From Chitinophagaceae bacterium (GTDB taxonomy: Bacteria > Bacteroidota > Bacteroidia > Chitinophagales > Chitinophagaceae): a stretch of 64,000 bases of DNA. The notes below the pieces were generated by a model. That model was not told where the DNA came from, ran no database searches, and saw only the letters and a list, made by a program, of their open reading frames with translations. Each line of letters opens with the position of its first letter. Positions within the stretch are counted from its first letter, which is position 1. Positions 1 to 64,000 of the stretch are shown here, in pieces. The stretch is from NCBI GenBank assembly GCA_903642275.1, contig CAHJWK010000002.1, positions 1 through 64,000 on the forward strand, written 5' to 3'. A program made the position numbers and the translations under genes.

Positions 1-1
1 G

Positions 2-166
2 CACAGCACTATAGCCATTGAGGCTATGCACAAAGGCAAGGCTGTTTACAGCGAAAAGCCTATGGTGCATTACATAAGCGAAGGCCTGGCCGAAATAAAG
101 AACGCAAAACAATCCCGCAGGAAATTGCAAACTTTAAAAGATTTTTTGCGTGAAAGTAACAGTTAA
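2..166 (+). pseudogene. Truncated Gfo/Idh/MocA family oxidoreductase (3' fragment)
   Basis: The window opens inside this gene; 54 codons are visible before TAA at 164-166. The stretch GKAVYSEKPMVH is the conserved dinucleotide-fold segment of MocA-type oxidoreductases and matches the full-length family member at 8165-9553 almost residue for residue. The match ends shortly afterwards, near KLQ, and is replaced by an unrelated 11-residue tail and a stop. The whole C-terminal substrate domain of about 300 residues is therefore missing. I read it as a truncated, probably non-functional copy. The start lies outside the window, so whether the N-terminus is intact cannot be seen. Confidence 0.7.
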
Positions 167-269
167 AATCACGAAGTCTTTAGTTAACAATATAATTTAA
201 AAATCTAAAATTATTATCAAAAAAATTTCAATAATATTTCTTCAGGCAGTCATAGCACTTATCAGCATT

Positions 270-695
270 GTGGCACTTATCATTTTAATTCGGCTTCCTT
301 TAACCGAGGGACGAGCCACAAACTTAGACTTGTTTAGCATTTACTTTGACCCGTTCATCTTGTATGGATACTCAGCATCAATCGCTTTTTTTGTTGCGCT
401 GTACAAGGCGTTCAAATTATTTGGATATATCGGTCAAAATAAAGTATTCTCATCAAACTCGGTTAAAACTTTAAAGAGTATAAAGTATTGTGCAATCGCA
501 TTAAGTATTTTAATTGTGACGGCAGGGTTATACATAAGGCTATTCCACAATAAAGAGGACGACCCTGCGGGTTTTCTTGCTATTTGTATCGTGACCACTT
601 TTGTTTCTATTGTAGTTGCAACTGCTGCGGCAATATTTGAAAAAAGATTGCAAAATGCTATAGATATGAAATTAGAAAATGACTTAACAATTTAA
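270..695 (+). CDS. DUF2975-type integral membrane protein, start unclear
   Basis: Small membrane protein with three or four hydrophobic segments and the DUF2975-like stretches ASIAFFVALYKAFKLFGYIG and an ending in ENDLTI. In Bacteroidota and Firmicutes this family is normally encoded just upstream of a small YozG-type helix-turn-helix regulator, and the remains of such a gene follow 3 bp later. The only standard start in frame is GTG at 270, which falls inside the first membrane helix. The frame stays open upstream to a stop at 198-200 and reads like the usual N-terminus, but it contains no ATG, GTG or TTG. The true start may therefore have been lost, making this gene partly decayed as well. 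Function unknown. Confidence 0.6.
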   Translation: MALIILIRLPLTEGRATNLDLFSIYFDPFILYGYSASIAFFVALYKAFKLFGYIGQNKVFSSNSVKTLKSIKYCAIALSILIVTAGLYIRLFHNKEDDPAGFLAICIVTTFVSIVVATAAAIFEKRLQNAIDMKLENDLTI

Positions 696-698
696 TCT

Positions 699-923
699 AT
701 GCAAATTATTGTAAACTTAGACGTGATGATGGAAAGTGAAAAATTTCTCTGAATGAACTTTCTGAAAGAGTTGATTTGACATTATCTAATTTTTTATCTT
801 AAAGACCGGAAAGGCGAAAGCAATTCGGTTTAACACCTTAGACGAATTTGTAAAGCATCAGATTGCCAATCAGGTGACATTTTGGGATATGTAAATGACG
901 AAAAAAGAACAACGAACCGTTAA
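699..923 (+). pseudogene. Frameshifted YozG-type (Cro/C1 HTH) transcriptional regulator
   Basis: Starting at ATG 699, the frame begins MQIIVNLDVMM, the typical start of YozG-like HTH regulators, but stops after 17 codons. Reading across three frames recovers SLNELSERVDLTLSN, then LKTGKAKAIRFNTLDE, then CQSGDILGYVNDEK ending at TAA 921-923. Restoring one base at each of three short homopolymer runs (near 740, 790 and 848) would give a single protein of about 74 residues. It follows the DUF2975 gene, its usual partner. Either the pair has decayed or the assembly has homopolymer errors here; no other gene in the window shows such errors. Confidence 0.75.
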
Positions 924-1083
924 CAGCGGTTTGGCAAAAGGCTGATGTGCTCTCCTGTTCTTCGATATGTTCCGAAGGGCATCCTGAAGTTTAGGCAAAG
1001 CAGGTCTCCGGCCTGCACAAGTAGTTTACCATTATTGCTTTTTTAAGCTTTTATTAGTGTATTTACTGTATTATTTAGTTTAA

Positions 1084-2952
1084 TCAATATTTCAGGTATG
1101 CATCATACATACACTGCATATAAGTTTTTCCATTCTGAAGTGAAACTGAATCTTTAGCAGTCAATAATTTCTGAGATGGGTAAATAATTTGTTTTGCACG
1201 TTCATCATAAGCAATGGCGCTGCTATCTGTAACCCAGCCAAAACCATTATCAAAAGTATAAAACGCAAACGTCTTGCGGTTGCTTTGTAAAAGATCATTG
1301 CTCCATGCAAAATTGTTTGCGTTTAAATGTAACTGATGAAGCAAGGTTGCATCAATATCAGTCTGCGAACCTGTTGTTGAAATTATTGTTCCACGGTATT
1401 GAGGCTTTATAACATCACCAAAAAATATTAATGGTATATGATATTTAGCAGGTTCATCAAACAAACGGTTCTTTGGTAACTGATGCCCATGATCTGCACA
1501 CAAAATAAACAACGTGTTCTTATACCAGCCTGTATTTTTTATAGCATTGAAATATTCGCCTAAAGATTTATCGGTAAAATAGCATGCATTTTTAAATTTA
1601 GAAGGCAGATCATCACCGGGAAAAACAGTTTTCATTGGCACCGTAAATGGCTCATGGCTGCTTAAAGTAATTATGTATGAAAAGAATGGTTGCGCTTCTG
1701 TTTGCATTTCTGTTCTTTGTCTTGTAAGCATCGTTGCATCATCTGCGCCCCATTTATTAAAAAGATTTGCTTTGGGAAAATCTTTAAGGCTGATTACCTT
1801 TTTAAACTGGCCAAATTCTGCTATTGCATTAAAGTTGCCAAAGCCTAATTCACCACCATAATAGAAAGAGGTATTATAACCTGCTTTATGCAATTCGATT
1901 GACAAAAATGGAAGATGTTCTAACTTATCTGACTGGTAAATTATGCTTGTTAAAGGTTGTGCCGGAAAACCGCAAAGCATAGCAGCAATGCCCTGGTCAG
2001 TTCTTACACCGCTAGCGTACATATTTGAAAACAAAATACCATTTTTTATAAGCTTACTAACGTTGGGCGTTACATCATCGCCGCCTAATTCTTTAATAAC
2101 ATCAGCCGTAAAACTTTCAAGCTGTATAAAAATAATATTGGGCCTGTCTGTAGTTAAAATTTTAGGTATAGATGAATCATTATATGAAGTATATAATGCA
2201 GCAAGCTTTTGTTGGGCGATGGCTTGTGGCATTGATATATAATTGTTTTTGCCCGCTTTAAAATGTTTACTTAAATAACTATGAACAATATACCAGGGCG
2301 TATTAATGGCTGCATGGTTAGCTATAGGTTCAGAAGAAAAATATACAGAGCTTTCATTTAAAGGTATCTGCTGAAAGCCACCACGCACAGCTGCGCCTGT
2401 AAGAATCATTATACAAACAATAGAAATGAAAAATGATATAAAAGATTTTTTACCTGATACCCGCCATGCAGGAAATATTTTCATCAGCTTTAAAAACAAA
2501 AAATAACAAACAAAAAATTCTATGATGGCTATAATAATCAAAAGAAATATCGGCGATGAACCCATAGACATCATTGCCTCTGTTGGATAAGACAACATTG
2601 CTAATGCACGAAGATTTAAGCGTGTACCCCAGCTTTCATAAACACCTAAATCACCGGCAGAAATTAAACTGATTATAATAAGCAGTATGCATGTATAAAT
2701 TTTTAAAATTGATGAATAAAAATTCTTCTTAATAAATAATTGTGCAACAAAAACAAGAAAGGGGATTATAAATAAATAAGCCGCCGCAGAAATATCGAGG
2801 CGTAAGCCATAAACAAAACTTACTAAGATATTTTTAATGCCTGCTGATTTAAGCTCTTTAATGAAGTATAAAACAAAAACCAGGCGGTTAATAAAAAAAA
2901 CAAAAATCCAGAATAAGTAAAATCGTAACAGGTAAAAAATATGCTTCACCAT
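1084..2952 (-). CDS. LtaS-like sulfatase-fold phosphotransferase, membrane-anchored
   Basis: 622 residues. Five or so transmembrane helices fill residues 1-190, followed by an extracytoplasmic alkaline-phosphatase/sulfatase-type domain from about 268 to 600. Family landmarks are visible: metal ligand Glu279 in FIQLESF, the candidate nucleophile Thr318 in GVRTDQGIA, His433 in SSHEPF and the metal-binding ADHGH at 486-490. This is the layout of lipoteichoic acid synthase and MdoB-type phosphoglycerol transferases. Bacteroidota lack lipoteichoic acid, so the acceptor is unknown; modification of an envelope lipid or glycan is the likely role. It appears to be a single-gene unit. Confidence 0.85.
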   Translation of the reverse strand: MVKHIFYLLRFYLFWIFVFFINRLVFVLYFIKELKSAGIKNILVSFVYGLRLDISAAAYLFIIPFLVFVAQLFIKKNFYSSILKIYTCILLIIISLISAGDLGVYESWGTRLNLRALAMLSYPTEAMMSMGSSPIFLLIIIAIIEFFVCYFLFLKLMKIFPAWRVSGKKSFISFFISIVCIMILTGAAVRGGFQQIPLNESSVYFSSEPIANHAAINTPWYIVHSYLSKHFKAGKNNYISMPQAIAQQKLAALYTSYNDSSIPKILTTDRPNIIFIQLESFTADVIKELGGDDVTPNVSKLIKNGILFSNMYASGVRTDQGIAAMLCGFPAQPLTSIIYQSDKLEHLPFLSIELHKAGYNTSFYYGGELGFGNFNAIAEFGQFKKVISLKDFPKANLFNKWGADDATMLTRQRTEMQTEAQPFFSYIITLSSHEPFTVPMKTVFPGDDLPSKFKNACYFTDKSLGEYFNAIKNTGWYKNTLFILCADHGHQLPKNRLFDEPAKYHIPLIFFGDVIKPQYRGTIISTTGSQTDIDATLLHQLHLNANNFAWSNDLLQSNRKTFAFYTFDNGFGWVTDSSAIAYDERAKQIIYPSQKLLTAKDSVSLQNGKTYMQCMYDAYLKY

Positions 2953-3045
2953 GAAGGCATCAAAAATAATAAGATTAAATAAAGATGCGATTGCTTATTG
3001 ATGAATTGGAGGAATAATATATACATCTGCTACTACTATTAAATA

Positions 3046-3074
3046 AGAAAGTCCCGCTAAAAGCAGGACTTTCT
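3046..3074 (-). terminator. Rho-independent terminator of the PfpI gene
   Basis: Inverted repeat AGAAAGTCC.GC / GC.GGACTTTCT with loop TAAAA, located 29 bp past the stop of the PfpI-type gene. On the minus strand it is followed by a T-rich stretch. The A-rich and T-rich flanks are nearly symmetric, so it could act on both strands. Confidence 0.75.
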
Positions 3075-3102
3075 TTAACCTCAAAACCAAAACACACAAA
3101 CT

Positions 3103-3666
3103 TTAATATGCTGATGCGTGTACATGAACACCTTCATTTATTTCTTCAATCATCTTTTTATTAAACGCTTTTAAATCATCTGGATTGCGGCTTGTTATAA
3201 GGCCATTATCAACCACTACTTCCCTATCAACCCAGTCTGCACCTGCATTTCTTAAATCAGTTTGTAACGATGGATAAGACGTAAGCATTCTGCCTTCCAG
3301 CAAACCGGTTTCAATTAATGTTTGCGGGCCATGGCATATTGCTGCAACAGGCTTGCCTTCTTCCAAAAATTGTATTGCAAATGCAACTGCTTTTTTATTA
3401 AGCCTTAATTTATCAGGATTAATAACACCACCCGGCAATACCAATGCATCATAATCTTCAGCTATTACTTCATCAATATTTTTATCAACATTTAATTCTA
3501 ATGACCAGTGATCATGATCCCAACCTTTAACTTTATCTTTTTGCGGTGAAATAATTTCAACAGTTGCACCTGCATCTTCAAGCGCTTGTTTAGGGCTTGT
3601 TAATTCTACTTCTTCAAAACCATTCTCTGTTAAAATAGCTACACGCTTCCCGCTTAATAATTTCAT
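3103..3666 (-). CDS. PfpI/DJ-1 family protein (type 1 glutamine amidotransferase fold)
   Basis: 187 residues, full length for the PfpI/YhbO subgroup. The N-terminus GKRVAILTENGFEEVEL carries the conserved Glu of the family, and AICHGP at about residue 110 is the nucleophile elbow with the reactive Cys. Members are annotated as intracellular proteases, deglycases or stress-response hydrolases of small aldehydes; the sequence does not decide among these. Monocistronic, with its own terminator. Divergent from the glucosidase gene, with 164 bp between the two starts. Confidence 0.9.
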   Translation of the reverse strand: MKLLSGKRVAILTENGFEEVELTSPKQALEDAGATVEIISPQKDKVKGWDHDHWSLELNVDKNIDEVIAEDYDALVLPGGVINPDKLRLNKKAVAFAIQFLEEGKPVAAICHGPQTLIETGLLEGRMLTSYPSLQTDLRNAGADWVDREVVVDNGLITSRNPDDLKAFNKKMIEEINEGVHVHASAY

Positions 3667-3813
3667 GATTTTATTTTTTAAGTTATGCTAAATGTCGAAC
3701 AAAAACCAAACCACTCAAATTAACGTCATAACATATAACAATACTTGGTCTTAAAAGTTTACCGGAACAACATTATACAATAGCAAAGCAGCAGATTTTA
3801 TGCACGGCTTTTG

Positions 3814-3821
3814 TATGTTTG
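3814..3821 (+). promoter_or_regulatory. Bacteroidota-type -7 promoter box upstream of the GH63 gene
   Basis: TATGTTTG matches the TAnnTTTG -7 consensus of the Bacteroidota primary sigma factor and lies 9 bp before ATG 3831, implying a very short leader. No convincing -33 TTG was found, so this is tentative. Confidence 0.4.
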
Positions 3822-3830
3822 AACCTGAAT

Positions 3831-6449
3831 ATGACTATAGAACACCAACGGCTGATTGAAAATTCAAACAAGCCGGTTCCACTTGTAATATGGGGACCAT
3901 ATTTAAGTGAGCGTCAATGGGCAACTGTACGAGAAGATTATAGTAAAGATGGAGATGCATGGCATTATTTCCCGTTCGATCATGCACATTGCCGCACTTA
4001 TCGCTGGGGAGAAGATGGCCTGGCTGGTATCTCTGATCTATTTCAAAATTTATGCTTTGCAATTTCTTTATGGAATGGCAAAGATCCGATATTAAAAGAA
4101 AGGCTTTTTGGTTTGGGAAATTTTGAAGGCAATCATGGTGAAGATGTGAAGGAGTTATATTATTATCTTGATAATCTTCCTACACATACATACATGGAAT
4201 ATTTGTACAAGTACCCGCAACAGGAATTTCCGTATGAGTTGTTACGTACAGAAAATCGTAAAAGAACAAAGGCAGACCCAGAGTATGAAATTCTAGATAC
4301 ACATGTATTTGATAATGATCGTTATTTTGATGTACTTATAAGTTATGCAAAATATGATGATGAAGATATTTGTATAAAGATTGATGTGCGCAATCGTTAT
4401 CATGAAGCTGCTGATATAACTGTGCTGCCAACACTTTGGTTTTATAACCGGTGGAGTTACACTGAAGATTTTGATAAGCCTTTTGTTTCGTTTGTAAACA
4501 GGGATTGCGTTGAAACAAACCATCCAAGACTTGGTAAATATTATTTATATTTTTTGGGTGCTACCGACAGGCTGTTTACAGAAAATGAAACCAATACAGA
4601 GATAGTTACAGGTATTCCCAACAAAGATATTTTCACTAAAGATGCTTTTAATACAGCCGTTATAAAGCGCAAAAATTTAACTGCCTTACGTAATAAAAAA
4701 ACAGGTACAAAGTTCGCAGCTGTATATAAGCTTAATATTGAAGCAGGCGAAACCAAAACAATTTATTGCCGGCTAAGCAATAAATTAGATAAGAAACCAT
4801 TCGGTTACGGGTTTGAAGAAATTTTTAAAAAACGTAAGCAGGAAGCTGATGAATTTTATGCTGCTATTTTGCCAAAAGGTTTGAACAGTGATATGGCTAA
4901 TATTCAGCGGCAGGCAATTGCAGGTTTGTTATGGAGTAAGCAATATTATCATTTTGATGTGGAGCGCTGGCTTACCACCAGTGATGGCATTACACCTGTA
5001 AGCATCACTAAAGAAACAGGCCGCAACAGCGATTGGAAACATCTTAAAAACCAGGACATCATCAGCATGCCTGATAAATGGGAATACCCCTGGTATGCTG
5101 CATGGGATTTAGCTTTTCAAACTATATCAATGGCTGTGGCTGATGCCGGTTTTGCAAAAAACCAGTTGTTGCTTATTATGCGGGAATGGTATATGAAACC
5201 TGACGGACAGTTGCCGGCTTATGAATGGAATTTTAGTGATGTTAATCCGCCGGTGCAAGCGTTTGCGGCGTTACAGGTTTATTATATTGAACAACAACAT
5301 ACTGGCAACAGCGATGTACAGTTTCTTAAAAAAGTTTTTCAAAAACTGCTCATAAATTTTACATGGTGGATAAACCGTAAAGACCGTTATGGCAATAACA
5401 TTTTTGAGGGTGGATTTTTGGGGCTTGATAATATTGGCGTATTCAACCGCAGCTTTCATTATAAAGGAACTGTGCAGTTAGAGCAGGCTGATGGCACAAG
5501 CTGGATGGGTATGTATGCTTTGAATATGATGGATATTGCTGTTGAGATTGCCATACATGATAAATCTTTTGAAGACACTGCTACCAAATTTTTTGAGCAC
5601 TTTGTGCTGATTGCTGAAGCGTTAAATGAGCATCATTTATGGAATGCAGAAGACAAATTTTTTTATGATGTATTAAGCATGGCCGGTGCTGACCCAATGT
5701 CACTGCGCATTCGTTCTATTGTTGGTTTAACTCCTTTGTTTGCCGTGTCAAATATTCTACCTAATGAGCTTGATCATCTGAGCGATTTTAAAAAACGCAT
5801 TGCATGGTTTGAGAATTACAGAAAAAATAATAACAAGTTTTGGCCTAATGAAGAGCATAGTGAGCAAAAGGAAATTTTATTATCGCTTGTACGCAAAGAA
5901 AGGCTAATAAACCTGCTTGAATATTTGTTGAATGAAGACGAATTTCTTTCATCCGGTGGCATACGAGCACTATCAAAATATCATGAAAACAATCCTTATT
6001 CTGTTACCGTCGAAGGTATAGGTTATACGATTCAGTATGATCCCGGAGACAGTACATCCAACATGTTTGGCGGCAACTCCAATTGGCGCGGGCCAATTTG
6101 GATGCCAATCAATTATCTCATCATTCAATCTATACGTAAGTACGGAAAATTTTATGGCGATAGTTTATTAGTTGAATGTCCCGTTGGTTCAGGTATAAAA
6201 ATGAACCTGGAACGGGTTGCTGACGATCTTACTAACAGAGTATTGAGCTTATTTGAAAAAGATGAAAACAACAACCGGAAAACATACGGCAATCATAACT
6301 GGTTTTATCAAAAGCCGGGTAATGAAAATCTTGTTTTATTCTATGAATATTTTCACGGTGATAATGGTAATGGTTTAGGTGCGAGTCACCAAACCGGCTG
6401 GACAGCACTTGTTGCCCAGCTTATAAGTGAATATGGCGGCAAGCTATAA
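3831..6449 (+). CDS. GH63-type glucosidase (MGH1-like), cytoplasmic
   Basis: 872 residues from ATG 3831; a longer frame begins at TTG 3819, but the homologous N-terminus fits the ATG. The N-terminal third carries the family stretches RWGEDGLAGISD, LWNGKDPILKERLFGL and GNHGEDVKE. The C-terminal two thirds form the (alpha/alpha)6 barrel, with PWYAAWDLAF, DGQLPAYEWNFSDVNPP and, near the end, SNWRGPIWMPINYL. These are typical of bacterial proteins called simply glucosidase that are related to mannosyl-oligosaccharide glucosidase. No signal peptide is present, so it is expected in the cytoplasm. The true substrate is unknown, probably an alpha-glucoside. The amine oxidase gene follows after 20 bp, suggesting a two-gene operon. 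Confidence 0.88.
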   Translation: MTIEHQRLIENSNKPVPLVIWGPYLSERQWATVREDYSKDGDAWHYFPFDHAHCRTYRWGEDGLAGISDLFQNLCFAISLWNGKDPILKERLFGLGNFEGNHGEDVKELYYYLDNLPTHTYMEYLYKYPQQEFPYELLRTENRKRTKADPEYEILDTHVFDNDRYFDVLISYAKYDDEDICIKIDVRNRYHEAADITVLPTLWFYNRWSYTEDFDKPFVSFVNRDCVETNHPRLGKYYLYFLGATDRLFTENETNTEIVTGIPNKDIFTKDAFNTAVIKRKNLTALRNKKTGTKFAAVYKLNIEAGETKTIYCRLSNKLDKKPFGYGFEEIFKKRKQEADEFYAAILPKGLNSDMANIQRQAIAGLLWSKQYYHFDVERWLTTSDGITPVSITKETGRNSDWKHLKNQDIISMPDKWEYPWYAAWDLAFQTISMAVADAGFAKNQLLLIMREWYMKPDGQLPAYEWNFSDVNPPVQAFAALQVYYIEQQHTGNSDVQFLKKVFQKLLINFTWWINRKDRYGNNIFEGGFLGLDNIGVFNRSFHYKGTVQLEQADGTSWMGMYALNMMDIAVEIAIHDKSFEDTATKFFEHFVLIAEALNEHHLWNAEDKFFYDVLSMAGADPMSLRIRSIVGLTPLFAVSNILPNELDHLSDFKKRIAWFENYRKNNNKFWPNEEHSEQKEILLSLVRKERLINLLEYLLNEDEFLSSGGIRALSKYHENNPYSVTVEGIGYTIQYDPGDSTSNMFGGNSNWRGPIWMPINYLIIQSIRKYGKFYGDSLLVECPVGSGIKMNLERVADDLTNRVLSLFEKDENNNRKTYGNHNWFYQKPGNENLVLFYEYFHGDNGNGLGASHQTGWTALVAQLISEYGGKL

Positions 6450-6469
6450 CATGCTTTAAATTTTTTTAC

Positions 6470-7747
6470 ATGCAAAGCGTTCTGATAATTGGTGGTGGCG
6501 CAGCAGGGTTAATGGCGGCATATAAATTATCCACACAAAACAAAAAAGTTATTCTGCTTGAAGCATCTGATCGCTTAGGTGGAAGAGTACATACGTATAA
6601 AGACAATAAGTTTTCCATGCCTGTTGAACTGGGTGCTGAATTTGTGCATGGCAAGCTTCCTGTAACATTAAATTTATTAAAACAAGCTAATATAAAATAT
6701 CATGCTGTAAAAGGCAAGATGATTCACATGAAAAACGGCAGGCTTATTAAGCAGGACAACTTTGATGAGCATTGGGATGAAGTGATGAAACAGATGAAAT
6801 CATTAAAGCATGATATGCCTTTGTCAGAATTTATGCTTAAATTTTTTAATGATGATAAGTATGAAAAAACAAGACATTCATTAAAAGGTTATGCTGAAGG
6901 TTTTGACCTTGCTGACATTTCAAAAGCAAGCACCACTTCTCTTTATAATGAATGGGCGAATGAAGACCATGTGCAATACAGGATTGATGGCGGTTACATT
7001 CAGTTGATTAATTTTTTTGAATCAGAAAGTAAAAAAAATGGTTGTGTAATTTATAATAATTGTTGTGTAAAAAAAATCAACTGGAATAAAAATGAAGTGA
7101 ATGTTATAACGATGTGCAGCCGTTATTTTAAAGCTGATAAGATCATCATAACAGTTCCGTTAAATGTATTACAAGCCGGTAAAAATGATATAAACTTTAT
7201 TGAGTTTTCGCCTGTAATTAATGATTACCTGAACGCAGCAAAGAACATTGAATTTGGAAGTGTGATAAAAATAATAATGGAGTTTGATGAAGCTTTCTGG
7301 AAACATCAACATAATAACACCAGTTTTATAAGAACGGATGGAGCTGTTCCAGTTTGGTGGACGCAGTTACCAAATGAAAATCCAATTCTTACCGGTTGGT
7401 TTGGAGGTTTAAAAGCAACGGATAAAAAAGGTATGCCGGATGAAGATTTATTATCATTCTCATTGGAATCTTTAGGAGCTTCTTTTGCAATGCCTGTTGA
7501 GACACTGCAAAAAAAATTAACTGCGCATAAGGTTGTCAACTGGACAAACGTTGAACATATTCATGGCGGCTATTCTTATAATAGTGTTAATAGCATCAAA
7601 GCAAAAAAATTATTGCAACAGTCAATTGATAATATTATATTTTTTGCAGGTGAAGCAATGTATGAAGGTGCATCAGAAGGCACAGTTGAAGCAGCATTAG
7701 TAAGCGCCGAAAATGCAGTATTACAATTAAATAACATTAAAGATTAA
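6470..7747 (+). CDS. FAD-dependent amine oxidase family protein
   Basis: 425 residues. The N-terminal Rossmann motif SVLIIGGGAAGLMAAYKL binds the FAD ADP moiety, followed by LLEASDRLGGRVHT and the second FAD contact PVELGAEFVHG, both hallmarks of the flavin amine oxidase (MAO/polyamine oxidase) family. The C-terminal FFAGEAMYEGASEGTVEAAL closes the FAD site. No signal peptide. The substrate cannot be read from the sequence; monoamines, polyamines and carotenoid-like substrates all occur in this superfamily. Lies 20 bp after the GH63 gene and is probably co-transcribed. Confidence 0.88.
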   Translation: MQSVLIIGGGAAGLMAAYKLSTQNKKVILLEASDRLGGRVHTYKDNKFSMPVELGAEFVHGKLPVTLNLLKQANIKYHAVKGKMIHMKNGRLIKQDNFDEHWDEVMKQMKSLKHDMPLSEFMLKFFNDDKYEKTRHSLKGYAEGFDLADISKASTTSLYNEWANEDHVQYRIDGGYIQLINFFESESKKNGCVIYNNCCVKKINWNKNEVNVITMCSRYFKADKIIITVPLNVLQAGKNDINFIEFSPVINDYLNAAKNIEFGSVIKIIMEFDEAFWKHQHNNTSFIRTDGAVPVWWTQLPNENPILTGWFGGLKATDKKGMPDEDLLSFSLESLGASFAMPVETLQKKLTAHKVVNWTNVEHIHGGYSYNSVNSIKAKKLLQQSIDNIIFFAGEAMYEGASEGTVEAALVSAENAVLQLNNIKD

Positions 7748-7777
7748 TTGCGGCATAAATTTTTCAACTTATAGATT

Positions 7778-7957
7778 ATGTACGATCCCAAAAAGAAAAT
7801 TATAATTGATAACGAAAGCGATGAAGCAACTGAATCAATACCTTTTAAAGAATTTGATAATGAAAGCGACGAAGCAGATTCTGATGGTTCAGCAAGCGCT
7901 TTTGACGAGACAGAAGAAGTAAATGAAGATAATTTTGATGACCTCAAAGAAAAGTAA
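7778..7957 (+). CDS. Small acidic protein of unknown function
   Basis: 59 codons (MYDPKKKIIIDNESDEATES...DDLKEK), very rich in Asp and Glu, with no hydrophobic segment or known motif. The segment FDNESDEA near residue 26 repeats the earlier IDNESDEA, a short internal duplication. It lies 30 bp after the amine oxidase gene and 4 bp before another small hydrophilic frame. Codon use resembles the neighbours. Probably a real, disordered small protein; function unknown. Confidence 0.5.
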   Translation: MYDPKKKIIIDNESDEATESIPFKEFDNESDEADSDGSASAFDETEEVNEDNFDDLKEK

Positions 7958-7961
7958 TTGT

Positions 7962-8168
7962 ATGCAACAATCATCAGACAAAGAAAATAAGAAAGTACGA
8001 ACTGATAAGCAATTTAAAGATAATTGTGTACGTGAAGGCCAGGCTGATAATTCAATTTATGAGGATAGCACAAATTCGTCAGTTTCTCCTGAACGCTCAG
8101 TAGATAAACAAAATAAAGACCTGGAAGAATATATTGAACGTAACGGTAAAACAAAAAATAAAAGCTAA
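7962..8168 (+). CDS. Small hydrophilic protein of unknown function
   Basis: 68 codons from ATG 7962 (MQQSSDKENKKVRTDKQFKD...). It is charged, lacks hydrophobic stretches and is predicted to be disordered. The start was chosen because it directly follows the stop of the preceding small gene. An in-frame ATG at 7923 would overlap that gene. The stop overlaps the end of the convergent MocA gene by 4 bp. No family recognised. Confidence 0.45.
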   Translation: MQQSSDKENKKVRTDKQFKDNCVREGQADNSIYEDSTNSSVSPERSVDKQNKDLEEYIERNGKTKNKS

Positions 8169-9553
8169 ACTGTTTTTATTTCTTCTGCATTCCAGTTAAT
8201 TACTTTATTTTGAAAATAACTTTCATTACAACATAAACAAGGGCCGCAGGCGCGTAAACCAAACGTCGGGTCTTCAACAACTTTTGAACCCGTACGGACA
8301 CTGTTAAAGAAGTTAGCCATGTGTTCGTAATGTTCGTTATAACCTTCCGGTGCAGCATACGTTATATCTGTTAATTTAGGTTCTGTTTGATCCTCTGCGG
8401 AATATTTTTTATTATAAGCCTCCATCAATTTTTGCTGCATATCTTTTGTATAAGTAGCAAAAGAATCCCAACCCCCGATGCCCGGTGCCTTACTCATTTT
8501 ATGCCGCTTGATTGTAAAGCCCTCATCATGCATTTCCATCACACCTTCAGTACCAGTTATACGCGTATAACCTGTTTCACCTTCGCCGCTAACAAAATTT
8601 ACACGTAGTGTAACCTGGAACGCAGCGTGTTCAGGTGTTTCAGGATATTGCAATACAGCATTCATAACATCAGGCACATTCCTTCCATCTTTCCAATACG
8701 TTAATCCACCAATAGAATAAATTTTTTCAGGTCCTTTACTTGATGTGATAAAATGCAAACCACTTAACAAATGAACAAACAAATCACCGGCAACACCAGT
8801 TCCGTATTCGCGATAATTACGCCACCAGAAAAAGCGTTTTTCATCCCATGAATATTTCTTATCAGCATATTCCTGATAACGTTCCCAGTCAACTGCCTGT
8901 GGTGAAGAATCAAGCGGAATAGTATATTCCCATGCACCCAAAGCGCTTTGCCTGTTAAATACAGCCTCAACAGAATTTATCTTTCCAATATCACCGGCTT
9001 CAAACATTTCTTTTGCTTTCGCAAATACAATACTGCTTACACGCTGGCTGCCCACCTGCATTACTTTGCCTGTTTCTTTCTGCGTGTTAATTACATCCCA
9101 GCCTTGTTTGATTTGATGCACCATTGGCTTCTCACTATATACCGCCTTGCCTGCTTTCATTGCATCCATGCAAATGCGGCTATGCCAGTTATCACTTGTT
9201 GCAACAATTACTGCATCAATATCTTTTCTCGATAAAATATCTTCATAATGTTTTACTGTAGCAATATTATTTCCGTACAACTCTTTTGCATGAGCAAGGC
9301 GGCCATCATATAAATCGCAACAGGCAACCAGTTCAACACCCGGAACTTTTATTGCATCATTCACATCATTATAACCCATTATACCCATACCAATACCGGC
9401 AATGCGCACTGTATCATTTGGTGTATATTTTTGCTGATGTGCAAGTATAATTTTTTCACGCTGTTCTTTTGCTGCAAGGCTTTTTAATGAACCTGCGCCA
9501 AGTAATAAAGCAGAACCTCCAAGTTGTTTAAGAAAATTTCTTCTGTGAGACAT
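8165..9553 (-). CDS. Gfo/Idh/MocA family oxidoreductase with Tat signal
   Basis: 462 residues. The N-terminus SHRRNFLKQL followed by a Gly/Ala-rich segment and SLAA is a twin-arginine export signal, so the protein should act in the periplasm. The NAD(P) fold follows (VRIAGIGMGIMG), then the EKP segment AGKAVYSEKPMVH and a C-terminal domain with WWRNYREYGTGVAGDLFVH, where the YGTG and H positions are typical catalytic-site neighbours. This exported subgroup is abundant in Bacteroidota and acts on sugars or inositols; the substrate is unknown. Convergent with the small genes upstream. A truncated paralogue lies at 2-166. Confidence 0.9.
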   Translation of the reverse strand: MSHRRNFLKQLGGSALLLGAGSLKSLAAKEQREKIILAHQQKYTPNDTVRIAGIGMGIMGYNDVNDAIKVPGVELVACCDLYDGRLAHAKELYGNNIATVKHYEDILSRKDIDAVIVATSDNWHSRICMDAMKAGKAVYSEKPMVHQIKQGWDVINTQKETGKVMQVGSQRVSSIVFAKAKEMFEAGDIGKINSVEAVFNRQSALGAWEYTIPLDSSPQAVDWERYQEYADKKYSWDEKRFFWWRNYREYGTGVAGDLFVHLLSGLHFITSSKGPEKIYSIGGLTYWKDGRNVPDVMNAVLQYPETPEHAAFQVTLRVNFVSGEGETGYTRITGTEGVMEMHDEGFTIKRHKMSKAPGIGGWDSFATYTKDMQQKLMEAYNKKYSAEDQTEPKLTDITYAAPEGYNEHYEHMANFFNSVRTGSKVVEDPTFGLRACGPCLCCNESYFQNKVINWNAEEIKTV

Positions 9554-9721
9554 ATAGCAAGATTTAAATAGTAATTAGAACGCAATAAATATAGTGCGTA
9601 TCTTAATTGTCTTCAGAATATTTTATTTGCTGGTAAGCGAAATCGCTTTGTCGTTAAAATTTTTTTTGCTGGTAAGTTGAATAGAATCGGGATGAAAATT
9701 TTAGAGGTTTATTAATCTGAA

Positions 9722-10681
9722 TTAATTGCCTTTAATCTTTTTAATTGCTTCCGTAAGTTTTGGAACAACTTCGAATGCGTCACCTACGATGCCATAATCA
9801 GCGGCTTTAAAAAATGGCGCTTCAGCATCTTTATTAATTACAACAATGGTTTTGCTGCGATTAACACCGGCAAGATGTTGTATAGCGCCAGATATTCCAA
9901 TCGCTATATATAAATCAGGTGCAATCTGAATTCCTGTTTGACCAACGTGTTCATGATGCGGTCGCCAGTCTGCATCAGCAACAGGGCGACTGCAGGCAGT
10001 AGCAGCATGAAGTGTATGAGCGAGGTCTTCAACTATCTTCCAGTTTTCCGGACCTTTTAAACCACGGCCGCCGCTTACTACAATTTCAGCTTCTGTCAAA
10101 GGCACTTCACCTTTAATCTTGTTAGTAGCCTTTATTTTTATTTGGGATGATGGAACGCTAATGTTTAGCGCCTCAATTATTGCTTTATCTTCTGTTTTTT
10201 TTATAGGATAACTATTTAGGTTTAGCGAAATAATTTTAATGGGAGAAATAATTTTAATATTAGCAAATGCTTTACCGCTGAATACACTTTTTTTAACCAC
10301 GAATCCGTTTGATGTTTCAGGTAAAGCTACTGCACCGGAAACCAACCCTGCCTTAAGTTTTGCAGCCAATAATGGTGCAACAGATTTACCTGTTTGATTA
10401 TGGCTGAAAACAATTATTTCAGGTTTTAAGTTATTCACCGCCTCATGTATAATTTTTGCGTGCACTTCTGCATCAAGCTGATTTAACCTTGCATCTTTTA
10501 ACTGATGTGTTTTTTTTATTCCGTAATTGCCTAAACTTTCAATATCATCAGTAACGCTGCCCAACAATAGACCCTCTGCATCAGTGTTCAATTTTTCAGC
10601 AAGTGCAGCGCCATAACTCAATGCTTCAAAAGTTGATTTTTTAATCTGTTCATCTGAATGATCAATAAAAACAAGTATCAT
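9722..10681 (-). CDS. etfA: Electron transfer flavoprotein subunit alpha
   Basis: 319 residues, standard length. The N-terminal domain resembles the beta subunit. The C-terminal FAD domain carries VSGGRGLKGPENW, SRPVADADW, HEHVGQTG and GISGAIQHLAG, the residues that hold FAD in EtfA. With EtfB it forms the soluble heterodimer that passes electrons from acyl-CoA and other dehydrogenases to ETF-quinone oxidoreductase. It follows etfB after 33 bp in the same operon. Confidence 0.95.
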   Translation of the reverse strand: MILVFIDHSDEQIKKSTFEALSYGAALAEKLNTDAEGLLLGSVTDDIESLGNYGIKKTHQLKDARLNQLDAEVHAKIIHEAVNNLKPEIIVFSHNQTGKSVAPLLAAKLKAGLVSGAVALPETSNGFVVKKSVFSGKAFANIKIISPIKIISLNLNSYPIKKTEDKAIIEALNISVPSSQIKIKATNKIKGEVPLTEAEIVVSGGRGLKGPENWKIVEDLAHTLHAATACSRPVADADWRPHHEHVGQTGIQIAPDLYIAIGISGAIQHLAGVNRSKTIVVINKDAEAPFFKAADYGIVGDAFEVVPKLTEAIKKIKGN

Positions 10682-10714
10682 TATATATAATTAGTTTATC
10701 AAAAATGTATAAGC

Positions 10715-11458
10715 TTAAATAACCCTGGCTTCTTCATGCAGCAAACGCGCAAGTTCTTCAACCTTATCTGGTGCTATAAGTTTTACGCCTGCTTTTGGTG
10801 GAGGCAATTCAAAACTTACAACTTCTGTTAATGCATCAATTAGAGCAGGCTCAATAACTTTAAGTGGTTTAGTTCGTGCAGCCATTATACCACGCATGTT
10901 TGGAATGCGCTGTTCAGCCACACCTTTCTGGCAACTGATTACTACCGGCAAATTCAATTCATCAACTTCTTCACCACCTTCAATTTCCCTTGTAACATCA
11001 GCAACACTTCCATTAATTTCTACTTTTGTGGCAAGCGAAATAAAAGGCAGGTTCAATAAAGCGGCAAGCATTCCACCAACGGAAGATGAATTATAATCAA
11101 TCGTTTCTTTACCGGTTAATATCAAATCGTAATTATTTTGTTTTGCAATTTCTGCTATGTGTGCAGCAATCAGATAGCTGTCTCCACTTACTGTATTTAT
11201 GCGAAAAGCTTCATCGCCGCCAAGTGCCAGTGCCTTTCTTATGACAGGGTCGAAATCTGCTCCCCCAACAAAAATGAGGTGTAGCTGAGTGGAAGTATCT
11301 TTTTCTTTTAGCTCAATGGCTCTTACTAAAGCGTACCATTCATCGTAAGGATTAAGTATCCATTGAACGCCAGATTCTTCAAATAGTGTATTGTTGTTTT
11401 TGAAAGCAATCTTTGAAGTAGTGTCTGGAGATTTACTAATACAAACCAATATTTTCAT
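10715..11458 (-). CDS. etfB: Electron transfer flavoprotein subunit beta
   Basis: 247 residues from the ATG at 11458. A longer frame begins at 11503, but MKILVCISKSPDT is the conserved family start. AMP-binding-type stretches are visible, including DLILTGKETIDYNSSSVGGMLAALL and the signature VADVTREIEGGEEV. It partners with etfA, 33 bp downstream. The 334 bp between this start and the divergent rlpA-like gene contain no further gene; they presumably hold both promoters. Confidence 0.94.
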   Translation of the reverse strand: MKILVCISKSPDTTSKIAFKNNNTLFEESGVQWILNPYDEWYALVRAIELKEKDTSTQLHLIFVGGADFDPVIRKALALGGDEAFRINTVSGDSYLIAAHIAEIAKQNNYDLILTGKETIDYNSSSVGGMLAALLNLPFISLATKVEINGSVADVTREIEGGEEVDELNLPVVISCQKGVAEQRIPNMRGIMAARTKPLKVIEPALIDALTEVVSFELPPPKAGVKLIAPDKVEELARLLHEEARVI

Positions 11459-11792
11459 GCAAAAAATTGTGTGGCGAAAATAATAGAAAAGTTGTTTATG
11501 CATCTATTAAACGCCTGATTTAAGCTTAAGTTGAAAATTCATCAATATTCGTAATGAATAAAAACCCGATAAATATTTAAAACTAACACTTGTTATTAAT
11601 TCGACGCATATATTTGTCTCCGCTCTGTAGAAACTTGACAGCATTTTGTAAAATACTTTTATACGGTTTAATTAAAGATTTCTGGCATGGTTCTGGCTTA
11701 AGAGGAACGATTTTCATAAAGGCAAATTTGCCAAGGGTTACAACCTGATTCGTAATTTTAAATCAGGTCATTTACTTAAAAATCAAACTTTT

Positions 11793-12269
11793 ATGAAACG
11801 ATTTATCGGAATTTTTACTTTTACTCTTGTTTCATCCCTATTTTCAAATAAAACGCTTAAAGCAAATTCAAATTGGCCTCCTTTATCATTATTTAAGAAT
11901 TCTTCTTCTGATGATGATAACAGCGATAATAGTCAATCTAAAAAAAGCACTAACATAATTTTGGGTTTAGCAACATATTATGCGCAAAAATTTGAAGGCG
12001 GACTAACTGCGACGGGTGAAATTTTTCGTCATAGTAAATTAACAGCTGCTAGTAATGTGTTTGCATTAAACACCTGGGTGAGGGTTACAAACCTCCTGAC
12101 CGGCAAATCAATCATTGTGCGCATAAATGATAGGATGCACCCAAGCATGACAAAAAAAGGCCGTGTTCTTGATCTTACAATGACTGCCGCAAAACAATTG
12201 CACATTGTAGGCAGAGGAGTAGCAAAAGTTGAGATTGAACCTGTTTCTAATGATGTTGCTTCTAAATAA
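11793..12269 (+). CDS. RlpA-like double-psi beta-barrel protein, secreted
   Basis: 158 residues. A hydrophobic N-terminus (FIGIFTFTLVSSLFSNKTLKA) acts as signal peptide, followed by an Asp/Ser-rich linker. The RlpA fold then runs from about residue 62 to 152: ATYYAQKFEGGLTATGE, NTWVRVTNLLTGKSI, VRINDRM, GRVLDLT. RlpA proteins are septal or cell-wall lytic transglycosylases or peptidoglycan-binding proteins. The SPOR domain found in many of them is absent. Its stop is immediately adjacent to the stop of the convergent gene. Confidence 0.88.
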   Translation: MKRFIGIFTFTLVSSLFSNKTLKANSNWPPLSLFKNSSSDDDNSDNSQSKKSTNIILGLATYYAQKFEGGLTATGEIFRHSKLTAASNVFALNTWVRVTNLLTGKSIIVRINDRMHPSMTKKGRVLDLTMTAAKQLHIVGRGVAKVEIEPVSNDVASK

Positions 12270-13814
12270 TTAAAATTTTACGCCAAACGTTATTATCACA
12301 TTTGTACGTTGATTTTTTAACTGTGCAAATGTGTTTGCTTTATCTGTTAGCCTATAGGGGAAACTTACATCCTTATTAAACATTTCTGCTAACGTTAAAT
12401 CAACAAAAAAGCCGTGATTCCGGTAACCAAGGCCACCAGCTGCTAAAATCCTCTTTGCTTTTAAAGAATTATCTTTATATGGGCTTCCATAATAAGCGCC
12501 ACCTAATCTTATAGCAACAGGTGAAAACTTTAATTCGCCACCTACCCTGAAGTTAAATGCACCTTTATAATAAGATTTTATAGCATCATTCAGTGAATTA
12601 TAATAATCACTTAAAGAATTATCACTGCTGCCGTCATCGTTATTATCTGCATGAAATCTTGCCCCGCGGTAATTTACATATTCAATATCAGCGGTAATAA
12701 ATCCCTTTTGCATTTTTACATTTTCCACCTGGTTTAAAATATAGGAAGCGCTCGCTACAAGATGGTAAGGTGTTACTTCATTATAATGTGTTACACTTGC
12801 AGCATCTGGAAAATCAGAACTTTTAGCGGATTGTAATCCTGCATAATTTTCTGTGTTGGTTGTTATAGCAACATCAAGATCATCTGTTACCTCCGTTAAA
12901 GAAGGCGTATGAAATGCAAAACCCAAACGCAAAGCATTTGTTGCACGATAAATTAAACCAAGCCTTGCATTGATACCCGTACCATTTATCTTATGATGCT
13001 GATTTAATTCGGAAAAGCTAAAATCGTTGTCGGTATTACCGCTGGCATCTGTTTCGGTATAATTGATATCCTGTTTGTAAAAAGAAAGTGGTATGTTGAT
13101 GCTGGCGCCGAGATACAGCTTATCCAATTTATTACTTGCGAAACCTAATGATACTTCGTACAAACCTCCCCGTGTTGTTTCATCATAAACTTGCCTGATT
13201 CCGCTTTGTACCGGTACAAAACTCTTGTAACCGGTTACATTTCCCTGTGGATCAGCAATGCTGTCAATTAAATAAGTAAAAAAGGCAAGTGATGAACCAA
13301 ACGGATAATTGTTTGAAGCTACAGTTACATCAGCATTAGCACCTGTTAATTCTTCCAAATATTGTTCTGAATAAGAACTGTAATTGTTTAATCCTGAATA
13401 GCTAATTTTATTATCATAATTAGCCAATTGGTTTATTGTTAATGAAAATGCAGTTGAGTTGTTTGCCTGGTTAATTCTGCCGCCAATTACTATACCAACG
13501 GTTCCTAACTGAAGCGCTGATTTATTAATTTTTGATGTTGTTGTTCCGCGATAATCAGATTTATTATTATTATATAAAAATGAAGGTGTAATTACAAATT
13601 CTTTTGTTTTAAACATGCCCAATCCTGCAGGATTTGTATAAACTGAAGATATATCTCCGCCCAAAGAACCCATTGCACCGCCTATTGAAATACTGCGTGC
13701 CGTTCCATTAGGTATAAACCATGCATTGTGTAAAACATCTTCCGGTGATTGAGCATAATCAATAGAATATAAAGCACATCCAATAAGAAAAAATAAATAT
13801 CTTCTTATCAACAT
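12270..13814 (-). CDS. OmpP1/FadL-like outer membrane beta-barrel protein
   Basis: 514 residues with a signal peptide (cleavage near YAQS). The start of the mature protein, NGTARSISIGGAMGSLGGDISSVYTNPAGLG, is the characteristic N-terminus of FadL/TodX-type and PorV-like barrels in Bacteroidota. The rest alternates short beta strands and ends in ITFGVKF, with a C-terminal aromatic residue as in barrel proteins. Likely role is passage of hydrophobic molecules across the outer membrane; the substrate is unknown. It lies 25 bp after the lipoprotein gene and forms an operon with it. Confidence 0.85.
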   Translation of the reverse strand: MLIRRYLFFLIGCALYSIDYAQSPEDVLHNAWFIPNGTARSISIGGAMGSLGGDISSVYTNPAGLGMFKTKEFVITPSFLYNNNKSDYRGTTTSKINKSALQLGTVGIVIGGRINQANNSTAFSLTINQLANYDNKISYSGLNNYSSYSEQYLEELTGANADVTVASNNYPFGSSLAFFTYLIDSIADPQGNVTGYKSFVPVQSGIRQVYDETTRGGLYEVSLGFASNKLDKLYLGASINIPLSFYKQDINYTETDASGNTDNDFSFSELNQHHKINGTGINARLGLIYRATNALRLGFAFHTPSLTEVTDDLDVAITTNTENYAGLQSAKSSDFPDAASVTHYNEVTPYHLVASASYILNQVENVKMQKGFITADIEYVNYRGARFHADNNDDGSSDNSLSDYYNSLNDAIKSYYKGAFNFRVGGELKFSPVAIRLGGAYYGSPYKDNSLKAKRILAAGGLGYRNHGFFVDLTLAEMFNKDVSFPYRLTDKANTFAQLKNQRTNVIITFGVKF

Positions 13815-13839
13815 TATTATAATTTACCTGGAATTAAAA

Positions 13840-14535
13840 TTAATGATGCCCAGACCTAACCATTCCACCACCGCTGCTGCCACTGCTAACGCTACTTCTT
13901 GAACCAGAACTAAAATTAGTGGTGTTGCTGCTACTGCTGTTAAACATCCTTACAGGATTTGAGTTAGTACTCCTGCTTTGATTGCTATAATAATTAGAGT
14001 TTCTGGCTGAAGAATTACTGTTACTGTAAACATTGCTGCGAGTACCATTTTGTAAAGGCAGGTTATAATTATTGTAACTATGATTGTTAAATGTTGAAAG
14101 ATGATAGGAGCTTTTCCCGGTGTTGTAATAAACTGTTGGATTTTTATAATAAACAACAGTATAATAGGGGCAATAAGTTGAAGCCCACGGGTTATACCAG
14201 AAGCTTGTATAAAGATTATAGAAACCACTTCCCCAACTTAATGAAAAACTTAAACCGTTATATGGCGAATAATAATCATTAGAGTAATAACGGCTGTCAT
14301 TCCAGTAGTCATAATCATCAAGATCACTCCAGCGGTAATGATCCGCAGCCTTCATACGCAAGTACTCATCATCTGATGATGAAGCATAACTCTGGTATTC
14401 ATCATTACCCGATGTATAAACTTTTTTAGCAGGCGAATAATAAACGTCATCTGGTGTTTGAGATGATTTGTAAGCAGACGAACAGGAAGATAAAAGAGCA
14501 GCAACACAAAAAACATACATGATATTCTTTTTCAT
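13840..14535 (-). CDS. Putative lipoprotein, Tyr/Ser/Asn-rich
   Basis: 231 residues from ATG 14535. N-terminus MKKNIMYVFCVAALLSSCSS has a lipobox (LSSC), so the mature protein is probably lipid-anchored. The rest is low-complexity: runs of Tyr, Ser, Asn and Asp (YRWSDLDDYDYWNDSRYY) in the first half and a Ser/Gly-rich tail ending in GGGMVRSGHH. Such proteins are common in Chitinophagaceae and have no assigned function. It is the first gene of an operon with the FadL-like barrel. Confidence 0.75.
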   Translation of the reverse strand: MKKNIMYVFCVAALLSSCSSAYKSSQTPDDVYYSPAKKVYTSGNDEYQSYASSSDDEYLRMKAADHYRWSDLDDYDYWNDSRYYSNDYYSPYNGLSFSLSWGSGFYNLYTSFWYNPWASTYCPYYTVVYYKNPTVYYNTGKSSYHLSTFNNHSYNNYNLPLQNGTRSNVYSNSNSSARNSNYYSNQSRSTNSNPVRMFNSSSSNTTNFSSGSRSSVSSGSSGGGMVRSGHH

Positions 14536-14562
14536 ACACACAATTTAATATGTGCAAGTTAT

Positions 14563-14570
14563 TACTTTTG
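14563..14570 (+). promoter_or_regulatory. TAnnTTTG box upstream of proS
   Basis: TACTTTTG matches the Bacteroidota -7 consensus and lies 32 bp before the proS ATG, giving a leader of roughly 25 nt. No clear -33 box was seen. Confidence 0.45.
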
Positions 14571-14602
14571 CCGCTTTTCCGTAACACAATTTTTTAAGCG
14601 GC

Positions 14603-16081
14603 ATGAGTAAAGAAATTACATCGCGTTCGGCAGATTATTCCCAATGGTACAATGACCTTATTTTAAAAAGTGAGCTGGCAGATTATAGTGCTGTGCGTGG
14701 TTGTATGATAATAAAACCCTATGGTTATTCTCTATGGGAAAACATGCAGGCTGCGCTTGATAAAATGTTTAAAGATTCCGGTCATGTAAATGCTTACTTT
14801 CCATTGTTTGTGCCCAAGAGTTTATTTGAAGCGGAAGAGGCAAACGCTGAAGGTTTTGCAAAAGAATGTGCTGTTGTTACACATTATCGTTTAAAAGCTG
14901 ATGTAAACAACAAAGGCAAATTAATTGTTGACCCGGAAGCAAAGCTCGAAGAAGAACTAATTGTTCGTCCAACCAGCGAAGCCATTATCTGGAGCACGTA
15001 TAAAAACTGGATTCAAAGCTATCGCGATTTGCCTATACTTATAAATCAATGGGCAAATGTGGTGCGTTGGGAAATGCGTACACGCTTATTTTTGCGCACT
15101 ACAGAATTTTTATGGCAGGAAGGACACACGGCACATGCAACAAAAGAAGAGGCATTATTTGAATCAAAACAAATGCTTGAAGTGTATGCAGATTTTGCTG
15201 AAAATTTTATGGCTGTGCCGGTTATCAAAGGCATTAAAACACCAAATGAAAGATTTGCCGGCGCAGAAGATACCTATTGCATTGAAACGCTGATGCAGGA
15301 TGGCAAAGCATTGCAGGCAGGCACTTCGCATTTTTTAGGGCAAAACTTTGCAAAAGCATTTGATGTAAAATTTACTGATAAAAGCAATACGCTTGATTAT
15401 GTTTGGGCAACAAGCTGGGGTGTTAGTACAAGACTCATCGGTGCGCTGGTAATGGCGCACAGCGATGATGATGGCTTGATTCTCCCGCCAAAAATTGCGC
15501 CCATACAAGTAGTTATAATCCCTGTTTATAAAAATGATGAGCAGAAAAATCTTATCGCACAAAAAGTAAATGCAATAATAAAAGAACTTAAATATCTTAA
15601 TATAAAAGTTAAGTATGATGATAATGATAACCTGCGGCCAGGCTGGAAATTTGCACAATATGAAATGAAAGGTGTGCCTTTAAGATTAACTATTGGTGCA
15701 AGGGATCTTGAAAAAAATGTAATTGAAATTGCAAGAAGAGATACGAAAGAAAAGTCAAGTGTTGATTTGAATAATGTTGTAAAAACAGTAGTTGATTTGC
15801 TGGAAGGAATTCAGTTGAATATGTTCAATCGTGCAAAACAATTCAGGGATGAGCATATAACCAATGCAAACACGTGGGAAGATTTTATAAACCTGCTTGA
15901 TAACAAAACCGGTTTTGTTAGCGCTCATTGGGATGGCACTGCTGAAACTGAAGAAAAAATAAAAGAGTTGAGCAAAGCAACTATTCGCTGTATTCCTTTT
16001 GATGCTGTTAAAGAGAATGGCGAGTGTATTCTTACAGGTAAGCCATCAAACAAAAGAGTATTATTTGCAAGAGCTTATTAA
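14603..16081 (+). CDS. proS: Prolyl-tRNA synthetase (archaeal/eukaryotic type)
   Basis: 492 residues, the length of the short type-3 ProRS lacking the bacterial editing insertion. The N-terminus [19 protein letters not shown], the class II motif 2 region ([24 protein letters not shown]) and motif 3 ([20 protein letters not shown]) are all present, followed by the anticodon-binding domain ([17 protein letters not shown]) and a C-terminal zinc-domain remnant ending in FARAY. It attaches proline to tRNA-Pro. Transcribed divergently from the lipoprotein operon. Confidence 0.97.
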
Positions 16082-16150
16082 TTGCCCGCAAAAGACTTTC
16101 ATTAATTTCATCTTGAAAAAAAGTTATACTTTGGTTTTTTAAATTAAACT

Positions 16151-16615
16151 ATGGAACAAAATATTACACCCAACACTATTGCATTACAGGTTGATAACGG
16201 TAACATTCCCTACTTGGAAGAAGCTGCAAAGTGGGCTAAGTTTCTTGCTATTTTAGGTTTTATTTTTTGCGCATTAATAATAATTGTTGCTGTGTTTGCT
16301 GGCCCGTTAATTTCAACAGCTTTTTCGCAATTAGAATCTGAGGCGTCAGGCATAGGTGCAATGAGCGGAACTGTGATTATAATTTATTATGCGTTGATAG
16401 CATTATTATACTTTTTCCCTTGTTTATATCTTTTCAATTTTGCATCAAAAATGCAGGCAGCCATTAGAAACAATGACCAGATTTATCTGAATACTTCTCT
16501 CAAAAATTTAAAATCGTTTTTTAAATTCTGGGGCATACTTACAGTTATATTTTTGTGTATCGCGGTTATAGGAATAATATTCGCTGTTGTTGGATTAAGC
16601 TTCCTTCATCATTAA
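16151..16615 (+). CDS. DUF5362-type integral membrane protein
   Basis: 154 residues with three or four transmembrane segments: FLAILGFIFCALIIIVAVF, GTVIIIYYALIALLYFFPCL and GILTVIFLCIAVIGIIFAVV. The soluble stretch NFASKMQAAIRNNDQIYLNTSLKNLKSFFKFWG between the last two matches the DUF5362 pattern. Function unknown. It follows proS after 69 bp and ends just before a strong terminator. Confidence 0.75.
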   Translation: MEQNITPNTIALQVDNGNIPYLEEAAKWAKFLAILGFIFCALIIIVAVFAGPLISTAFSQLESEASGIGAMSGTVIIIYYALIALLYFFPCLYLFNFASKMQAAIRNNDQIYLNTSLKNLKSFFKFWGILTVIFLCIAVIGIIFAVVGLSFLHH

Positions 16616-16630
16616 ATATCATTTTAAATT

Positions 16631-16658
16631 AAAAAACCCGTTCAATGAGCGGGTTTTT
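16631..16658 (+). terminator. Rho-independent terminator between DUF5362 gene and fsa
   Basis: AAAAAACCCG / CGGGTTTTTT stem with a short loop and a T-run on either strand. Placed between two convergent genes, it probably serves both. Confidence 0.85.
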
Positions 16659-16677
16659 TTGTTTATATGAAACAGTG

Positions 16678-17328
16678 CTATAATTTTTTTGCATCTTCTA
16701 AAAACTTGGCAAGGCCAATATCAGTTAAAGGATGTTTTAATAAGGCAAGTATAGATTCTAACGGTGATGTAATAACGTGTGCACCCAATTCAGCCGCACG
16801 TATAATATGATTTGCATTGCGTATAGATGCTGCAAGAATCTGTGTTTCGTAACCCTGAATATCATAAATCTGTGCAATTTGTCCAATCAGTTCCATGCCA
16901 TCCCAGCCGCTGTCATCAATTCTGCCAACAAAAGGAGATATATATCTTGCACCGGCTTTCGCTGCAAGTATTGCCTGGCCGGCAGAAAAACATAATGTAC
17001 AGTTTGTAGGAATGCCGTTGTCAGTAAACCATTTAATTGCTTTAACGCCATCTTTAATCATCGGCACCTTTACAATAATATTTTTATGAATGGCTGCAAG
17101 CTTTTTTCCTTCAGCAACAATATCATCAAACCTGGTAGAAACTACTTCGGCGCTAATATCACCATCCACCAATTCACAAATAGTTTCATAGTGCTTAAAA
17201 ATTGCTTCCTGCCCTTTAATACCTTCTTTCGCCATCAAAGATGGATTAGTAGTAACACCATCTAAAATGCCAAGATCATTTGCTTCTTTTATCTGATCAA
17301 GATTCGCTGTATCAATAAAAAACTTCAT
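16678..17328 (-). CDS. fsa: Transaldolase-like fructose-6-phosphate aldolase
   Basis: 216 residues, the length of the short FSA/TalC subgroup. MKFFIDTANLDQIKEA and GVTTNPSL are family signatures. NIIVKVPM holds the Schiff-base Lys (about residue 86), and the C-terminus has SPFVGRIDD and ASIRN. It cleaves fructose-6-phosphate to dihydroxyacetone plus glyceraldehyde-3-phosphate, or acts as a transaldolase in the pentose phosphate pathway; FSA and short transaldolases cannot be separated by eye. Single gene, convergent with the DUF5362 gene. Confidence 0.92.
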   Translation of the reverse strand: MKFFIDTANLDQIKEANDLGILDGVTTNPSLMAKEGIKGQEAIFKHYETICELVDGDISAEVVSTRFDDIVAEGKKLAAIHKNIIVKVPMIKDGVKAIKWFTDNGIPTNCTLCFSAGQAILAAKAGARYISPFVGRIDDSGWDGMELIGQIAQIYDIQGYETQILAASIRNANHIIRAAELGAHVITSPLESILALLKHPLTDIGLAKFLEDAKKL

Positions 17329-17374
17329 TATTTAATTTTTTGATTATCTATGTTAATGCTTGTGAAGAAAAAAA

Positions 17375-17473
17375 GGCAGGCTGATTACATCACACCGCTC
17401 AACCACCTACTCTTGCTGCCTTCCGGCCCTGGGAGGATTCAGCAGGAGCCTGGTCGTGTAAGACCTGCCGCCG
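17375..17473 (-). ncRNA. ffs: Small (4.5S-type) signal recognition particle RNA
   Basis: On the minus strand the sequence folds as one long hairpin: GGCGGCAGGT at the 5' end pairs with GCCTGCC at the 3' end. The apical part contains CAGGGCCGGAAGGCAGCA, the conserved Ffh-binding internal loop with its GGAA tetraloop. A T-rich stretch follows the 3' end (A-run at 17369-17374 on the plus strand). About 100 nt, as expected for the bacterial small SRP RNA. It lies in the 170-bp gap between the T9SS plug gene and fsa. Confidence 0.93.
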
Positions 17474-17498
17474 CAAATGTATGTATTAATTATAAAGT

Positions 17499-18785
17499 TT
17501 AATGACCTGAAATTATATTACGGTTATCGATGGTGGTTGCACCAACAAGCTCATCACTTCTGTCACTGAAAGACCTGTAATAAACAAGGATTGTATAACT
17601 GTTTTCCGTTTCTGAAAAATTACCTTCTGTATCCTGTGTTTCAATAACAGCAGTATTACCATTCATTGATTTTGTAATGTATGTATAGTAATAATAACCT
17701 TGTTTCAGAAGCAATGTTTTTTCAAATACTTTTTTATCAGGATTATAATCCATTAAACATTCAGAATTATCACAGTTGCCGGTTGCAAGTTCACCAATTA
17801 AATAAAGCTGTTTGTTCGCAAATGCGTCAGGGTTCTGCGAAACAAATGTGAAATGTACGTTCGCATAATCACCCTGCCACCAGGGATTATTTACATCAGT
17901 TGCACTTATTTCGTAAGCGCCGTTTAAGTCAACATAGGTTACATAACGCAGGTTAGTACGCTGTGGGTCTGGTTTTAGATAAACATCAAAAGGCAACGCG
18001 TGTAAATTAACTGTATCAATTCTGTCAGTTTGATATAAGAAGCTGCGCATATCAATCCAGCGATATTCTCTCCCTGCGGGAAAAACACAATTATTATCGC
18101 TGCTGTATTCAAAAATATTGTTACGCATAAATGTTGGCTGTATGTTGGTAAAAGCATTATCCCACCTGAAGTTTTGCAACACCACAACTTTTAATTGTTG
18201 CTGCGGATTTAAAATGTTAAGCCTTGTTTTATCAATAGTAAACTGAACTTTTTGGTGTGTACGAAATAATTGAGTGCTGTATGGCTGCGTAATTTTTGCA
18301 CCTACAGAAATTATATTATCCACTATCAATATGCGCCTTGTAAACGCCAGCTTTGATGTATCACCATTCAGGTAAACTTTCAATAAATAATTGCCGCTTA
18401 ATTTTGGTACGCAACTTTTATCAGGCAGTAAAGCTTGGTAATGTACATACTTTGTTTTTGCTACTGATGAAGAACGGTACTCACTTAACCTGCCCTGTGT
18501 AAAACCCTGCAGATAATCAAATGGGCTTAAATCAACCGGTTGCCAGTTTGCATCACATAAAACATAAGTATAGTTGTAATTTTTTATGGATGCGTTTAAA
18601 TCATCAAAATGTAATTCCAGGTTCATGACTGAATTAAGCTGAATGATAGGATATGCACTTTGATTACCACTGATAAACAATTTAACCGAATGAATTTCCG
18701 GCATATAAATTTTATCAGGTTCCTGAGCAAACACGTTAAAAAATAATAGCAGAGTTATACAGGCAGTTAATATAATTTTCTTCAT
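17499..18785 (-). CDS. Type IX secretion system plug protein (DUF5103)
   Basis: 428 residues with a signal peptide (LLLFFNVFAQ). The segments IHSVKLFISGNQSAYPI, LHFDDLNASIKNYNYTYVLC, CDANWQPVDLSPFDYLQGF and VVYYRSFSD-like ending (ILVYYRSFSDRSDELVG) are those of the DUF5103 / T9SS plug family, which closes the unoccupied SprA translocon. This suggests the organism has a type IX secretion system encoded elsewhere. It follows pdxA after 27 bp. Confidence 0.88.
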   Translation of the reverse strand: MKKIILTACITLLLFFNVFAQEPDKIYMPEIHSVKLFISGNQSAYPIIQLNSVMNLELHFDDLNASIKNYNYTYVLCDANWQPVDLSPFDYLQGFTQGRLSEYRSSSVAKTKYVHYQALLPDKSCVPKLSGNYLLKVYLNGDTSKLAFTRRILIVDNIISVGAKITQPYSTQLFRTHQKVQFTIDKTRLNILNPQQQLKVVVLQNFRWDNAFTNIQPTFMRNNIFEYSSDNNCVFPAGREYRWIDMRSFLYQTDRIDTVNLHALPFDVYLKPDPQRTNLRYVTYVDLNGAYEISATDVNNPWWQGDYANVHFTFVSQNPDAFANKQLYLIGELATGNCDNSECLMDYNPDKKVFEKTLLLKQGYYYYTYITKSMNGNTAVIETQDTEGNFSETENSYTILVYYRSFSDRSDELVGATTIDNRNIISGH

Positions 18786-18812
18786 AAATTACAAAGCAGT
18801 TTTAGTTTGTTT

Positions 18813-19913
18813 TTATTCTTCCTCGTTTACTTCAATAGCTTCATCTGCAGCATTGGCAATAATAACATTACTCATTTTGCGTAAAGGATTGCTATGATTT
18901 TCATCATGCACTGCACGCCGTTTTATAATATCAATACATTCAAATGTTGCAGCAATGAAGGATGAAGTATCAGCTATATTTTTTCCGGCGATATCAAAAG
19001 CAGTTCCATGGTCAGGGCTTGTGCGTACAACCGGCATGCCTGCGGTAAAATTCACACCTTCACCAATAGCAAGTGATTTAAAAGGAATCAATCCCTGGTC
19101 GTGATACATGGCAAGCACTGCATCAAACTGGTTATACTGGCTTCTTGCAAAAAATGCATCAGCGCTGTACGTACCAAAAGCCAGGCATCCTTTTTCTTTT
19201 GCTTCTTTGATGGCAGGCTTAATTATTTTTTGTTCCTCATCACCAACCAATCCTTCATCGCCTGCATGTGGATTTAAACCAAGTACAGCAATACGCGGTT
19301 TTTCAATTTCAAAATCCCGTTTTAAACTATTATTCAAAATATAAAGCTTGCTTAAAATTGCTTCTTTGGTTATGTATGTAGCAATATCTTTAACAGGCAC
19401 ATGTTCTGTTACAACAGCTACACGCATATTTGATGCAGCTAATAACATTACTACATCATTCAAACCAAATTCAGCTTTAAGATAAGGAGTATGGCCACTG
19501 TAATTAAAGTCAGCGGACTGTATATTTTTTTTATGGATGGGTGCAGTAACTAAACCATGAACCTGCAATTCTTTTAATGCTTTTACAGCAGATTGTAAAG
19601 AAAGCCGTGCATACTTACCACCTATTTCATTTAATATACCAGGATTAATTACCACGTCTTCATCCCAGCAATTATAAATGTTTACCTGTTTATTATTAAG
19701 CCGGTTAAAATCTTTCGTTGGATTAAAAACGAAATTTGGTTCAGTAATAAACTTGCGATAAAAATTGATACACTTATTGCTTGAAAAAATAACGGGTGTG
19801 CATTGTTCAAGAATGCGGTTATCACCAAGTGTTTTAATAATCAGTTCAATACCTATTCCATTTAAATCACCGCAGGTAAAACCTATTATTGGCTTCTGCT
19901 GTTCATTATTCAT
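18813..19913 (-). CDS. pdxA: 4-hydroxythreonine-4-phosphate dehydrogenase
   Basis: 366 residues. The N-terminus PIIGFTCGDLNGIGIELIIK is the PdxA start. Metal/substrate His positions are visible in VTAPIHKKNIQ, SGHTPYL and AMYHDQGLIPFK. GLNPHAGDEGLVGDEE and TSPDHGTAFDIAGKNIAD are further signatures. It oxidises 4-phosphohydroxy-L-threonine in the DXP-dependent pyridoxal phosphate pathway. Divergent from rsmA, with 110 bp between the starts. Confidence 0.96.
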   Translation of the reverse strand: MNNEQQKPIIGFTCGDLNGIGIELIIKTLGDNRILEQCTPVIFSSNKCINFYRKFITEPNFVFNPTKDFNRLNNKQVNIYNCWDEDVVINPGILNEIGGKYARLSLQSAVKALKELQVHGLVTAPIHKKNIQSADFNYSGHTPYLKAEFGLNDVVMLLAASNMRVAVVTEHVPVKDIATYITKEAILSKLYILNNSLKRDFEIEKPRIAVLGLNPHAGDEGLVGDEEQKIIKPAIKEAKEKGCLAFGTYSADAFFARSQYNQFDAVLAMYHDQGLIPFKSLAIGEGVNFTAGMPVVRTSPDHGTAFDIAGKNIADTSSFIAATFECIDIIKRRAVHDENHSNPLRKMSNVIIANAADEAIEVNEEE

Positions 19914-20011
19914 GCTAAGTCTTTAAGGTAAAAATAGTATTAAGTTGATAAGTCAAAAAGTTAATGACTAATGATTATATCAACCTTCACTTTCATGCAT
20001 ATATTAACCAG

Positions 20012-20019
20012 TAACTTTG
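20012..20019 (+). promoter_or_regulatory. TAnnTTTG box immediately upstream of rsmA
   Basis: TAACTTTG matches the -7 consensus and ends 4 bp before the rsmA ATG. If active, the transcript would be leaderless or nearly so. Confidence 0.35.
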
Positions 20020-20023
20020 TAAC

Positions 20024-20782
20024 ATGCAATACACGCTGAAGAAATCATTGGGTCAGCATTTTTTAAAAGATGAAAATGTTACGCAAAAAATTATTTCAGC
20101 ATTGCAGCAGCATTCATTTGAAAGGCTGTTGGAAATTGGTCCGGGTGCAGGTGCGTTAACAAAATATTTCATCAAATTAAACAATATAGATTTTAAAGCC
20201 ATTGAACTGGATGAAGAAAAAATTTTATACCTGGTAAACACGTATCCATCTTTAAAAGAAAAAATAATACACGCAGATTTTTTAAAATCATCGCTTCCGT
20301 TTGATGATGGTTTTTTTGTGATTGGAAATTTTCCATATAATATTTCTTCGCAGATTTTATTTAAGCTTCTTGAATGGAAAGAGCATGTGCCGGTTATAAT
20401 AGGCATGTTTCAGAAAGAAGTAGCACAACGCATTGCATCAAAACCAAATAATAAAATGTATGGTATATTAAGTGTGCTTGTGCAGGCATTTTATGAGGTC
20501 GAATATTTGTTTGATGTAGCGCCGGCAAGCTTTAATCCGCCGCCAAAAGTTATGAGTGGCGTAATTCAATTAAAAAGAAAGCATGAACAATTGAATATCA
20601 GTAGTGAAAAAGAATTTTTTGTTTTAGTGAAAACAGCTTTTAATCAACGCAGAAAAAAATTAAGAAATGCTGTACGCAGTTTGTTTGATGAAACAATTTT
20701 AAAAGACGACATTTTTGATGAACGTGCAGAACAACTAAATATAGAAGAGTTTGCATCACTCAGTTTTAAAATGAAATCATGA
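20024..20782 (+). CDS. rsmA: 16S rRNA dimethyladenosine methyltransferase
   Basis: 252 residues. [14 protein letters not shown] is the RsmA/KsgA signature, [15 protein letters not shown] the SAM-binding motif I, and [13 protein letters not shown] motif IV (NFPY), the catalytic loop for N6-adenine methylation. It dimethylates A1518/A1519 (E. coli numbering) late in 30S assembly. Its stop overlaps the next gene by 4 bp (ATGA), indicating translational coupling. Confidence 0.97.
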
Positions 20783-21720
20783 TTAAGAAAAAAGTTATTG
20801 TTACCGCAAAAGTGCACAACTATTTAATTGATGAACTTAAAACAAAAGGCTATGAAGTTTTGTATATACCAGCAGTAACTTATAAAGAAGTAGAAACATT
20901 AATAAAAGATGTGCATGGCATTGTTATAACTACAAGACTCAAAATAGACAGTGCTCTGATTGGTAAAGCAAGCGAATTAAAATGGATTGCAAGGTTAGGC
21001 AGCGGCATGGAATTGATTGATGTGCCTTATGCTGAAAAAAAAGGCATTTATTGTGTAAGCAGCCCTGAGGGTAACCGCAACGCTGTTGCAGAGCATGCGC
21101 TGGGTTTAATACTAAATCTATTGAATAGAATTACCAGCAGCTTTGAAGAAATAAAACAAGGGAAATGGATTCGTGATGCTAACCGTGGTACAGAAATAAG
21201 CGGTAAAACAATTGGCATCATTGGCTTTGGCAATACAGGTGAAGCATTTGCAAAACTTCTTTCATCATTTAACTGCACAGTGCTTGCATATGATAAATAT
21301 AGATTTGATTTTGCCAAAACTTATATACATGAAGCTGCGCCTGAACAAATTGCACGTTATGCTGATGTTATAAGCCTGCATCTTCCGCTTACCGAAGAAA
21401 CACACCATTACGCTAATGATGCTTTTTTTAAAAGGGTTGAACGCAAACCTGTTTTTATAACCACCTGCCGTGGAAAAGTAACAGACACTAATGCTTTGAT
21501 AAATGCACTTGAAAACAATTTAATAAGTGCAGCTGGCATTGATGTTTTGGAAAACGAAAACCTGGATATTTACTCAAATGATGAAAAGCTGCAGTTACAA
21601 AATTTATATCAGAGAAAAAATGTTATTATAACGCCGCATATTGCCGGTTACTCGCATGAAGCTTTTTTTAAAATGGCCAAAATAGTTTTGGATAAACTGG
21701 ATGCAGCACGTTGTCTTTAA
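20779..21720 (+). CDS. D-2-hydroxyacid dehydrogenase (SerA-like fold)
   Basis: 313 residues. The NAD-binding motif [16 protein letters not shown] sits in the middle; [26 protein letters not shown] and [12 protein letters not shown] hold the catalytic-triad regions. The usual Arg of the active site falls in TCRGK, and the His in TPHIAG. No ACT domain is present, so it is not a full-length regulated SerA. 3-phosphoglycerate or another 2-hydroxyacid is possible. Translationally coupled to rsmA by an ATGA overlap. Confidence 0.85.
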
Positions 21721-21796
21721 TTCCGTTGGCGAAAGTTAAACATCCTTTGTTTTTACTTTTTTTACTTTTTATCTAATCTTTTTTCAAACGATATTT

Positions 21797-21804
21797 TATA
21801 TTTG
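21797..21804 (+). promoter_or_regulatory. TAnnTTTG promoter box of greA
   Basis: TATATTTG matches the Bacteroidota -7 consensus exactly; it lies 67 bp before the greA ATG, so the leader would be about 60 nt and would begin at the hairpin described in the next entry. Confidence 0.5.
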
Positions 21805-21807
21805 CAT

Positions 21808-21848
21808 CGTGCAACGCTGCATTAAATGTGTGGCGTTGTATTTTTTTT
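21808..21848 (+). promoter_or_regulatory. Hairpin with T-run in the greA leader (possible attenuator)
   Basis: GCAACGC and GCGTTGT are complementary, enclose a loop of about 15 nt and are followed by eight T residues, the form of an intrinsic terminator. It lies between the predicted promoter and the greA start rather than after a gene, so it may limit read-through into greA. Stability is modest. Confidence 0.4.
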
Positions 21849-21871
21849 ATCTCTAACAAACGCTATAATAT

Positions 21872-22345
21872 ATGAGTGATACAATGTACGTTTCAAAAAA
21901 TGCTTTTGAAAAAATGCGGAAAGAGTTGCAGCAAATGAAATCTGTTGACAGGCCGGCTGCATCAAGAGCTATTGCAGAAGCACGTGAAAAAGGTGATTTA
22001 AAAGAAAATGCAGAATATGATTCTGCAAAGGAAGCGCAGGGATTTTTAGAAGCAAAAATTGCTTTGCTTGAAACCCAGATTGCCAGTGCAAGAATAGTTG
22101 AGGAAAGTGAAATTGATACCAGCAAAGTTTCTATTTTAACAAGAGTAACTATTACAAATGTGGCTACTAAAAAAACAGTTACTTATCAGATTGTTGGTGA
22201 AAAAGAAGCTGATCTGAAAGAAAATAAAATCTCTGTTTCATCTCCAATCGGGCAGGGTTTGCTTGGTAAACATAAAGGAGAAATTGCTGAAGTAAAAGCA
22301 CCTAATGGTGTAATGAAATTTAAGGTTGAAGAAATCAGCTTATAA
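21872..22345 (+). CDS. greA: Transcription elongation factor GreA
   Basis: 157 residues. The N-terminal coiled coil (residues 8-75) contains AREKGDLKENAEYDSAKEAQGFLE, whose acidic tip (D and E of DLKENAEYD) reaches into the RNA polymerase active site to stimulate cleavage of backtracked RNA. The C-terminal FKBP-like domain has SPIGQGLLGKHKGEIAEVKAP. Terminated by its own hairpin, then followed 60 bp later by the HIT gene. Confidence 0.96.
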   Translation: MSDTMYVSKNAFEKMRKELQQMKSVDRPAASRAIAEAREKGDLKENAEYDSAKEAQGFLEAKIALLETQIASARIVEESEIDTSKVSILTRVTITNVATKKTVTYQIVGEKEADLKENKISVSSPIGQGLLGKHKGEIAEVKAPNGVMKFKVEEISL

Positions 22346-22359
22346 GATTTTGCATTGCT

Positions 22360-22387
22360 AAAAGTTGCAGAAACATGCAGTTTTTTT
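22360..22387 (+). terminator. Terminator after greA
   Basis: AAAAGTTGCA and TGCAGTTTTT pair (two G-U wobbles) around a GAAACA loop, continuing into a T-run, 15 bp past the greA stop. Confidence 0.55.
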
Positions 22388-22405
22388 GGCTCAAATAATT
22401 AAGAG

Positions 22406-22801
22406 ATGAGTGTATTTACAAAAATTATCAACGGTGAAATACCATCGTACAAGATTGCAGAAGATGAAAAATTTTTTGCTTTTCTTGATATTTTTCCATT
22501 GGTTGAAGGACATACATTAGTTGTTCCTAAAATCGAAGTAAACAAAATGTTCGATCTTAATGAAGCGTATTTGAGCAGCTTATTATTATTTGCAAAACCC
22601 ATTGGAAAAGCTATAGAAAAATCTTTTGATTGCAACCGATGTGGTATAGCTGTAATTGGTCTTGAAGTTCCGCATGCACATCTTCATTTAGTTCCCATTA
22701 ATTCAGCAGATGATTTAAACTTTACAAGAAAAAAATTACAGTTAAGTGAGGAACAATTGAAATTAGCGCAGCACAAAATTATTCAAAATCTGCATGGTTG
22801 A
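22406..22801 (+). CDS. HIT family nucleotide-binding hydrolase
   Basis: 131 residues. The histidine triad is VPHAHLHLVPI near residue 95, and the N-terminal FTKIINGEIPSYKIAEDEKFFAFLDI matches Hint-type proteins. Such enzymes hydrolyse nucleoside phosphoramidates or related AMP conjugates. Cytoplasmic. A strong terminator lies 65 bp downstream. Confidence 0.93.
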   Translation: MSVFTKIINGEIPSYKIAEDEKFFAFLDIFPLVEGHTLVVPKIEVNKMFDLNEAYLSSLLLFAKPIGKAIEKSFDCNRCGIAVIGLEVPHAHLHLVPINSADDLNFTRKKLQLSEEQLKLAQHKIIQNLHG

Positions 22802-22866
22802 TTATGCAGGTTAACTATAATTTATTGTACTAACTATATACGATTGAATTCAACTTAATACAAAAC

Positions 22867-22893
22867 AAAAAGCCGGCCTAAGCCGGCTTTTTT
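22867..22893 (+). terminator. Terminator after the HIT gene
   Basis: AAAAGCCGGC / GCCGGCTTTT stem with a CTAA loop and T-run. Symmetric, so it can also serve the minus-strand cysteine-rich gene whose stop is 15 bp away. Confidence 0.88.
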
Positions 22894-22907
22894 CAATTTA
22901 ATTTTTA

Positions 22908-23000
22908 CTAACAACAACTGCAATTTTCACATGTACATATTTCACAAGTACAATTTGGGTTGCCGCAGGTTGGGCCATTTTGATTTATCTGCTGATTCAT
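22908..23000 (-). CDS. Cysteine-rich 30-residue protein (metallothionein-like)
   Basis: The minus-strand frame from ATG 23000 to TAG 22908 encodes 30 residues; the first 11 are polar (MNQQINQNGPT) and the rest contains eight Cys at positions 12, 17, 19, 22, 24, 27, 29 and 30. The C-x-C and C-x2-C spacings recall metallothioneins or small metal-binding proteins. It lies between a strong terminator and the start of the DoxX-like gene. Evidence for a real gene is the dense regular Cys pattern and the adjacent terminator; there is no Shine-Dalgarno site, which is normal in Bacteroidota. The function is inferred only from cysteine content. Confidence 0.6.
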   Translation of the reverse strand: MNQQINQNGPTCGNPNCTCEICTCENCSCC

Positions 23001-23066
23001 AATTATAATTGTTATAAAATAAAATTATGCATTTATAATAAAAGTATTTTATAATATTCTTTTATT

Positions 23067-23843
23067 TTATCTTAAAGGATAAATTGTTTTATTGTTATAT
23101 ACACCAGCAAACATAAGCGCTGTTGCACCCATTGCTATTGCAACAAATAAACTTGTCCATTCAGCTTCAGTGTGTATATTATGGATGCATCTTAAAAGAT
23201 GTAAAACAAGAACCCATAAAAAAAACATTGCAGCTAATAAGCCGGTTGATAAACGAATAAGCAATTGCAATAAAAGACTTATAGCAGTTGCAATAAATGC
23301 AACACCAAAAAAGTAAGACCAGAAAAGATGAGCCGGGATCCAGCCGGGTATAAGCGTAGAGATGTAATCAGCATAAACAAAATGCAAACCGCTGAATACT
23401 ATTAAAGCTGCAGCAAATAAATAACGTGCTGTGTTAAGCCATTTATTTTTATAATATGACCGCGTTTCAATTCTATCAGGCGAGTTTAAAATAACCGCCA
23501 TTAAAGCACCGCTGCAAAGCGCAATTAATTCAAAGCAAGCTGTCCATTGACTACCATCATGAATATTATGCAGTAATTCCGGCAGATGCAGTGCAAGAAA
23601 TAAAATAAAAAATAATGTGCATGGAAACCAAACGGCGTATTTAGCACCAATATTAAAAGCTATCCGCAGACCCGCAACAATAAACAAAACACCGGTTATA
23701 ACAGCTATTATTAATTGTTTTTGACTAAGCCCTGTCATAGGTATAAAAGCAGTTAACGGATGTTGAAAAATGAACTGCTCAATTCCAAACGCAACTACCG
23801 CTACAGCAAGCAGGTATCTGCCGGTTTTAATTAATGAAGGCAT
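23067..23843 (-). CDS. DoxX-like membrane protein with internal duplication
   Basis: 258 residues with about eight transmembrane helices. The two halves resemble each other: GRYLLAVAVVAFGIEQFIF and ARYLFAAALIVFSGLHFVY open them, and LHNIHDGSQWTACFELIAL and IHNIHTEAEWTSLFVAIAM close them. Each half is a four-helix unit of the DoxX/DoxD type, so the protein is a fused tandem duplication. Function unknown; DoxX relatives have been linked to redox stress and quinone chemistry. Its start faces the OprB porin gene across 173 bp. Confidence 0.75.
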   Translation of the reverse strand: MPSLIKTGRYLLAVAVVAFGIEQFIFQHPLTAFIPMTGLSQKQLIIAVITGVLFIVAGLRIAFNIGAKYAVWFPCTLFFILFLALHLPELLHNIHDGSQWTACFELIALCSGALMAVILNSPDRIETRSYYKNKWLNTARYLFAAALIVFSGLHFVYADYISTLIPGWIPAHLFWSYFFGVAFIATAISLLLQLLIRLSTGLLAAMFFLWVLVLHLLRCIHNIHTEAEWTSLFVAIAMGATALMFAGVYNNKTIYPLR

Positions 23844-24016
23844 AAGAATAGTTGTTAAACAATCGTTTTTGATAAATTTAAAGATAATGCTTTTGAGTTG
23901 CCGGAACTTTCACATTATACAAGCGGAATAAGTATTCATTCTTGAACAGCATTTTATTAATCGATTTTTTTGAACAAAAATTTGTTGTTTAATTTGACGC
24001 ACCTGAATTACAATTA

Positions 24017-25342
24017 ATGCAGATACCTAACCTGAAGCTGGTTTCAACACTTATATTTTTCAGCCTTTTTACCAAAATAACAACTGCACAAGACACCGTT
24101 AAAGAGCAACGTTTTAATATTCACTTTCAAACAACATACATCTATCAGATAAAGCCTGCCTTTCATTCACCTTATGAAGGACCAAACAGTTTAAGCGGCA
24201 AATCAGAAAAAGAAAATTCAATAACGGCAACATTATATGTAGGTGCAAGGTTATGGCAAGGCGCTGAAGTTTATATAAATCCTGAAATAGCCGGTGGCAG
24301 TGGTTTAAGCGGTGCTACGGGAATGGCAGGCTCATCAAACGGAGAAACTTTTCGTGTAGGCAATCCATCGCCAACTTTGTATTCAGCGCGTTATTATTTG
24401 AAGCAGACTTTTGCTTTATCAAAAGAAAAAGATTTACAGGAAGATAGCGCTAACCAATTAAAAATATATCAACCAAAAAACTATTTAAGCTTTTGGTTTG
24501 GTAAGTTTTCTTTAGGCGATTTATTTGATCAGAATGCATTTAGCAATTCTCCACGTACACAGTTCATGAACTGGTCTTTAATGAATGATGGTGCCTGGGA
24601 TTATGCAGCTAATGTAAGAGGATATACCTACAGCCTTTCAACAGCGCTTAAGCTGAATAGGTTTACATATAAACTCGGTATCGCTACGTTACCAACGGAG
24701 GCAAACGGTTCAAAACTTAACCTGAAGTTTAAGGATAGTTTTGCGTTGGGTATTAATGCTGAAATTGATAAGCAGTTTCAAATAAATGGCAAAGAATCTA
24801 ACATACGTTTACTCTTCTATCATAACAAAGCCGACTTTGGTAATTATGATGAGGCAATCAAACTAAGTAATCCTGATATAATTGCTACGCGAAAATCAGG
24901 CAGAACAAAAACAGGCTTTGAATTAAATTTTGATGCACAGTTAAACAAAACGGCTGGCTTGTTTGGCAGGGTTGGTTGGAATGATGGCAAAAATGAAACC
25001 TGGGTGTTTACAGAAATAGACCGCACAGGTTGCTTTGGTGTTTCGGTAAATGGTGATACGTGGAGAAGAACTTATGATAACGCAGGCCTTGCTTTAGTAG
25101 TTAATGGCATTTCAAAAGAACATAGAAGCTATATTTCAAAAGGAGGTTCAGGTTTTATTCTGGGTGATGGAAACTTAAACTATGCGCCAGAGTCTATTGC
25201 AGAATTGTATTATAGTGTAAAGCCATCTGACAAGTTGCCTTTATGGATAACCGGCGACTACCAGTTTGCATTAAACCCGGGTTATAATAAAGACAGGGGA
25301 CCGGTAAACATTTTTTCATTTCGTGTTCATACAGAATTTTGA
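24017..25342 (+). CDS. OprB-type carbohydrate porin
   Basis: 441 residues with signal peptide ending near TTAQ. Typical OprB stretches follow: HFQTTYIYQIKPAFHSPYEGPNSL (shortened here), RLWQGAEVYINPEIAGGSGLS, KNYLSFWFGKFSLGDLFDQN and SPRTQFMNWSLMNDGAWDYA. The C-terminus FSFRVHTEF ends with an aromatic residue as in outer membrane barrels. Likely allows diffusion of sugars or other small solutes. Upstream of ppk1 but with its own spacing, so probably separate. Confidence 0.85.
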   Translation: MQIPNLKLVSTLIFFSLFTKITTAQDTVKEQRFNIHFQTTYIYQIKPAFHSPYEGPNSLSGKSEKENSITATLYVGARLWQGAEVYINPEIAGGSGLSGATGMAGSSNGETFRVGNPSPTLYSARYYLKQTFALSKEKDLQEDSANQLKIYQPKNYLSFWFGKFSLGDLFDQNAFSNSPRTQFMNWSLMNDGAWDYAANVRGYTYSLSTALKLNRFTYKLGIATLPTEANGSKLNLKFKDSFALGINAEIDKQFQINGKESNIRLLFYHNKADFGNYDEAIKLSNPDIIATRKSGRTKTGFELNFDAQLNKTAGLFGRVGWNDGKNETWVFTEIDRTGCFGVSVNGDTWRRTYDNAGLALVVNGISKEHRSYISKGGSGFILGDGNLNYAPESIAELYYSVKPSDKLPLWITGDYQFALNPGYNKDRGPVNIFSFRVHTEF

Positions 25343-25410
25343 TTTCATACAGAATTCTGTATTTTGATAACCCATTAAATAAAGTAACACACTTGAATTG
25401 TATTGATACA

Positions 25411-25418
25411 TACATTTG
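25411..25418 (+). promoter_or_regulatory. TAnnTTTG box upstream of ppk1
   Basis: TACATTTG matches the -7 consensus and lies 19 bp before the chosen ATG at 25438. TTG trinucleotides occur upstream, but none sits at the ideal distance. Confidence 0.4.
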
Positions 25419-25437
25419 AATTTTGTTATGCTTAAAT

Positions 25438-27546
25438 ATGAAAAATTTAATTCCAAGAGATATTAGCTGGTTAAGTTTTAATGCAAGGGTATTGCAGGAA
25501 GCCGGTGATGCATCTGTGCCCATGCGTGAAAGAATTCGTTTCTTAGGTATTCATTCAAATAATATGGATGAATTTTTTCGCGTACGTGTGGCAACATTAA
25601 AACGCATGATTGAACTGGGTGGCAAGAAAGGCAATATGCATCTTGAAGAAAACCCTGCAGAAATTGTAGAGCAGATACAAACTATTGTGTTAGATCAGCA
25701 AAATGAATTTAACAGGATATGGCAGGGCATTTTGCATGAGATGGAAGAAGAAGGAATTTTTTTGGTGGATGAAAAAAAACTCAATGATCAGCAGCAGCAA
25801 TTTGTAAAAACTTTTTTTGAAGAACAGGTGCGTTCCAATATTATACCGCTGATGATTGAAAGTTTGCCGCAACTGCCTTACCTGCGGGAAAAAAGTATTT
25901 ATCTCGGTGTGGTAATGCGTAGAGAAGATACCGCTTATCAGCAGAAATATGCATTGATAGAAGTGCCCAGCAGATCAGTTGGCCGCTTTGTGCAATTACC
26001 TGCACCTGAAGGCCGAAACCATATTATTCTATTGGAAGACGTAATTCGGTTCAACTTAAAATATATATTCTCTTATTTTAATTATACAAAATTTGAGTCT
26101 TACATTTTTAAGGTTACAAAAGATGCAGAGCTTGATATTGATAATGATGTAAGCACTTCGTTTGTACAAAAAATTCAAAAAGGTTTAAAGAACCGGCGCA
26201 TAGGAAAGCCAACGAGATTTGTATATGATAAAGAAATGGATGCGGGCCTGCTTGAATATCTCATGCGCAAACTAAATCTTTCAAGAAAAGACAATATCAT
26301 TCCCGGCGGGCGTATTCACAATTTCAGGCACTTCATGGATTTTCCGGATGTATTCAGGCAGAAAAAAATAAGGCGTTCATCATTCATACATCCGTTGCTT
26401 AAAGAAGCTATGCGTGTTACTGATGTAATTTTAAAAGATGATGTGCTGCTGCATTTTCCATATCATTCTTTTGACTCAGTAATAGATCTTTTACGCGAAG
26501 CAGCCATTGATCCGGAAGTAACATCAATAAAAATAACAGCATATAGATTAGCATCAACATCAAAAGTGGCTAATGCTTTAATCAACGCTGCACGCAATGG
26601 TAAAACGGTTGTTGTAATGCTTGAGTTAAGAGCAAGGTTTGATGAAGAAGCGAATCTTACATGGAAAGAACGGCTGGAAGAAGAAGGTGTAAAAGTTTTG
26701 CTTGGCATTCCTAATTATAAAGTGCATGCAAAGCTTTGCATCATAAGAAAAACAAGTGGCAAAAAAATTAGTCAATATGGTTTTGTAAGTACAGGCAACC
26801 TTAATGAGAAAACGGCAAATGTATATGCAGATGAATGCCTGCTTACATCAAACCGGGATATTATGAATGATATAAACCGCATTTTTAAAGTGCTGGAAAG
26901 TCCGAAAGCAAACATTACCAGCCTTAATGAATGCAAAACATTAATGCTTTGTCCCGTTGCTATGCGTGAAAGATTGTTGCATTTGATCAATACCGAAATC
27001 AAACATGCAAAAGCAGGCAAGAAGGCAATCATCACTATTAAAATAAATTCATTGAGTGATCCGCAAATGATTTACAAACTCTATCATGCGGCGTCAGAAG
27101 GGGTTAAAGTCAACTTGATTGTACGAGGCATTTATTGCGCTAAGTTCAAAGACAAATGGGATAAGGTGAAAGCCATCAGTATTGTTGATGAATATTTGGA
27201 GCATTCGCGTATCATGATATTTCATCATGGCGGCGATGAAAAAATATTTATTTCGTCTGCAGACTGGATGATACGCAATCTTGATCATCGTATTGAAGCG
27301 GCAGTGCCTGTAACAAAAAAATCACTGTGTAATGAACTTAAAAAAATTATGGAGATACAGTTAAGCGATAATATTAAGGCACGCGTGCTGGATGAAAATT
27401 TAAAGAATATTTATGTATCGCATGATGCAGATATTAAAGTGCGTTCGCAAATAGAAATTTTCAATTACCTGCATAAAAAAGCAGAGAAGCATATTGGAGT
27501 CAATGATGAAGTTATAGAAGACAATATTCCAAGTTTACTTGTTTAA
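25438..27546 (+). CDS. ppk1: Polyphosphate kinase 1
   Basis: 702 residues from ATG 25438; a frame starting at 25423 adds five residues but the family start is [15 protein letters not shown]. Phospholipase-D-like halves are visible: [11 protein letters not shown] carries the phosphorylated His, and [21 protein letters not shown] the second His. [10 protein letters not shown] and [20 protein letters not shown] are further signatures. It reversibly makes polyphosphate from ATP. Followed closely by panB. Confidence 0.96.
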
Positions 27547-27562
27547 TAAAAGACGTATTTGT

Positions 27563-28381
27563 ATGTCAGCAGCGATAAAAGAAGTTAAAAAAATAACCAC
27601 CAACACTTTGCAGCGCATGAAAGCAAATGGCGAAAAAATAGCCATGCTTACTGCGTATGATTTTTCATTTGCAAAGATTATTGACGGTGCAGATGTTGAT
27701 GTAATTCTGGTAGGCGATAGTGCCAGCAATGTAATGGCAGGCCATGAAACAACTTTACCCATTACGTTAGAGCAGATGATCTACCATGCATCGTCTGTTA
27801 TGCGTGGTATTAACCGCTGCCTTGTGGTAGTTGATCTGCCGTTTGGCTCTTATCAATCCAATTCTGAAATAGCGCTGGCTTCTGCCATACGTATAATGAA
27901 AGAAACCGGTGCACATGCTATTAAACTGGAAGGCGGCGAAGAAATTCTTGATAGTGTGAAAAGGATTATTTCTGCAGGCATACCGGTTATGGGACATCTG
28001 GGTTTAACGCCTCAAAGCATTTATAAATTCGGCACTTATAACGTGCGTGCTAAAGAAGAAGATGAGGCAAACAAATTACGTAACGATACGAAACTTTTGC
28101 AGGAAGCAGGTTGCTTTGCTGTTGTGTTGGAAAAAATTCCGGCGCAACTGGCAAAAGAAGTAACAGAAAGTATAAGTATACCAACTATTGGCATTGGTGC
28201 GGGTAAACATTGTGATGGCCAGGTATTGGTAATGCATGATATGCTTGGCATTAATACTGAATTTAAGCCAAGATTTTTGCGGCAGTATCTTGATTTATAT
28301 GAGCAATCCGGCAAAGCGGTGCGCAAATATATTGATGACGTAAAAACCGGTAGTTTTCCAAATGATAATGAATCTTATTGA
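27563..28381 (+). CDS. panB: 3-methyl-2-oxobutanoate hydroxymethyltransferase
   Basis: 272 residues from ATG 27563, chosen because [20 protein letters not shown] is the family start; an upstream in-frame ATG at 27539 would overlap ppk1. [32 protein letters not shown] and [13 protein letters not shown] are the substrate and metal-binding signatures. It makes ketopantoate from ketoisovalerate, the first committed step of pantothenate and CoA synthesis. Lies 16 bp after ppk1. Confidence 0.96.
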
Positions 28382-28530
28382 TTCAATTCATCAACCTTTG
28401 ACGATATACAATAAACGATTGAACTATGACTAAAACAACTATCAAAGATTTTATCTTTTCGTGATACTCTAAGTTTACATATCTTAACAAATAAGCTCAA
28501 CTTTATCTTATCAAGTTTGTTACCCAATTA

Positions 28531-29490
28531 ATGATTGAAGTAAAAAAAGTCAGCAAAACATTTAAGGCACAAACTGCCGTTGACAATATTTCTTTTCATG
28601 TTGATGAAGGAGAAAATTTTGTACTGCTTGGAACCAGTGGTTGTGGCAAAACCACCACGTTAAAAATGATCAACCGTTTAACAGAACCAACAAGTGGTGA
28701 AATTTTTATCAATCAAAAAAATATTCAACAGGAAAATGCTGAAACATTAAGACGCAACATTGGTTATGCTTTGCAAAACACAGGATTGTTTCCGCATTAT
28801 ACTGTTGCAGAAAATATTGCAGTTGTCCCGGTTCTTTTTAAATGGAATAAAGAAAAGACTAAGCAACGTGTTGAAGAATTAATGAGCAAGCTGCATCTTT
28901 CAAAAGATTATTATAATTCCTATCCGCATGAATTGAGTGGTGGCCAGCAGCAACGTGTTGGTCTTGCAAGATCATTAGCCGCTAATGCTCCTTTGCTATT
29001 AATGGACGAACCTTTTGGTGCTCTTGACCCAATAACAAGAATAAAAGTGCGTAACGATTTTAAAAACCTTGAAGAATTTAAAAAGAAAACAATTGTATTG
29101 GTAACACATGATGTGCAGGAAGCATTTGAACTTGCCGATAGAATTTGTTTGATGAATAAAGGAAAGATTGTGCAGGTTGGTACATCAGCAGAATTGTTAT
29201 TTAAGCCGGCAAATGATTTTGTAAAAGATTTTTTTAATGAACAGAGATTGCAGTTAGAATATAAATCGGTTACTGTAAAAATGCTTTGGAACCTGATCAC
29301 TGATAAACCTGATTTAAATGAAGGTAATGATGAGCAAAAGTTACCGGCAGATGCAAATGTTTGGCAGGCTTTGGAATTTTTTAGTTTGAATAATCGCGAA
29401 GCATTGCTCGCAAAAAATGACAATGAAGAAAAGCATATTAATTATACATCACTGATGAATGCTTTCAATCAATACAAAAAAAATAATTGA
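28531..29490 (+). CDS. ABC transporter ATP-binding protein, OpuCA/EgtV type
   Basis: 319 residues. Walker A GTSGCGKTT, Q-loop YALQNTGLFPHYTVAENI, signature LSGGQQQRVGLARS, Walker B LLLMDEPFGALDP and the switch VTHDVQ are all intact. The region after about residue 245 (VWQALEFFSLNNREALLAKND...SLMNAF) looks like one degenerate CBS half, where OpuCA/EgtV proteins usually carry a CBS pair. The family imports glycine betaine, carnitine, choline or ergothioneine. It shares the TGATG overlap with the permease/binding-protein gene, and the egt genes lie downstream, so ergothioneine or hercynine is a reasonable guess at the ligand. Confidence 0.9.
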   Translation: MIEVKKVSKTFKAQTAVDNISFHVDEGENFVLLGTSGCGKTTTLKMINRLTEPTSGEIFINQKNIQQENAETLRRNIGYALQNTGLFPHYTVAENIAVVPVLFKWNKEKTKQRVEELMSKLHLSKDYYNSYPHELSGGQQQRVGLARSLAANAPLLLMDEPFGALDPITRIKVRNDFKNLEEFKKKTIVLVTHDVQEAFELADRICLMNKGKIVQVGTSAELLFKPANDFVKDFFNEQRLQLEYKSVTVKMLWNLITDKPDLNEGNDEQKLPADANVWQALEFFSLNNREALLAKNDNEEKHINYTSLMNAFNQYKKNN

Positions 29491-31064
29491 TGGAACAGCA
29501 ACAAAGTTTATGGGATTTTATTGTTCAGCAACGCGGCAAGTTGCTGGATCAAACCATTGCACATGTTGGCTTAACATTCATTTCCTTATTAGTCGCAGTT
29601 TTGATTGGTTTGCCTTTAGGAATTTTTATTGTGCGTCAAAAAAAAGCTACAGGAATTGTTTTAGGCATTGCAGGCGTTTTACAAACTATTCCAAGCATTG
29701 CATTACTTGGTTTTATGATTCCATTGTTAGGTATTGGCCCGTTACCTGCCATTACAGCTTTGTTTTTATATGCGTTATTGCCCATCATCAGAAACACTTA
29801 CACAGGTATCAGGGAAGTAAACCATAATATTACAGAAGCCGCTACTGCAATGGGTTTTAGCAAATGGCAAACATTAATAAAAGTTGAACTGCCATTGGCT
29901 TTTCCGGTTATCATGGCTGGTATAAGAACAGCAACGGTTATTAATGTTGGTGTAGCAACCCTAGCCTCTTTAATTGCTGCCGGCGGTTTAGGTGAATTTA
30001 TTTTTGGTGGCATTTCACTCAACAATACGAATATGATTTTAGCTGGTGCAATACCAGCCGCATTGCTTGCTATTTTGTTTGATTTTTTATTGTCGCGTGT
30101 GCAAAAAATCAATTTTAATAAGCTGAGAATTGTTGCCTTTCTTATGCCTTTTATTGTTCTATTGTTATCATCTTTTTACATAATTCCGTCATTTGAAAAA
30201 AATAAATTGCTTGCAGGTTTTACGCCGGAGTTTATGGGCAGGCAAGATGGTTATTTGGGGTTAATATCAACCTATAAATTAAAAATAAAAAATGTTGTTA
30301 TTAGTGATGCAATAATGTATAAAGCGGCGTATGAAAAAAAATTAGATGTTATAAGTGGTTACAGCAGCGATGGAAGATTAAAGGCATTTGATTTGCTTGT
30401 GTTGGATGATGACAGACATATTTTCCCGCCTTATTATGCAGCACCGGTAATCAGGAATGATGTGTTATTAAAGTATCCTGAAGTTGAAAATGTATTGAAC
30501 CTGCTTTCAGGAAAAATTAATGATTCGATTATGACCGACTTAAATTATAAAGTTGATTATCTTAAACAATCTCCGGAAAAAGTGGCAAAAGACTTTTTAG
30601 TAAAAAACAATCTTTATAAACAACCACGCAATGGTTCAAAAGGGACAATAAAATTGGGTTCAAAAATTTTTGGTGAACAGTATATTTTAATCAACATGTA
30701 TTCAATGATTATTAAAGGTTATACTGATTTAAACGTTGATACAAAAACAGGTTTAGGTGGAACGAGTATTTGTTTTGATGCGATTATCAACAACCAGATT
30801 GACATGTACCCTGAATATACAGGAACAGGTTTGCTGGCAATATTAAATGCAACAACAAACACAGTTAGCAGCTTGCATCAAAACCGTGACAGTGTTTATG
30901 GTTATGTTTCTGATAAGTTTAAAAAGGAATATAATTTGGTTTGGTTAAAACCAATTGGATTTAATAATGCATATGCTTTAATGATGCGTAGAAAACAAAG
31001 TGATGAGTTGAATGTGCATACAATATCGCAATTAGTCAATTATACCAATGAAAGCAAAAAATAA
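29490..31064 (+). CDS. ABC permease fused to a circularly permuted substrate-binding domain (OpuC/EgtU type)
   Basis: 524 residues from ATG 29490 (TTG 29487 is one codon upstream). Residues 1-205 form the OpuCB-like permease with five or six helices and the coupling motif EAATAMGFSKWQTLIKVELP. After one more helix (about 215-233) comes a type-F binding domain in unusual order. First come motifs that normally lie in its C-terminal half (PEFMGRQDGYLGL, DVISGYSSDGR, FPPYYAAPVIRND, LNYKVD). Then come those of its N-terminal half (IKLGSKIFGEQYIL, GGTSICFDAI, DMYPEYTGTGLLAIL, WLKPIGFNNAYAL), after which the gene stops. Both halves occur once. Fusion of permease and binding domain is known for OpuC-like proteins and EgtU; the permuted order is what I see here. 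Confidence 0.87.
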   Translation: MEQQQSLWDFIVQQRGKLLDQTIAHVGLTFISLLVAVLIGLPLGIFIVRQKKATGIVLGIAGVLQTIPSIALLGFMIPLLGIGPLPAITALFLYALLPIIRNTYTGIREVNHNITEAATAMGFSKWQTLIKVELPLAFPVIMAGIRTATVINVGVATLASLIAAGGLGEFIFGGISLNNTNMILAGAIPAALLAILFDFLLSRVQKINFNKLRIVAFLMPFIVLLLSSFYIIPSFEKNKLLAGFTPEFMGRQDGYLGLISTYKLKIKNVVISDAIMYKAAYEKKLDVISGYSSDGRLKAFDLLVLDDDRHIFPPYYAAPVIRNDVLLKYPEVENVLNLLSGKINDSIMTDLNYKVDYLKQSPEKVAKDFLVKNNLYKQPRNGSKGTIKLGSKIFGEQYILINMYSMIIKGYTDLNVDTKTGLGGTSICFDAIINNQIDMYPEYTGTGLLAILNATTNTVSSLHQNRDSVYGYVSDKFKKEYNLVWLKPIGFNNAYALMMRRKQSDELNVHTISQLVNYTNESKK

Positions 31065-31090
31065 CTTATTGTAAATTTAGCTGTACATTA

Positions 31091-32587
31091 ATGCTACGCT
31101 TTGCAATTCTTTTTGTTTCGATTATTTATGCGTTTACTAATTCTGTTTTTTCGCAGGTTAAGCATATTATATATAAAGAAAGCTTTGAAGATTTTTCTAA
31201 TCCGGAACGAGGTTTTTATATTCCTTTTACAACCGGCAGCAGCAATTTCACTCCATTAAATTTAGACAAACTAAAAGCATTTCATTCTGTACCTCAACAG
31301 GCAAAGTCAGCCAGTTATTCTTTTTACGGATCACTCATTTACCGTTCTTACCGCCTTGAAACATTTAAGTCAGGCGCCATTGATACAGGCTTTCTTGGTT
31401 TAATACAAAATGATTTTAATGTAGTTCGTGAAGCAGGTTTAAAAGTAATCCTTCGCTTTTCTTATATTGATCAATCGCATTCAGGTAATTGCACTGATGA
31501 GTACAAAATTTGCCCACCGTATGGTGATGCTCCTAAAAATATTGTGCTAATGCACATTGCACAGCTTAAACCTTTGCTGCAAAAAAATGCTGACGTGATT
31601 GCTGTCTTACAAATGGGTTTTATTGGTATTTGGGGTGAAAATTATTTTACTGATTATTTTGGAGATGCATCAACTAATCATCTTGGTTATGTAGCTGACA
31701 GTAGTTGGAGAGACCGTAATGAAGTGTTAAAAGCTTTGCTTGATGCATTACCGGAAGACCGCATGGTGCAAGTGCGTACTCCACAAATAAAACAACGCTT
31801 TGTATATGGCCCAAAAGCACCTGTTACTTCTGCTGCGCTTACAGAAAATGAATCCTATACAGAAAATGATAAAGCACGAATAGGTTTTCATAATGATTGT
31901 TTTTTAAGCAGTGTTGATGATTATGGAACTTTTTACAATTATGGCAATTCTTCATCCTCACGTGATACAGCTAATATTAGGTTGCAGCATTATTTTACAA
32001 ATGACAGTCGCTATACTGCAATTGGCGGCGAAACATGTGATGACGCATTTAGTCCTCAAAACAATTGTGGTGGAGCGCAACAAATAATGGCTGCCATGCA
32101 TTATAGTTGTTTAAATGCAGCTTATAATAATACTGTAAATAATGATTGGGACAGCGGCGGCTGCATAAGTGAGATTAAACGCAATCTTGGTTACAGATTT
32201 GTTTTGTTAAGTACAGACTTACCTTCAATGGTAAAAATAAAAAGTAAATTAAATATACAAATCAAATTAAAAAATGTTGGTTATGCATCGCCTTTTAATC
32301 CAAGGCCTGTTCAGCTTGTTCTTCGAAACTTAAAAACAAAAAAGATTACTTGCGTTCCAATGCAAACAGACGTAAGAAAATGGTTTAGCGGTGATGTTTT
32401 AATTAATGAAAATTTAACCATGTCACATAACATTGATCCGGGATCATATGAATTACTCCTCAATCTGCCTGATGGTTATACTTCGTTGGCAAAGCGTGCT
32501 GTGTATAGTATTCGCTTTGCAAATGAAAACCTTTGGGAAGCTGAATCCGGTTACAATAAACTCAATTGTACAATCAGGGTAGAATGA
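31091..32587 (+). CDS. Secreted DUF4874/DUF4832 protein
   Basis: 498 residues with a signal peptide (FVSIIYAFTNSVFSQ). The first domain (about 25-190) contains FSNPERGFYIPF, VVREAGLKVILRFSY and LQMGFIGIWGENYF, the pattern of the DUF4874 TIM-barrel-like domain. The second (about 200-490) matches DUF4832. Function unknown; these domains are found in secreted proteins thought to be glycosidase-like. It begins 26 bp after the transporter gene and precedes egtB by 93 bp in the same direction, so it may belong to the same transcript. Confidence 0.78.
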   Translation: MLRFAILFVSIIYAFTNSVFSQVKHIIYKESFEDFSNPERGFYIPFTTGSSNFTPLNLDKLKAFHSVPQQAKSASYSFYGSLIYRSYRLETFKSGAIDTGFLGLIQNDFNVVREAGLKVILRFSYIDQSHSGNCTDEYKICPPYGDAPKNIVLMHIAQLKPLLQKNADVIAVLQMGFIGIWGENYFTDYFGDASTNHLGYVADSSWRDRNEVLKALLDALPEDRMVQVRTPQIKQRFVYGPKAPVTSAALTENESYTENDKARIGFHNDCFLSSVDDYGTFYNYGNSSSSRDTANIRLQHYFTNDSRYTAIGGETCDDAFSPQNNCGGAQQIMAAMHYSCLNAAYNNTVNNDWDSGGCISEIKRNLGYRFVLLSTDLPSMVKIKSKLNIQIKLKNVGYASPFNPRPVQLVLRNLKTKKITCVPMQTDVRKWFSGDVLINENLTMSHNIDPGSYELLLNLPDGYTSLAKRAVYSIRFANENLWEAESGYNKLNCTIRVE

Positions 32588-32680
32588 AATTTATTTATGT
32601 AATGATTTATCGTTCGATAATTTTTTATGTTAATTAATAGCACGCATTCAAATAAACTTTGACTTTTAATTTTTTATAAA

Positions 32681-33826
32681 ATGAATTTACAAGAACGTTT
32701 TCAACAAGTCCGCAACCGCTCAGCAAGCATTTGTGCCAATCTTCAAACAGAAGATTATGTGGTGCAGCCAGTGGTTGACGTCAGTCCACCCAAATGGCAC
32801 CTTGGTCATACAACATGGTTTTGGGAGGAAATGATTTTAAAACCAAACGATGAAAACTATCAAGAGTTCAATCCAAATTATAACTACGTTTTTAATAGTT
32901 ATTATGAATCGGTCGGTGCAAGAGTTATAAGAACAGACAGAGGTAATTTGAGCCGTCCATCTGTTGAAGATGTTTATAAATACCGTAAGTATATTGATGA
33001 AGCCATGTCGCACTTCTTGAGGAATAGTTTAAGTAAGGAATTGAACAATTTAATTGTGCTTGGATTAAATCATGAGGAGCAGCACCAGGAATTATTAGCA
33101 ACTGATATCAAATTTATTTTAGGTAACAATCCGTTGTTTCCTGCTTTGTATCAGGAAGAAAAAAAATTATCTGCATTAAAACAAAAGGAGTGGATACATA
33201 TTGATGAAGGCATGTATGAAATAGGTTTTGAAGGCGAAAGTTTTTGTTTTGATAATGAGTTGAACCGTCATAAAGTATATCTTAATGATTATTCTATTTC
33301 AAGTGAACCTGTAATCAACAAAGAATATCTCGAGTTTATAAATACCGGCGGCTATAAAAATTTTATTTACTGGCACATGGAAGGTTGGGAATGGGTAAAA
33401 GCAAACCAGGTTAATGCACCGATGTATTGGCACTTGATTAATGGTGAATGGATGAACTATACACTAAATGGTTTGATGCCGGTTGATTTAAATGAACCTG
33501 TTTGTCATATTAGTTTTTATGAGGCGTATGCGTATGCTTCCTGGAAAGGTTTGCGTTTGCCAACAGAAGCTGAATGGGAAGTTGCCGCAACAAAATTTAA
33601 ATGGGGTAAACGCTGGGAATGGACTGAAAGTGCTTATTTACCGTATCCTGGTTTTTCAAAAGCACCTGGCGCCGTTGGTGAGTATAATGGTAAGTTTATG
33701 GTAAATCAAAAAGTACTGCGCGGTGCATCTGAAATAACTCCACCTAATCACAGCCGCATCACTTACAGAAACTTTTTTCATGCGCCGTTACGCTGGCAAT
33801 ATACAGGCATACGTCTTGCTAAATAA
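32681..33826 (+). CDS. egtB: Ergothioneine biosynthesis protein EgtB
   Basis: 381 residues. The N-terminal DinB-like domain carries the iron ligands: His at residue 43 in KWHLGHTTWFWEE (or 40) and HEEQHQE at 131-137, the HX3HXE motif. The C-terminal FGE-sulfatase-like domain has GLRLPTEAEWEVAA and the ending LRWQYTGIRLAK. EgtB is the non-heme iron enzyme that joins hercynine to a thiol (gamma-glutamylcysteine or cysteine) with oxygen to form the sulfoxide precursor of ergothioneine. egtD follows after 8 bp. No egtC or egtE is seen in the window. Confidence 0.93.
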   Translation: MNLQERFQQVRNRSASICANLQTEDYVVQPVVDVSPPKWHLGHTTWFWEEMILKPNDENYQEFNPNYNYVFNSYYESVGARVIRTDRGNLSRPSVEDVYKYRKYIDEAMSHFLRNSLSKELNNLIVLGLNHEEQHQELLATDIKFILGNNPLFPALYQEEKKLSALKQKEWIHIDEGMYEIGFEGESFCFDNELNRHKVYLNDYSISSEPVINKEYLEFINTGGYKNFIYWHMEGWEWVKANQVNAPMYWHLINGEWMNYTLNGLMPVDLNEPVCHISFYEAYAYASWKGLRLPTEAEWEVAATKFKWGKRWEWTESAYLPYPGFSKAPGAVGEYNGKFMVNQKVLRGASEITPPNHSRITYRNFFHAPLRWQYTGIRLAK

Positions 33827-33834
33827 ACTTACAT

Positions 33835-34806
33835 ATGCAACTAACAACCGTATCAGAAAACATAACAACAAAGTTTTATAAAGATGTAATGAAAGGTTTG
33901 CAATCATCATCAAAATACCTTGAGTCAAAATATTTTTATGATGATCATGGTGATGATCTGTTTCAGCAAATCATGCATTGTGATGAATACTATCTTACAG
34001 ATTGTGAAATGGAAATTTTAAAAAACCAATCTGCGGATATTGCTTCCACCATTTTTGCTTCAGAAAAAAGTTATGATATAATAGAATTAGGCGCAGGCGA
34101 TTGCAGCAAGTCGGTTTATCTGCTAAGACAAGTTTTAAAGCGTAATAAAAACGTCACTTTTTTCCCGGTTGATATTTCAAAACATGTGATTGATTTAATT
34201 AAAGAGGAGTTGCCTAAAAAAGTTCGCAACTTAAACATACAAGGCCTCAATGGTGAGTACATGGAGATGCTTAAAAAAGCAAATCAGCTATCAATAAAAA
34301 GAAAGCTGGTTTTGTTTATGGGTAGCAATATTGGTAACATGAACTATAAGCAATCCATTGCTTTCTGTAAAGAAGTAAGAAGCAGTTTAAAGCCTGGAGA
34401 TTGTTTGCTGATTGGCTTTGATTTAAAGAAGGATCCGAAAATAATCCTTGATGCTTACAACGATAAACAAGGGATTACACGTGAGTTTAATCTTAATTTA
34501 TTAAAACGAATAAACAGGGAATTAAATGCAGACTTCTCTATTGAAAAATTTTCACATTTTCCTGTTTACAATCCCGAAAATGGCGAATGCAAGAGTTACT
34601 TAATCAGCAACTGCAAACAACGTGTGTTTATTGGTGACACAGAGTTTATAAATTTTGATGCATACGAAACTATTGATATGGAAATTTCAACCAAGTATTC
34701 AATTGAACAAATCAATCATATTGCTGGAAAGTGTGACTTTGAAACCATTGAACATTTTTATGATTCAAAACAATGGTTTGTTGATGCATTATGGAAGTGT
34801 GTATAA
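33835..34806 (+). CDS. egtD: L-histidine N(alpha)-methyltransferase EgtD
   Basis: 323 residues, standard length. Family stretches: KYFYDDHGDDLFQQIM, DIIELGAGDCSKS (SAM motif I), LVLFMGSNIGNM and DAYNDKQGITREFNLNLL, which holds the Asn/Tyr residues contacting histidine. It trimethylates histidine to hercynine, the first step of ergothioneine synthesis. It lies 8 bp after egtB; together with the upstream transporter it makes a coherent trimethylammonium-thiol locus. Confidence 0.94.
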   Translation: MQLTTVSENITTKFYKDVMKGLQSSSKYLESKYFYDDHGDDLFQQIMHCDEYYLTDCEMEILKNQSADIASTIFASEKSYDIIELGAGDCSKSVYLLRQVLKRNKNVTFFPVDISKHVIDLIKEELPKKVRNLNIQGLNGEYMEMLKKANQLSIKRKLVLFMGSNIGNMNYKQSIAFCKEVRSSLKPGDCLLIGFDLKKDPKIILDAYNDKQGITREFNLNLLKRINRELNADFSIEKFSHFPVYNPENGECKSYLISNCKQRVFIGDTEFINFDAYETIDMEISTKYSIEQINHIAGKCDFETIEHFYDSKQWFVDALWKCV

Positions 34807-34883
34807 TCAATAACAAAACCGTAAATCTGGGAAAGTTAATGTAAAATTTAGTTTAAGTGCTAACAATTTACTGCCGTTATTTT

Positions 34884-35294
34884 TTATTTGTTAATCATTC
34901 CATCAATACTAACCTTACCAGGCCCGCAAAATAATAACGTAACAAAAGCACTTAAATACAATAAAGCAAGTTCAGAATCAACTAAAGATTTACCCGCATC
35001 AGCGCCAAATACAGCAACGAGCATGGTTATAATTAAAGGTATTAAGGCAAGCCTTGTAAATAAACCAAGCACAATAAACAGGGCGCAGAAAAATTCAGCA
35101 AAAATGGCCAGTATTAAAGATGTTCTCGTGCCAAGATGAAAAAAATTATAGAACTTGTATTGTAAAGTGGAGAAGTTTATCATCTTGTCGTAACCATGCT
35201 TTACAAGTATCAGCGACCCAAACACAACACGTAACAATAACATAGAAAAATTAAAAGCACCTGCACTATATTTTATAGAAAGAATTCTTTTCAT
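34884..35294 (-). CDS. DoxX family membrane protein
   Basis: 136 residues, four transmembrane helices. LLLRVVFGSLILVKHGYDKM, FAEFFCALFIVLGLFTRLALIP and the final LLFCGPGKVSIDG are DoxX family signatures. Relatives associate with superoxide dismutase or terminal oxidases in other bacteria, but here the specific role is unknown. Single gene, convergent with egtD. Confidence 0.87.
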   Translation of the reverse strand: MKRILSIKYSAGAFNFSMLLLRVVFGSLILVKHGYDKMINFSTLQYKFYNFFHLGTRTSLILAIFAEFFCALFIVLGLFTRLALIPLIITMLVAVFGADAGKSLVDSELALLYLSAFVTLLFCGPGKVSIDGMINK

Positions 35295-35452
35295 AATAGT
35301 CTTATTTATACAAAAATAATTTTTTCAACGGTTATCCACAATTCAAAAATGCATTATTGCATGGCATAATTGAGAAGTTATCTTTAAGCGCTTTTACGTT
35401 TATTTAAGAAAGTGTTTAAAATATTTGCAAATTGATCACCGTTCAGCAAAAC

Positions 35453-38400
35453 ATGGAGTGCAAAAAGTTAACAACATTACTTTTTTTATTGTTTTCATTT
35501 TATTTTTCCAACGCACAATCAACAAAAATTTATAACGATCCCGATGCAGATTTTAAGCAGGCTAAAGAGTTATACCAGCAACAAAAGTTCAGTCTTGCTT
35601 ATCCTTTGTTTGAAAAATTATATATAGATGACAACCGGAAAAGTTATATACCAATCACGGTTCAAACAGAAGCAAAGTATTATTCTATTGTCTGCAGGTT
35701 GCAACTGAATGATGTAAGTGCCGTGCAGAATGCAATTGATTTCATCAATCTTGAACACAATGCACCTCGCATTGAAATGATGTGTTACCAGTTAGGCGAA
35801 TATTATTATAAGCACCAGGACTTTGCAGATGCATTGGATCATTATCAGAAAGCAAACATTGCCAACTTAAGCAATATAGAAATTGGCAACATGAAGTTTC
35901 ATGAAGGTTATGCCTATTTTACAATGCAGCGTTTTGAAGATGCGAAGCCATTGTTTGAAGCCATTCAGCAAATACCATCAGATCCTAACTATTACGATGC
36001 AAATTATTATTACGGATACATTGCTTTCTCTGAAAAAAATTATGCGCAGGCATTAACATCTTTTCAAACAATAGAGCAGCAGGCAAAGTATCAACCCATC
36101 ATACCATATTACATTGCAGAGATTTATTATTACCGTGGTGAAAAAGATAAGGCGCTTGATTATGCAGAGAAGACTTTGCAAAGCAACAACCAGTTCTATG
36201 ATCTGCAGTTGCGTGAGTTGGTTGGCCATATTTATTTTGAAAAAGGCAACTATAAAAAAGCCTTGCCTTACCTGGAAAAATATGTAAGCAATACTGAAAA
36301 AGTTAGCCGCGAAGATTTGTATGAACTTTCTTATTGTTATTATGATGCGGAACAATATAAACAGGCAAGCCAGGGTTTTAAAGAGTTAGGCGGTAAGCAG
36401 GATACGATTGCGCAAAACAGCATGTATTTATTAGGCGATTCTTATTTAAAGCTTGGTAACAAAGCCGGTGCAAGAAATGCATTTTTGTTTTGTTCACTCA
36501 ACAGTAATGATGCACAGCAAAAAGAAGTTTCAAAATTTAATTATGCAAAGCTGTCGGTTGAATTGGGTTATACTGATGTTGCGCTGAATGAGCTTAAAAG
36601 TTTTATTGCAACTTATCCAAACTCTGAATATACTGATGAAGCAAAAGAGTTGCTGGTAAATGTGTTATCAAATACAAATAATTATAAAGATGCACTTCAA
36701 TTGGTTGAAACATTACAATCACAAGGCGAGCTTGTAAAAAAAGCGTATCCAAAAATTTTATATGGACGTGCCGTTGAGTTAATTAACGACCAGCAATTAT
36801 CACAGGCAGATGATTTGTTGAACAGAATTTTTTCAATTGAATACAACCAACTATATATTCCTTACGCTAACTTCTGGAAAGGTGAAATTGCATATAGGAA
36901 TAATACATTCGATTCAGGTGTTTATTATCTGCAGCAGTATTTGAAATCTCCTTCCACTTACGGAGAAGTCAGCGCTGCTCATGCGCACTACACACTGGGT
37001 TATTGTTATTTAAGACAGGAAGATTATGATGATGCATTAAAGAGCTTTACTGATGTGGCAACATCAATTACTTCTAATTCTCAGCCTTTGGCAACGGATT
37101 CGTATTTGCGCGAGGCAGATTGCTACTTCATCAAAAAAAATTACAACAAAGCTTTGCCAATGTATGAAGCTGTTATTAATGACCAGTTGCCTCCGGCGGA
37201 TTATGCCTTGTATCAGAAAGCAGTTATTGCCGGTGCCAACAGCCAATATGCACAAAAAGTGGCGTTGCTGCAATCTATTCAGAACCGTTATCCATCTTCG
37301 CCACTTGTGGCTGATGTGAATATGGAAGTGGCAAATACGTATTTGGCAAGTGAACAATATGAAGTTGCCATCAAGCCATTAAATACAATTATTGCAGGTA
37401 AGAATGATGCATTTAAACCACAGGCTTATTTAAAGCTTGGCGTGAGTTATTATAATTTGAAAGACAATCAGAATGCACTGAGCAGTTTTCAAAAGCTTAT
37501 TACAACCTATCCAAATGCACCTGAAAGTGATGAAGCAGTTAATTATGTACGGGACATTTTTATTGATATGCAAAAGCCTGATGACTTTGTTGCCTTCATG
37601 CAAAAAGCAGGCAAGCCTATAAGTTATTCCGAACAGGATTCACTCACATTTATAACAGCTCAATCAGCATATAACAATAAATCTTATGATAATGCTTTGC
37701 AGGGTTTCAATAATTATGTAACAAAATTTCCTGCTGGCAAATATGCAGTAGAAGCAAATTATTATTCGGCTGATATTTATAACACGCGAAAAGATTTTAC
37801 GCATGCGCTTACCTATTATAATAATGTTGCACAAAAAGCGCCCAACAGTTATGCTGAAACAAGCACATTGCAGGCGGCACGTATTTCTTATTTTGAATTG
37901 AAAGATTATAAGCAGGCTGAACAATATTTCAACCAGTTAAAATCAATTGCCACAACACCTGAAAACAAGTTAGAAAGTGAACGTGGCTTGCTACGTTGTC
38001 AATATAAATTAAATGAGGTTGACAGTGCTTTGGCCAATGCGCAGGATTTATTGCAGCAAAAAGGTATTGCTTCAGACGATAAAGCAATGGCAAATCTTAT
38101 CATTGCAAAAAATTATCAAACCAATAACCAGCTTGATGCAGCAGGCGATGCATATAAAACAGTTGTAAGCACCGGCAAGAGTGAGTATGCAGCAGAAGCA
38201 CGTTACCGCATTGCTGAAATCTTATATCAGCAAAATAATTTAAAAGAGGCGGAGAAAGCGGGCTTTGATGTAATTAATAAAGCCGGCAGTTACGATTATT
38301 GGATAACCAAAGTCTATATTTTATTAGGTGATATTTATTTAAAAGAGCAGGATTATTTTAATGCTGAAGCTACGTTGCGCAGCGTAGTTCAGAACGCAAC

Positions 38401-38488
38401 AGATACTTCTTTAAAGAAAGAGGCGCAACAAAAATTAGACAATGTGCTTGCAGAAAAAGATAAGAATAGTAAAGTTGTTCAGCAATAA
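35453..38488 (+). CDS. Large tetratricopeptide-repeat protein, exported
   Basis: 1011 residues from ATG 35453, chosen because MECKKLTTLLFLLFSFYFSNAQ is a signal peptide; the frame opens 21 bp earlier at a non-ATG codon. The rest is a run of about 20 TPR-like helix pairs (for example QFYDLQLRELVGHIYFEKGN, AYLKLGVSYYNLKDNQNALS). It is probably a periplasmic or outer-membrane scaffold. It lies 20 bp before a TonB-receptor-like barrel gene, a pairing common in Bacteroidota, so the two likely work together at the outer membrane. Confidence 0.88.
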   Translation: MECKKLTTLLFLLFSFYFSNAQSTKIYNDPDADFKQAKELYQQQKFSLAYPLFEKLYIDDNRKSYIPITVQTEAKYYSIVCRLQLNDVSAVQNAIDFINLEHNAPRIEMMCYQLGEYYYKHQDFADALDHYQKANIANLSNIEIGNMKFHEGYAYFTMQRFEDAKPLFEAIQQIPSDPNYYDANYYYGYIAFSEKNYAQALTSFQTIEQQAKYQPIIPYYIAEIYYYRGEKDKALDYAEKTLQSNNQFYDLQLRELVGHIYFEKGNYKKALPYLEKYVSNTEKVSREDLYELSYCYYDAEQYKQASQGFKELGGKQDTIAQNSMYLLGDSYLKLGNKAGARNAFLFCSLNSNDAQQKEVSKFNYAKLSVELGYTDVALNELKSFIATYPNSEYTDEAKELLVNVLSNTNNYKDALQLVETLQSQGELVKKAYPKILYGRAVELINDQQLSQADDLLNRIFSIEYNQLYIPYANFWKGEIAYRNNTFDSGVYYLQQYLKSPSTYGEVSAAHAHYTLGYCYLRQEDYDDALKSFTDVATSITSNSQPLATDSYLREADCYFIKKNYNKALPMYEAVINDQLPPADYALYQKAVIAGANSQYAQKVALLQSIQNRYPSSPLVADVNMEVANTYLASEQYEVAIKPLNTIIAGKNDAFKPQAYLKLGVSYYNLKDNQNALSSFQKLITTYPNAPESDEAVNYVRDIFIDMQKPDDFVAFMQKAGKPISYSEQDSLTFITAQSAYNNKSYDNALQGFNNYVTKFPAGKYAVEANYYSADIYNTRKDFTHALTYYNNVAQKAPNSYAETSTLQAARISYFELKDYKQAEQYFNQLKSIATTPENKLESERGLLRCQYKLNEVDSALANAQDLLQQKGIASDDKAMANLIIAKNYQTNNQLDAAGDAYKTVVSTGKSEYAAEARYRIAEILYQQNNLKEAEKAGFDVINKAGSYDYWITKVYILLGDIYLKEQDYFNAEATLRSVVQNATDTSLKKEAQQKLDNVLAEKDKNSKVVQQ

Positions 38489-38508
38489 TTATAACACAAG
38501 ATTTTAAG

Positions 38509-40203
38509 ATGAAATATTTAGTAGCACTTATTATTTTAATCAGTATCACACAATCATCTTTTGCTCAACACAGGCAAAATAAAAAGCGTGTTGAAGAAAA
38601 AAAGCTAACAAAACAAGCTGCAACGGATACGGCATTGCCGCCAAGAACGGTCGTGGTTACATCACAGTTTGCACCTTCATTAAAACAAACATCCAAAATA
38701 AATTTTAGTGCAGCAACACCTTTGCCGGATTCTGTGAGGCCAACACTGAATTATAATATTCCTGTCTCAAATTTATCACTGGGTTATCAGTCAGCGCCAT
38801 TAAAAGCTATGGCTGAAAATATAGATTCGAATGTGCATTGGCAAAGCAGCAATTATTTGAAGGTAGGTTATGGAAATTATACAACACCATATTTGCAAAC
38901 CGGTTTATCGTTTGGTGATGGGGTTACCTCTGTTATAAATGTGAATGGCAAATATGTTTCTTCAAATCCTTCGCCGGCATTGCAGAATTTTAGCAAGCTG
39001 CATCTTGAAGGCATCGGGATTTTTGCTACGCGGGATAATAAAAATGAATGGACCGGCAATGTGTTTCTTGATAACAATACGCAATATCAATATGGATTTT
39101 TACCTGATACTTTAAAGTTTACAAAAGATGATCTGCGTCAACGCTTCACTACTTTTGGCGGTAAAGTAAGTTTACGTAATAAAACTGTAAACAGTTACGG
39201 CATCAGCTATAACCCTTCAGTTTCACTTGATTTGTTTGGCGATAATCGCAATGGCAAAGAAGATAATTTTGCTTTTGATCTGCCGGTCACAAAATCAATT
39301 ACAGACATTCTTGATTTTAATGTTGGATTATCCGGGGATGTTACAAGCTATAAAACTGACACGGTTAGTATTGATAACACCATTTATACAGTAACGCCAT
39401 CCTTATCTTTCAAAACACCCAACGTAAAAATTATGGCAGGCTTTTCACCATCATGGAGCAACAGCACTTTTAACCTGTTGCCAAACTTCACACTTGATGT
39501 AAAAATTAATGAAGAAAAATTTATTTTACAGGGTGGATTTATTGGGTATTATAATAAAACATCATACGAATCACTGGCCAATTACAATCCATGGATAGCG
39601 CAGCCAACTGTCTTGAACAATACTTTGATAAAGGAAGAATATGCAGGCTTTAAAGGCAGCGCCGGAGATCATTTGACTTATAACGCAAGAGTGTCTTATC
39701 TTAAGATTAATAATCAGCCTTTGTTTGTAAATGATACGCTTACTGGCAAATCTTTTAATGTTTTGTATGAAGAAACTATGCATGATCTGCGTATTCATGG
39801 TGAGCTTGGTTATACTGTCAGCGAACAGTTTTCTTTGCTGGCAGGAGCCACTTTTAATCAATACAGTGATTTACCGGCAGGTGAAAAAGCGTATGGCTTA
39901 TTACCGGTTGAACTGAACGGTGCTTTGCGTTACCAGATTGTAAAAGATTTATTGCTTAAAGTTGATATGTTTTTTTGGGATGGCACACAATACCGAACAA
40001 AAGATTTTCAGAATAGGAAACTTGATCCTGCATTTGATTTAAACACAGGCGTTGAGTTTGCGGTTATGCCTAAATTGAATGTATGGCTTCAATTCAATAA
40101 TGTATTCAATAACAAATATGAGCGCTGGAGTCAATATCCGGTACTTGGTTTTAATATGCTTGCCGGTGTTGTATATTCGTTCGGAGAAATTAAAACACAT
40201 TAA
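38509..40203 (+). CDS. TonB-dependent-receptor-like outer membrane barrel
   Basis: 564 residues with signal peptide (ITQSSFAQ). After a short Lys-rich linker, beta-strand-rich segments follow (LKVGYGNYTTPYLQTGLSFGD, KLHLEGIGIFATRDNKN). The C-terminus LNVWLQFNNVFNNKYERWSQY closely matches the last strands of TonB-dependent receptors (FNNVFNNKYE). At 564 residues it is shorter than full receptors, and I see no plug domain or TonB box, so transport activity is doubtful. Operon member after the TPR gene; the HU-CCDC81 gene overlaps its stop by 1 bp (TAATG). Confidence 0.8.
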   Translation: MKYLVALIILISITQSSFAQHRQNKKRVEEKKLTKQAATDTALPPRTVVVTSQFAPSLKQTSKINFSAATPLPDSVRPTLNYNIPVSNLSLGYQSAPLKAMAENIDSNVHWQSSNYLKVGYGNYTTPYLQTGLSFGDGVTSVINVNGKYVSSNPSPALQNFSKLHLEGIGIFATRDNKNEWTGNVFLDNNTQYQYGFLPDTLKFTKDDLRQRFTTFGGKVSLRNKTVNSYGISYNPSVSLDLFGDNRNGKEDNFAFDLPVTKSITDILDFNVGLSGDVTSYKTDTVSIDNTIYTVTPSLSFKTPNVKIMAGFSPSWSNSTFNLLPNFTLDVKINEEKFILQGGFIGYYNKTSYESLANYNPWIAQPTVLNNTLIKEEYAGFKGSAGDHLTYNARVSYLKINNQPLFVNDTLTGKSFNVLYEETMHDLRIHGELGYTVSEQFSLLAGATFNQYSDLPAGEKAYGLLPVELNGALRYQIVKDLLLKVDMFFWDGTQYRTKDFQNRKLDPAFDLNTGVEFAVMPKLNVWLQFNNVFNNKYERWSQYPVLGFNMLAGVVYSFGEIKTH

Positions 40204-40787
40204 TGTATCCTGTTTTTAAAAAGTTTTTAGCGCTTCATCATCATCTTTCATTGCCTGGCATCGGTAACTTCAGTGTGCAGGAAATGCCTGCATCAATTGA
40301 TATTGCCAACAGGTCAGTTGAGCCACCTGTTTCTAAGATAAGTTTTAGCGGGGATAAACTTCCGGCAGATAAATTCTTCTTTCATTTTCTTGCGCAGGAA
40401 TTGAATGTAGATGAAGTGCAGGCAATAAGAAACTTTACAGATTTTACTGCACAACTGCAATCAGATATTAACGATCATAAAACAATTGCATTTAAAAACT
40501 TTGGTAATTTGTGTAAGCAGTCATCTGGAGAAATTCATTTTGAGCCGAAAGCAATGCCTGAATATTTACCTGTCATTATATCAGAAAGAGTTATTCGCAA
40601 AAATACAACACATACTGTAATGGTTGGTGAAGATGAAAAGACTTCTGTTGAAATGCACGCAGCTTTACAGGAAGAAGAAGTTGCTGAAGTTGATCGATGG
40701 TGGATACCTGCCATTGTGCTTGGCCTGATTGGTATTGCCGCACTCATTTATTACTACAATGTTTTACATCATTATTTTTTTAAATAA
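40203..40787 (+). CDS. HU-CCDC81 domain protein with C-terminal membrane anchor
   Basis: 194 residues. The N-terminal 120 residues match the two bacterial HU-CCDC81 modules (LPGIGNFSVQEMPASIDIANR and FKNFGNLCKQSSGEIHFEP), a domain related to the HU DNA-binding fold. One transmembrane helix (WWIPAIVLGLIGIAALIYYY) lies near the C-terminus, with a short tail. Relatives in Bacteroidota often end in a SPOR domain; none is present here. Its last 8 bp overlap the end of the convergent FAH gene. Confidence 0.75.
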   Translation: MYPVFKKFLALHHHLSLPGIGNFSVQEMPASIDIANRSVEPPVSKISFSGDKLPADKFFFHFLAQELNVDEVQAIRNFTDFTAQLQSDINDHKTIAFKNFGNLCKQSSGEIHFEPKAMPEYLPVIISERVIRKNTTHTVMVGEDEKTSVEMHAALQEEEVAEVDRWWIPAIVLGLIGIAALIYYYNVLHHYFFK

Positions 40788-41649
40788 TATCAACTGAAAT
40801 TTTGCTGATGATTGAAAATGTGCTGTCTTCTTTTTCAATGGTGTTGGTTAATGCACCTAAATATTCTATTTCAGTTTCAATAACATCGCCTTCTTTTAAT
40901 ACCTGTAAGTGACTATTTAAATTATAACTTATTATATCACCCGGAAATAATGTTGAACCATAAGCGGCGCGTTCAATAAGTTCAGCAAAAGTGAATTGCA
41001 TGTCATGTATATTTCCATCGCTTATAAGCTCATCATTAATACTGCATTGCATTTTTAAGTTCCAGGTTTTACCAATGTGATTTTTCTTTGCAGGTGTTTC
41101 AAAATCTGTAAGTTCATCTAACGTTACAAAATAAGGTCCAGTTGATATAGCAACGTCTTTAGCCAAAACGGAATTAAAAACATTCATAATCATTATGCCG
41201 CCAATATATTCATCAGCTTCTTCTGCCGGAATATTTCTGCCAAGTTTTGAAATAACGATAGCAATATGCGGTGTACAATTCAGTTGATTAAAGTGATCCG
41301 GCATGCACACTATTGAACCTGCACCTTGCATAGCATGATGATTTAAAAAAGCATCAGCAGGTTTATCATCATTTATTTTATATATAAAACTTCTGCAGCT
41401 TGCAGCAAGCGGTACGGGCGCAAGTAATTGTGCATCTTCAACCGGAAAACCTTTTCCTTTGGCGGTAAGTTTATCGTTTATTGCCTTCTGAATTTTCAAC
41501 GCCAGTGAATAATTATCATCCCAAAAATTTAAAAACATGCCCATAGATGAAGGCAGTTCTATATGCAGCAGATCTGTATCGTACAATAAATTATTTTCAA
41601 GCATTGCAAGCTGATCGTGTTCATCTTTTAAATAAGAAACCAGTACCAT
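40780..41649 (-). CDS. Fumarylacetoacetate hydrolase family protein
   Basis: 289 residues. The middle part contains FLNHHAMQGAGSIVCMPD, HIAIVISKLGRNIPAEEA and YIGGIMIMNVFNSVLAKDV, and the C-terminal part FPGDIISYNLNSH and LKEGDVIETEIEYLG, typical of FAH-fold hydrolases and decarboxylases that use a divalent metal held by Asp/Glu. The substrate is not identifiable. Cytoplasmic. Divergent from prmA across about 68 bp. Confidence 0.8.
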   Translation of the reverse strand: MVLVSYLKDEHDQLAMLENNLLYDTDLLHIELPSSMGMFLNFWDDNYSLALKIQKAINDKLTAKGKGFPVEDAQLLAPVPLAASCRSFIYKINDDKPADAFLNHHAMQGAGSIVCMPDHFNQLNCTPHIAIVISKLGRNIPAEEADEYIGGIMIMNVFNSVLAKDVAISTGPYFVTLDELTDFETPAKKNHIGKTWNLKMQCSINDELISDGNIHDMQFTFAELIERAAYGSTLFPGDIISYNLNSHLQVLKEGDVIETEIEYLGALTNTIEKEDSTFSIISKISVDII

Positions 41650-41717
41650 ACAATTGTTTTATGCAATTTTATGGAATAAAAATGTAGAAAATCGTTATTG
41701 AATTTTAAACTTTGGTA

Positions 41718-42533
41718 ATGCAGAATCAGCTTCAATACGTATTTAATTTACATAGCCAGGAAGAACAGGAAATTCTGATAGCGGCGTTAATTGAAATTGG
41801 CTTTGATGGATTTGAAGAAAAAGAAAATGAGTTGATTGCTTATGTGCAACAATCATTATTAAATGAGAATGCATTACATAAAACTTTACAAAAGCATCCT
41901 GTATCATTTACAAAAAAAGTAGTTGAAGAAAAAAACTGGAATGCGGAATGGGAATCAAATTTTCAACCTGTTATAATTGATGATAAAGTAATGGTAAGGG
42001 CGCATTTCCATCGGCTAGTAAAAAACATTTTGTATGATATTGTGATAACACCGAAAATGAGTTTTGGCACCGGTCATCATGCTACAACGTATATGATGGT
42101 TCAGCAACTGTTACGACTTGATACTGCAAATAAAACTGTGTTTGATTTTGGAACCGGTACAGGCTTGCTTGCCATACTCGCTGAAAAACTTGGCGCAAAG
42201 TATATAACTGCAATTGATAATGATGAATGGAGTATCAATAATGCAACAGAAAATATACACCAGAACAATTGCACAAAAATTAAGTTATCATTATCTGATC
42301 ATTTGCCTTTAAAAGAAAAATTTGATATAGTTCTTGCCAACATTAACAAAAATATTATAGTGGATAATTTTAAAAGCCTTGTTAAGATAATGAATTCAAA
42401 TGGCAGTCTTGTGTTAAGTGGTTTGCTGGAAGCTGATGAATCCGATATAATGAAATTTGCATTACGTAACAGGTTAAAGAGCATTAAAACGATGTGCCGT
42501 GATAAATGGATATTGCTTTGGTTAAAAAATTAA
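41718..42533 (+). CDS. prmA: Ribosomal protein L11 methyltransferase
   Basis: 271 residues from ATG 41718 (a TTG two codons upstream extends the frame). N-terminal substrate domain, then the SAM-binding region: PKMSFGTGHHATTYMM, VFDFGTGTGLLAILAEKLGAK and the catalytic-loop VLANINKNII. It trimethylates L11. Typical length (about 270-290). Confidence 0.93.
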   Translation: MQNQLQYVFNLHSQEEQEILIAALIEIGFDGFEEKENELIAYVQQSLLNENALHKTLQKHPVSFTKKVVEEKNWNAEWESNFQPVIIDDKVMVRAHFHRLVKNILYDIVITPKMSFGTGHHATTYMMVQQLLRLDTANKTVFDFGTGTGLLAILAEKLGAKYITAIDNDEWSINNATENIHQNNCTKIKLSLSDHLPLKEKFDIVLANINKNIIVDNFKSLVKIMNSNGSLVLSGLLEADESDIMKFALRNRLKSIKTMCRDKWILLWLKN

Positions 42534-42591
42534 AGCTCAAGGCGTATTATTTGAGATTATAATGAATGTATGTTATTTAAATTATGGAACT

Positions 42592-42599
42592 TATATTTG
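42592..42599 (+). promoter_or_regulatory. TAnnTTTG promoter box upstream of plsY
   Basis: TATATTTG, an exact -7 consensus, lies 27 bp before the plsY ATG, giving a leader of about 20 nt. Confidence 0.5.
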
Positions 42600-42626
42600 T
42601 CGTTCTGTGTAATCTTGTTTAGCTAA

Positions 42627-43286
42627 ATGAATGAGTTTCTACTAATAGTTGCGGCATATTTTATTGGGTCAATACCAACGGCTGTTTGGGTAAGCCGTTA
42701 TTTTTTTGGAATTGATATACGTGATTATGGCAGTGGTAATTCAGGTGCAACAAATACATACCGTGTTTTAGGTGCCCGCTGGGGAACTACTGTTATGATA
42801 ATCGACATGGCAAAAGGTATTATTGCAACTTCACTATACATATTGCTTCCTTTTTATCTTACAAAATCAAATGACTGGGACAGAACTAATTTTATGATTG
42901 GTCTTGGACTTGCTGCAGTTGCCGGTCATATCTTTCCAGTATGGGCAAACTTTCGTGGCGGTAAGGGTGTTGCTACTTTGTTTGGAATGATACTCGCCAT
43001 TCAACCACTGGTCGCAGCTTGTTGTGTAGGTGTTTTTTTATTAGTTTTATATTTAACAAGATTCGTCTCTTTAAGCTCCATATTATCCAGCGTTGCATTC
43101 GCCGTTTTTATTCTTTTTATTTTTAATGATGATGTTACGTTGTACAGAATTTTTTCTGTTGCTGTTGCCCTGATGGTAATACTAACACATCAGAAAAACA
43201 TTAATCGTTTATTGAACGGTACAGAAAGCAAAGTGCCAATACTTAAGCACCGGGACAGGCGAAGGCGGCAAAGAAGAAAAAAATAA
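42627..43286 (+). CDS. plsY: Glycerol-3-phosphate acyltransferase PlsY
   Basis: 219 residues, five transmembrane segments. Motifs GSIPTAVWVSR, DYGSGNSGATNTYRVLG and HIFPVWANFRGGKGVATLFG are the three PlsY catalytic regions. The tail KHRDRRRRQRRKK is strongly basic. It moves the acyl group from acyl phosphate to glycerol-3-phosphate, the first step of phospholipid synthesis. An M48 peptidase gene follows. Confidence 0.95.
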   Translation: MNEFLLIVAAYFIGSIPTAVWVSRYFFGIDIRDYGSGNSGATNTYRVLGARWGTTVMIIDMAKGIIATSLYILLPFYLTKSNDWDRTNFMIGLGLAAVAGHIFPVWANFRGGKGVATLFGMILAIQPLVAACCVGVFLLVLYLTRFVSLSSILSSVAFAVFILFIFNDDVTLYRIFSVAVALMVILTHQKNINRLLNGTESKVPILKHRDRRRRQRRKK

Positions 43287-43323
43287 TGCTGGTATAAACT
43301 TGCCAAATCTTCAAAAAAATTTT

Positions 43324-44133
43324 ATGCAACGGTTTTGTTTAGCTGTCTTATTATTTGTAACAATCAGTTCCTGCACACGCAATGCTATTACAGGACGAAA
43401 CCAGTTATCACTTGTTTCTGAAGATCAAATGGAACAATTATCCTTAACCCAATACAACCAGTTTTTAAAAGATAATAAGGTAGCACCGGCAACCCAGGCA
43501 GATGCTGAAATGGTGAGGCGTGTTGGTGGTCGCATTGCAAACGCTATAACAAGATATTACCAACAAAAAGGTATTGCTAATCAGATTGCGAATTATAAAT
43601 GGGAGTTTAACCTGGTTGAAAGCAAGGAAGTAAATGCCTGGTGTATGCCCGGCGGTAAAGTGGTTGTTTATACAGGCATATTACCTGTTACACAAAATGA
43701 AACTGCACTTGCAATTGTATTAGGTCATGAAATCACACATGCTGTTGCTGGGCATGGAAGAGAACGTATGAGCCAGCAACTATTAGCACAGGGTATTCAG
43801 GTTGCAGGTGGCGTTGCATTAAATGGTAATACAACTGCAGTCAATGTTTTTAATAATGTATATGGACCAACAGCACAGCTTGGTGTGTTGTTGCCGAACA
43901 GCCGCAACCAGGAATTTGAAGCAGATCACTATGGGTTGATATTTGCAGCGATGGCTGGTTATGATCCACGCGAAGTAATACCTTTCTGGACACGCATGAT
44001 GAACTTGAGCAGCAATGGTCAAAAGCCTCCTGTGTTTTTAAGCGACCATCCAAGTGATGAATCTCGCATTCAAAAACTGCAACAGTTAATGCCGGAAGCG
44101 CTTACCTATTACAAGCCTGTTTCAAACAAATAA
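43324..44133 (+). CDS. M48 family zinc metalloprotease, lipoprotein
   Basis: 269 residues from ATG 43324. The N-terminus MQRFCLAVLLFVTISSCTRN has a lipobox (ISSC). ITGRNQLSLVSEDQM and ALAIVLGHEITHAVAGHGRERMS place the HExxH zinc site (HEITH) at about residue 140, and NQEFEADHYG supplies the third ligand. It belongs to the BepA/LoiP-like group of periplasmic or outer-membrane quality-control proteases. The earlier frame start at 43300 is a TTG and lies before the signal peptide. Confidence 0.92.
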   Translation: MQRFCLAVLLFVTISSCTRNAITGRNQLSLVSEDQMEQLSLTQYNQFLKDNKVAPATQADAEMVRRVGGRIANAITRYYQQKGIANQIANYKWEFNLVESKEVNAWCMPGGKVVVYTGILPVTQNETALAIVLGHEITHAVAGHGRERMSQQLLAQGIQVAGGVALNGNTTAVNVFNNVYGPTAQLGVLLPNSRNQEFEADHYGLIFAAMAGYDPREVIPFWTRMMNLSSNGQKPPVFLSDHPSDESRIQKLQQLMPEALTYYKPVSNK

Positions 44134-44137
44134 TATA

Positions 44138-44716
44138 ATGGGCAAAAGCCGCTTAGAAGCTTTCAGCGATGGTGTTATTGCTATTATTATTACCATAATG
44201 GTACTTGAATTAAAAGTACCTGAAGGTGCAGATTTACATGCATTAAAAACGCTGATACCAGTTCTTTCAAGCTATATATTAAGCTTTGTTTTTGTGGGTA
44301 TTTACTGGAATAATCATCATCACTTACTAGCAGTTGTAAAAAAAATAAGTGCAGGTATTATGTGGGCAAACCTTAATCTTTTGTTTTGGTTATCGTTAGT
44401 GCCTGTGGCAACTGATTGGATGGGTGGGAATTATTTTCAAAAATTTCCGGTAGCAGTGTATGCAATTTTACTTGATTGTTGCGGTATATCTTATACTATA
44501 TTACAATTAGCCATTGAGAACTGTCATAAGGATAACATACAACTTATCAATATAATGCAAAGACAAAAAGGCAAAGGAATGGGTTCTCTTTTTCTTTACA
44601 CGGCTGCAATTCCACTTGCTTTTATAAACCCGGTTATCTCCTGTCTAATATTTGTACTTGTAGCTATTATCTGGTTTATACCAGATAAAAAAATTGAACA
44701 AATTTATTCAGAGTAG
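44138..44716 (+). CDS. TMEM175 family potassium channel-like protein
   Basis: 192 residues with about six transmembrane helices. The first helix carries RLEAFSDGVIAIIITIMVLEL, with the FSDG motif of prokaryotic TMEM175 (DUF1211) channels, followed by YWNNHHHLL at the end of the third helix. Bacterial members form tetrameric K+ channels. It lies 4 bp after the M48 gene. Confidence 0.87.
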   Translation: MGKSRLEAFSDGVIAIIITIMVLELKVPEGADLHALKTLIPVLSSYILSFVFVGIYWNNHHHLLAVVKKISAGIMWANLNLLFWLSLVPVATDWMGGNYFQKFPVAVYAILLDCCGISYTILQLAIENCHKDNIQLINIMQRQKGKGMGSLFLYTAAIPLAFINPVISCLIFVLVAIIWFIPDKKIEQIYSE

Positions 44717-44887
44717 CTAATCCCTTTCTGTTTGTGCTTCTTTAAATGCCTGCTCATTGTTTACATCATCCTGGGTTACCTGAGTATCATCATCTTTCTT
44801 TAAAGGATTATGAACATTCAGTTCCTGTTCATCATTTTTATTTTTTGATTGCTCTGCTGCAACGCTTTTATCTTTATTATCACTCAT
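44717..44887 (-). CDS. Small charged protein of unknown function
   Basis: 56 codons on the minus strand (MSDNKDKSVAAEQSKNKNDE ... EAQTERD), hydrophilic with many Asp, Gln, Asn and Lys, and predicted to be disordered. Its stop is immediately adjacent to the end of the TMEM175 gene, so the two are convergent. It resembles the small charged proteins at 7778-8168 in composition, not in sequence. Real but unassigned. Confidence 0.5.
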   Translation of the reverse strand: MSDNKDKSVAAEQSKNKNDEQELNVHNPLKKDDDTQVTQDDVNNEQAFKEAQTERD

Positions 44888-44957
44888 AAAAAATTGCTTT
44901 ATAAATGTATTAAAAATTAAGCAGGATTGTATTGTTGCAAATAAAAATGTTATTGCA

Positions 44958-45389
44958 TCATTTATTATCGGTTGGCCATGCGCTCATTCTTTTCAACATT
45001 AATTTCCCATCAAATTTTATAAACCAGTTTGCCTGGAACATGCCATGCACCTCGTATGTTTTATTATTAATTACTGCCCGCTGGTAATACTTTCCATATT
45101 GATAAGCTATATTATTAATCTTATGTATAGAATCTGTGATGCTTTTCTGTGCTTCCACTTTTATGTATTTAAACTGACCGAGAAATTTTTCAATACTATC
45201 CCTGCCGGTAACACTCATACCGCCGGGTTGCGCCAGCACGCCATCAGGTGTAAACATATTAGCAATTCCCTTTGCATCAACATGCAGTATTAGTTTATCA
45301 TATTCCTGCATGGCGGCATTTACATCCGTATCCAATGAATTATTGCATGATACTGTTGCAACATATATTATCAGCAGAATTTTCTTCAT
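44958..45389 (-). CDS. NTF2-like (SnoaL/DUF4440-type) lipoprotein
   Basis: 143 residues. MKKILLIIYVATVSCNN is a short lipoprotein signal. The body matches the NTF2-like fold: AMQEYDKLILHVDAKGIANMFTPDGVLAQPGG, then TGRDSIEKFLGQF and a C-terminal FKFDGKLMLKRMSAW-like strand. Such proteins bind or convert small molecules; nothing specific can be said here. Single gene. Confidence 0.75.
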   Translation of the reverse strand: MKKILLIIYVATVSCNNSLDTDVNAAMQEYDKLILHVDAKGIANMFTPDGVLAQPGGMSVTGRDSIEKFLGQFKYIKVEAQKSITDSIHKINNIAYQYGKYYQRAVINNKTYEVHGMFQANWFIKFDGKLMLKRMSAWPTDNK

Positions 45390-45434
45390 ACTTTAATCTA
45401 AGCAACATTAAAATCAAGCCAAAATAAATTTAAT

Positions 45435-45632
45435 TTAACTAAGAAAGTAAAGCTGTACACAATGGTGCGGAAGCTGCTCATATACACCGGACATTTTTTT
45501 GTTTTGCTGGAAGTTGTTTATATTTTCTTCATTACATACAGCTACTGCTGAACCCATTTTTGTAGCTGGTATTTTTGTAAACGATGTTTCTTTTTTTTGA
45601 ATGTCAGGCTGCTGTTTGAGATTTATTATCAT
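45435..45632 (-). CDS. Uncertain small open frame
   Basis: 65 codons (MIINLKQQPDIQKKETSFTK ...). No hydrophobic segment, no family and no neighbour that would explain it. It is the only candidate gene in the 398-bp stretch between the NTF2-like gene and mutL; the rest of that stretch is AT-rich with no feature I can name. Could be a small hypothetical gene or chance. Confidence 0.25.
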   Translation of the reverse strand: MIINLKQQPDIQKKETSFTKIPATKMGSAVAVCNEENINNFQQNKKMSGVYEQLPHHCVQLYFLS

Positions 45633-45787
45633 ACCTCTAAATTTAAATTGTAATCGTTAGGATGATTTAATCGAATTAATTTAAAAGAAGATAACAAATA
45701 GTAGGTTATTGTTATCATTACCTATAAAACCTATGAAATAAGCTTTGCTTTAATAATTCTATTTTTACCGCAAAACGGGGGAAGTTT

Positions 45788-47623
45788 GTGATTGATGTTA
45801 TTAATTTATTGCCTGACAATATTGCCAACCAGATTGCTGCCGGGGAAGTAATTCAGCGGCCGGCAAGTGCTGTAAAAGAATTGCTTGAAAATGCAATAGA
45901 TGCAAATGCAACAGCCATACAGTTATTTTTAAATGATGCAGGTAAAATGCTGATCCAGGTTATTGATAATGGTAAAGGTATGAGTGAGACAGATGCCCGC
46001 ATGAGCTTTGAAAGGCATGCCACCAGTAAAATTAAAAATATAGATGACCTTTTTCATATACGCACTATGGGTTTTCGAGGTGAAGCGCTGGCATCAATTG
46101 CAGCAGTAGCGCAGGTGGAATTAAAAACAAAAAGAGCAGAAGATGAGCTGGGAACTTTTATTGAAATTGATAACAGCATTGTGCGTAAACAGGAAGCTTG
46201 CTCCTGCGCTGTTGGCACTAACATTTGCATGAAAAATCTTTTTTTTAGTGTGCCGGCACGCCGTAATTTTTTAAAAAGTAACGCTGCGGAAATGCGGCAT
46301 ATTGTAGATGAGTTTATTCATGTGGCACTGGCTTTTCCAAACATATTTTTTTCACTTACCAATAACGGCCAGCAGGTATTTTATCTTGAAGCCGGCAATT
46401 ATAAACAAAGGTTTATTCAACTGCTCGGCCATCAATATCAAACCAAACTTGTACCTGTAAAAGAAGCGACAGATTATCTTGATATAAATGGTTTTGTAGG
46501 CAAGCCGGATGCTGCAAAAAAAACACGTGGTGATCAGTATTTTTTTGTTAACAACCGCTTTATAAAAAGTGCTTATCTTAATCATGCAGTTACCTCTGCT
46601 TTTGATGCATTGTTACCAAAAGACAGTTTTCCTGTTTATGCTTTGTATATTGATCTTGACCCTGAACAGGTTGATATAAATGTGCACCCCACAAAACAGG
46701 AAATAAAATTTGAAGATGAAAAAATTGTATATGCATTTGTGCAGGCAGCTGTTAAACATGCATTAGCACAGTTCAGCATTTCGCCTTCAATTGATTTTAG
46801 TTTGAATGCAGATATCATGCAAACAGAAGCAGTATCGCAACCTTTCACACAGGAAAAAAAGGAAACAATTTCAGCTTCTGATCTTTATAAAAAATTCTCA
46901 CAGAAAAACCAGGCGCATTTAATTGAACCCAATGAAAGATCAGAGCTAAAGCACTGGAAAGATTTTTATGAAGATAAGTTAACAGATGAAAGTTCACAGT
47001 TGACAAATGACAGATTACAGACAGCAACTTTTCTGTATGCTGATCACAACTATCAACTACCAATTGTTAACTGTCAACTAATAAGTGCGTACATCATTGC
47101 AACTGTTAATAATAACTTTTTGCTCATACACCAGCAACATGCACATGAAAGAATTTTATTTGAACGCTACCGCAAAACCATGCAATCAAACCAGGCAGTT
47201 ACGCAGCAAACTTTGTTTCCTGCAATGCTTGAATTATCTCCGCAGGATGCAGCTTTGTTACATGAACTTTTGCCCGACCTGCACTTGTTAGGTTATAAAA
47301 TTGAAACCTTTGGTAAAGACAGTTTTATTATACAAGGTACCCCGGCTGATGTATTGCAGGGCAATGAAAAAAGCTGCATAGAATTATTGATTGAACAGTT
47401 TAAGCATTTCAGCAATGAGCTGAAATTTAATAAACGGGATAAACTGATACATTGCGTAGCAAGGCAACACGCAATTAAAGCCGGGCAGGTTTTAGGTAAT
47501 CAAGAAATGAATATATTGGTGAAAGAATTGTTTGAATGCAAAATGCCTTCAGTAACACCTAATGGTAATGCTGTTTTTGTTGAGTTTAATGATGAACAGC
47601 TGATGAAGATGTTTGGAAGGTGA
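45788..47623 (+). CDS. mutL: DNA mismatch repair protein MutL
   Basis: 611 residues from GTG 45788. The N-terminal GHKL ATPase carries ELLENAIDANA, IDNGKGM, TMGFRGEALASI and VNVHPTKQEIKF. A linker of about 110 residues follows (residues 345-430), then the C-terminal dimerisation domain. The motif that in endonuclease-type MutL reads DQHA(X)2E(X)4E is HQQHAHERILFE here (about residues 448-459). The linker holds an inverted repeat that looks like an inserted palindromic element. Convergent with the cassette array that begins 63 bp downstream. Confidence 0.94.
   Translation: MIDVINLLPDNIANQIAAGEVIQRPASAVKELLENAIDANATAIQLFLNDAGKMLIQVIDNGKGMSETDARMSFERHATSKIKNIDDLFHIRTMGFRGEALASIAAVAQVELKTKRAEDELGTFIEIDNSIVRKQEACSCAVGTNICMKNLFFSVPARRNFLKSNAAEMRHIVDEFIHVALAFPNIFFSLTNNGQQVFYLEAGNYKQRFIQLLGHQYQTKLVPVKEATDYLDINGFVGKPDAAKKTRGDQYFFVNNRFIKSAYLNHAVTSAFDALLPKDSFPVYALYIDLDPEQVDINVHPTKQEIKFEDEKIVYAFVQAAVKHALAQFSISPSIDFSLNADIMQTEAVSQPFTQEKKETISASDLYKKFSQKNQAHLIEPNERSELKHWKDFYEDKLTDESSQLTNDRLQTATFLYADHNYQLPIVNCQLISAYIIATVNNNFLLIHQQHAHERILFERYRKTMQSNQAVTQQTLFPAMLELSPQDAALLHELLPDLHLLGYKIETFGKDSFIIQGTPADVLQGNEKSCIELLIEQFKHFSNELKFNKRDKLIHCVARQHAIKAGQVLGNQEMNILVKELFECKMPSVTPNGNAVFVEFNDEQLMKMFGR
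46992..47078 (+). repeat. Imperfect inverted repeat inside the mutL linker
   Basis: The left arm at 46992-47009 (GTTCACAGTTGACAAATG) is complementary to the right arm at 47061-47078 (CAATTGTTAACTGTCAAC) at about 15 of 18 positions, with 51 bp between them. Translated, the arms give SSQLTNDR and PIVNCQLIS. CAACTGTCAAC-rich palindromes are common intergenic elements in Bacteroidota; here one lies in frame in a disordered linker. Confidence 0.5.
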
Positions 47624-47694
47624 TGTGGCGTGCTGCATCTATCCACTTGTTTATTGCTTTTTTGCAGGCTGCGTTTGTTCAATTCGTTAGAACA

Positions 47695-48261
47695 TTAATT
47701 ATTTTTTATTTCATACCATAGTTCAACCATACCACTTTTGTATGCTGTAACGTCTTTTAAATGCAATGCCTGTTCCTGGTCAATGTAATCAAAAAACAAT
47801 GTTCCATTACCCAGTATAATAGGCATAACAGATAGCCTTATTTCATCCGCCAATTTTAACCGGATGAATTCTTTGGCAAGCATTGCTCCACCCACGATCC
47901 AAACATTGTTGTATTTGGGTTTTAGATGTTCATTCACAAGTTTATTAAGGTCGCCAGAATAAATTCCAATGTTTGATTTATCTATAGAAAGGTTTCTGTG
48001 AGTTACTACAATTGTCGGTATGTTTCCATAAGCCCAGCCATATGATTTTGAAAGTTCTAAAGCATGTTCGTATGTCCGTGCACCCATTACATAACAATCA
48101 ATTGTTTTAAGAAATTCATCCACTTCTTGTTTAGTGGTTTCAACTCCCTTATCGTAATGGTCAGACGTTTCAAACCAGGAAACACTATTGTCTTTTTTTG
48201 CAATAATGCCATCAAGACTTGAAACCATGTGAATAGTTATCTTAAACTGGATCGTTGACAT
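47695..48261 (-). CDS. RibD C-terminal / dihydrofolate-reductase-like family protein
   Basis: 188 residues. HMVSSLDGIIAKKDNSVSWF, CYVMGARTYEHALEL and VWIVGGAMLAKEFIRLKLADEIRLS are the signatures of the RibD_C/DHFR-like family (reductases of pteridine- or pyrimidine-like substrates). It is not classic folA and need not confer trimethoprim resistance. Last gene of the cassette array; a GTTAGAA core lies 2 bp past its stop. Frequent cassette cargo. Confidence 0.85.
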   Translation of the reverse strand: MSTIQFKITIHMVSSLDGIIAKKDNSVSWFETSDHYDKGVETTKQEVDEFLKTIDCYVMGARTYEHALELSKSYGWAYGNIPTIVVTHRNLSIDKSNIGIYSGDLNKLVNEHLKPKYNNVWIVGGAMLAKEFIRLKLADEIRLSVMPIILGNGTLFFDYIDQEQALHLKDVTAYKSGMVELWYEIKNN

Positions 48262-48301
48262 TTATACTTCATTTGAATTTTAGGTTGTCACGTAACATTG
48301 C

Positions 48302-48374
48302 TGCCAACGAGTTTGGGCTTTGCGAAGAAAGGGGATTGGCAGCACAAAAGCTCAATAATGCTTCATTATAAGCC
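48302..48374 (-). repeat. Degenerate attC-like element R0
   Basis: Starts with GCTGCCAACG and contains a hairpin GCTGCCAA / TTGGCAGC (48300-48344), then ends near ATTATAAGCC, 17 bp from the stop of the VOC gene. It belongs to a different sequence subtype from R1-R6. Confidence 0.4.
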
Positions 48375-48390
48375 ATTTAATAAATTAGTA

Positions 48391-48762
48391 CTATTTCATT
48401 GAATGTAAAGCAACTCTGTTTCCTTCTGTATCAATAAAATGTGCCATAAATCCATTTGACCCGATAGAAGTTTTTGGCATCACAATTTTTCCGCCTGCCG
48501 GCTCTATTCTTGATAACGGTGCACTTAAATCTTCACCACCATTCAGATAAATTACTGCTCCGTCTTTTGAAGGATTAAAACCTTCTGATTGCATAAGTCC
48601 GCCACCCACCTGACCATTTTGCATATCCGCCGGAAACAGTCCATATTTCCCGTGCGGAAAAGGCATTTCCATTATTTCAGTACCCAAAATAGTTTCATAA
48701 AATTTTTTTGCTCTGATGAAATCTGTTGCTGGGATTTCAAACCAATTAATTGCATTTGCCAT
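48391..48762 (-). CDS. VOC family (glyoxalase/bleomycin-resistance fold) protein
   Basis: 123 residues, one VOC domain of two beta-alpha-beta modules. NAINWFEIPATDFIRAKKFYE begins the first module, and GSNGFMAHFIDTEGNRVALHS ends the second; Glu and His near the ends are candidate metal ligands. Substrate unknown. One-gene cassette between R0 and R1. Confidence 0.88.
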   Translation of the reverse strand: MANAINWFEIPATDFIRAKKFYETILGTEIMEMPFPHGKYGLFPADMQNGQVGGGLMQSEGFNPSKDGAVIYLNGGEDLSAPLSRIEPAGGKIVMPKTSIGSNGFMAHFIDTEGNRVALHSMK

Positions 48763-48815
48763 TTTATTTTGTTTTAAAGTTTTGTTGCTTTGGTGCTTGC
48801 AGTTTTAAGGCATTT

Positions 48816-48944
48816 CTCCAACGTTGAAAATATTTGCACCGGCGGTGGGCATAGTGCCGTATCTGCCGGAATAAAAGCTGAATAGCGAACCTGCTGCCGA
48901 AGTGAGTATTGTGAGCCCTGATTGCATAAATACTTTTGTTAGGC
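48816..48944 (-). repeat. attC-like element R1 (shortened left part)
   Basis: The right 95 bp match R3-R6 (GCCGG.A.AAAAGCTGAATAGCGAACC onward) and end in a perfect GTTAGGC at 48938-48944, 14 bp from the stop of the cupin gene. The left part differs and starts at CTCCAAC. Confidence 0.55.
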
Positions 48945-48958
48945 GTTCGTGTTTTATA

Positions 48959-49417
48959 TTAATGTTTGAATTCAATTCTGTAAAGAGCTAAAGTATCCAT
49001 CCCAGTGTTTCTGATTGAATGTGGCGACTCAGGTTCCCATACGTTTACTTTATTTATAGGAAGTTGTGCAGTAAAAGAATCGGAAATAAGCAATCGGTTG
49101 TTTTCAAGTTTATAATGATATAAGGTAAAAGGAGGGCTCTTAATAGCCCAGGCCAAACTTTTCCATTTGTGCGTATGAACTGGTTCAAGAGTACCAGGAT
49201 TCACTGTTACATAGAGTATTCTTACAGCACTGTCTTCATAAATAATTTTATGCGATAACGGAGCTGCTTCAATTGCATCAAGACTATCTGCCCAAATCCA
49301 TTTTGTGGTTACCGTAGTGTCAATAGATTTGATTTCTTTAGTGTTAAAAAAATTCATGATTACAAAAACCAGAAGACCACCAATAAGCACTCCGTAAAAA
49401 ATAAACTTGTATTTCAT
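48959..49417 (-). CDS. Membrane-anchored cupin-like protein
   Basis: 152 residues. One N-terminal transmembrane helix (FYGVLIGGLLVFVIMNFF), then a cupin-like core with VNPGTLEPVHTHKWKSLAWAI (His pair as possible metal ligands) and VWEPESPHSIRNTG. Function unknown. One-gene cassette: R1 lies 14 bp past its stop, and R2 lies upstream of its start. Confidence 0.7.
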   Translation of the reverse strand: MKYKFIFYGVLIGGLLVFVIMNFFNTKEIKSIDTTVTTKWIWADSLDAIEAAPLSHKIIYEDSAVRILYVTVNPGTLEPVHTHKWKSLAWAIKSPPFTLYHYKLENNRLLISDSFTAQLPINKVNVWEPESPHSIRNTGMDTLALYRIEFKH

Positions 49418-49509
49418 AATACAATCTTGAGTTTAAATATCATGTCACTAGTTTTTTAAAATAAAATATTTTTTCAACTTTGCACAATAGTGATGTTACT
49501 TAACATGGC

Positions 49510-49675
49510 ACACAACGTCCCGGTATTTATTGCAGGCAGGGCATTCAGCGTAGTGTTAGCCCGGACTGCTGCTGATTTGAAAAACAAAAGATGAAGTTAT
49601 AAATAAATGTACAACAGCGCTATGTTAGCCGGAACAAAAGCTGAATAGCGAACCTGCTGTTGAAGTGCATATCGC
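49510..49675 (-). repeat. attC-like element R2, right arm lost
   Basis: Begins with ACACAACGTCCCGGTATTT and matches R4-R6 for about 160 bp, then diverges at GAAGTGCATATCGCC; the terminal GTTRRRY core is missing next to the YciI stop at 49686. Confidence 0.6.
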
Positions 49676-49685
49676 CTGGAAATGT

Positions 49686-49970
49686 TTACTTCCCCTTTGA
49701 TTCCTTTGCCGACCAGTAGGCAAAGGGACGAATCTTCCAACTTACAATCACATCCGCCAAAACAAACGGATCACCTTTTACGATTTCCTCAGCCTCTTCT
49801 ATCGTCTCGACTTCGAGAATCCATAACGCGCCAGAATTGTCACCAAACGGACCGGCAGCAAACAACTTTCCGTTCTCAAGAAAGGTTCGTAAATAATTGC
49901 GATGAGCCGTAAAAGTGCCTTTAACCTTTTCTTTGTCTTCAAGGTACTCTATAATTGCAGCGACTTTCAT
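49686..49970 (-). CDS. YciI family protein
   Basis: 94 residues. EDKEKVKGTFTAHRNYLRTF contains the conserved His, and LFAAGPFGDNSGALWILEVETIEEAEEIVKGDPFVLADV the conserved Asp and GDPF motif of the YciI/YCII ferredoxin-like fold. Possible role in dechlorination-like or lyase chemistry on small molecules; unknown here. Common in mobile cassettes. The C-terminus beyond KIRPFAYW is short and runs into the point where R2 lost its right arm. Confidence 0.85.
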   Translation of the reverse strand: MKVAAIIEYLEDKEKVKGTFTAHRNYLRTFLENGKLFAAGPFGDNSGALWILEVETIEEAEEIVKGDPFVLADVIVSWKIRPFAYWSAKESKGK

Positions 49971-50026
49971 ACTTTTTGCTATTTAAATTGTGGTTTAAGT
50001 AATTATTGTCATCGTTTGGTTTTCTT

Positions 50027-50210
50027 GAAGCAAGCATTCAGTGTAGTGTCAGCCCGGACTGCTGCTGATTTTAAAAACAAAAGATGAAATTATAATAAAA
50101 AGTACAACAGTGCTGCGCAAGCCGGAACAAAAGCTGAATAGCAAACCTGCTGCCGAAGTGCGTATTGTCAACCCTGCTTGCATAAATGCTTTTGTTGGGC
50201 GTTCGTGCAT
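50027..50210 (-). repeat. attC-like element R3, left end shortened
   Basis: Matches R4-R6 from GCATTCAGTGTAGTGTCAGCC to the end core GTTGGGC (50204-50210). The ACACAAC left end and the first 25 bp or so are missing. The stop of the next gene (50278) is 67 bp away. Confidence 0.6.
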
Positions 50211-50277
50211 TTTTATAAAGTTGTTTATTTAATCTTATATTTTAAACTTAATACAGAAGTACTTTTTTCAACGGAAA

Positions 50278-50739
50278 TCAATAACTAAAAATAGAACGAT
50301 AATTTCCATGGTCATCCTGATATTGAATATCTACAATAGGTCCGTGTTGGTCGGAATATCGTCTTGCCTGTAAAGGATTCTCATAACAAATATGAGGTGC
50401 ATTATTTTGTCTTATACTATAAACAGCTTGGCAATCACCATGTCCTAAAACAAAATAATTATAAGCATCCATAGAATTTCTATAGCTCCTAAAATCATTG
50501 TATGTAATAAAATTATCTTGATAAATACATGCCCACCATCTATGATTATAATGAAACCCTCTAAAAATCATTGTTATTTGTTCTTTATGGGCAAATGCCC
50601 AGGTTATTGTGGTGTACACTTGTTTTGTTATTTTAGCTCCTTCAGTTATATAGGTTACAACCTCTTCCTGCGCTTGGCATTTTTGTGACGAACTAACTAA
50701 TGCGATAACAATAGTCAATTGAATTAGAAATGTTTTCAT
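50278..50739 (-). CDS. Secreted protein of unknown function
   Basis: 153 residues with a signal peptide (FLIQLTIVIALVSSSQKCQAQ). The mature part is aromatic-rich (FRGFHYNHRWWACIYQDN, DAYNYFVLGHGDCQAVY) and contains two Cys that could form a disulfide. No family recognised. Shares the interval between R3 and R4 with the beta-helix lipoprotein gene, 144 bp apart. Confidence 0.6.
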   Translation of the reverse strand: MKTFLIQLTIVIALVSSSQKCQAQEEVVTYITEGAKITKQVYTTITWAFAHKEQITMIFRGFHYNHRWWACIYQDNFITYNDFRSYRNSMDAYNYFVLGHGDCQAVYSIRQNNAPHICYENPLQARRYSDQHGPIVDIQYQDDHGNYRSIFSY

Positions 50740-50883
50740 AATTATTTTTTTTATGTTATTACCTACTCTATTCGGTTTTCGGTTTCCCCGTTTGGTGCCT
50801 GTTGTATAGTTTGATAAACTTTGTTAATGAAATTTTCTATATGTCAAACATTGGTTGGGCTCTCATATTTTTGTTATCATTCT

Positions 50884-52119
50884 TTACCTACACAATCTTT
50901 GATTTCCACTTGTATACAACCAACGTGAATGTTTTTGACAATGATGCCACCCGTCTGCGTACTTAGAAGAATCATCTTTATCCTGCTTTGGCTTATTGTT
51001 ATCATCGAAATGGACTACCCAAAAGGTAAATAATTGAATTTCTTGTCCTGCATAACCACATTCGCAAATATTATCTCTAAATTCATTTTCCCAAGACCTA
51101 CATTCGCCTTTTGTTAAGTCCCTGTAAGTGCTATAATAAGAGTATACACCACATCTTCTAATCTCGTTTGAATCATTAATGATATTATTATTGCTAAAGT
51201 TCCGAATTCTTACAGCATCACCACTTATCCAAGTAAAATTATTGTGCTGAATCAGATTATGGTCACTATTATCAGATAGATAAACGCCATGCATATGAGA
51301 TGCGCCATCAGTCCCATTTTCGCAGTGAGCAAAATGGTTTTGTTGTATGATATTATGGTCGGAATTGACAAGGTCTATTGCACCGTATCCTATTCCTTTG
51401 AAAGTTTGGGGATAGTATTTATCTCCCAACGAATCGAAATAGCATCCATAGATAGTGTTATAACCATTCCAATTATCAAAGTTGTCTTTGTCTGCATGAA
51501 AATTTATTCCTCCAAAAATATAATCTCGAATTTCGATATAATAGAACCGCAGATTTGTTTTAGTTTGTTTAATAGTTAGAACTTTAAAAAAATAACTATT
51601 AGCTCCTTGTCCATCAAACGCCGGTCTGCCGGAAATGTCATTAATTCCTTGTCCATACTTATAATCACTAGGCATAAAACTTATGTTGTGTATGGGCGAA
51701 GTATAAGTCCATTCAATCCCTTGATTTGTATAAGGCTTGTATTTAATAAACTTAATACGAACCTCAACATCTTGATGAATTGGCTTATATATTATAAGTT
51801 TTTCTTGTACACCATGAAGTGTAGCAAGTGGTTTATCTTCTGTAAGACCAGAATTATTATCAGAACCACTAAGATTCATAAATAGCACAAAAGGTTTTGT
51901 TGTATCGGTTTCGCATATGTCTGCGCACCTAACACATGAATCATTACATTTTATACATGTATCCGTACCTATTATAGTTGTATCACAATGAATATTTGGC
52001 GTGGTATCAGTGTTATTATTAGAAGAATTAAAATTTTTATTCAAACCTTTTTGACAGGAAATAGAATAAGCAAGGATTAAAATTATAAATGAAAGAAACA
52101 GTAAAAATTTGTGTTTCAT
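50884..52119 (-). CDS. Right-handed beta-helix lipoprotein
   Basis: 411 residues. Lipoprotein signal ending in YSISC, then a Cys-rich spacer (CVRCADICETD). A DUF1565-like entry, NLSGSDNNSGLTEDKPLATL, leads into parallel beta-helix coils with NITIQ-type repeats (HNIIQQNHFAHCEN, HNLIQHNNFTWISGDAV). Such folds bind or cleave polysaccharides; no catalytic residues can be assigned. It lies downstream of R4. No matching repeat separates it from the next gene, only a GTTGGGC at 50854-50860. Confidence 0.72.
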   Translation of the reverse strand: MKHKFLLFLSFIILILAYSISCQKGLNKNFNSSNNNTDTTPNIHCDTTIIGTDTCIKCNDSCVRCADICETDTTKPFVLFMNLSGSDNNSGLTEDKPLATLHGVQEKLIIYKPIHQDVEVRIKFIKYKPYTNQGIEWTYTSPIHNISFMPSDYKYGQGINDISGRPAFDGQGANSYFFKVLTIKQTKTNLRFYYIEIRDYIFGGINFHADKDNFDNWNGYNTIYGCYFDSLGDKYYPQTFKGIGYGAIDLVNSDHNIIQQNHFAHCENGTDGASHMHGVYLSDNSDHNLIQHNNFTWISGDAVRIRNFSNNNIINDSNEIRRCGVYSYYSTYRDLTKGECRSWENEFRDNICECGYAGQEIQLFTFWVVHFDDNNKPKQDKDDSSKYADGWHHCQKHSRWLYTSGNQRLCR

Positions 52120-52245
52120 AGTGGATAGTTTTATGCTATTAAATTAAGAAAGTTAATCTTAACAGATGTTAGTTTGAATGCAAAACTTTGCATAACCAAC
52201 TATTAATATATTTTACAGTAACTTTTACGGTTGTTTTTGCATAAC

Positions 52246-52441
52246 ACACAACGCCCCGGTATGTATGCAGGCAAAGCAATAGCGTAATGTCAGCCCGGAC
52301 TGCTGCCGATTAAAAAACAAAAGTTGAAGTTATAAATAAAAAGTACAACAGTGCTGCGCAAGCCGGAACAAAAGCTGGATAGCAAACCTGCTGCTGAAGT
52401 GAGTAATGTCAGCCCTGCTTGCATAAATACTTTTGTTGGAC
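52246..52441 (-). repeat. attC-like element R4 (full length)
   Basis: 196 bp from ACACAACG to GTTGGAC, which ends 6 bp before the next stop at 52448. The ends are inverted: GTATGTATGCAGGCA at the left pairs with the complement of TGCTTGCATAAATAC at the right. GTAATGTCAGCCC occurs once in each arm in the same direction. The rest of the 328-bp gap contains nothing else recognisable. Confidence 0.65.
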
Positions 52442-52447
52442 GCAGTT

Positions 52448-52948
52448 TTATTTCTTTAAAAGTTTAATGTCAATAATTTTGGAAACAAGAAATCTCGAAT
52501 TGTTATTCCCCAAATGTCCGTAACCACTTTTACTGTCATTGTCAAAAGTTCCAATTGCATTGATAAGCAAATAAGAATTCCAATAACTGCTGTAAACTGA
52601 GTCAAAGAGACATTGGTATTTACTTGGAATGTACCCAATGCCTTCTTTAAACTCTAAGTCTAACTTTATATCATCTTTACATTTGCCTTCAACGGGAGAC
52701 AATGACCAATATTCTTCAACACCAGCATATTTACTTTGTAGTAGAACTTGTTGTCCTTTATATTTTGGAAGGTCACAAAACGAAACTTTTGGAATAGTGT
52801 CTTTAAAATAATTTGTTGATGTTTTATGAGCTATTGAACAGCTTGTAAAACAAAACCAAACAATAGATATAATAAAGCAAACAAACGAATTAAATATCAA
52901 ATCTAAAATTTGATAAATTTTTAAAAAGCGATTGAATCCTCTAGTCAA
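52448..52948 (-). CDS. Putative lipoprotein of unknown function
   Basis: 166 residues. A hydrophobic segment at residues 17-37 (IFNSFVCFIISIVWFCFTSC) ends in a lipobox-like TSC; the unusually long N-terminus may mean the true start is later at a non-ATG codon. The mature part contains CDLPKYKGQQVLLQSKYAGV and EGIGYIPSKYQCLFDSVYS, with several Cys. No family named. One-gene cassette between R4 and R5. Confidence 0.6.
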   Translation of the reverse strand: MTRGFNRFLKIYQILDLIFNSFVCFIISIVWFCFTSCSIAHKTSTNYFKDTIPKVSFCDLPKYKGQQVLLQSKYAGVEEYWSLSPVEGKCKDDIKLDLEFKEGIGYIPSKYQCLFDSVYSSYWNSYLLINAIGTFDNDSKSGYGHLGNNNSRFLVSKIIDIKLLKK

Positions 52949-53001
52949 TTCGTTTGTGTTTTGTTGTTTACTGCCTTAACAGCAGCGTTTCAAAAAATTG
53001 C

Positions 53002-53199
53002 ACACAACGCCCCGGTATGTATGCAGGCAAAGCAATAGCGTAATGTTAGCCCGGACTGCTGCTGATTTGAAAAACTAAAGATGAAGTTATAAATAAAATG
53101 TACAACAGTGCTGCGCAAGCCGGAACAAAAGCTGAATAGCAAACTTGCTGCCGATGCTACGTAATGTCAGCCCTGCTTGCATAAATACTTTTGTTGTAT
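53002..53199 (-). repeat. attC-like element R5 (full length)
   Basis: 198 bp. The outer ends are complementary to each other (GCACACAAC at the left, GTTGTATGC at the right), a better match than between different copies. The inner part is about 90% identical to R4 by eye. It ends 16 bp from the Imm26 stop. Confidence 0.65.
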
Positions 53200-53215
53200 G
53201 CTGTGTTTATCTGTT

Positions 53216-53689
53216 TTATTGTTTTGTCAAGATTAATTTGTCTGGCTTTTTTGACATATCAACAAGAAATTTGTCAAGATAATTTGGGTCAAACCAGTCG
53301 TCCCAAGCAATTAATGAATAATACGCATTCAGAAAGTCCTCCGCCAAAGCTGCATCTTGTATTGTCATACCAACCCAATTTAATTTTCTATATTTTTCGT
53401 TGGGTTGTTTGTTAATTGCAATTGAAACTTGTCTGTTACCTAAAATTTTCCAAACGCCATAATCAAGCTGTTCTTTGGTTACTTCAATAAGTGAAATTAA
53501 ATTTTTGTCATTACAGAAGTCTGTAGTGTTAATATTTTGAAGTTGGCTAATTGTCTCATCATAAAATGCCACACGAACAGTATTAATCATACTCTGTCCC
53601 AAAACTTGTCCAATTACGAATTTGTCATTCATTAATGGAACAACAAAGACATCTCCAATTGCCCAAATAATTTTAGTGCGTTTTTTCAT
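53216..53689 (-). CDS. Imm26-like immunity protein
   Basis: 157 residues. IWAIGDVFVVPLMNDKFVIGQVLGQ near the start and VRVAFYDETI soon after match the immunity protein 26 family, small cytoplasmic proteins that protect against polymorphic toxins. No toxin gene is found nearby, so it would be an orphan immunity gene on a cassette. An alternative is an unrelated beta-rich protein; the match rests on pattern memory. Confidence 0.6.
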   Translation of the reverse strand: MKKRTKIIWAIGDVFVVPLMNDKFVIGQVLGQSMINTVRVAFYDETISQLQNINTTDFCNDKNLISLIEVTKEQLDYGVWKILGNRQVSIAINKQPNEKYRKLNWVGMTIQDAALAEDFLNAYYSLIAWDDWFDPNYLDKFLVDMSKKPDKLILTKQ

Positions 53690-53726
53690 TAAAACTTTTT
53701 AGTTAGATAGTGTCAAACAACATAGC

Positions 53727-53923
53727 CACCAACGGCTCGGTATTTATTGCAAACAGTGCATTCAGCGTAATGTAAGCCCGTACTGCTGCCGGTTTGAAAA
53801 CTAAAGATGAAGTTATAATAAAATGTACAACAGTGCTGCGCAAGCCGGAACAAAAGCTGAATAGCGAACCTGCTGCCGAAGTGAGTAGTGTCAGACCTGC
53901 TTGCATAAATACTTTTGTTAGCA
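53727..53923 (-). repeat. attC-like element R6 (full length)
   Basis: 197 bp from CACCAACGGCTCGG to GTTAGCA, 8 bp before the stop of the next gene. The outer ends GCCACCAAC and GTTAGCAGC are complementary with wobbles. The interior is close to R4 and R5. Confidence 0.65.
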
Positions 53924-53931
53924 GCAGTGCT

Positions 53932-54798
53932 TTATCCGCCTTTGATTATTGCTAATAGTTCATTAATTTTTCCTTGCACATTTTTAAGTCTGCCGCTTGA
54001 TTTTCCGCTTGGTCCAGAAATGGCTTGAATTATCCATATCAATATAGAAAGAAGTAATAAAATTTGAGGGATAATTCCAATTATACTCGTAATGAGTTCA
54101 GATGTTTTAGTAATTTTTTGTCCAAAGTTCAAAGATGTGTCGTTTGAAATTGCTTTAATTTTTTTCGCACTTTCTGATGCTTTTATTTGAACAGCTTGGG
54201 AAATATTATCTGCTTGAGTAACATGTGTTCTTAAAACAAAAAATGCAATGATTGAAATAAGAGTGATGATAAAAAGGGTAACAACTAATTGCTTGCCTGT
54301 AATAAAGTTATACCATTTGTTGGTTGCTCTTTTGATTAGACTTAATATAGCTTTATACTTCTTTTCAATGTCATTGACAATTTCCAAGATATAACCGTTA
54401 TAACCAGTTGGGTCTTCTCGGATTTCTTTTATACAATAATTAATACCGTAGGTTTCTTCTATCTCGTGTTTCACATCCTTTAAAGGATTTTCAAGCAATT
54501 CAAAAGTACTTTTGTTTGCGTTTCGTAATGCTCTTATGCTACGATAAGTGTCAGCGTTGAAAATGCTCAAAATTTCTTTTGTTTTGTCACTTCTTTCTAT
54601 CAGCCATTTTAAGGATAAATCACTTGAAGGAGTAACGCAATTCTTTTTTAAATCACTTCCCGTTTCAGTGATAGCTTTCTGCAAAGAATAATCTTTGCTT
54701 CCCAGATTTATGAATAACTTGTTTGCGACGATAATCTTCGCTAAAGCTTCGTTATTCAACTTAATCATTTTGTTTATTTTCTTTTCTGTATCAAGCAT
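53932..54798 (-). CDS. Membrane protein of unknown function
   Basis: 288 residues. The first 165 are soluble and mostly alpha-helical. Two transmembrane helices follow (VVTLFIITLISIIAFFVL at about 170 and IIPQILLLLSILIWIIQAI at about 240), and the C-terminus ends in IKGG. No family recognised. First gene of the array in the transcribed direction; a perfect GTTAGGC lies 24 bp upstream of its ATG. Confidence 0.6.
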   Translation of the reverse strand: MLDTEKKINKMIKLNNEALAKIIVANKLFINLGSKDYSLQKAITETGSDLKKNCVTPSSDLSLKWLIERSDKTKEILSIFNADTYRSIRALRNANKSTFELLENPLKDVKHEIEETYGINYCIKEIREDPTGYNGYILEIVNDIEKKYKAILSLIKRATNKWYNFITGKQLVVTLFIITLISIIAFFVLRTHVTQADNISQAVQIKASESAKKIKAISNDTSLNFGQKITKTSELITSIIGIIPQILLLLSILIWIIQAISGPSGKSSGRLKNVQGKINELLAIIKGG

Positions 54799-55033
54799 GG
54801 TGTTGGTTTTTTAGAATTTCCGCCTAACTCAAATATATACGCAATAATCATAATAAATCAAAAATATTGCTGTATTACGTAAGTATGTTTTGTCAATAAA
54901 TTTTAATTGCGCCAATACGTTTGTGGTGTTATAGCATTACCAATAAATTTATCGAGCCTTTGTACGCAAACTATCTTTTCTCAGCTGCAACTAACCTGCC
55001 TGCCACCAAACCCTCGCTGTTTTTGGGCCAACA

Positions 55034-55285
55034 TTATATAAGTTCCGGAGAAAATAACACTAAAATGTCCGGACTTTATATAAGTTCCGGAAAAAATAGC
55101 ACTAAAATGTCCGGACTTTATATAAGTTCCGGAGAAAATAGCACTAAAATGTCCGGACTTTATATAAGTTCCGGAGAAAATAGCACTAAAATGTCCGGAC
55201 TTTATATAAGTTCCGGAGAAAACAATACTAAAATGTCCGCACCTTATATAGTTTTTCTCTAAAACTATATAAGTCTCTGAAAATT
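55034..55285 (+). repeat. 42-bp tandem repeat with embedded palindromes
   Basis: Five 42-bp units start at 55034, 55076, 55118, 55160 and 55202, with a partial sixth from 55244. Each unit holds two TCCGGA hexamers (self-complementary) about 20 bp apart and TTATATAAG. Units differ at only a few positions. The array ends in a perfect 12-bp inverted repeat, TTATATAGTTTT at 55244-55255 and AAAACTATATAA at 55261-55272. Because 42 is a multiple of three, both strands stay open through it. The surrounding 540-bp gap holds no other gene I can support. Confidence 0.9.
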
Positions 55286-55380
55286 TAACCAAAACTGTAG
55301 CCCAAAACGACAAACGCATAATAAAGCCGGGACTGTTTATGTTTCAATCAGTATTATTAATTTTTAAAAACCAATGTCTT

Positions 55381-56043
55381 ATGATCGGTTCTAATGCATC
55401 GCTGGCATTTATTAATCTTTCTGCAGCGAACAAAACAACAATGGCCGCTAATGTGCTGGAATGTTTAACCAATAACCCGGAACTGTTTCCGGACCCGCCG
55501 GTTAAGCTTAGTGCGCTTACACAAACAAACGCAAACCTGGTTACTGCAGTGGCTAATGTGCAAACGGGTAGCAAGGTTAGCCGCTCTGCGCTTAAAAATG
55601 CGCTTAAAGCCTGGAATACTGATTTCAGGGCTACGGCAAGGTACGTGAGTGCCGTGGCAGAAGGTGATGAGCAAACAATAAATACGGCTGGTTTTATTGC
55701 CACCAAAAGCAATCGCCAGCCTGTGGCAGAGCCGGGTTTTTGCAAAGGCTTTGAAACAAATCTTTTAAAAGGCCAGGGTAGTTTTAATGCAGGCAGCCAG
55801 GCTGTAAGCCAAAGCCGCGGATACTTTTTTGTGGCGACGCCGGATGGGGTAACCATTGAGCAGCAGGGCAACCAGCTGAGCATTACTGTTGGCGGCATTA
55901 CAAGCTATATAATGCTGTGCACCCGCAGTAAAACGCAGTTTAATAATGTGCCCAGCGGTAAATTGCTGTATATAAGTATGCTGGCATTTAACGCAAGTGG
56001 CGCCGGGCCGCTTACCAATGGCCAGCAGGTTATACCGCAATAA
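55381..56043 (+). CDS. FN3-like protein of unknown function
   Basis: 220 residues from ATG 55381, chosen because LAFINLSAANKTTMAANVLE resembles the family start; an upstream ATG at 55339 adds 14 residues. The first 110 residues are helical. The C-terminal 80 (TPDGVTIEQQGNQLSITVGG ... AFNASGAGPLTNGQQVI) look like a fibronectin type III-like sandwich. Similar ~200-residue proteins are common in Chitinophagaceae and have no known role. No signal peptide. Its GC content (near half by eye) is clearly above its neighbours. Ends before a strong terminator. Confidence 0.65.
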   Translation: MIGSNASLAFINLSAANKTTMAANVLECLTNNPELFPDPPVKLSALTQTNANLVTAVANVQTGSKVSRSALKNALKAWNTDFRATARYVSAVAEGDEQTINTAGFIATKSNRQPVAEPGFCKGFETNLLKGQGSFNAGSQAVSQSRGYFFVATPDGVTIEQQGNQLSITVGGITSYIMLCTRSKTQFNNVPSGKLLYISMLAFNASGAGPLTNGQQVIPQ

Positions 56044-56126
56044 ATTTATATGGGTGTCCGTACCCTTTTATATATATTTTGGTAACATGGGGTTTTATGG
56101 TTTAGATTTTAGATTTAGGAAATGAT

Positions 56127-56153
56127 AAAAAGCCGGTTTCTACCGGCTTTTTT
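56127..56153 (+). terminator. Terminator after the FN3-like gene
   Basis: AAAAGCCGGT / ACCGGCTTTT with loop TTCT and T-run, 84 bp past the stop. Confidence 0.85.
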
Positions 56154-56273
56154 GTTTTAATTGCCTGCTTAATTGTTTATTTTACCCAACCACTTTTAGC
56201 ATCTGTTTGTAACGGCCACAGCTTTTAGTTTTGTTTTGATACAAATACAACGGCATAAATTGCAACTTCAATT

Positions 56274-58589
56274 ATGCAACGTAAGATTATTAATGCTTTA
56301 ATTTTTTTGTTGTTGGTTTCTGATATAACAACAGCACAACCGGGAGAAATAAATCAATACAATGTTGTATGGAAAACACAAAGCAAAAACGCTGCTGCAT
56401 CTATGCCTTGTGGCGGCGGAGATATTGGTTTAAATGTTTGGGTTGAAAAAGGTGAACTGTATATATACATGGCAAGAAGCGGAAGCTTTGATGAAAACAA
56501 TGCTTTGCTGAAAGAAGGCCGCCTGCATGTAATGCTTTCTCCAAATGTTTTTGATGGTTCAAACTTTACGCAGGAACTGCATTTAAAAGATGGATACCTA
56601 ACTGTTAGCGGAGAAAAAAACGATATAAAAGCAACTGTAAAAATTTGGGTTGATGTGTTTGCGCCTGTCGTACATCTTAATATAAACAGTAATAAAAAAG
56701 TAATGGTTACAGCGGCTTATGAAAGCTGGCGTTACCAGGATAGAATATTACAGCCACGTGAAAATTTTGGTAACTCATGGAAATGGGCAGCGCATGAAAA
56801 TACGGTTTGCAAAAAAGATAGTATTGCTTTTATTGATAATACAGTTTGGTTTTATCATCACAATAATTCAGCAACTATTTTTGATACAACTGTTGCCGAA
56901 CAAGGTTTGGATAGCGTAAAAGATTCATTGTATAATCCTTTAAAGAATCTTTGTTTTGGGGGAGCATTCAGTGGTAAAAATTTTGTAGCAAATACTACTT
57001 ATAAAGGTGTTTATGTAAACACAGATTTTAAAGGCTGGCAATTAAAAAGCAAATCACCGGCAAAAAATCAGGCATTACAAATTTGCTTTAATACACAACA
57101 AACAAATGATGTTTCGGCATGGAAAAATTCTGTTGATTCTTTACAAAAAGCAAACGCAAATAATGAAACAGCTGCATTAAATAAAACACAACAATGGTGG
57201 CAGCAATTCTGGAACCGAAGCTTTGTTTTTATAAATGCTGATACCAATTCTGTTGACTGGCAGGTTGGCCGCAACTATCAATTATTTCGGTACATGCTTG
57301 GCTGTAATGCTAAAGGAACCTGGCCGACAAAATTCAATGGCGGGTTATTTACAGTTGATCCGGTGTTTACTGATTCATCAGCGAAGCTTACGCCTGATTT
57401 TCGTAACTGGGGTGGTGGTTTGCATACCGCACAAAACCAAAGGCTGGTATATTTTCCAATGATAAAAAGCGGTGATTGGGATGCAATGCAGGCGCAATTT
57501 GATTTTTATTTACGTATTGAGCATAATGCAGAGTTAAGATCTAAAGTTTACTGGAACCACGGCGGCGCCTGCTTTACAGAGCAAATGGAAAATTATGGTT
57601 TGCCCGATTATGCTGAATACGGTGCAACCGGAAGGCCTGAAATTTTAGATAAAGGTGTTGAGTATAATGCGTGGCTTGAATACCTGTGGGATACTGATCT
57701 TGAGTTTTGTTTGATGATGCTTGAAAAACAAAAATATACAGGCGCTGATATAACCAGGTATGTTCCTTTTATTGAAAGTTGTTTGGATTTTTTTGATGAA
57801 CACTATCAATACCTTGCAGCAAAACGTAGTATAAAAACACTTGATGAAAACGGAAAGCTTGTATTGTTTCCGGGCTCCGGCGCAGAAACTTTTAAGATGG
57901 CTTATAATTCTACATCTACAATCGCTGCGTTACAAACCGTCACAAAAAGGTTATTAGAGTTGCCCGGTGAATATATTTCATTTGAAAAAAGAAAATCATT
58001 ACAGGCATTCTTTAACAGGATTCCGGATATAAGTTACCGTTCATTTAATGGCCATACGACTATTTCACCTGCATGGTTGTGGCAAAGAATTAATAATGAG
58101 GAAAGCCCGCAATTATATGCTGTATTTCCATGGGGAATTTTTGGTGTTGGAAAACCAGGTTTAGATACAGCAATTAATACGTGGCATTATGATACAAGCG
58201 TTATTAAATTCAGGAGTTATGTGGGCTGGAAACAGGATAATATTTTTGCTGCAAAGCTTGGATTAACTGATGAAGCGTGGCAGCTAACTTCATCAAAATT
58301 AAAAAACTCACCGCGCCGTTTTCCCTCATTCTGGGGCCCGGGTTTCGATTGGGTTCCGGATCATAACTGGGGCGGAAGTGCTATGATTGGTTTACAGGAA
58401 ATGCTGATGCAGGTTGATGATAAACGTATTCTTTTATTTCCATCGTGGCCAAAAGATAAAGATGTTCATTTTAAATTAAATGCACTTTATAACACAACTG
58501 TTGAAGCGGAATTAAGAAATGGAAAAGTAACAATGCTGAAAGTTATTCCTGAAAGCAGAAGCAAAGATGTAGAGATGATGCTGAAATAA
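56274..58589 (+). CDS. DUF5703 / GH95-like secreted glycoside hydrolase
   Basis: 771 residues with signal peptide (LLLVSDITTAQ). N-terminal beta domain: YNVVWKTQSKNAAASMPCGGGDIGLNVW, the opening of DUF5703, and ELYIYMARSGSFDEN. The C-terminal part is an (alpha/alpha)6 toroid: GRNYQLFRYMLGCNAKGTWPTKFNGGLFT, WNHGGACFTEQMENYGLPDYAEYG and FPSFWGPGFDWVPDHNWGG. Relatives resemble alpha-L-fucosidases of GH95. Exported, probably periplasmic. Substrate unknown. Confidence 0.8.
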   Translation: MQRKIINALIFLLLVSDITTAQPGEINQYNVVWKTQSKNAAASMPCGGGDIGLNVWVEKGELYIYMARSGSFDENNALLKEGRLHVMLSPNVFDGSNFTQELHLKDGYLTVSGEKNDIKATVKIWVDVFAPVVHLNINSNKKVMVTAAYESWRYQDRILQPRENFGNSWKWAAHENTVCKKDSIAFIDNTVWFYHHNNSATIFDTTVAEQGLDSVKDSLYNPLKNLCFGGAFSGKNFVANTTYKGVYVNTDFKGWQLKSKSPAKNQALQICFNTQQTNDVSAWKNSVDSLQKANANNETAALNKTQQWWQQFWNRSFVFINADTNSVDWQVGRNYQLFRYMLGCNAKGTWPTKFNGGLFTVDPVFTDSSAKLTPDFRNWGGGLHTAQNQRLVYFPMIKSGDWDAMQAQFDFYLRIEHNAELRSKVYWNHGGACFTEQMENYGLPDYAEYGATGRPEILDKGVEYNAWLEYLWDTDLEFCLMMLEKQKYTGADITRYVPFIESCLDFFDEHYQYLAAKRSIKTLDENGKLVLFPGSGAETFKMAYNSTSTIAALQTVTKRLLELPGEYISFEKRKSLQAFFNRIPDISYRSFNGHTTISPAWLWQRINNEESPQLYAVFPWGIFGVGKPGLDTAINTWHYDTSVIKFRSYVGWKQDNIFAAKLGLTDEAWQLTSSKLKNSPRRFPSFWGPGFDWVPDHNWGGSAMIGLQEMLMQVDDKRILLFPSWPKDKDVHFKLNALYNTTVEAELRNGKVTMLKVIPESRSKDVEMMLK

Positions 58590-58652
58590 TTATCTATTGT
58601 TGATATCTGGCACAACTGAATTATGCTGATATATATTCATCAGTTCAAAGGC

Positions 58653-58723
58653 TGCCGGATTGAAGCGGAAAGCCCGCAGCGAAACGCAGTGCAGCGAGGA
58701 CTTGCAGCGGATAGCCGGAACTG
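58653..58723 (+). repeat. Intergenic repeat-like element
   Basis: GCCGGATTGAAGCGGAAAGC and, after a spacer, GCAGCGGATAGCCGG. I recognise this pair as a motif recurring between genes in many Bacteroidota genomes; only one copy is in this window, so repetition cannot be shown here. It lies in the 270-bp gap before the RND gene. Confidence 0.35.
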
Positions 58724-58859
58724 CAGTTGATTCTTGTACCACTGCTGACAGCCCCAAATAACCTATCAAATAAACCGGCATTATTTATAAGCAACTTATC
58801 ATTTACATAAATAGATTTGCCGCACAGTAAATTGTTAACCGCTACTGTTAATTGCGCTG

Positions 58860-61800
58860 ATGAACATCTCAGAACTTTCGCTCAGGCGTCCGGTACTTGC
58901 TACGGTGATGAACATAATGATTATTGTGTTTGGCGTTACCGGTTTCACATTTCTTGCTGTGCGTGATTATCCTGCTATTGATCCTGCCGTGGTTAATGTT
59001 AGCACATCTTACACCGGCGCCAATGCAGATATTATTGAAAGCCAGATAACCGAGCCTTTAGAGAAACAGATCAACGGTATTCCCGGTATCAGGACACTAA
59101 CATCATCAAGCACTTTAGGTAACAGCAATATTACGGTTGAATTTAACCTGGGTATTGATTTGGAAGCAGCCGCAAGTGATGTGCGTGATAAAGTAAGCCA
59201 GGCTGCACGCAGTTTACCACAGGATATTGATGCGCCACCGGTTGTTTCAAAAGCAGATGCCAACAGCGACCCGATTTTAATTCTTGCTTTACAAAGCCCA
59301 ACCAAAAGCCTGCTTGAACTAAGTGATTATGGTGAGAATGTTTTGCAGCAGCAGTTTCAAACAATCAACGGCGTTAGTTCGGTTGGCTTGTTTGGCCAGA
59401 AACGTTATGCCATGCGGCTTTGGCTTGATCCTGATAAGATGAACACATACGGGGTTTCGTTCACAGATTTGTCAACTGCATTAAATAAAGAAAACATTGA
59501 TCTGCCGCCGGGAAAAATTTATGGCAGCAATACAGAACTTACTATAAGAACTGTTGGCCGGCTTACCACGGAGCAACAATTCCGGGATTTAATACTGCGT
59601 GAAGACAGCACCGGCATTGTGCGTTTAAGCGATGTTGCCAATGTAGAACTGGGTGCAGAAGATTATGAGCAAAGCTGGAAGTACAATGGAGTAAATGCTG
59701 TGGGTTTGTATGTAGTACCGCAGCCAGGTGCTAATAACATAGAGATTGCAGATGAGTTTAATAAACGCCTTGCTGATATTAAAAAATCAAACCGCACAGA
59801 CATAGAATTAAAGGTGCTTATTGATAACACCATCAACATACGCAATTCACTTTCCGAGGTTAAAGAAACGCTCATCATATCATTCATACTTGTGGTGCTG
59901 GTGATATTTATTTTCTTCCGTAACTGGCTCATTGCGGTTCGTCCTTTAATAGATATTCCTATTTCACTTATCTCCACTTTTTTTATCATGTATATCGCCG
60001 GCTTTACCATTAATGTGCTTACATTATTAGGTATAGTACTCGCAACAGGTTTAGTGGTAGATGATGGCATCGTGGTAACAGAAAATATCTTCAGAAAATT
60101 AGAAAGCGGCTTGCCTATCCGCAAAGCAGCATTAGAAGGCAGTAAAGAAATTTTCTTTGCCGTGCTTTCCACATCTATTACACTTGCTGTTGTATTTCTG
60201 CCCGTTATTTTTCTGGAAGGATTTATCGGCCGCTTATTCAGGGAGTTTGGTGTAACGCTGGCTTGTGCTGTTTTAATATCAGCCTTTGTATCACTCACCA
60301 TAACGCCTGTATTAAATGTTTATTTAACCGGGAAAAAAGCAGGCCACGGAAAGTTTTATGAACGCACCGAACCTTTTTTTAAAGGCATGGAAAATGGTTA
60401 TAAAAGATTGCTTGAAAGCTTTATGAAAGTGCGCTGGATTGCATTTATCATCGTTGCTATTTGCGGTGTTATTATATGGATAACAATGGGCAGTTTACAA
60501 AGCGAGATTGCACCGCTTGAAGACCACAGTACGGTTCGGTTTTCTGTTACAGCACCGGAAGGTGCAAGCTTTCCTTTCATGCAAACGATAACAGATTCTA
60601 TTGCCAATTATTTGTATGATTCTGTGCCCGAGAGACAATTTGTTTTTGCAAGAATACCTGGCAATGGCTCCAGTAATTCTTCAATGCCGCGTATTGGTTT
60701 GGTGCCGCCGGATGAACGAAGCAGGAGCCAGGATCAGATTGCAAACAGTCTTCAAAAAAAATTATCAAAGTTTAATGATGCCAGAATTTTTGCAACACAG
60801 GAACAAACTATTGCAGTGGGCCTTGGCTCACGTGGCAGTTTACCTGTGCAATACATTTTAGAGAATATGGACTTTGATAAATTGAAGACAGCCATTCCAA
60901 AATTTTTAGATGCTGCAAGGCAAGACCCAACTTTTTCTAACGTTGATGTGAACCTTAAGTTTAACCGGCCTGAAATACAATTGTCTGTTGACAGGATGAA
61001 GATAAAAGACCTTGGTTTAACAACAGAAGATGTGGTAGCTGCCATACAGGCTGCATTTAGTGGTGGCCGCCTGGCTTATTTTATTTTAGGCAGTGACCAG
61101 TATGAAGTAATTGCACAGGTGGCACATACTGACAGGAGCGAACCTGCAGATATTTCACGTTTATATGTGCGCAATACAAGTGGTGAAAATATACCATTAA
61201 GTGCAGTTGTGCATTTGGTTGAAAGCAGCAGCCCCACTACATTATATCATTACAACCGTTATAAAGCAGCAACCATTTCTGCATCTTTATCAGAAGGCAA
61301 AACAATTGGCGATGGCATTAAAGCCATGCAGGCAATTGCCAATAAAACATTAGATGAAAGTTTTCAAACAGCATTAAGCGGCCCATCAAGAGATTATGCG
61401 GAAAGCTCTTCTAACATCGGCTTTGCCTTTACCCTGGCGTTGTTGCTTATCTATTTAATTCTTGCTGCACAGTTTGAAAGTTTTCTTGATCCGTTCACCA
61501 TCATGTTTACAGTACCATTAGCATTAGCCGGTGCGTTATTAAGCTTATGGATATTTGGGCAAACATTAAATATATTTTCTGAAATAGGAATGATTATGCT
61601 GATTGGCCTTGTAACCAAAAATGGAATTTTAATTGTTGAATTTGCCAACCAGAAACGGGAGCAGGGCATGAATAAATTCGAAGCGGTTGTTGAGGCTGCC
61701 AACCAGCGTTTGCGCCCGATATTAATGACGAGTCTTGCAACATCATTAGGTGCATTACCAATTGCGTTAAGCCTTGGTGCTTCAGCAACAAGCCGCGTGC

Positions 61801-61925
61801 CTTTGGGTATTGTTGTAGTGGGCGGAATTTTATTTTCATTGATACTAACGCTGTTTGTAATACCTGCTATGTACACGTTTATATCAGGCAAACACAAAGC
61901 GCATAAAACAGAGATTACTGAATAA
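58860..61925 (+). CDS. RND efflux permease (AcrB/MdtB-like HAE1 family)
   Basis: 1021 residues, 12 transmembrane helices and two large periplasmic loops. LRRPVLATVMNIMIIVFG begins helix 1. The proton-relay residues are present: GLVVDDGIVVTENIF (Asp pair of TM4) and GLVTKNGILIVEFANQ (Lys of TM10). Inner membrane, proton-driven export of drugs or other hydrophobic compounds. No membrane fusion protein or outer membrane factor gene is adjacent on either side, so partners must be encoded elsewhere. ATG 58860 is the family start (MNISELSLRRPVLA). Confidence 0.95.
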   Translation: MNISELSLRRPVLATVMNIMIIVFGVTGFTFLAVRDYPAIDPAVVNVSTSYTGANADIIESQITEPLEKQINGIPGIRTLTSSSTLGNSNITVEFNLGIDLEAAASDVRDKVSQAARSLPQDIDAPPVVSKADANSDPILILALQSPTKSLLELSDYGENVLQQQFQTINGVSSVGLFGQKRYAMRLWLDPDKMNTYGVSFTDLSTALNKENIDLPPGKIYGSNTELTIRTVGRLTTEQQFRDLILREDSTGIVRLSDVANVELGAEDYEQSWKYNGVNAVGLYVVPQPGANNIEIADEFNKRLADIKKSNRTDIELKVLIDNTINIRNSLSEVKETLIISFILVVLVIFIFFRNWLIAVRPLIDIPISLISTFFIMYIAGFTINVLTLLGIVLATGLVVDDGIVVTENIFRKLESGLPIRKAALEGSKEIFFAVLSTSITLAVVFLPVIFLEGFIGRLFREFGVTLACAVLISAFVSLTITPVLNVYLTGKKAGHGKFYERTEPFFKGMENGYKRLLESFMKVRWIAFIIVAICGVIIWITMGSLQSEIAPLEDHSTVRFSVTAPEGASFPFMQTITDSIANYLYDSVPERQFVFARIPGNGSSNSSMPRIGLVPPDERSRSQDQIANSLQKKLSKFNDARIFATQEQTIAVGLGSRGSLPVQYILENMDFDKLKTAIPKFLDAARQDPTFSNVDVNLKFNRPEIQLSVDRMKIKDLGLTTEDVVAAIQAAFSGGRLAYFILGSDQYEVIAQVAHTDRSEPADISRLYVRNTSGENIPLSAVVHLVESSSPTTLYHYNRYKAATISASLSEGKTIGDGIKAMQAIANKTLDESFQTALSGPSRDYAESSSNIGFAFTLALLLIYLILAAQFESFLDPFTIMFTVPLALAGALLSLWIFGQTLNIFSEIGMIMLIGLVTKNGILIVEFANQKREQGMNKFEAVVEAANQRLRPILMTSLATSLGALPIALSLGASATSRVPLGIVVVGGILFSLILTLFVIPAMYTFISGKHKAHKTEITE

Positions 61926-61945
61926 TTTTCATCAATTTATAAATT

Positions 61946-63298
61946 ATGAGAAACGTATTGTTGCTAATGTTGATACTGCTTGCTGCATGTACATCACGCA
62001 CTCAAACCCAACATACAACTGTTCAAAAAAATATTTCAGATTCAGCATTGCTTGATACTGTTGAAAGAAGAACATTTAAATATTTCTGGGATGGTGCAGA
62101 ACCTAATAGCGGCATGGCGGCGGAGCGCATTCACATGGATGGTGATTATCCTGACCATGACCAGTCAACCATTGCAGTAGGCGGCAGCGGCTTTGGTTGC
62201 ATGGCATTGCTTGCAGGTATAAAACGTAGTTACATAACAAGGCAGCAAGGTGTGCAACGTTTTGAAAAGATTGTTTCATTTCTTGAAAAAGCAGACCGTT
62301 TCCATGGTGCATTTCCGCATTGGTTGTATGATGAGAATGGCCATGTGCATCCTTTTGGTTATGATGATAATGGTGGCGATTTAGTGGAAACCTGTTACTT
62401 AATGCAAGGTTTGCTTTGTGTACGTCAATATTTTAAAGATGGTAATGATACGGAGAAAAAATTAACAGCCCGTATTGATGCGTTGTGGAAAGCAGTTGAG
62501 TTTGACTGGTATAGACGTGGTGGTCAAAATGTTCTGTACTGGCACTGGAGCCCTGATTATTTATGGAAGAAAAATTTTGCTGTGCAGGGTTATAATGAGT
62601 GTTTGATTTTGTACATACTTGGTGCATGTTCTCCAACACACAGTATAACAAAAGAGGTATATGATGAAGGCTGGGCACAGAACGGCGCAATTAATAAAAC
62701 AACAAATTATAAAAATGATACACTGCATTTGTTTATGCAAGGCGGGTCGCCGCATGGTGGTTCACTATTCTGGGCGCATTATTCATACTTAGGTTTAAAC
62801 CCGCATAATCTAACAGATAAGTATGCAGATTATTGGAAAGAGATGAGTACTATGGCTACAATAAATTATCAGTGGTGTGTTGATAATCCAAAAAAATTTG
62901 TTGGTTATAGTGATAGCAGCTGGGGCTTAACTGCAAGCTACTCAGTAAAAGGTTACGCAGCACACGCGCCGGATGAAGAGAATGATTTGGGTGTAATATC
63001 ACCAACAGCAGCAATCTCGTCAATTATATATACACCGCAACAATCACTCGCTGCAATCAGGCACTGGTATGAAGATGATAATTTGCGTGATAGAATTTGG
63101 GACCAATATGGTTTTTATGATGCTTTTAGTGAAAACGAAAAGTGGTATAAACCACGGTACCTTGCTATTGACCAGGGACCTGAAGTTGTAATGATTGAAA
63201 ACTATAGAAGCGGTTTGCTGTGGGATTTATTTATGAGTTGTGATGAAGTGAAAGATGGTTTGAAGAAACTTGGATTTAGTTTTAATCAATCAAAGTAA
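61946..63298 (+). CDS. GH144-like lipoprotein (endo-beta-1,2-glucanase family)
   Basis: 450 residues. Lipoprotein signal LLLMLILLAACTSR. TVERRTFKYFWDGAEPNSGMAAER opens the glucoamylase-like (alpha/alpha)6 domain. DQSTIAVGGSGFGCMALL, GGDLVETCYLMQGLLCVRQYF and the later DSSWGLTASYSVKGYAAHAPDEEND match the GH144 family. Its founding member, from Chitinophaga pinensis, is an endo-beta-1,2-glucanase. Probably anchored at the periplasmic or outer face. It follows the RND gene by 20 bp and precedes the binding-protein gene by 4 bp. Confidence 0.83.
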   Translation: MRNVLLLMLILLAACTSRTQTQHTTVQKNISDSALLDTVERRTFKYFWDGAEPNSGMAAERIHMDGDYPDHDQSTIAVGGSGFGCMALLAGIKRSYITRQQGVQRFEKIVSFLEKADRFHGAFPHWLYDENGHVHPFGYDDNGGDLVETCYLMQGLLCVRQYFKDGNDTEKKLTARIDALWKAVEFDWYRRGGQNVLYWHWSPDYLWKKNFAVQGYNECLILYILGACSPTHSITKEVYDEGWAQNGAINKTTNYKNDTLHLFMQGGSPHGGSLFWAHYSYLGLNPHNLTDKYADYWKEMSTMATINYQWCVDNPKKFVGYSDSSWGLTASYSVKGYAAHAPDEENDLGVISPTAAISSIIYTPQQSLAAIRHWYEDDNLRDRIWDQYGFYDAFSENEKWYKPRYLAIDQGPEVVMIENYRSGLLWDLFMSCDEVKDGLKKLGFSFNQSK

Positions 63299-63302
63299 AG
63301 GC

Positions 63303-64000
63303 ATGTATAAAATTATATGCACCCTATTTGTTTTGAGTTGCCTGCAATCAAATGCACAAAGGCTTTTGTATGATAAGCAGTTCTTTGTAAACAGTAAAAT
63401 AAATGGCAACTATTTTTATTCTGATGCAAACTATCAATCACCTTCATGGATAAAAAATATTAATCACAAATTACCTGTTGATGATAAACTTTTTTTTACA
63501 CCAGGCAATAGTTTACAGCTTGATTATATTGCTGCTAACAAAGGTGAATGGAATGCAGCTATAATTTATCATGATATGCGTGGTGTTGATGCATTCACCA
63601 ATGCAACACAATTAGTATTCTGGTTATACATTCAGACCAATACAGATAAAAATTCGCTGCCATTAATTGCGCTTGCAGAAGACAGCAATAATATTTCACC
63701 ATACTTACCAATTCAACATTATATAAGTAATTATGAAACTAACAAATGGATAAAGATTTCTATTCCTTTAAAAGATTTTGGTAATAAGATTTTGTCTAAT
63801 GTTGTCAATCAAATTAAATTCAAACAACAAATTGCGGACAGTAAAGAACATAATCTATACATTGACCAGGTTGAATTGTTACCTGAAGTAAATATTGGTA
63901 ATCATCTTTCACCACCAATAATAACGAATGCTGCAGCATACGAAAAGCACGTTGATATAACCTGGAAACCTGTAACCGATTCATCAATTAAATATATTAA
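63303..64000 (+). CDS. Secreted CBM11/galactose-binding-like protein, 3' end outside window
   Basis: Frame open from ATG 63303 to the window end (232 codons visible). Signal peptide TLFVLSCLQSNA, then a beta-sandwich of about 180 residues. WNAAIIYHDMRGVDAFTN, LVFWLYIQTN and WIKISIPLKDFG fit a CBM11 or galactose-binding-like fold. HVDITWKPVTDSSIKYI at the end looks like the start of an FN3 domain. It starts 4 bp after the GH144 gene, so it is probably an accessory or second enzyme of the same glucan-use operon. Truncated by the window. Confidence 0.7.
   Translation, partial: MYKIICTLFVLSCLQSNAQRLLYDKQFFVNSKINGNYFYSDANYQSPSWIKNINHKLPVDDKLFFTPGNSLQLDYIAANKGEWNAAIIYHDMRGVDAFTNATQLVFWLYIQTNTDKNSLPLIALAEDSNNISPYLPIQHYISNYETNKWIKISIPLKDFGNKILSNVVNQIKFKQQIADSKEHNLYIDQVELLPEVNIGNHLSPPIITNAAAYEKHVDITWKPVTDSSIKYI

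Follow-up and report, generated by a model that had tools for sequence, protein, structure and literature searches.

The gene at positions 29490-31064 of a Chitinophagaceae contig encodes an ABC transporter permease fused to one complete substrate-binding domain of the OpuC/EgtU type, and this binding domain is circularly permuted. The site was already known to be permuted; this is a second, independent case, found here in a permease fusion and conserved over a large lineage of Bacteroidota. The window, that is, the whole stretch of DNA analysed, comprises the first 64,000 nucleotides of contig CAHJWK010000002.1 (assembly GCA_903642275.1). Taken as a whole, we consider it likely that the protein is an importer subunit that was permuted once in Bacteroidota and that most likely serves ergothioneine or hercynine.

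The open reading frame at 29490-31064 (+ strand) translates into 524 amino acids with no internal stop, and the opposite strand contains many stops. Its parts and its neighbours in the window are as follows.

28531-29490, + strand: ABC transporter ATPase, ProV/OpuCA-like (ABC_tran, 3.3e-39; TIGR01186, 303 bits, below the cut-off of 326.6)
29490-31064, + strand: permease with circularly permuted substrate-binding domain, 524 amino acids (translation, Pfam, homologues)
29607-30125, + strand: BPD_transp_1 transmembrane domain, residues 40-212 (Pfam, 1.3e-26)
30114-30194, + strand: last membrane helix and presumed anchor of the binding domain, helix 209-235 in the model (AF2 secondary structure)
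30201-30620, + strand: standard C-terminal half (most of lobe D2, return to D1), here first, residues 238-377 (PF04069 114-255; EgtUC chain 136-276)
30618-30644, + strand: linker KQPRNGSKG between the old C- and N-termini, residues 377-385 (variable alignment stretch between the halves)
30645-31052, + strand: N-terminal half of the standard domain (D1 for the most part, with the first strand and helix of D2), placed last here, residues 386-521 (PF04069 2-113; EgtUC chain 3-135)
31091-32587: DUF4874/DUF4832 gene, between the transporter and egtB
32681-33826, + strand: egtB-like ergothioneine synthase gene (TIGR03440, 531.8 bits, cut-off 360)
33835-34806, + strand: egtD-like histidine N-alpha-methyltransferase gene (Pfam Methyltransf_33, 327.7 bits; TIGR03438, 287.7 bits, just below the cut-off of 290.9)

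The BPD_transp_1 domain and the ABC ATPase gene alongside identify the protein as a type I ABC importer permease. The stop codon of the ATPase gene overlaps the permease start by one base (TGATG), and an ATPase gene lies upstream of the permuted fusion in nearly all of the best 80 named relatives. The ATPase encoded at 28531-29490 carries a C-terminal tail of about 70 residues past the stretch matched by related ATPases, possibly a regulatory one.

The Pfam OpuAC profile (PF04069) matches the protein with 183.1 bits (gathering threshold 21.2), in two stretches that jointly cover profile positions 2-255 of 257. The first stretch (residues 239-370) corresponds to profile positions 114-255; in genome coordinates, a profile search places positions 114-255 at 30204-30599 and positions 2-113 at 30645-31049. 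The order of the halves thus departs from that of the Pfam profile, an order that is not universal in PF04069, since the OpuAC protein of Bacillus subtilis (2B4L) departs from it too. The pieces of the profile join without a gap (113|114), so the protein has one full copy of each half, with the order swapped. When a profile of 39 homologues is compared with EgtUC (7txl), positions 148-284 align to chain residues 3-135 and positions 3-143 to chain residues 136-276, so that the halves meet at 135|136 with zero residues lost. The similarity is far above chance, with E-values of about 1e-50 (phmmer) and about 1e-80 (profile). A sequence-only reading of this DNA had already described a domain fused to the permease and tethered through its second lobe, in which the second motif set comes first, the first set comes last, each half occurs once and a short linker joins the old termini; our results bear it out on all these points. 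The candidate explanation that the second half begins an unrelated domain is ruled out by the Pfam and profile matches, which identify it as the start of the OpuAC domain.

Where does the cut fall? Taking K242 of the Streptococcus pneumoniae protein (SpEgtU) as chain residue 13, EgtUC 135|136 corresponds to about SpEgtU 364|365. Lobe D2 of SpEgtU spans residues 341-432 and is flanked by the hinge strands (PMC9732360). The new termini therefore lie inside lobe 2 and not in the hinge region, where the sequence-only reading had put them: the cut is in a helix-to-strand loop within D2. A tandem duplication followed by trimming is a plausible origin, consistent with the data, although no tandem-duplicated intermediate turned up among the loci retrieved. 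Duplication and then trimming is the usual route to circular permutation.

In the named-genome scan, egtB lies near 76 and egtD near 75 of the best 80 loci, and three of the five exceptions are on short contigs. The DUF4874/DUF4832 gene has no counterpart by blast in these best 80 named relatives, where egtB usually comes directly next. A scan for promoters and terminators found sites no more numerous than in shuffled sequences. The permuted protein is present at full length in 19 of 149 Chitinophagaceae genomes, the source genome included, and as a fragment in one more; in a sample of the phylum, 22 of 395 genomes carry it. Among Chitinophagaceae, egtD occurs in 20/20 carriers (fragment genome included) versus 4/129 non-carriers (p 3e-21) and, in the phylum sample, in 22/22 carriers versus 106/373 other genomes (p 5e-12), counts that are uncorrected for phylogeny. 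As the source genome belongs to both sets, 41 carriers were tested in all, every one with egtD. Coordinates place egtD near the transporter gene, within one contig, for 17 of the 20 Chitinophagaceae carriers; it is unlinked yet present in families f9 and f34 and in two f10 genomes. Fusions of standard half order in Bacteroidota also co-occur with egtD (16 of 17 genomes), and the link is thus one of the transporter family in this phylum, not of the permutation. Fusions with the binding domain first (L053-L060; L169, L170) are sometimes found beside egtB or egtD.

The ligand pocket is largely that of SpEgtU. With residues mapped through the EgtUC profile alignment, the SpEgtU contacts K242, T296, N339, Y341, R379 and Y443 correspond to K392, T446, N493, Y495, R251 and Y315, which are invariant in 39/39 permuted proteins, and the cage residue Y419 corresponds to Y291 (30360-30362), a Tyr in 33 of the 39 and a Ser in the other six. 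This Ser may mark a subgroup with another ligand specificity. Both G244 and a Tyr-to-Phe switch at F293 have been credited with the affinity of SpEgtU for ergothioneine (PMC9732360). These determinants are not kept: G244 is replaced by F394 (F in 35, Q in 4 of 39) and F293 by Y443 (Y in 39/39). The contacts being kept and G244 and F293 not, the site is a betaine pocket minus two features credited for ergothioneine affinity in SpEgtU, and F394 and Y443 would fit a broader or different betaine.

The most serious alternative is one of function: the permuted protein could import an osmolyte betaine (choline, glycine betaine or carnitine), its egt neighbours being incidental or reflecting shared stress regulation. 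The pocket speaks for it, as it retains GSKxF and YPEYTGT and lacks the G244 and F293 of SpEgtU; the genomic distribution speaks against it, as egtD is present in all 41 carriers tested, unlinked cases included, and in 16/17 genomes with normal-order fusions of the phylum. We regard this osmolyte role as unlikely, although it retains some weight. We read the system as a betaine ABC importer whose ligand is probably ergothioneine or one of its close derivatives. Its most likely role is to import or recapture ergothioneine itself or a near relative, hercynine for instance, a ligand to which we give about two chances in three. An importer next to biosynthesis genes could also serve a precursor or another betaine.

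AlphaFold models were built from the 39 homologues for the whole protein (pLDDT 82.4, pTM 0.64) and for residues 235-524 alone (pLDDT 93.6, pTM 0.90). The latter is one compact two-lobed domain, the outcome by which the sequence-only reading had proposed to judge its claim. With Foldseek, the domain model aligns to B. subtilis OpuAC over 301 columns (TM 0.70 by target length, 16% identity) versus about 139 columns for EgtUC (43% identity), and the full-length model displays the same contrast. VIA-align gives Z 20.7 for OpuAC (244 residues, 3.1 A) and Z 10.3 for the next different protein; the alignments with EgtU-like sensor proteins cover about 143 residues. In these model comparisons, B. subtilis OpuAC thus appears as the only convincing end-to-end match, EgtUC and other closer relatives matching over one half. 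The permuted domain is EgtU-like in sequence and OpuAC-like in connectivity. Such importers use two permease chains, so that the halves might in principle pair across the dimer by domain swapping instead of forming one domain in cis; we find this very improbable, since the isolated single-chain model is compact and of high confidence and since betaine-bound structures exist for OpuAC (2B4L, 2B4M), whose topology is the same.

The resemblance to OpuAC raises the question of a common origin. Our OpuAC query, in agreement with PDB 2B4L across all 258 residues, matches 2B4L at full length and the OpuA protein of Lactococcus lactis (3L6G, 7AHC) in two swapped pieces, OpuAC 1-148 to 3L6G 107-255 and OpuAC 156-256 to 3L6G 3-102. 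B. subtilis OpuAC is therefore permuted relative to L. lactis OpuA, at the site homologous to that of the Bacteroidota cut. Circular-permutation relations among glycine-betaine-binding proteins, 2B4L included, were reported in 2008 with CPSARST (PMC2395249). The sequence-only reading knew of no such arrangement in this family and called for a search; OpuAC is a precedent. In the open-licence literature, neither a permease fusion of the permuted form nor its presence in the EgtU/OpuC branch came to light, and no paper treated permuted transporters and ergothioneine jointly in a relevant way.

Both trees, of the domain (support 100/99) and of the permease (96/87), unite the permuted proteins in a single clade. 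In a first domain tree that included two very long branches (L154_SBP and L152), support for the clade was 84/68, versus 100/99 without them. In that first domain tree, the permuted binding domain groups with the EgtU-like fusions of Bacillota (97/93), and B. subtilis OpuAC joins the normal-order OpuA of L. lactis (99/93). Forcing OpuAC into the Bacteroidota clade costs 170 log-likelihood units with the long branches removed (AU p 2e-5) and 214 units with the two long-branched rows kept (AU p 3.8e-5). The homologous cut site and the full-length structural match might suggest a single ancient event inherited in common with OpuAC, but the grouping of OpuAC with normal-order OpuA, both AU tests and the profile search, in which EgtUC scores 8e-80 while OpuAC is missing from the hits up to an E-value of 1, make this reading highly improbable. 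Shared descent being strongly rejected (AU p 2e-5), the permutation of the Bacteroidota permease fusion is a parallel, second event, and permutation arose at least twice in the OpuAC (PF04069) family, at the same loop. As a separate observation, a plasmid ABC permease gene (L154, 813-1529) is labelled AAC(3)-VIIIa aminoglycoside resistance in PLSDB and looks mislabelled.

The swapped order is widespread. Permease, C-half and N-half follow each other in one open reading frame in 80/80 named loci (the best 80 matches kept from the named-genome scan), from Parafilimonas, Mucilaginibacter, Pedobacter, Dyadobacter, Chitinophaga, Niastella, Chryseobacterium and other genera; apart from these, 39 other genomes have the same order in single reading frames, some possibly being the same organisms as named loci. 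This identical order in the best 80/80 named loci and the 39 other genomes leaves a negligible chance that a normal-order gene was broken and rejoined by an assembly or annotation artefact. The survey of Bacteroidota homologues and the check for an assembly break that the sequence-only reading had called for thus come out in favour of a genuine gene order. Eight other Bacteroidota homologues checked (L053-L060) have the standard half order with the binding domain before the permease; Bacillota fusions have the standard half order with the binding domain after it.

How might such a protein work? We propose that the binding domain of a type I ABC importer membrane subunit was permuted once in an ancestor of this Bacteroidota lineage and retained ever after. 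Leaving the permease by its last membrane helix, the chain would enter lobe 2, run through most of it to lobe 1, cross the short linker that joins the old ends, complete lobe 1 and finish with the strand and helix that open lobe 2 in the standard order. Since the domain retains its fold and most of the aromatic cage, it should bind a trimethylammonium-carboxylate ligand, which it would hand over to the permease in the manner of OpuA and EgtU. With the adjacent ATPase, the complex would most likely serve for uptake, or recapture after leakage, of ergothioneine or its precursor hercynine in bacteria that make ergothioneine. Transport, its direction, the ligand and any mechanical effect of the lobe-2 tether are here inferred. 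The tethered domain may dock over the partner chain or sit nearer the membrane. That lobe-2 tethering was selected, altering the reach of the domain to the permease dimer within a dedicated ergothioneine recapture system of ergothioneine-making Bacteroidota, is a tentative idea that we hold to be rather doubtful.

At least two permutations have thus struck the homologous loop of this fold, and each put the new N-terminus in lobe 2; in the Bacteroidota protein it follows a membrane helix. B. subtilis OpuAC is lipid-anchored at its N-terminus. Together the two cases form a natural replicate in which to ask whether permutation is favoured by anchoring, an idea already raised for TpMglB-2 (see below). 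They are also a reminder that order-based sequence and fold comparison can see only half of such proteins. Finally, the Bacteroidota protein points to an uncharacterised transporter accompanying ergothioneine biosynthesis genes across the phylum.

Among the closest known systems, EgtU (EgtUBC) of S. pneumoniae (PDB 7TXL), like its Enterococcus faecalis homologue (L149), is a permease with a C-terminal binding domain, as here. The profile match to EgtUC (8e-80) places the permuted protein among OpuC/EgtU-group fusions; its domain shows 42-43% identity across the larger half, most ligand contacts are common and the partner ATPase gene is adjacent in both. However, EgtU has the standard half order, a lobe-1 tether, G244 and F293, whereas the permuted protein has swapped halves, a lobe-2 tether, F394 and Y443. 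In PMC9732360, S. pneumoniae, which takes up ergothioneine, is regarded as lacking the ability to synthesise it.

B. subtilis OpuAC (2B4L) belongs to the same Pfam family and shares the homologous cut and the topology (Z 20.7, 244 residues), but it is a separate, unfused binding protein with 15-17% identity, it groups with OpuA-type proteins and it was permuted in an independent event. L. lactis OpuA (7AHC/7AHD) is a type I importer with the binding domain C-terminal to the permease, as here, although in standard half order, and its binding domain is barely detected by the profile (E 0.03). The binding-domain-first fusions of Bacteroidota (L053-L060) contain the same two domains in one chain, with an adjacent ATPase and egtD in 16/17 genomes; unlike the permuted protein, they keep the standard half order, with the domain ahead of the permease. 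Another membrane-tethered ABC binding protein that is circularly permuted in nature is TpMglB-2 (Tp0684) of Treponema pallidum, which is however of a different class, a Type I/cluster B glucose-binding lipoprotein with no permease fusion; its authors propose membrane anchoring as a possible reason for the permutation (PMC4990184).
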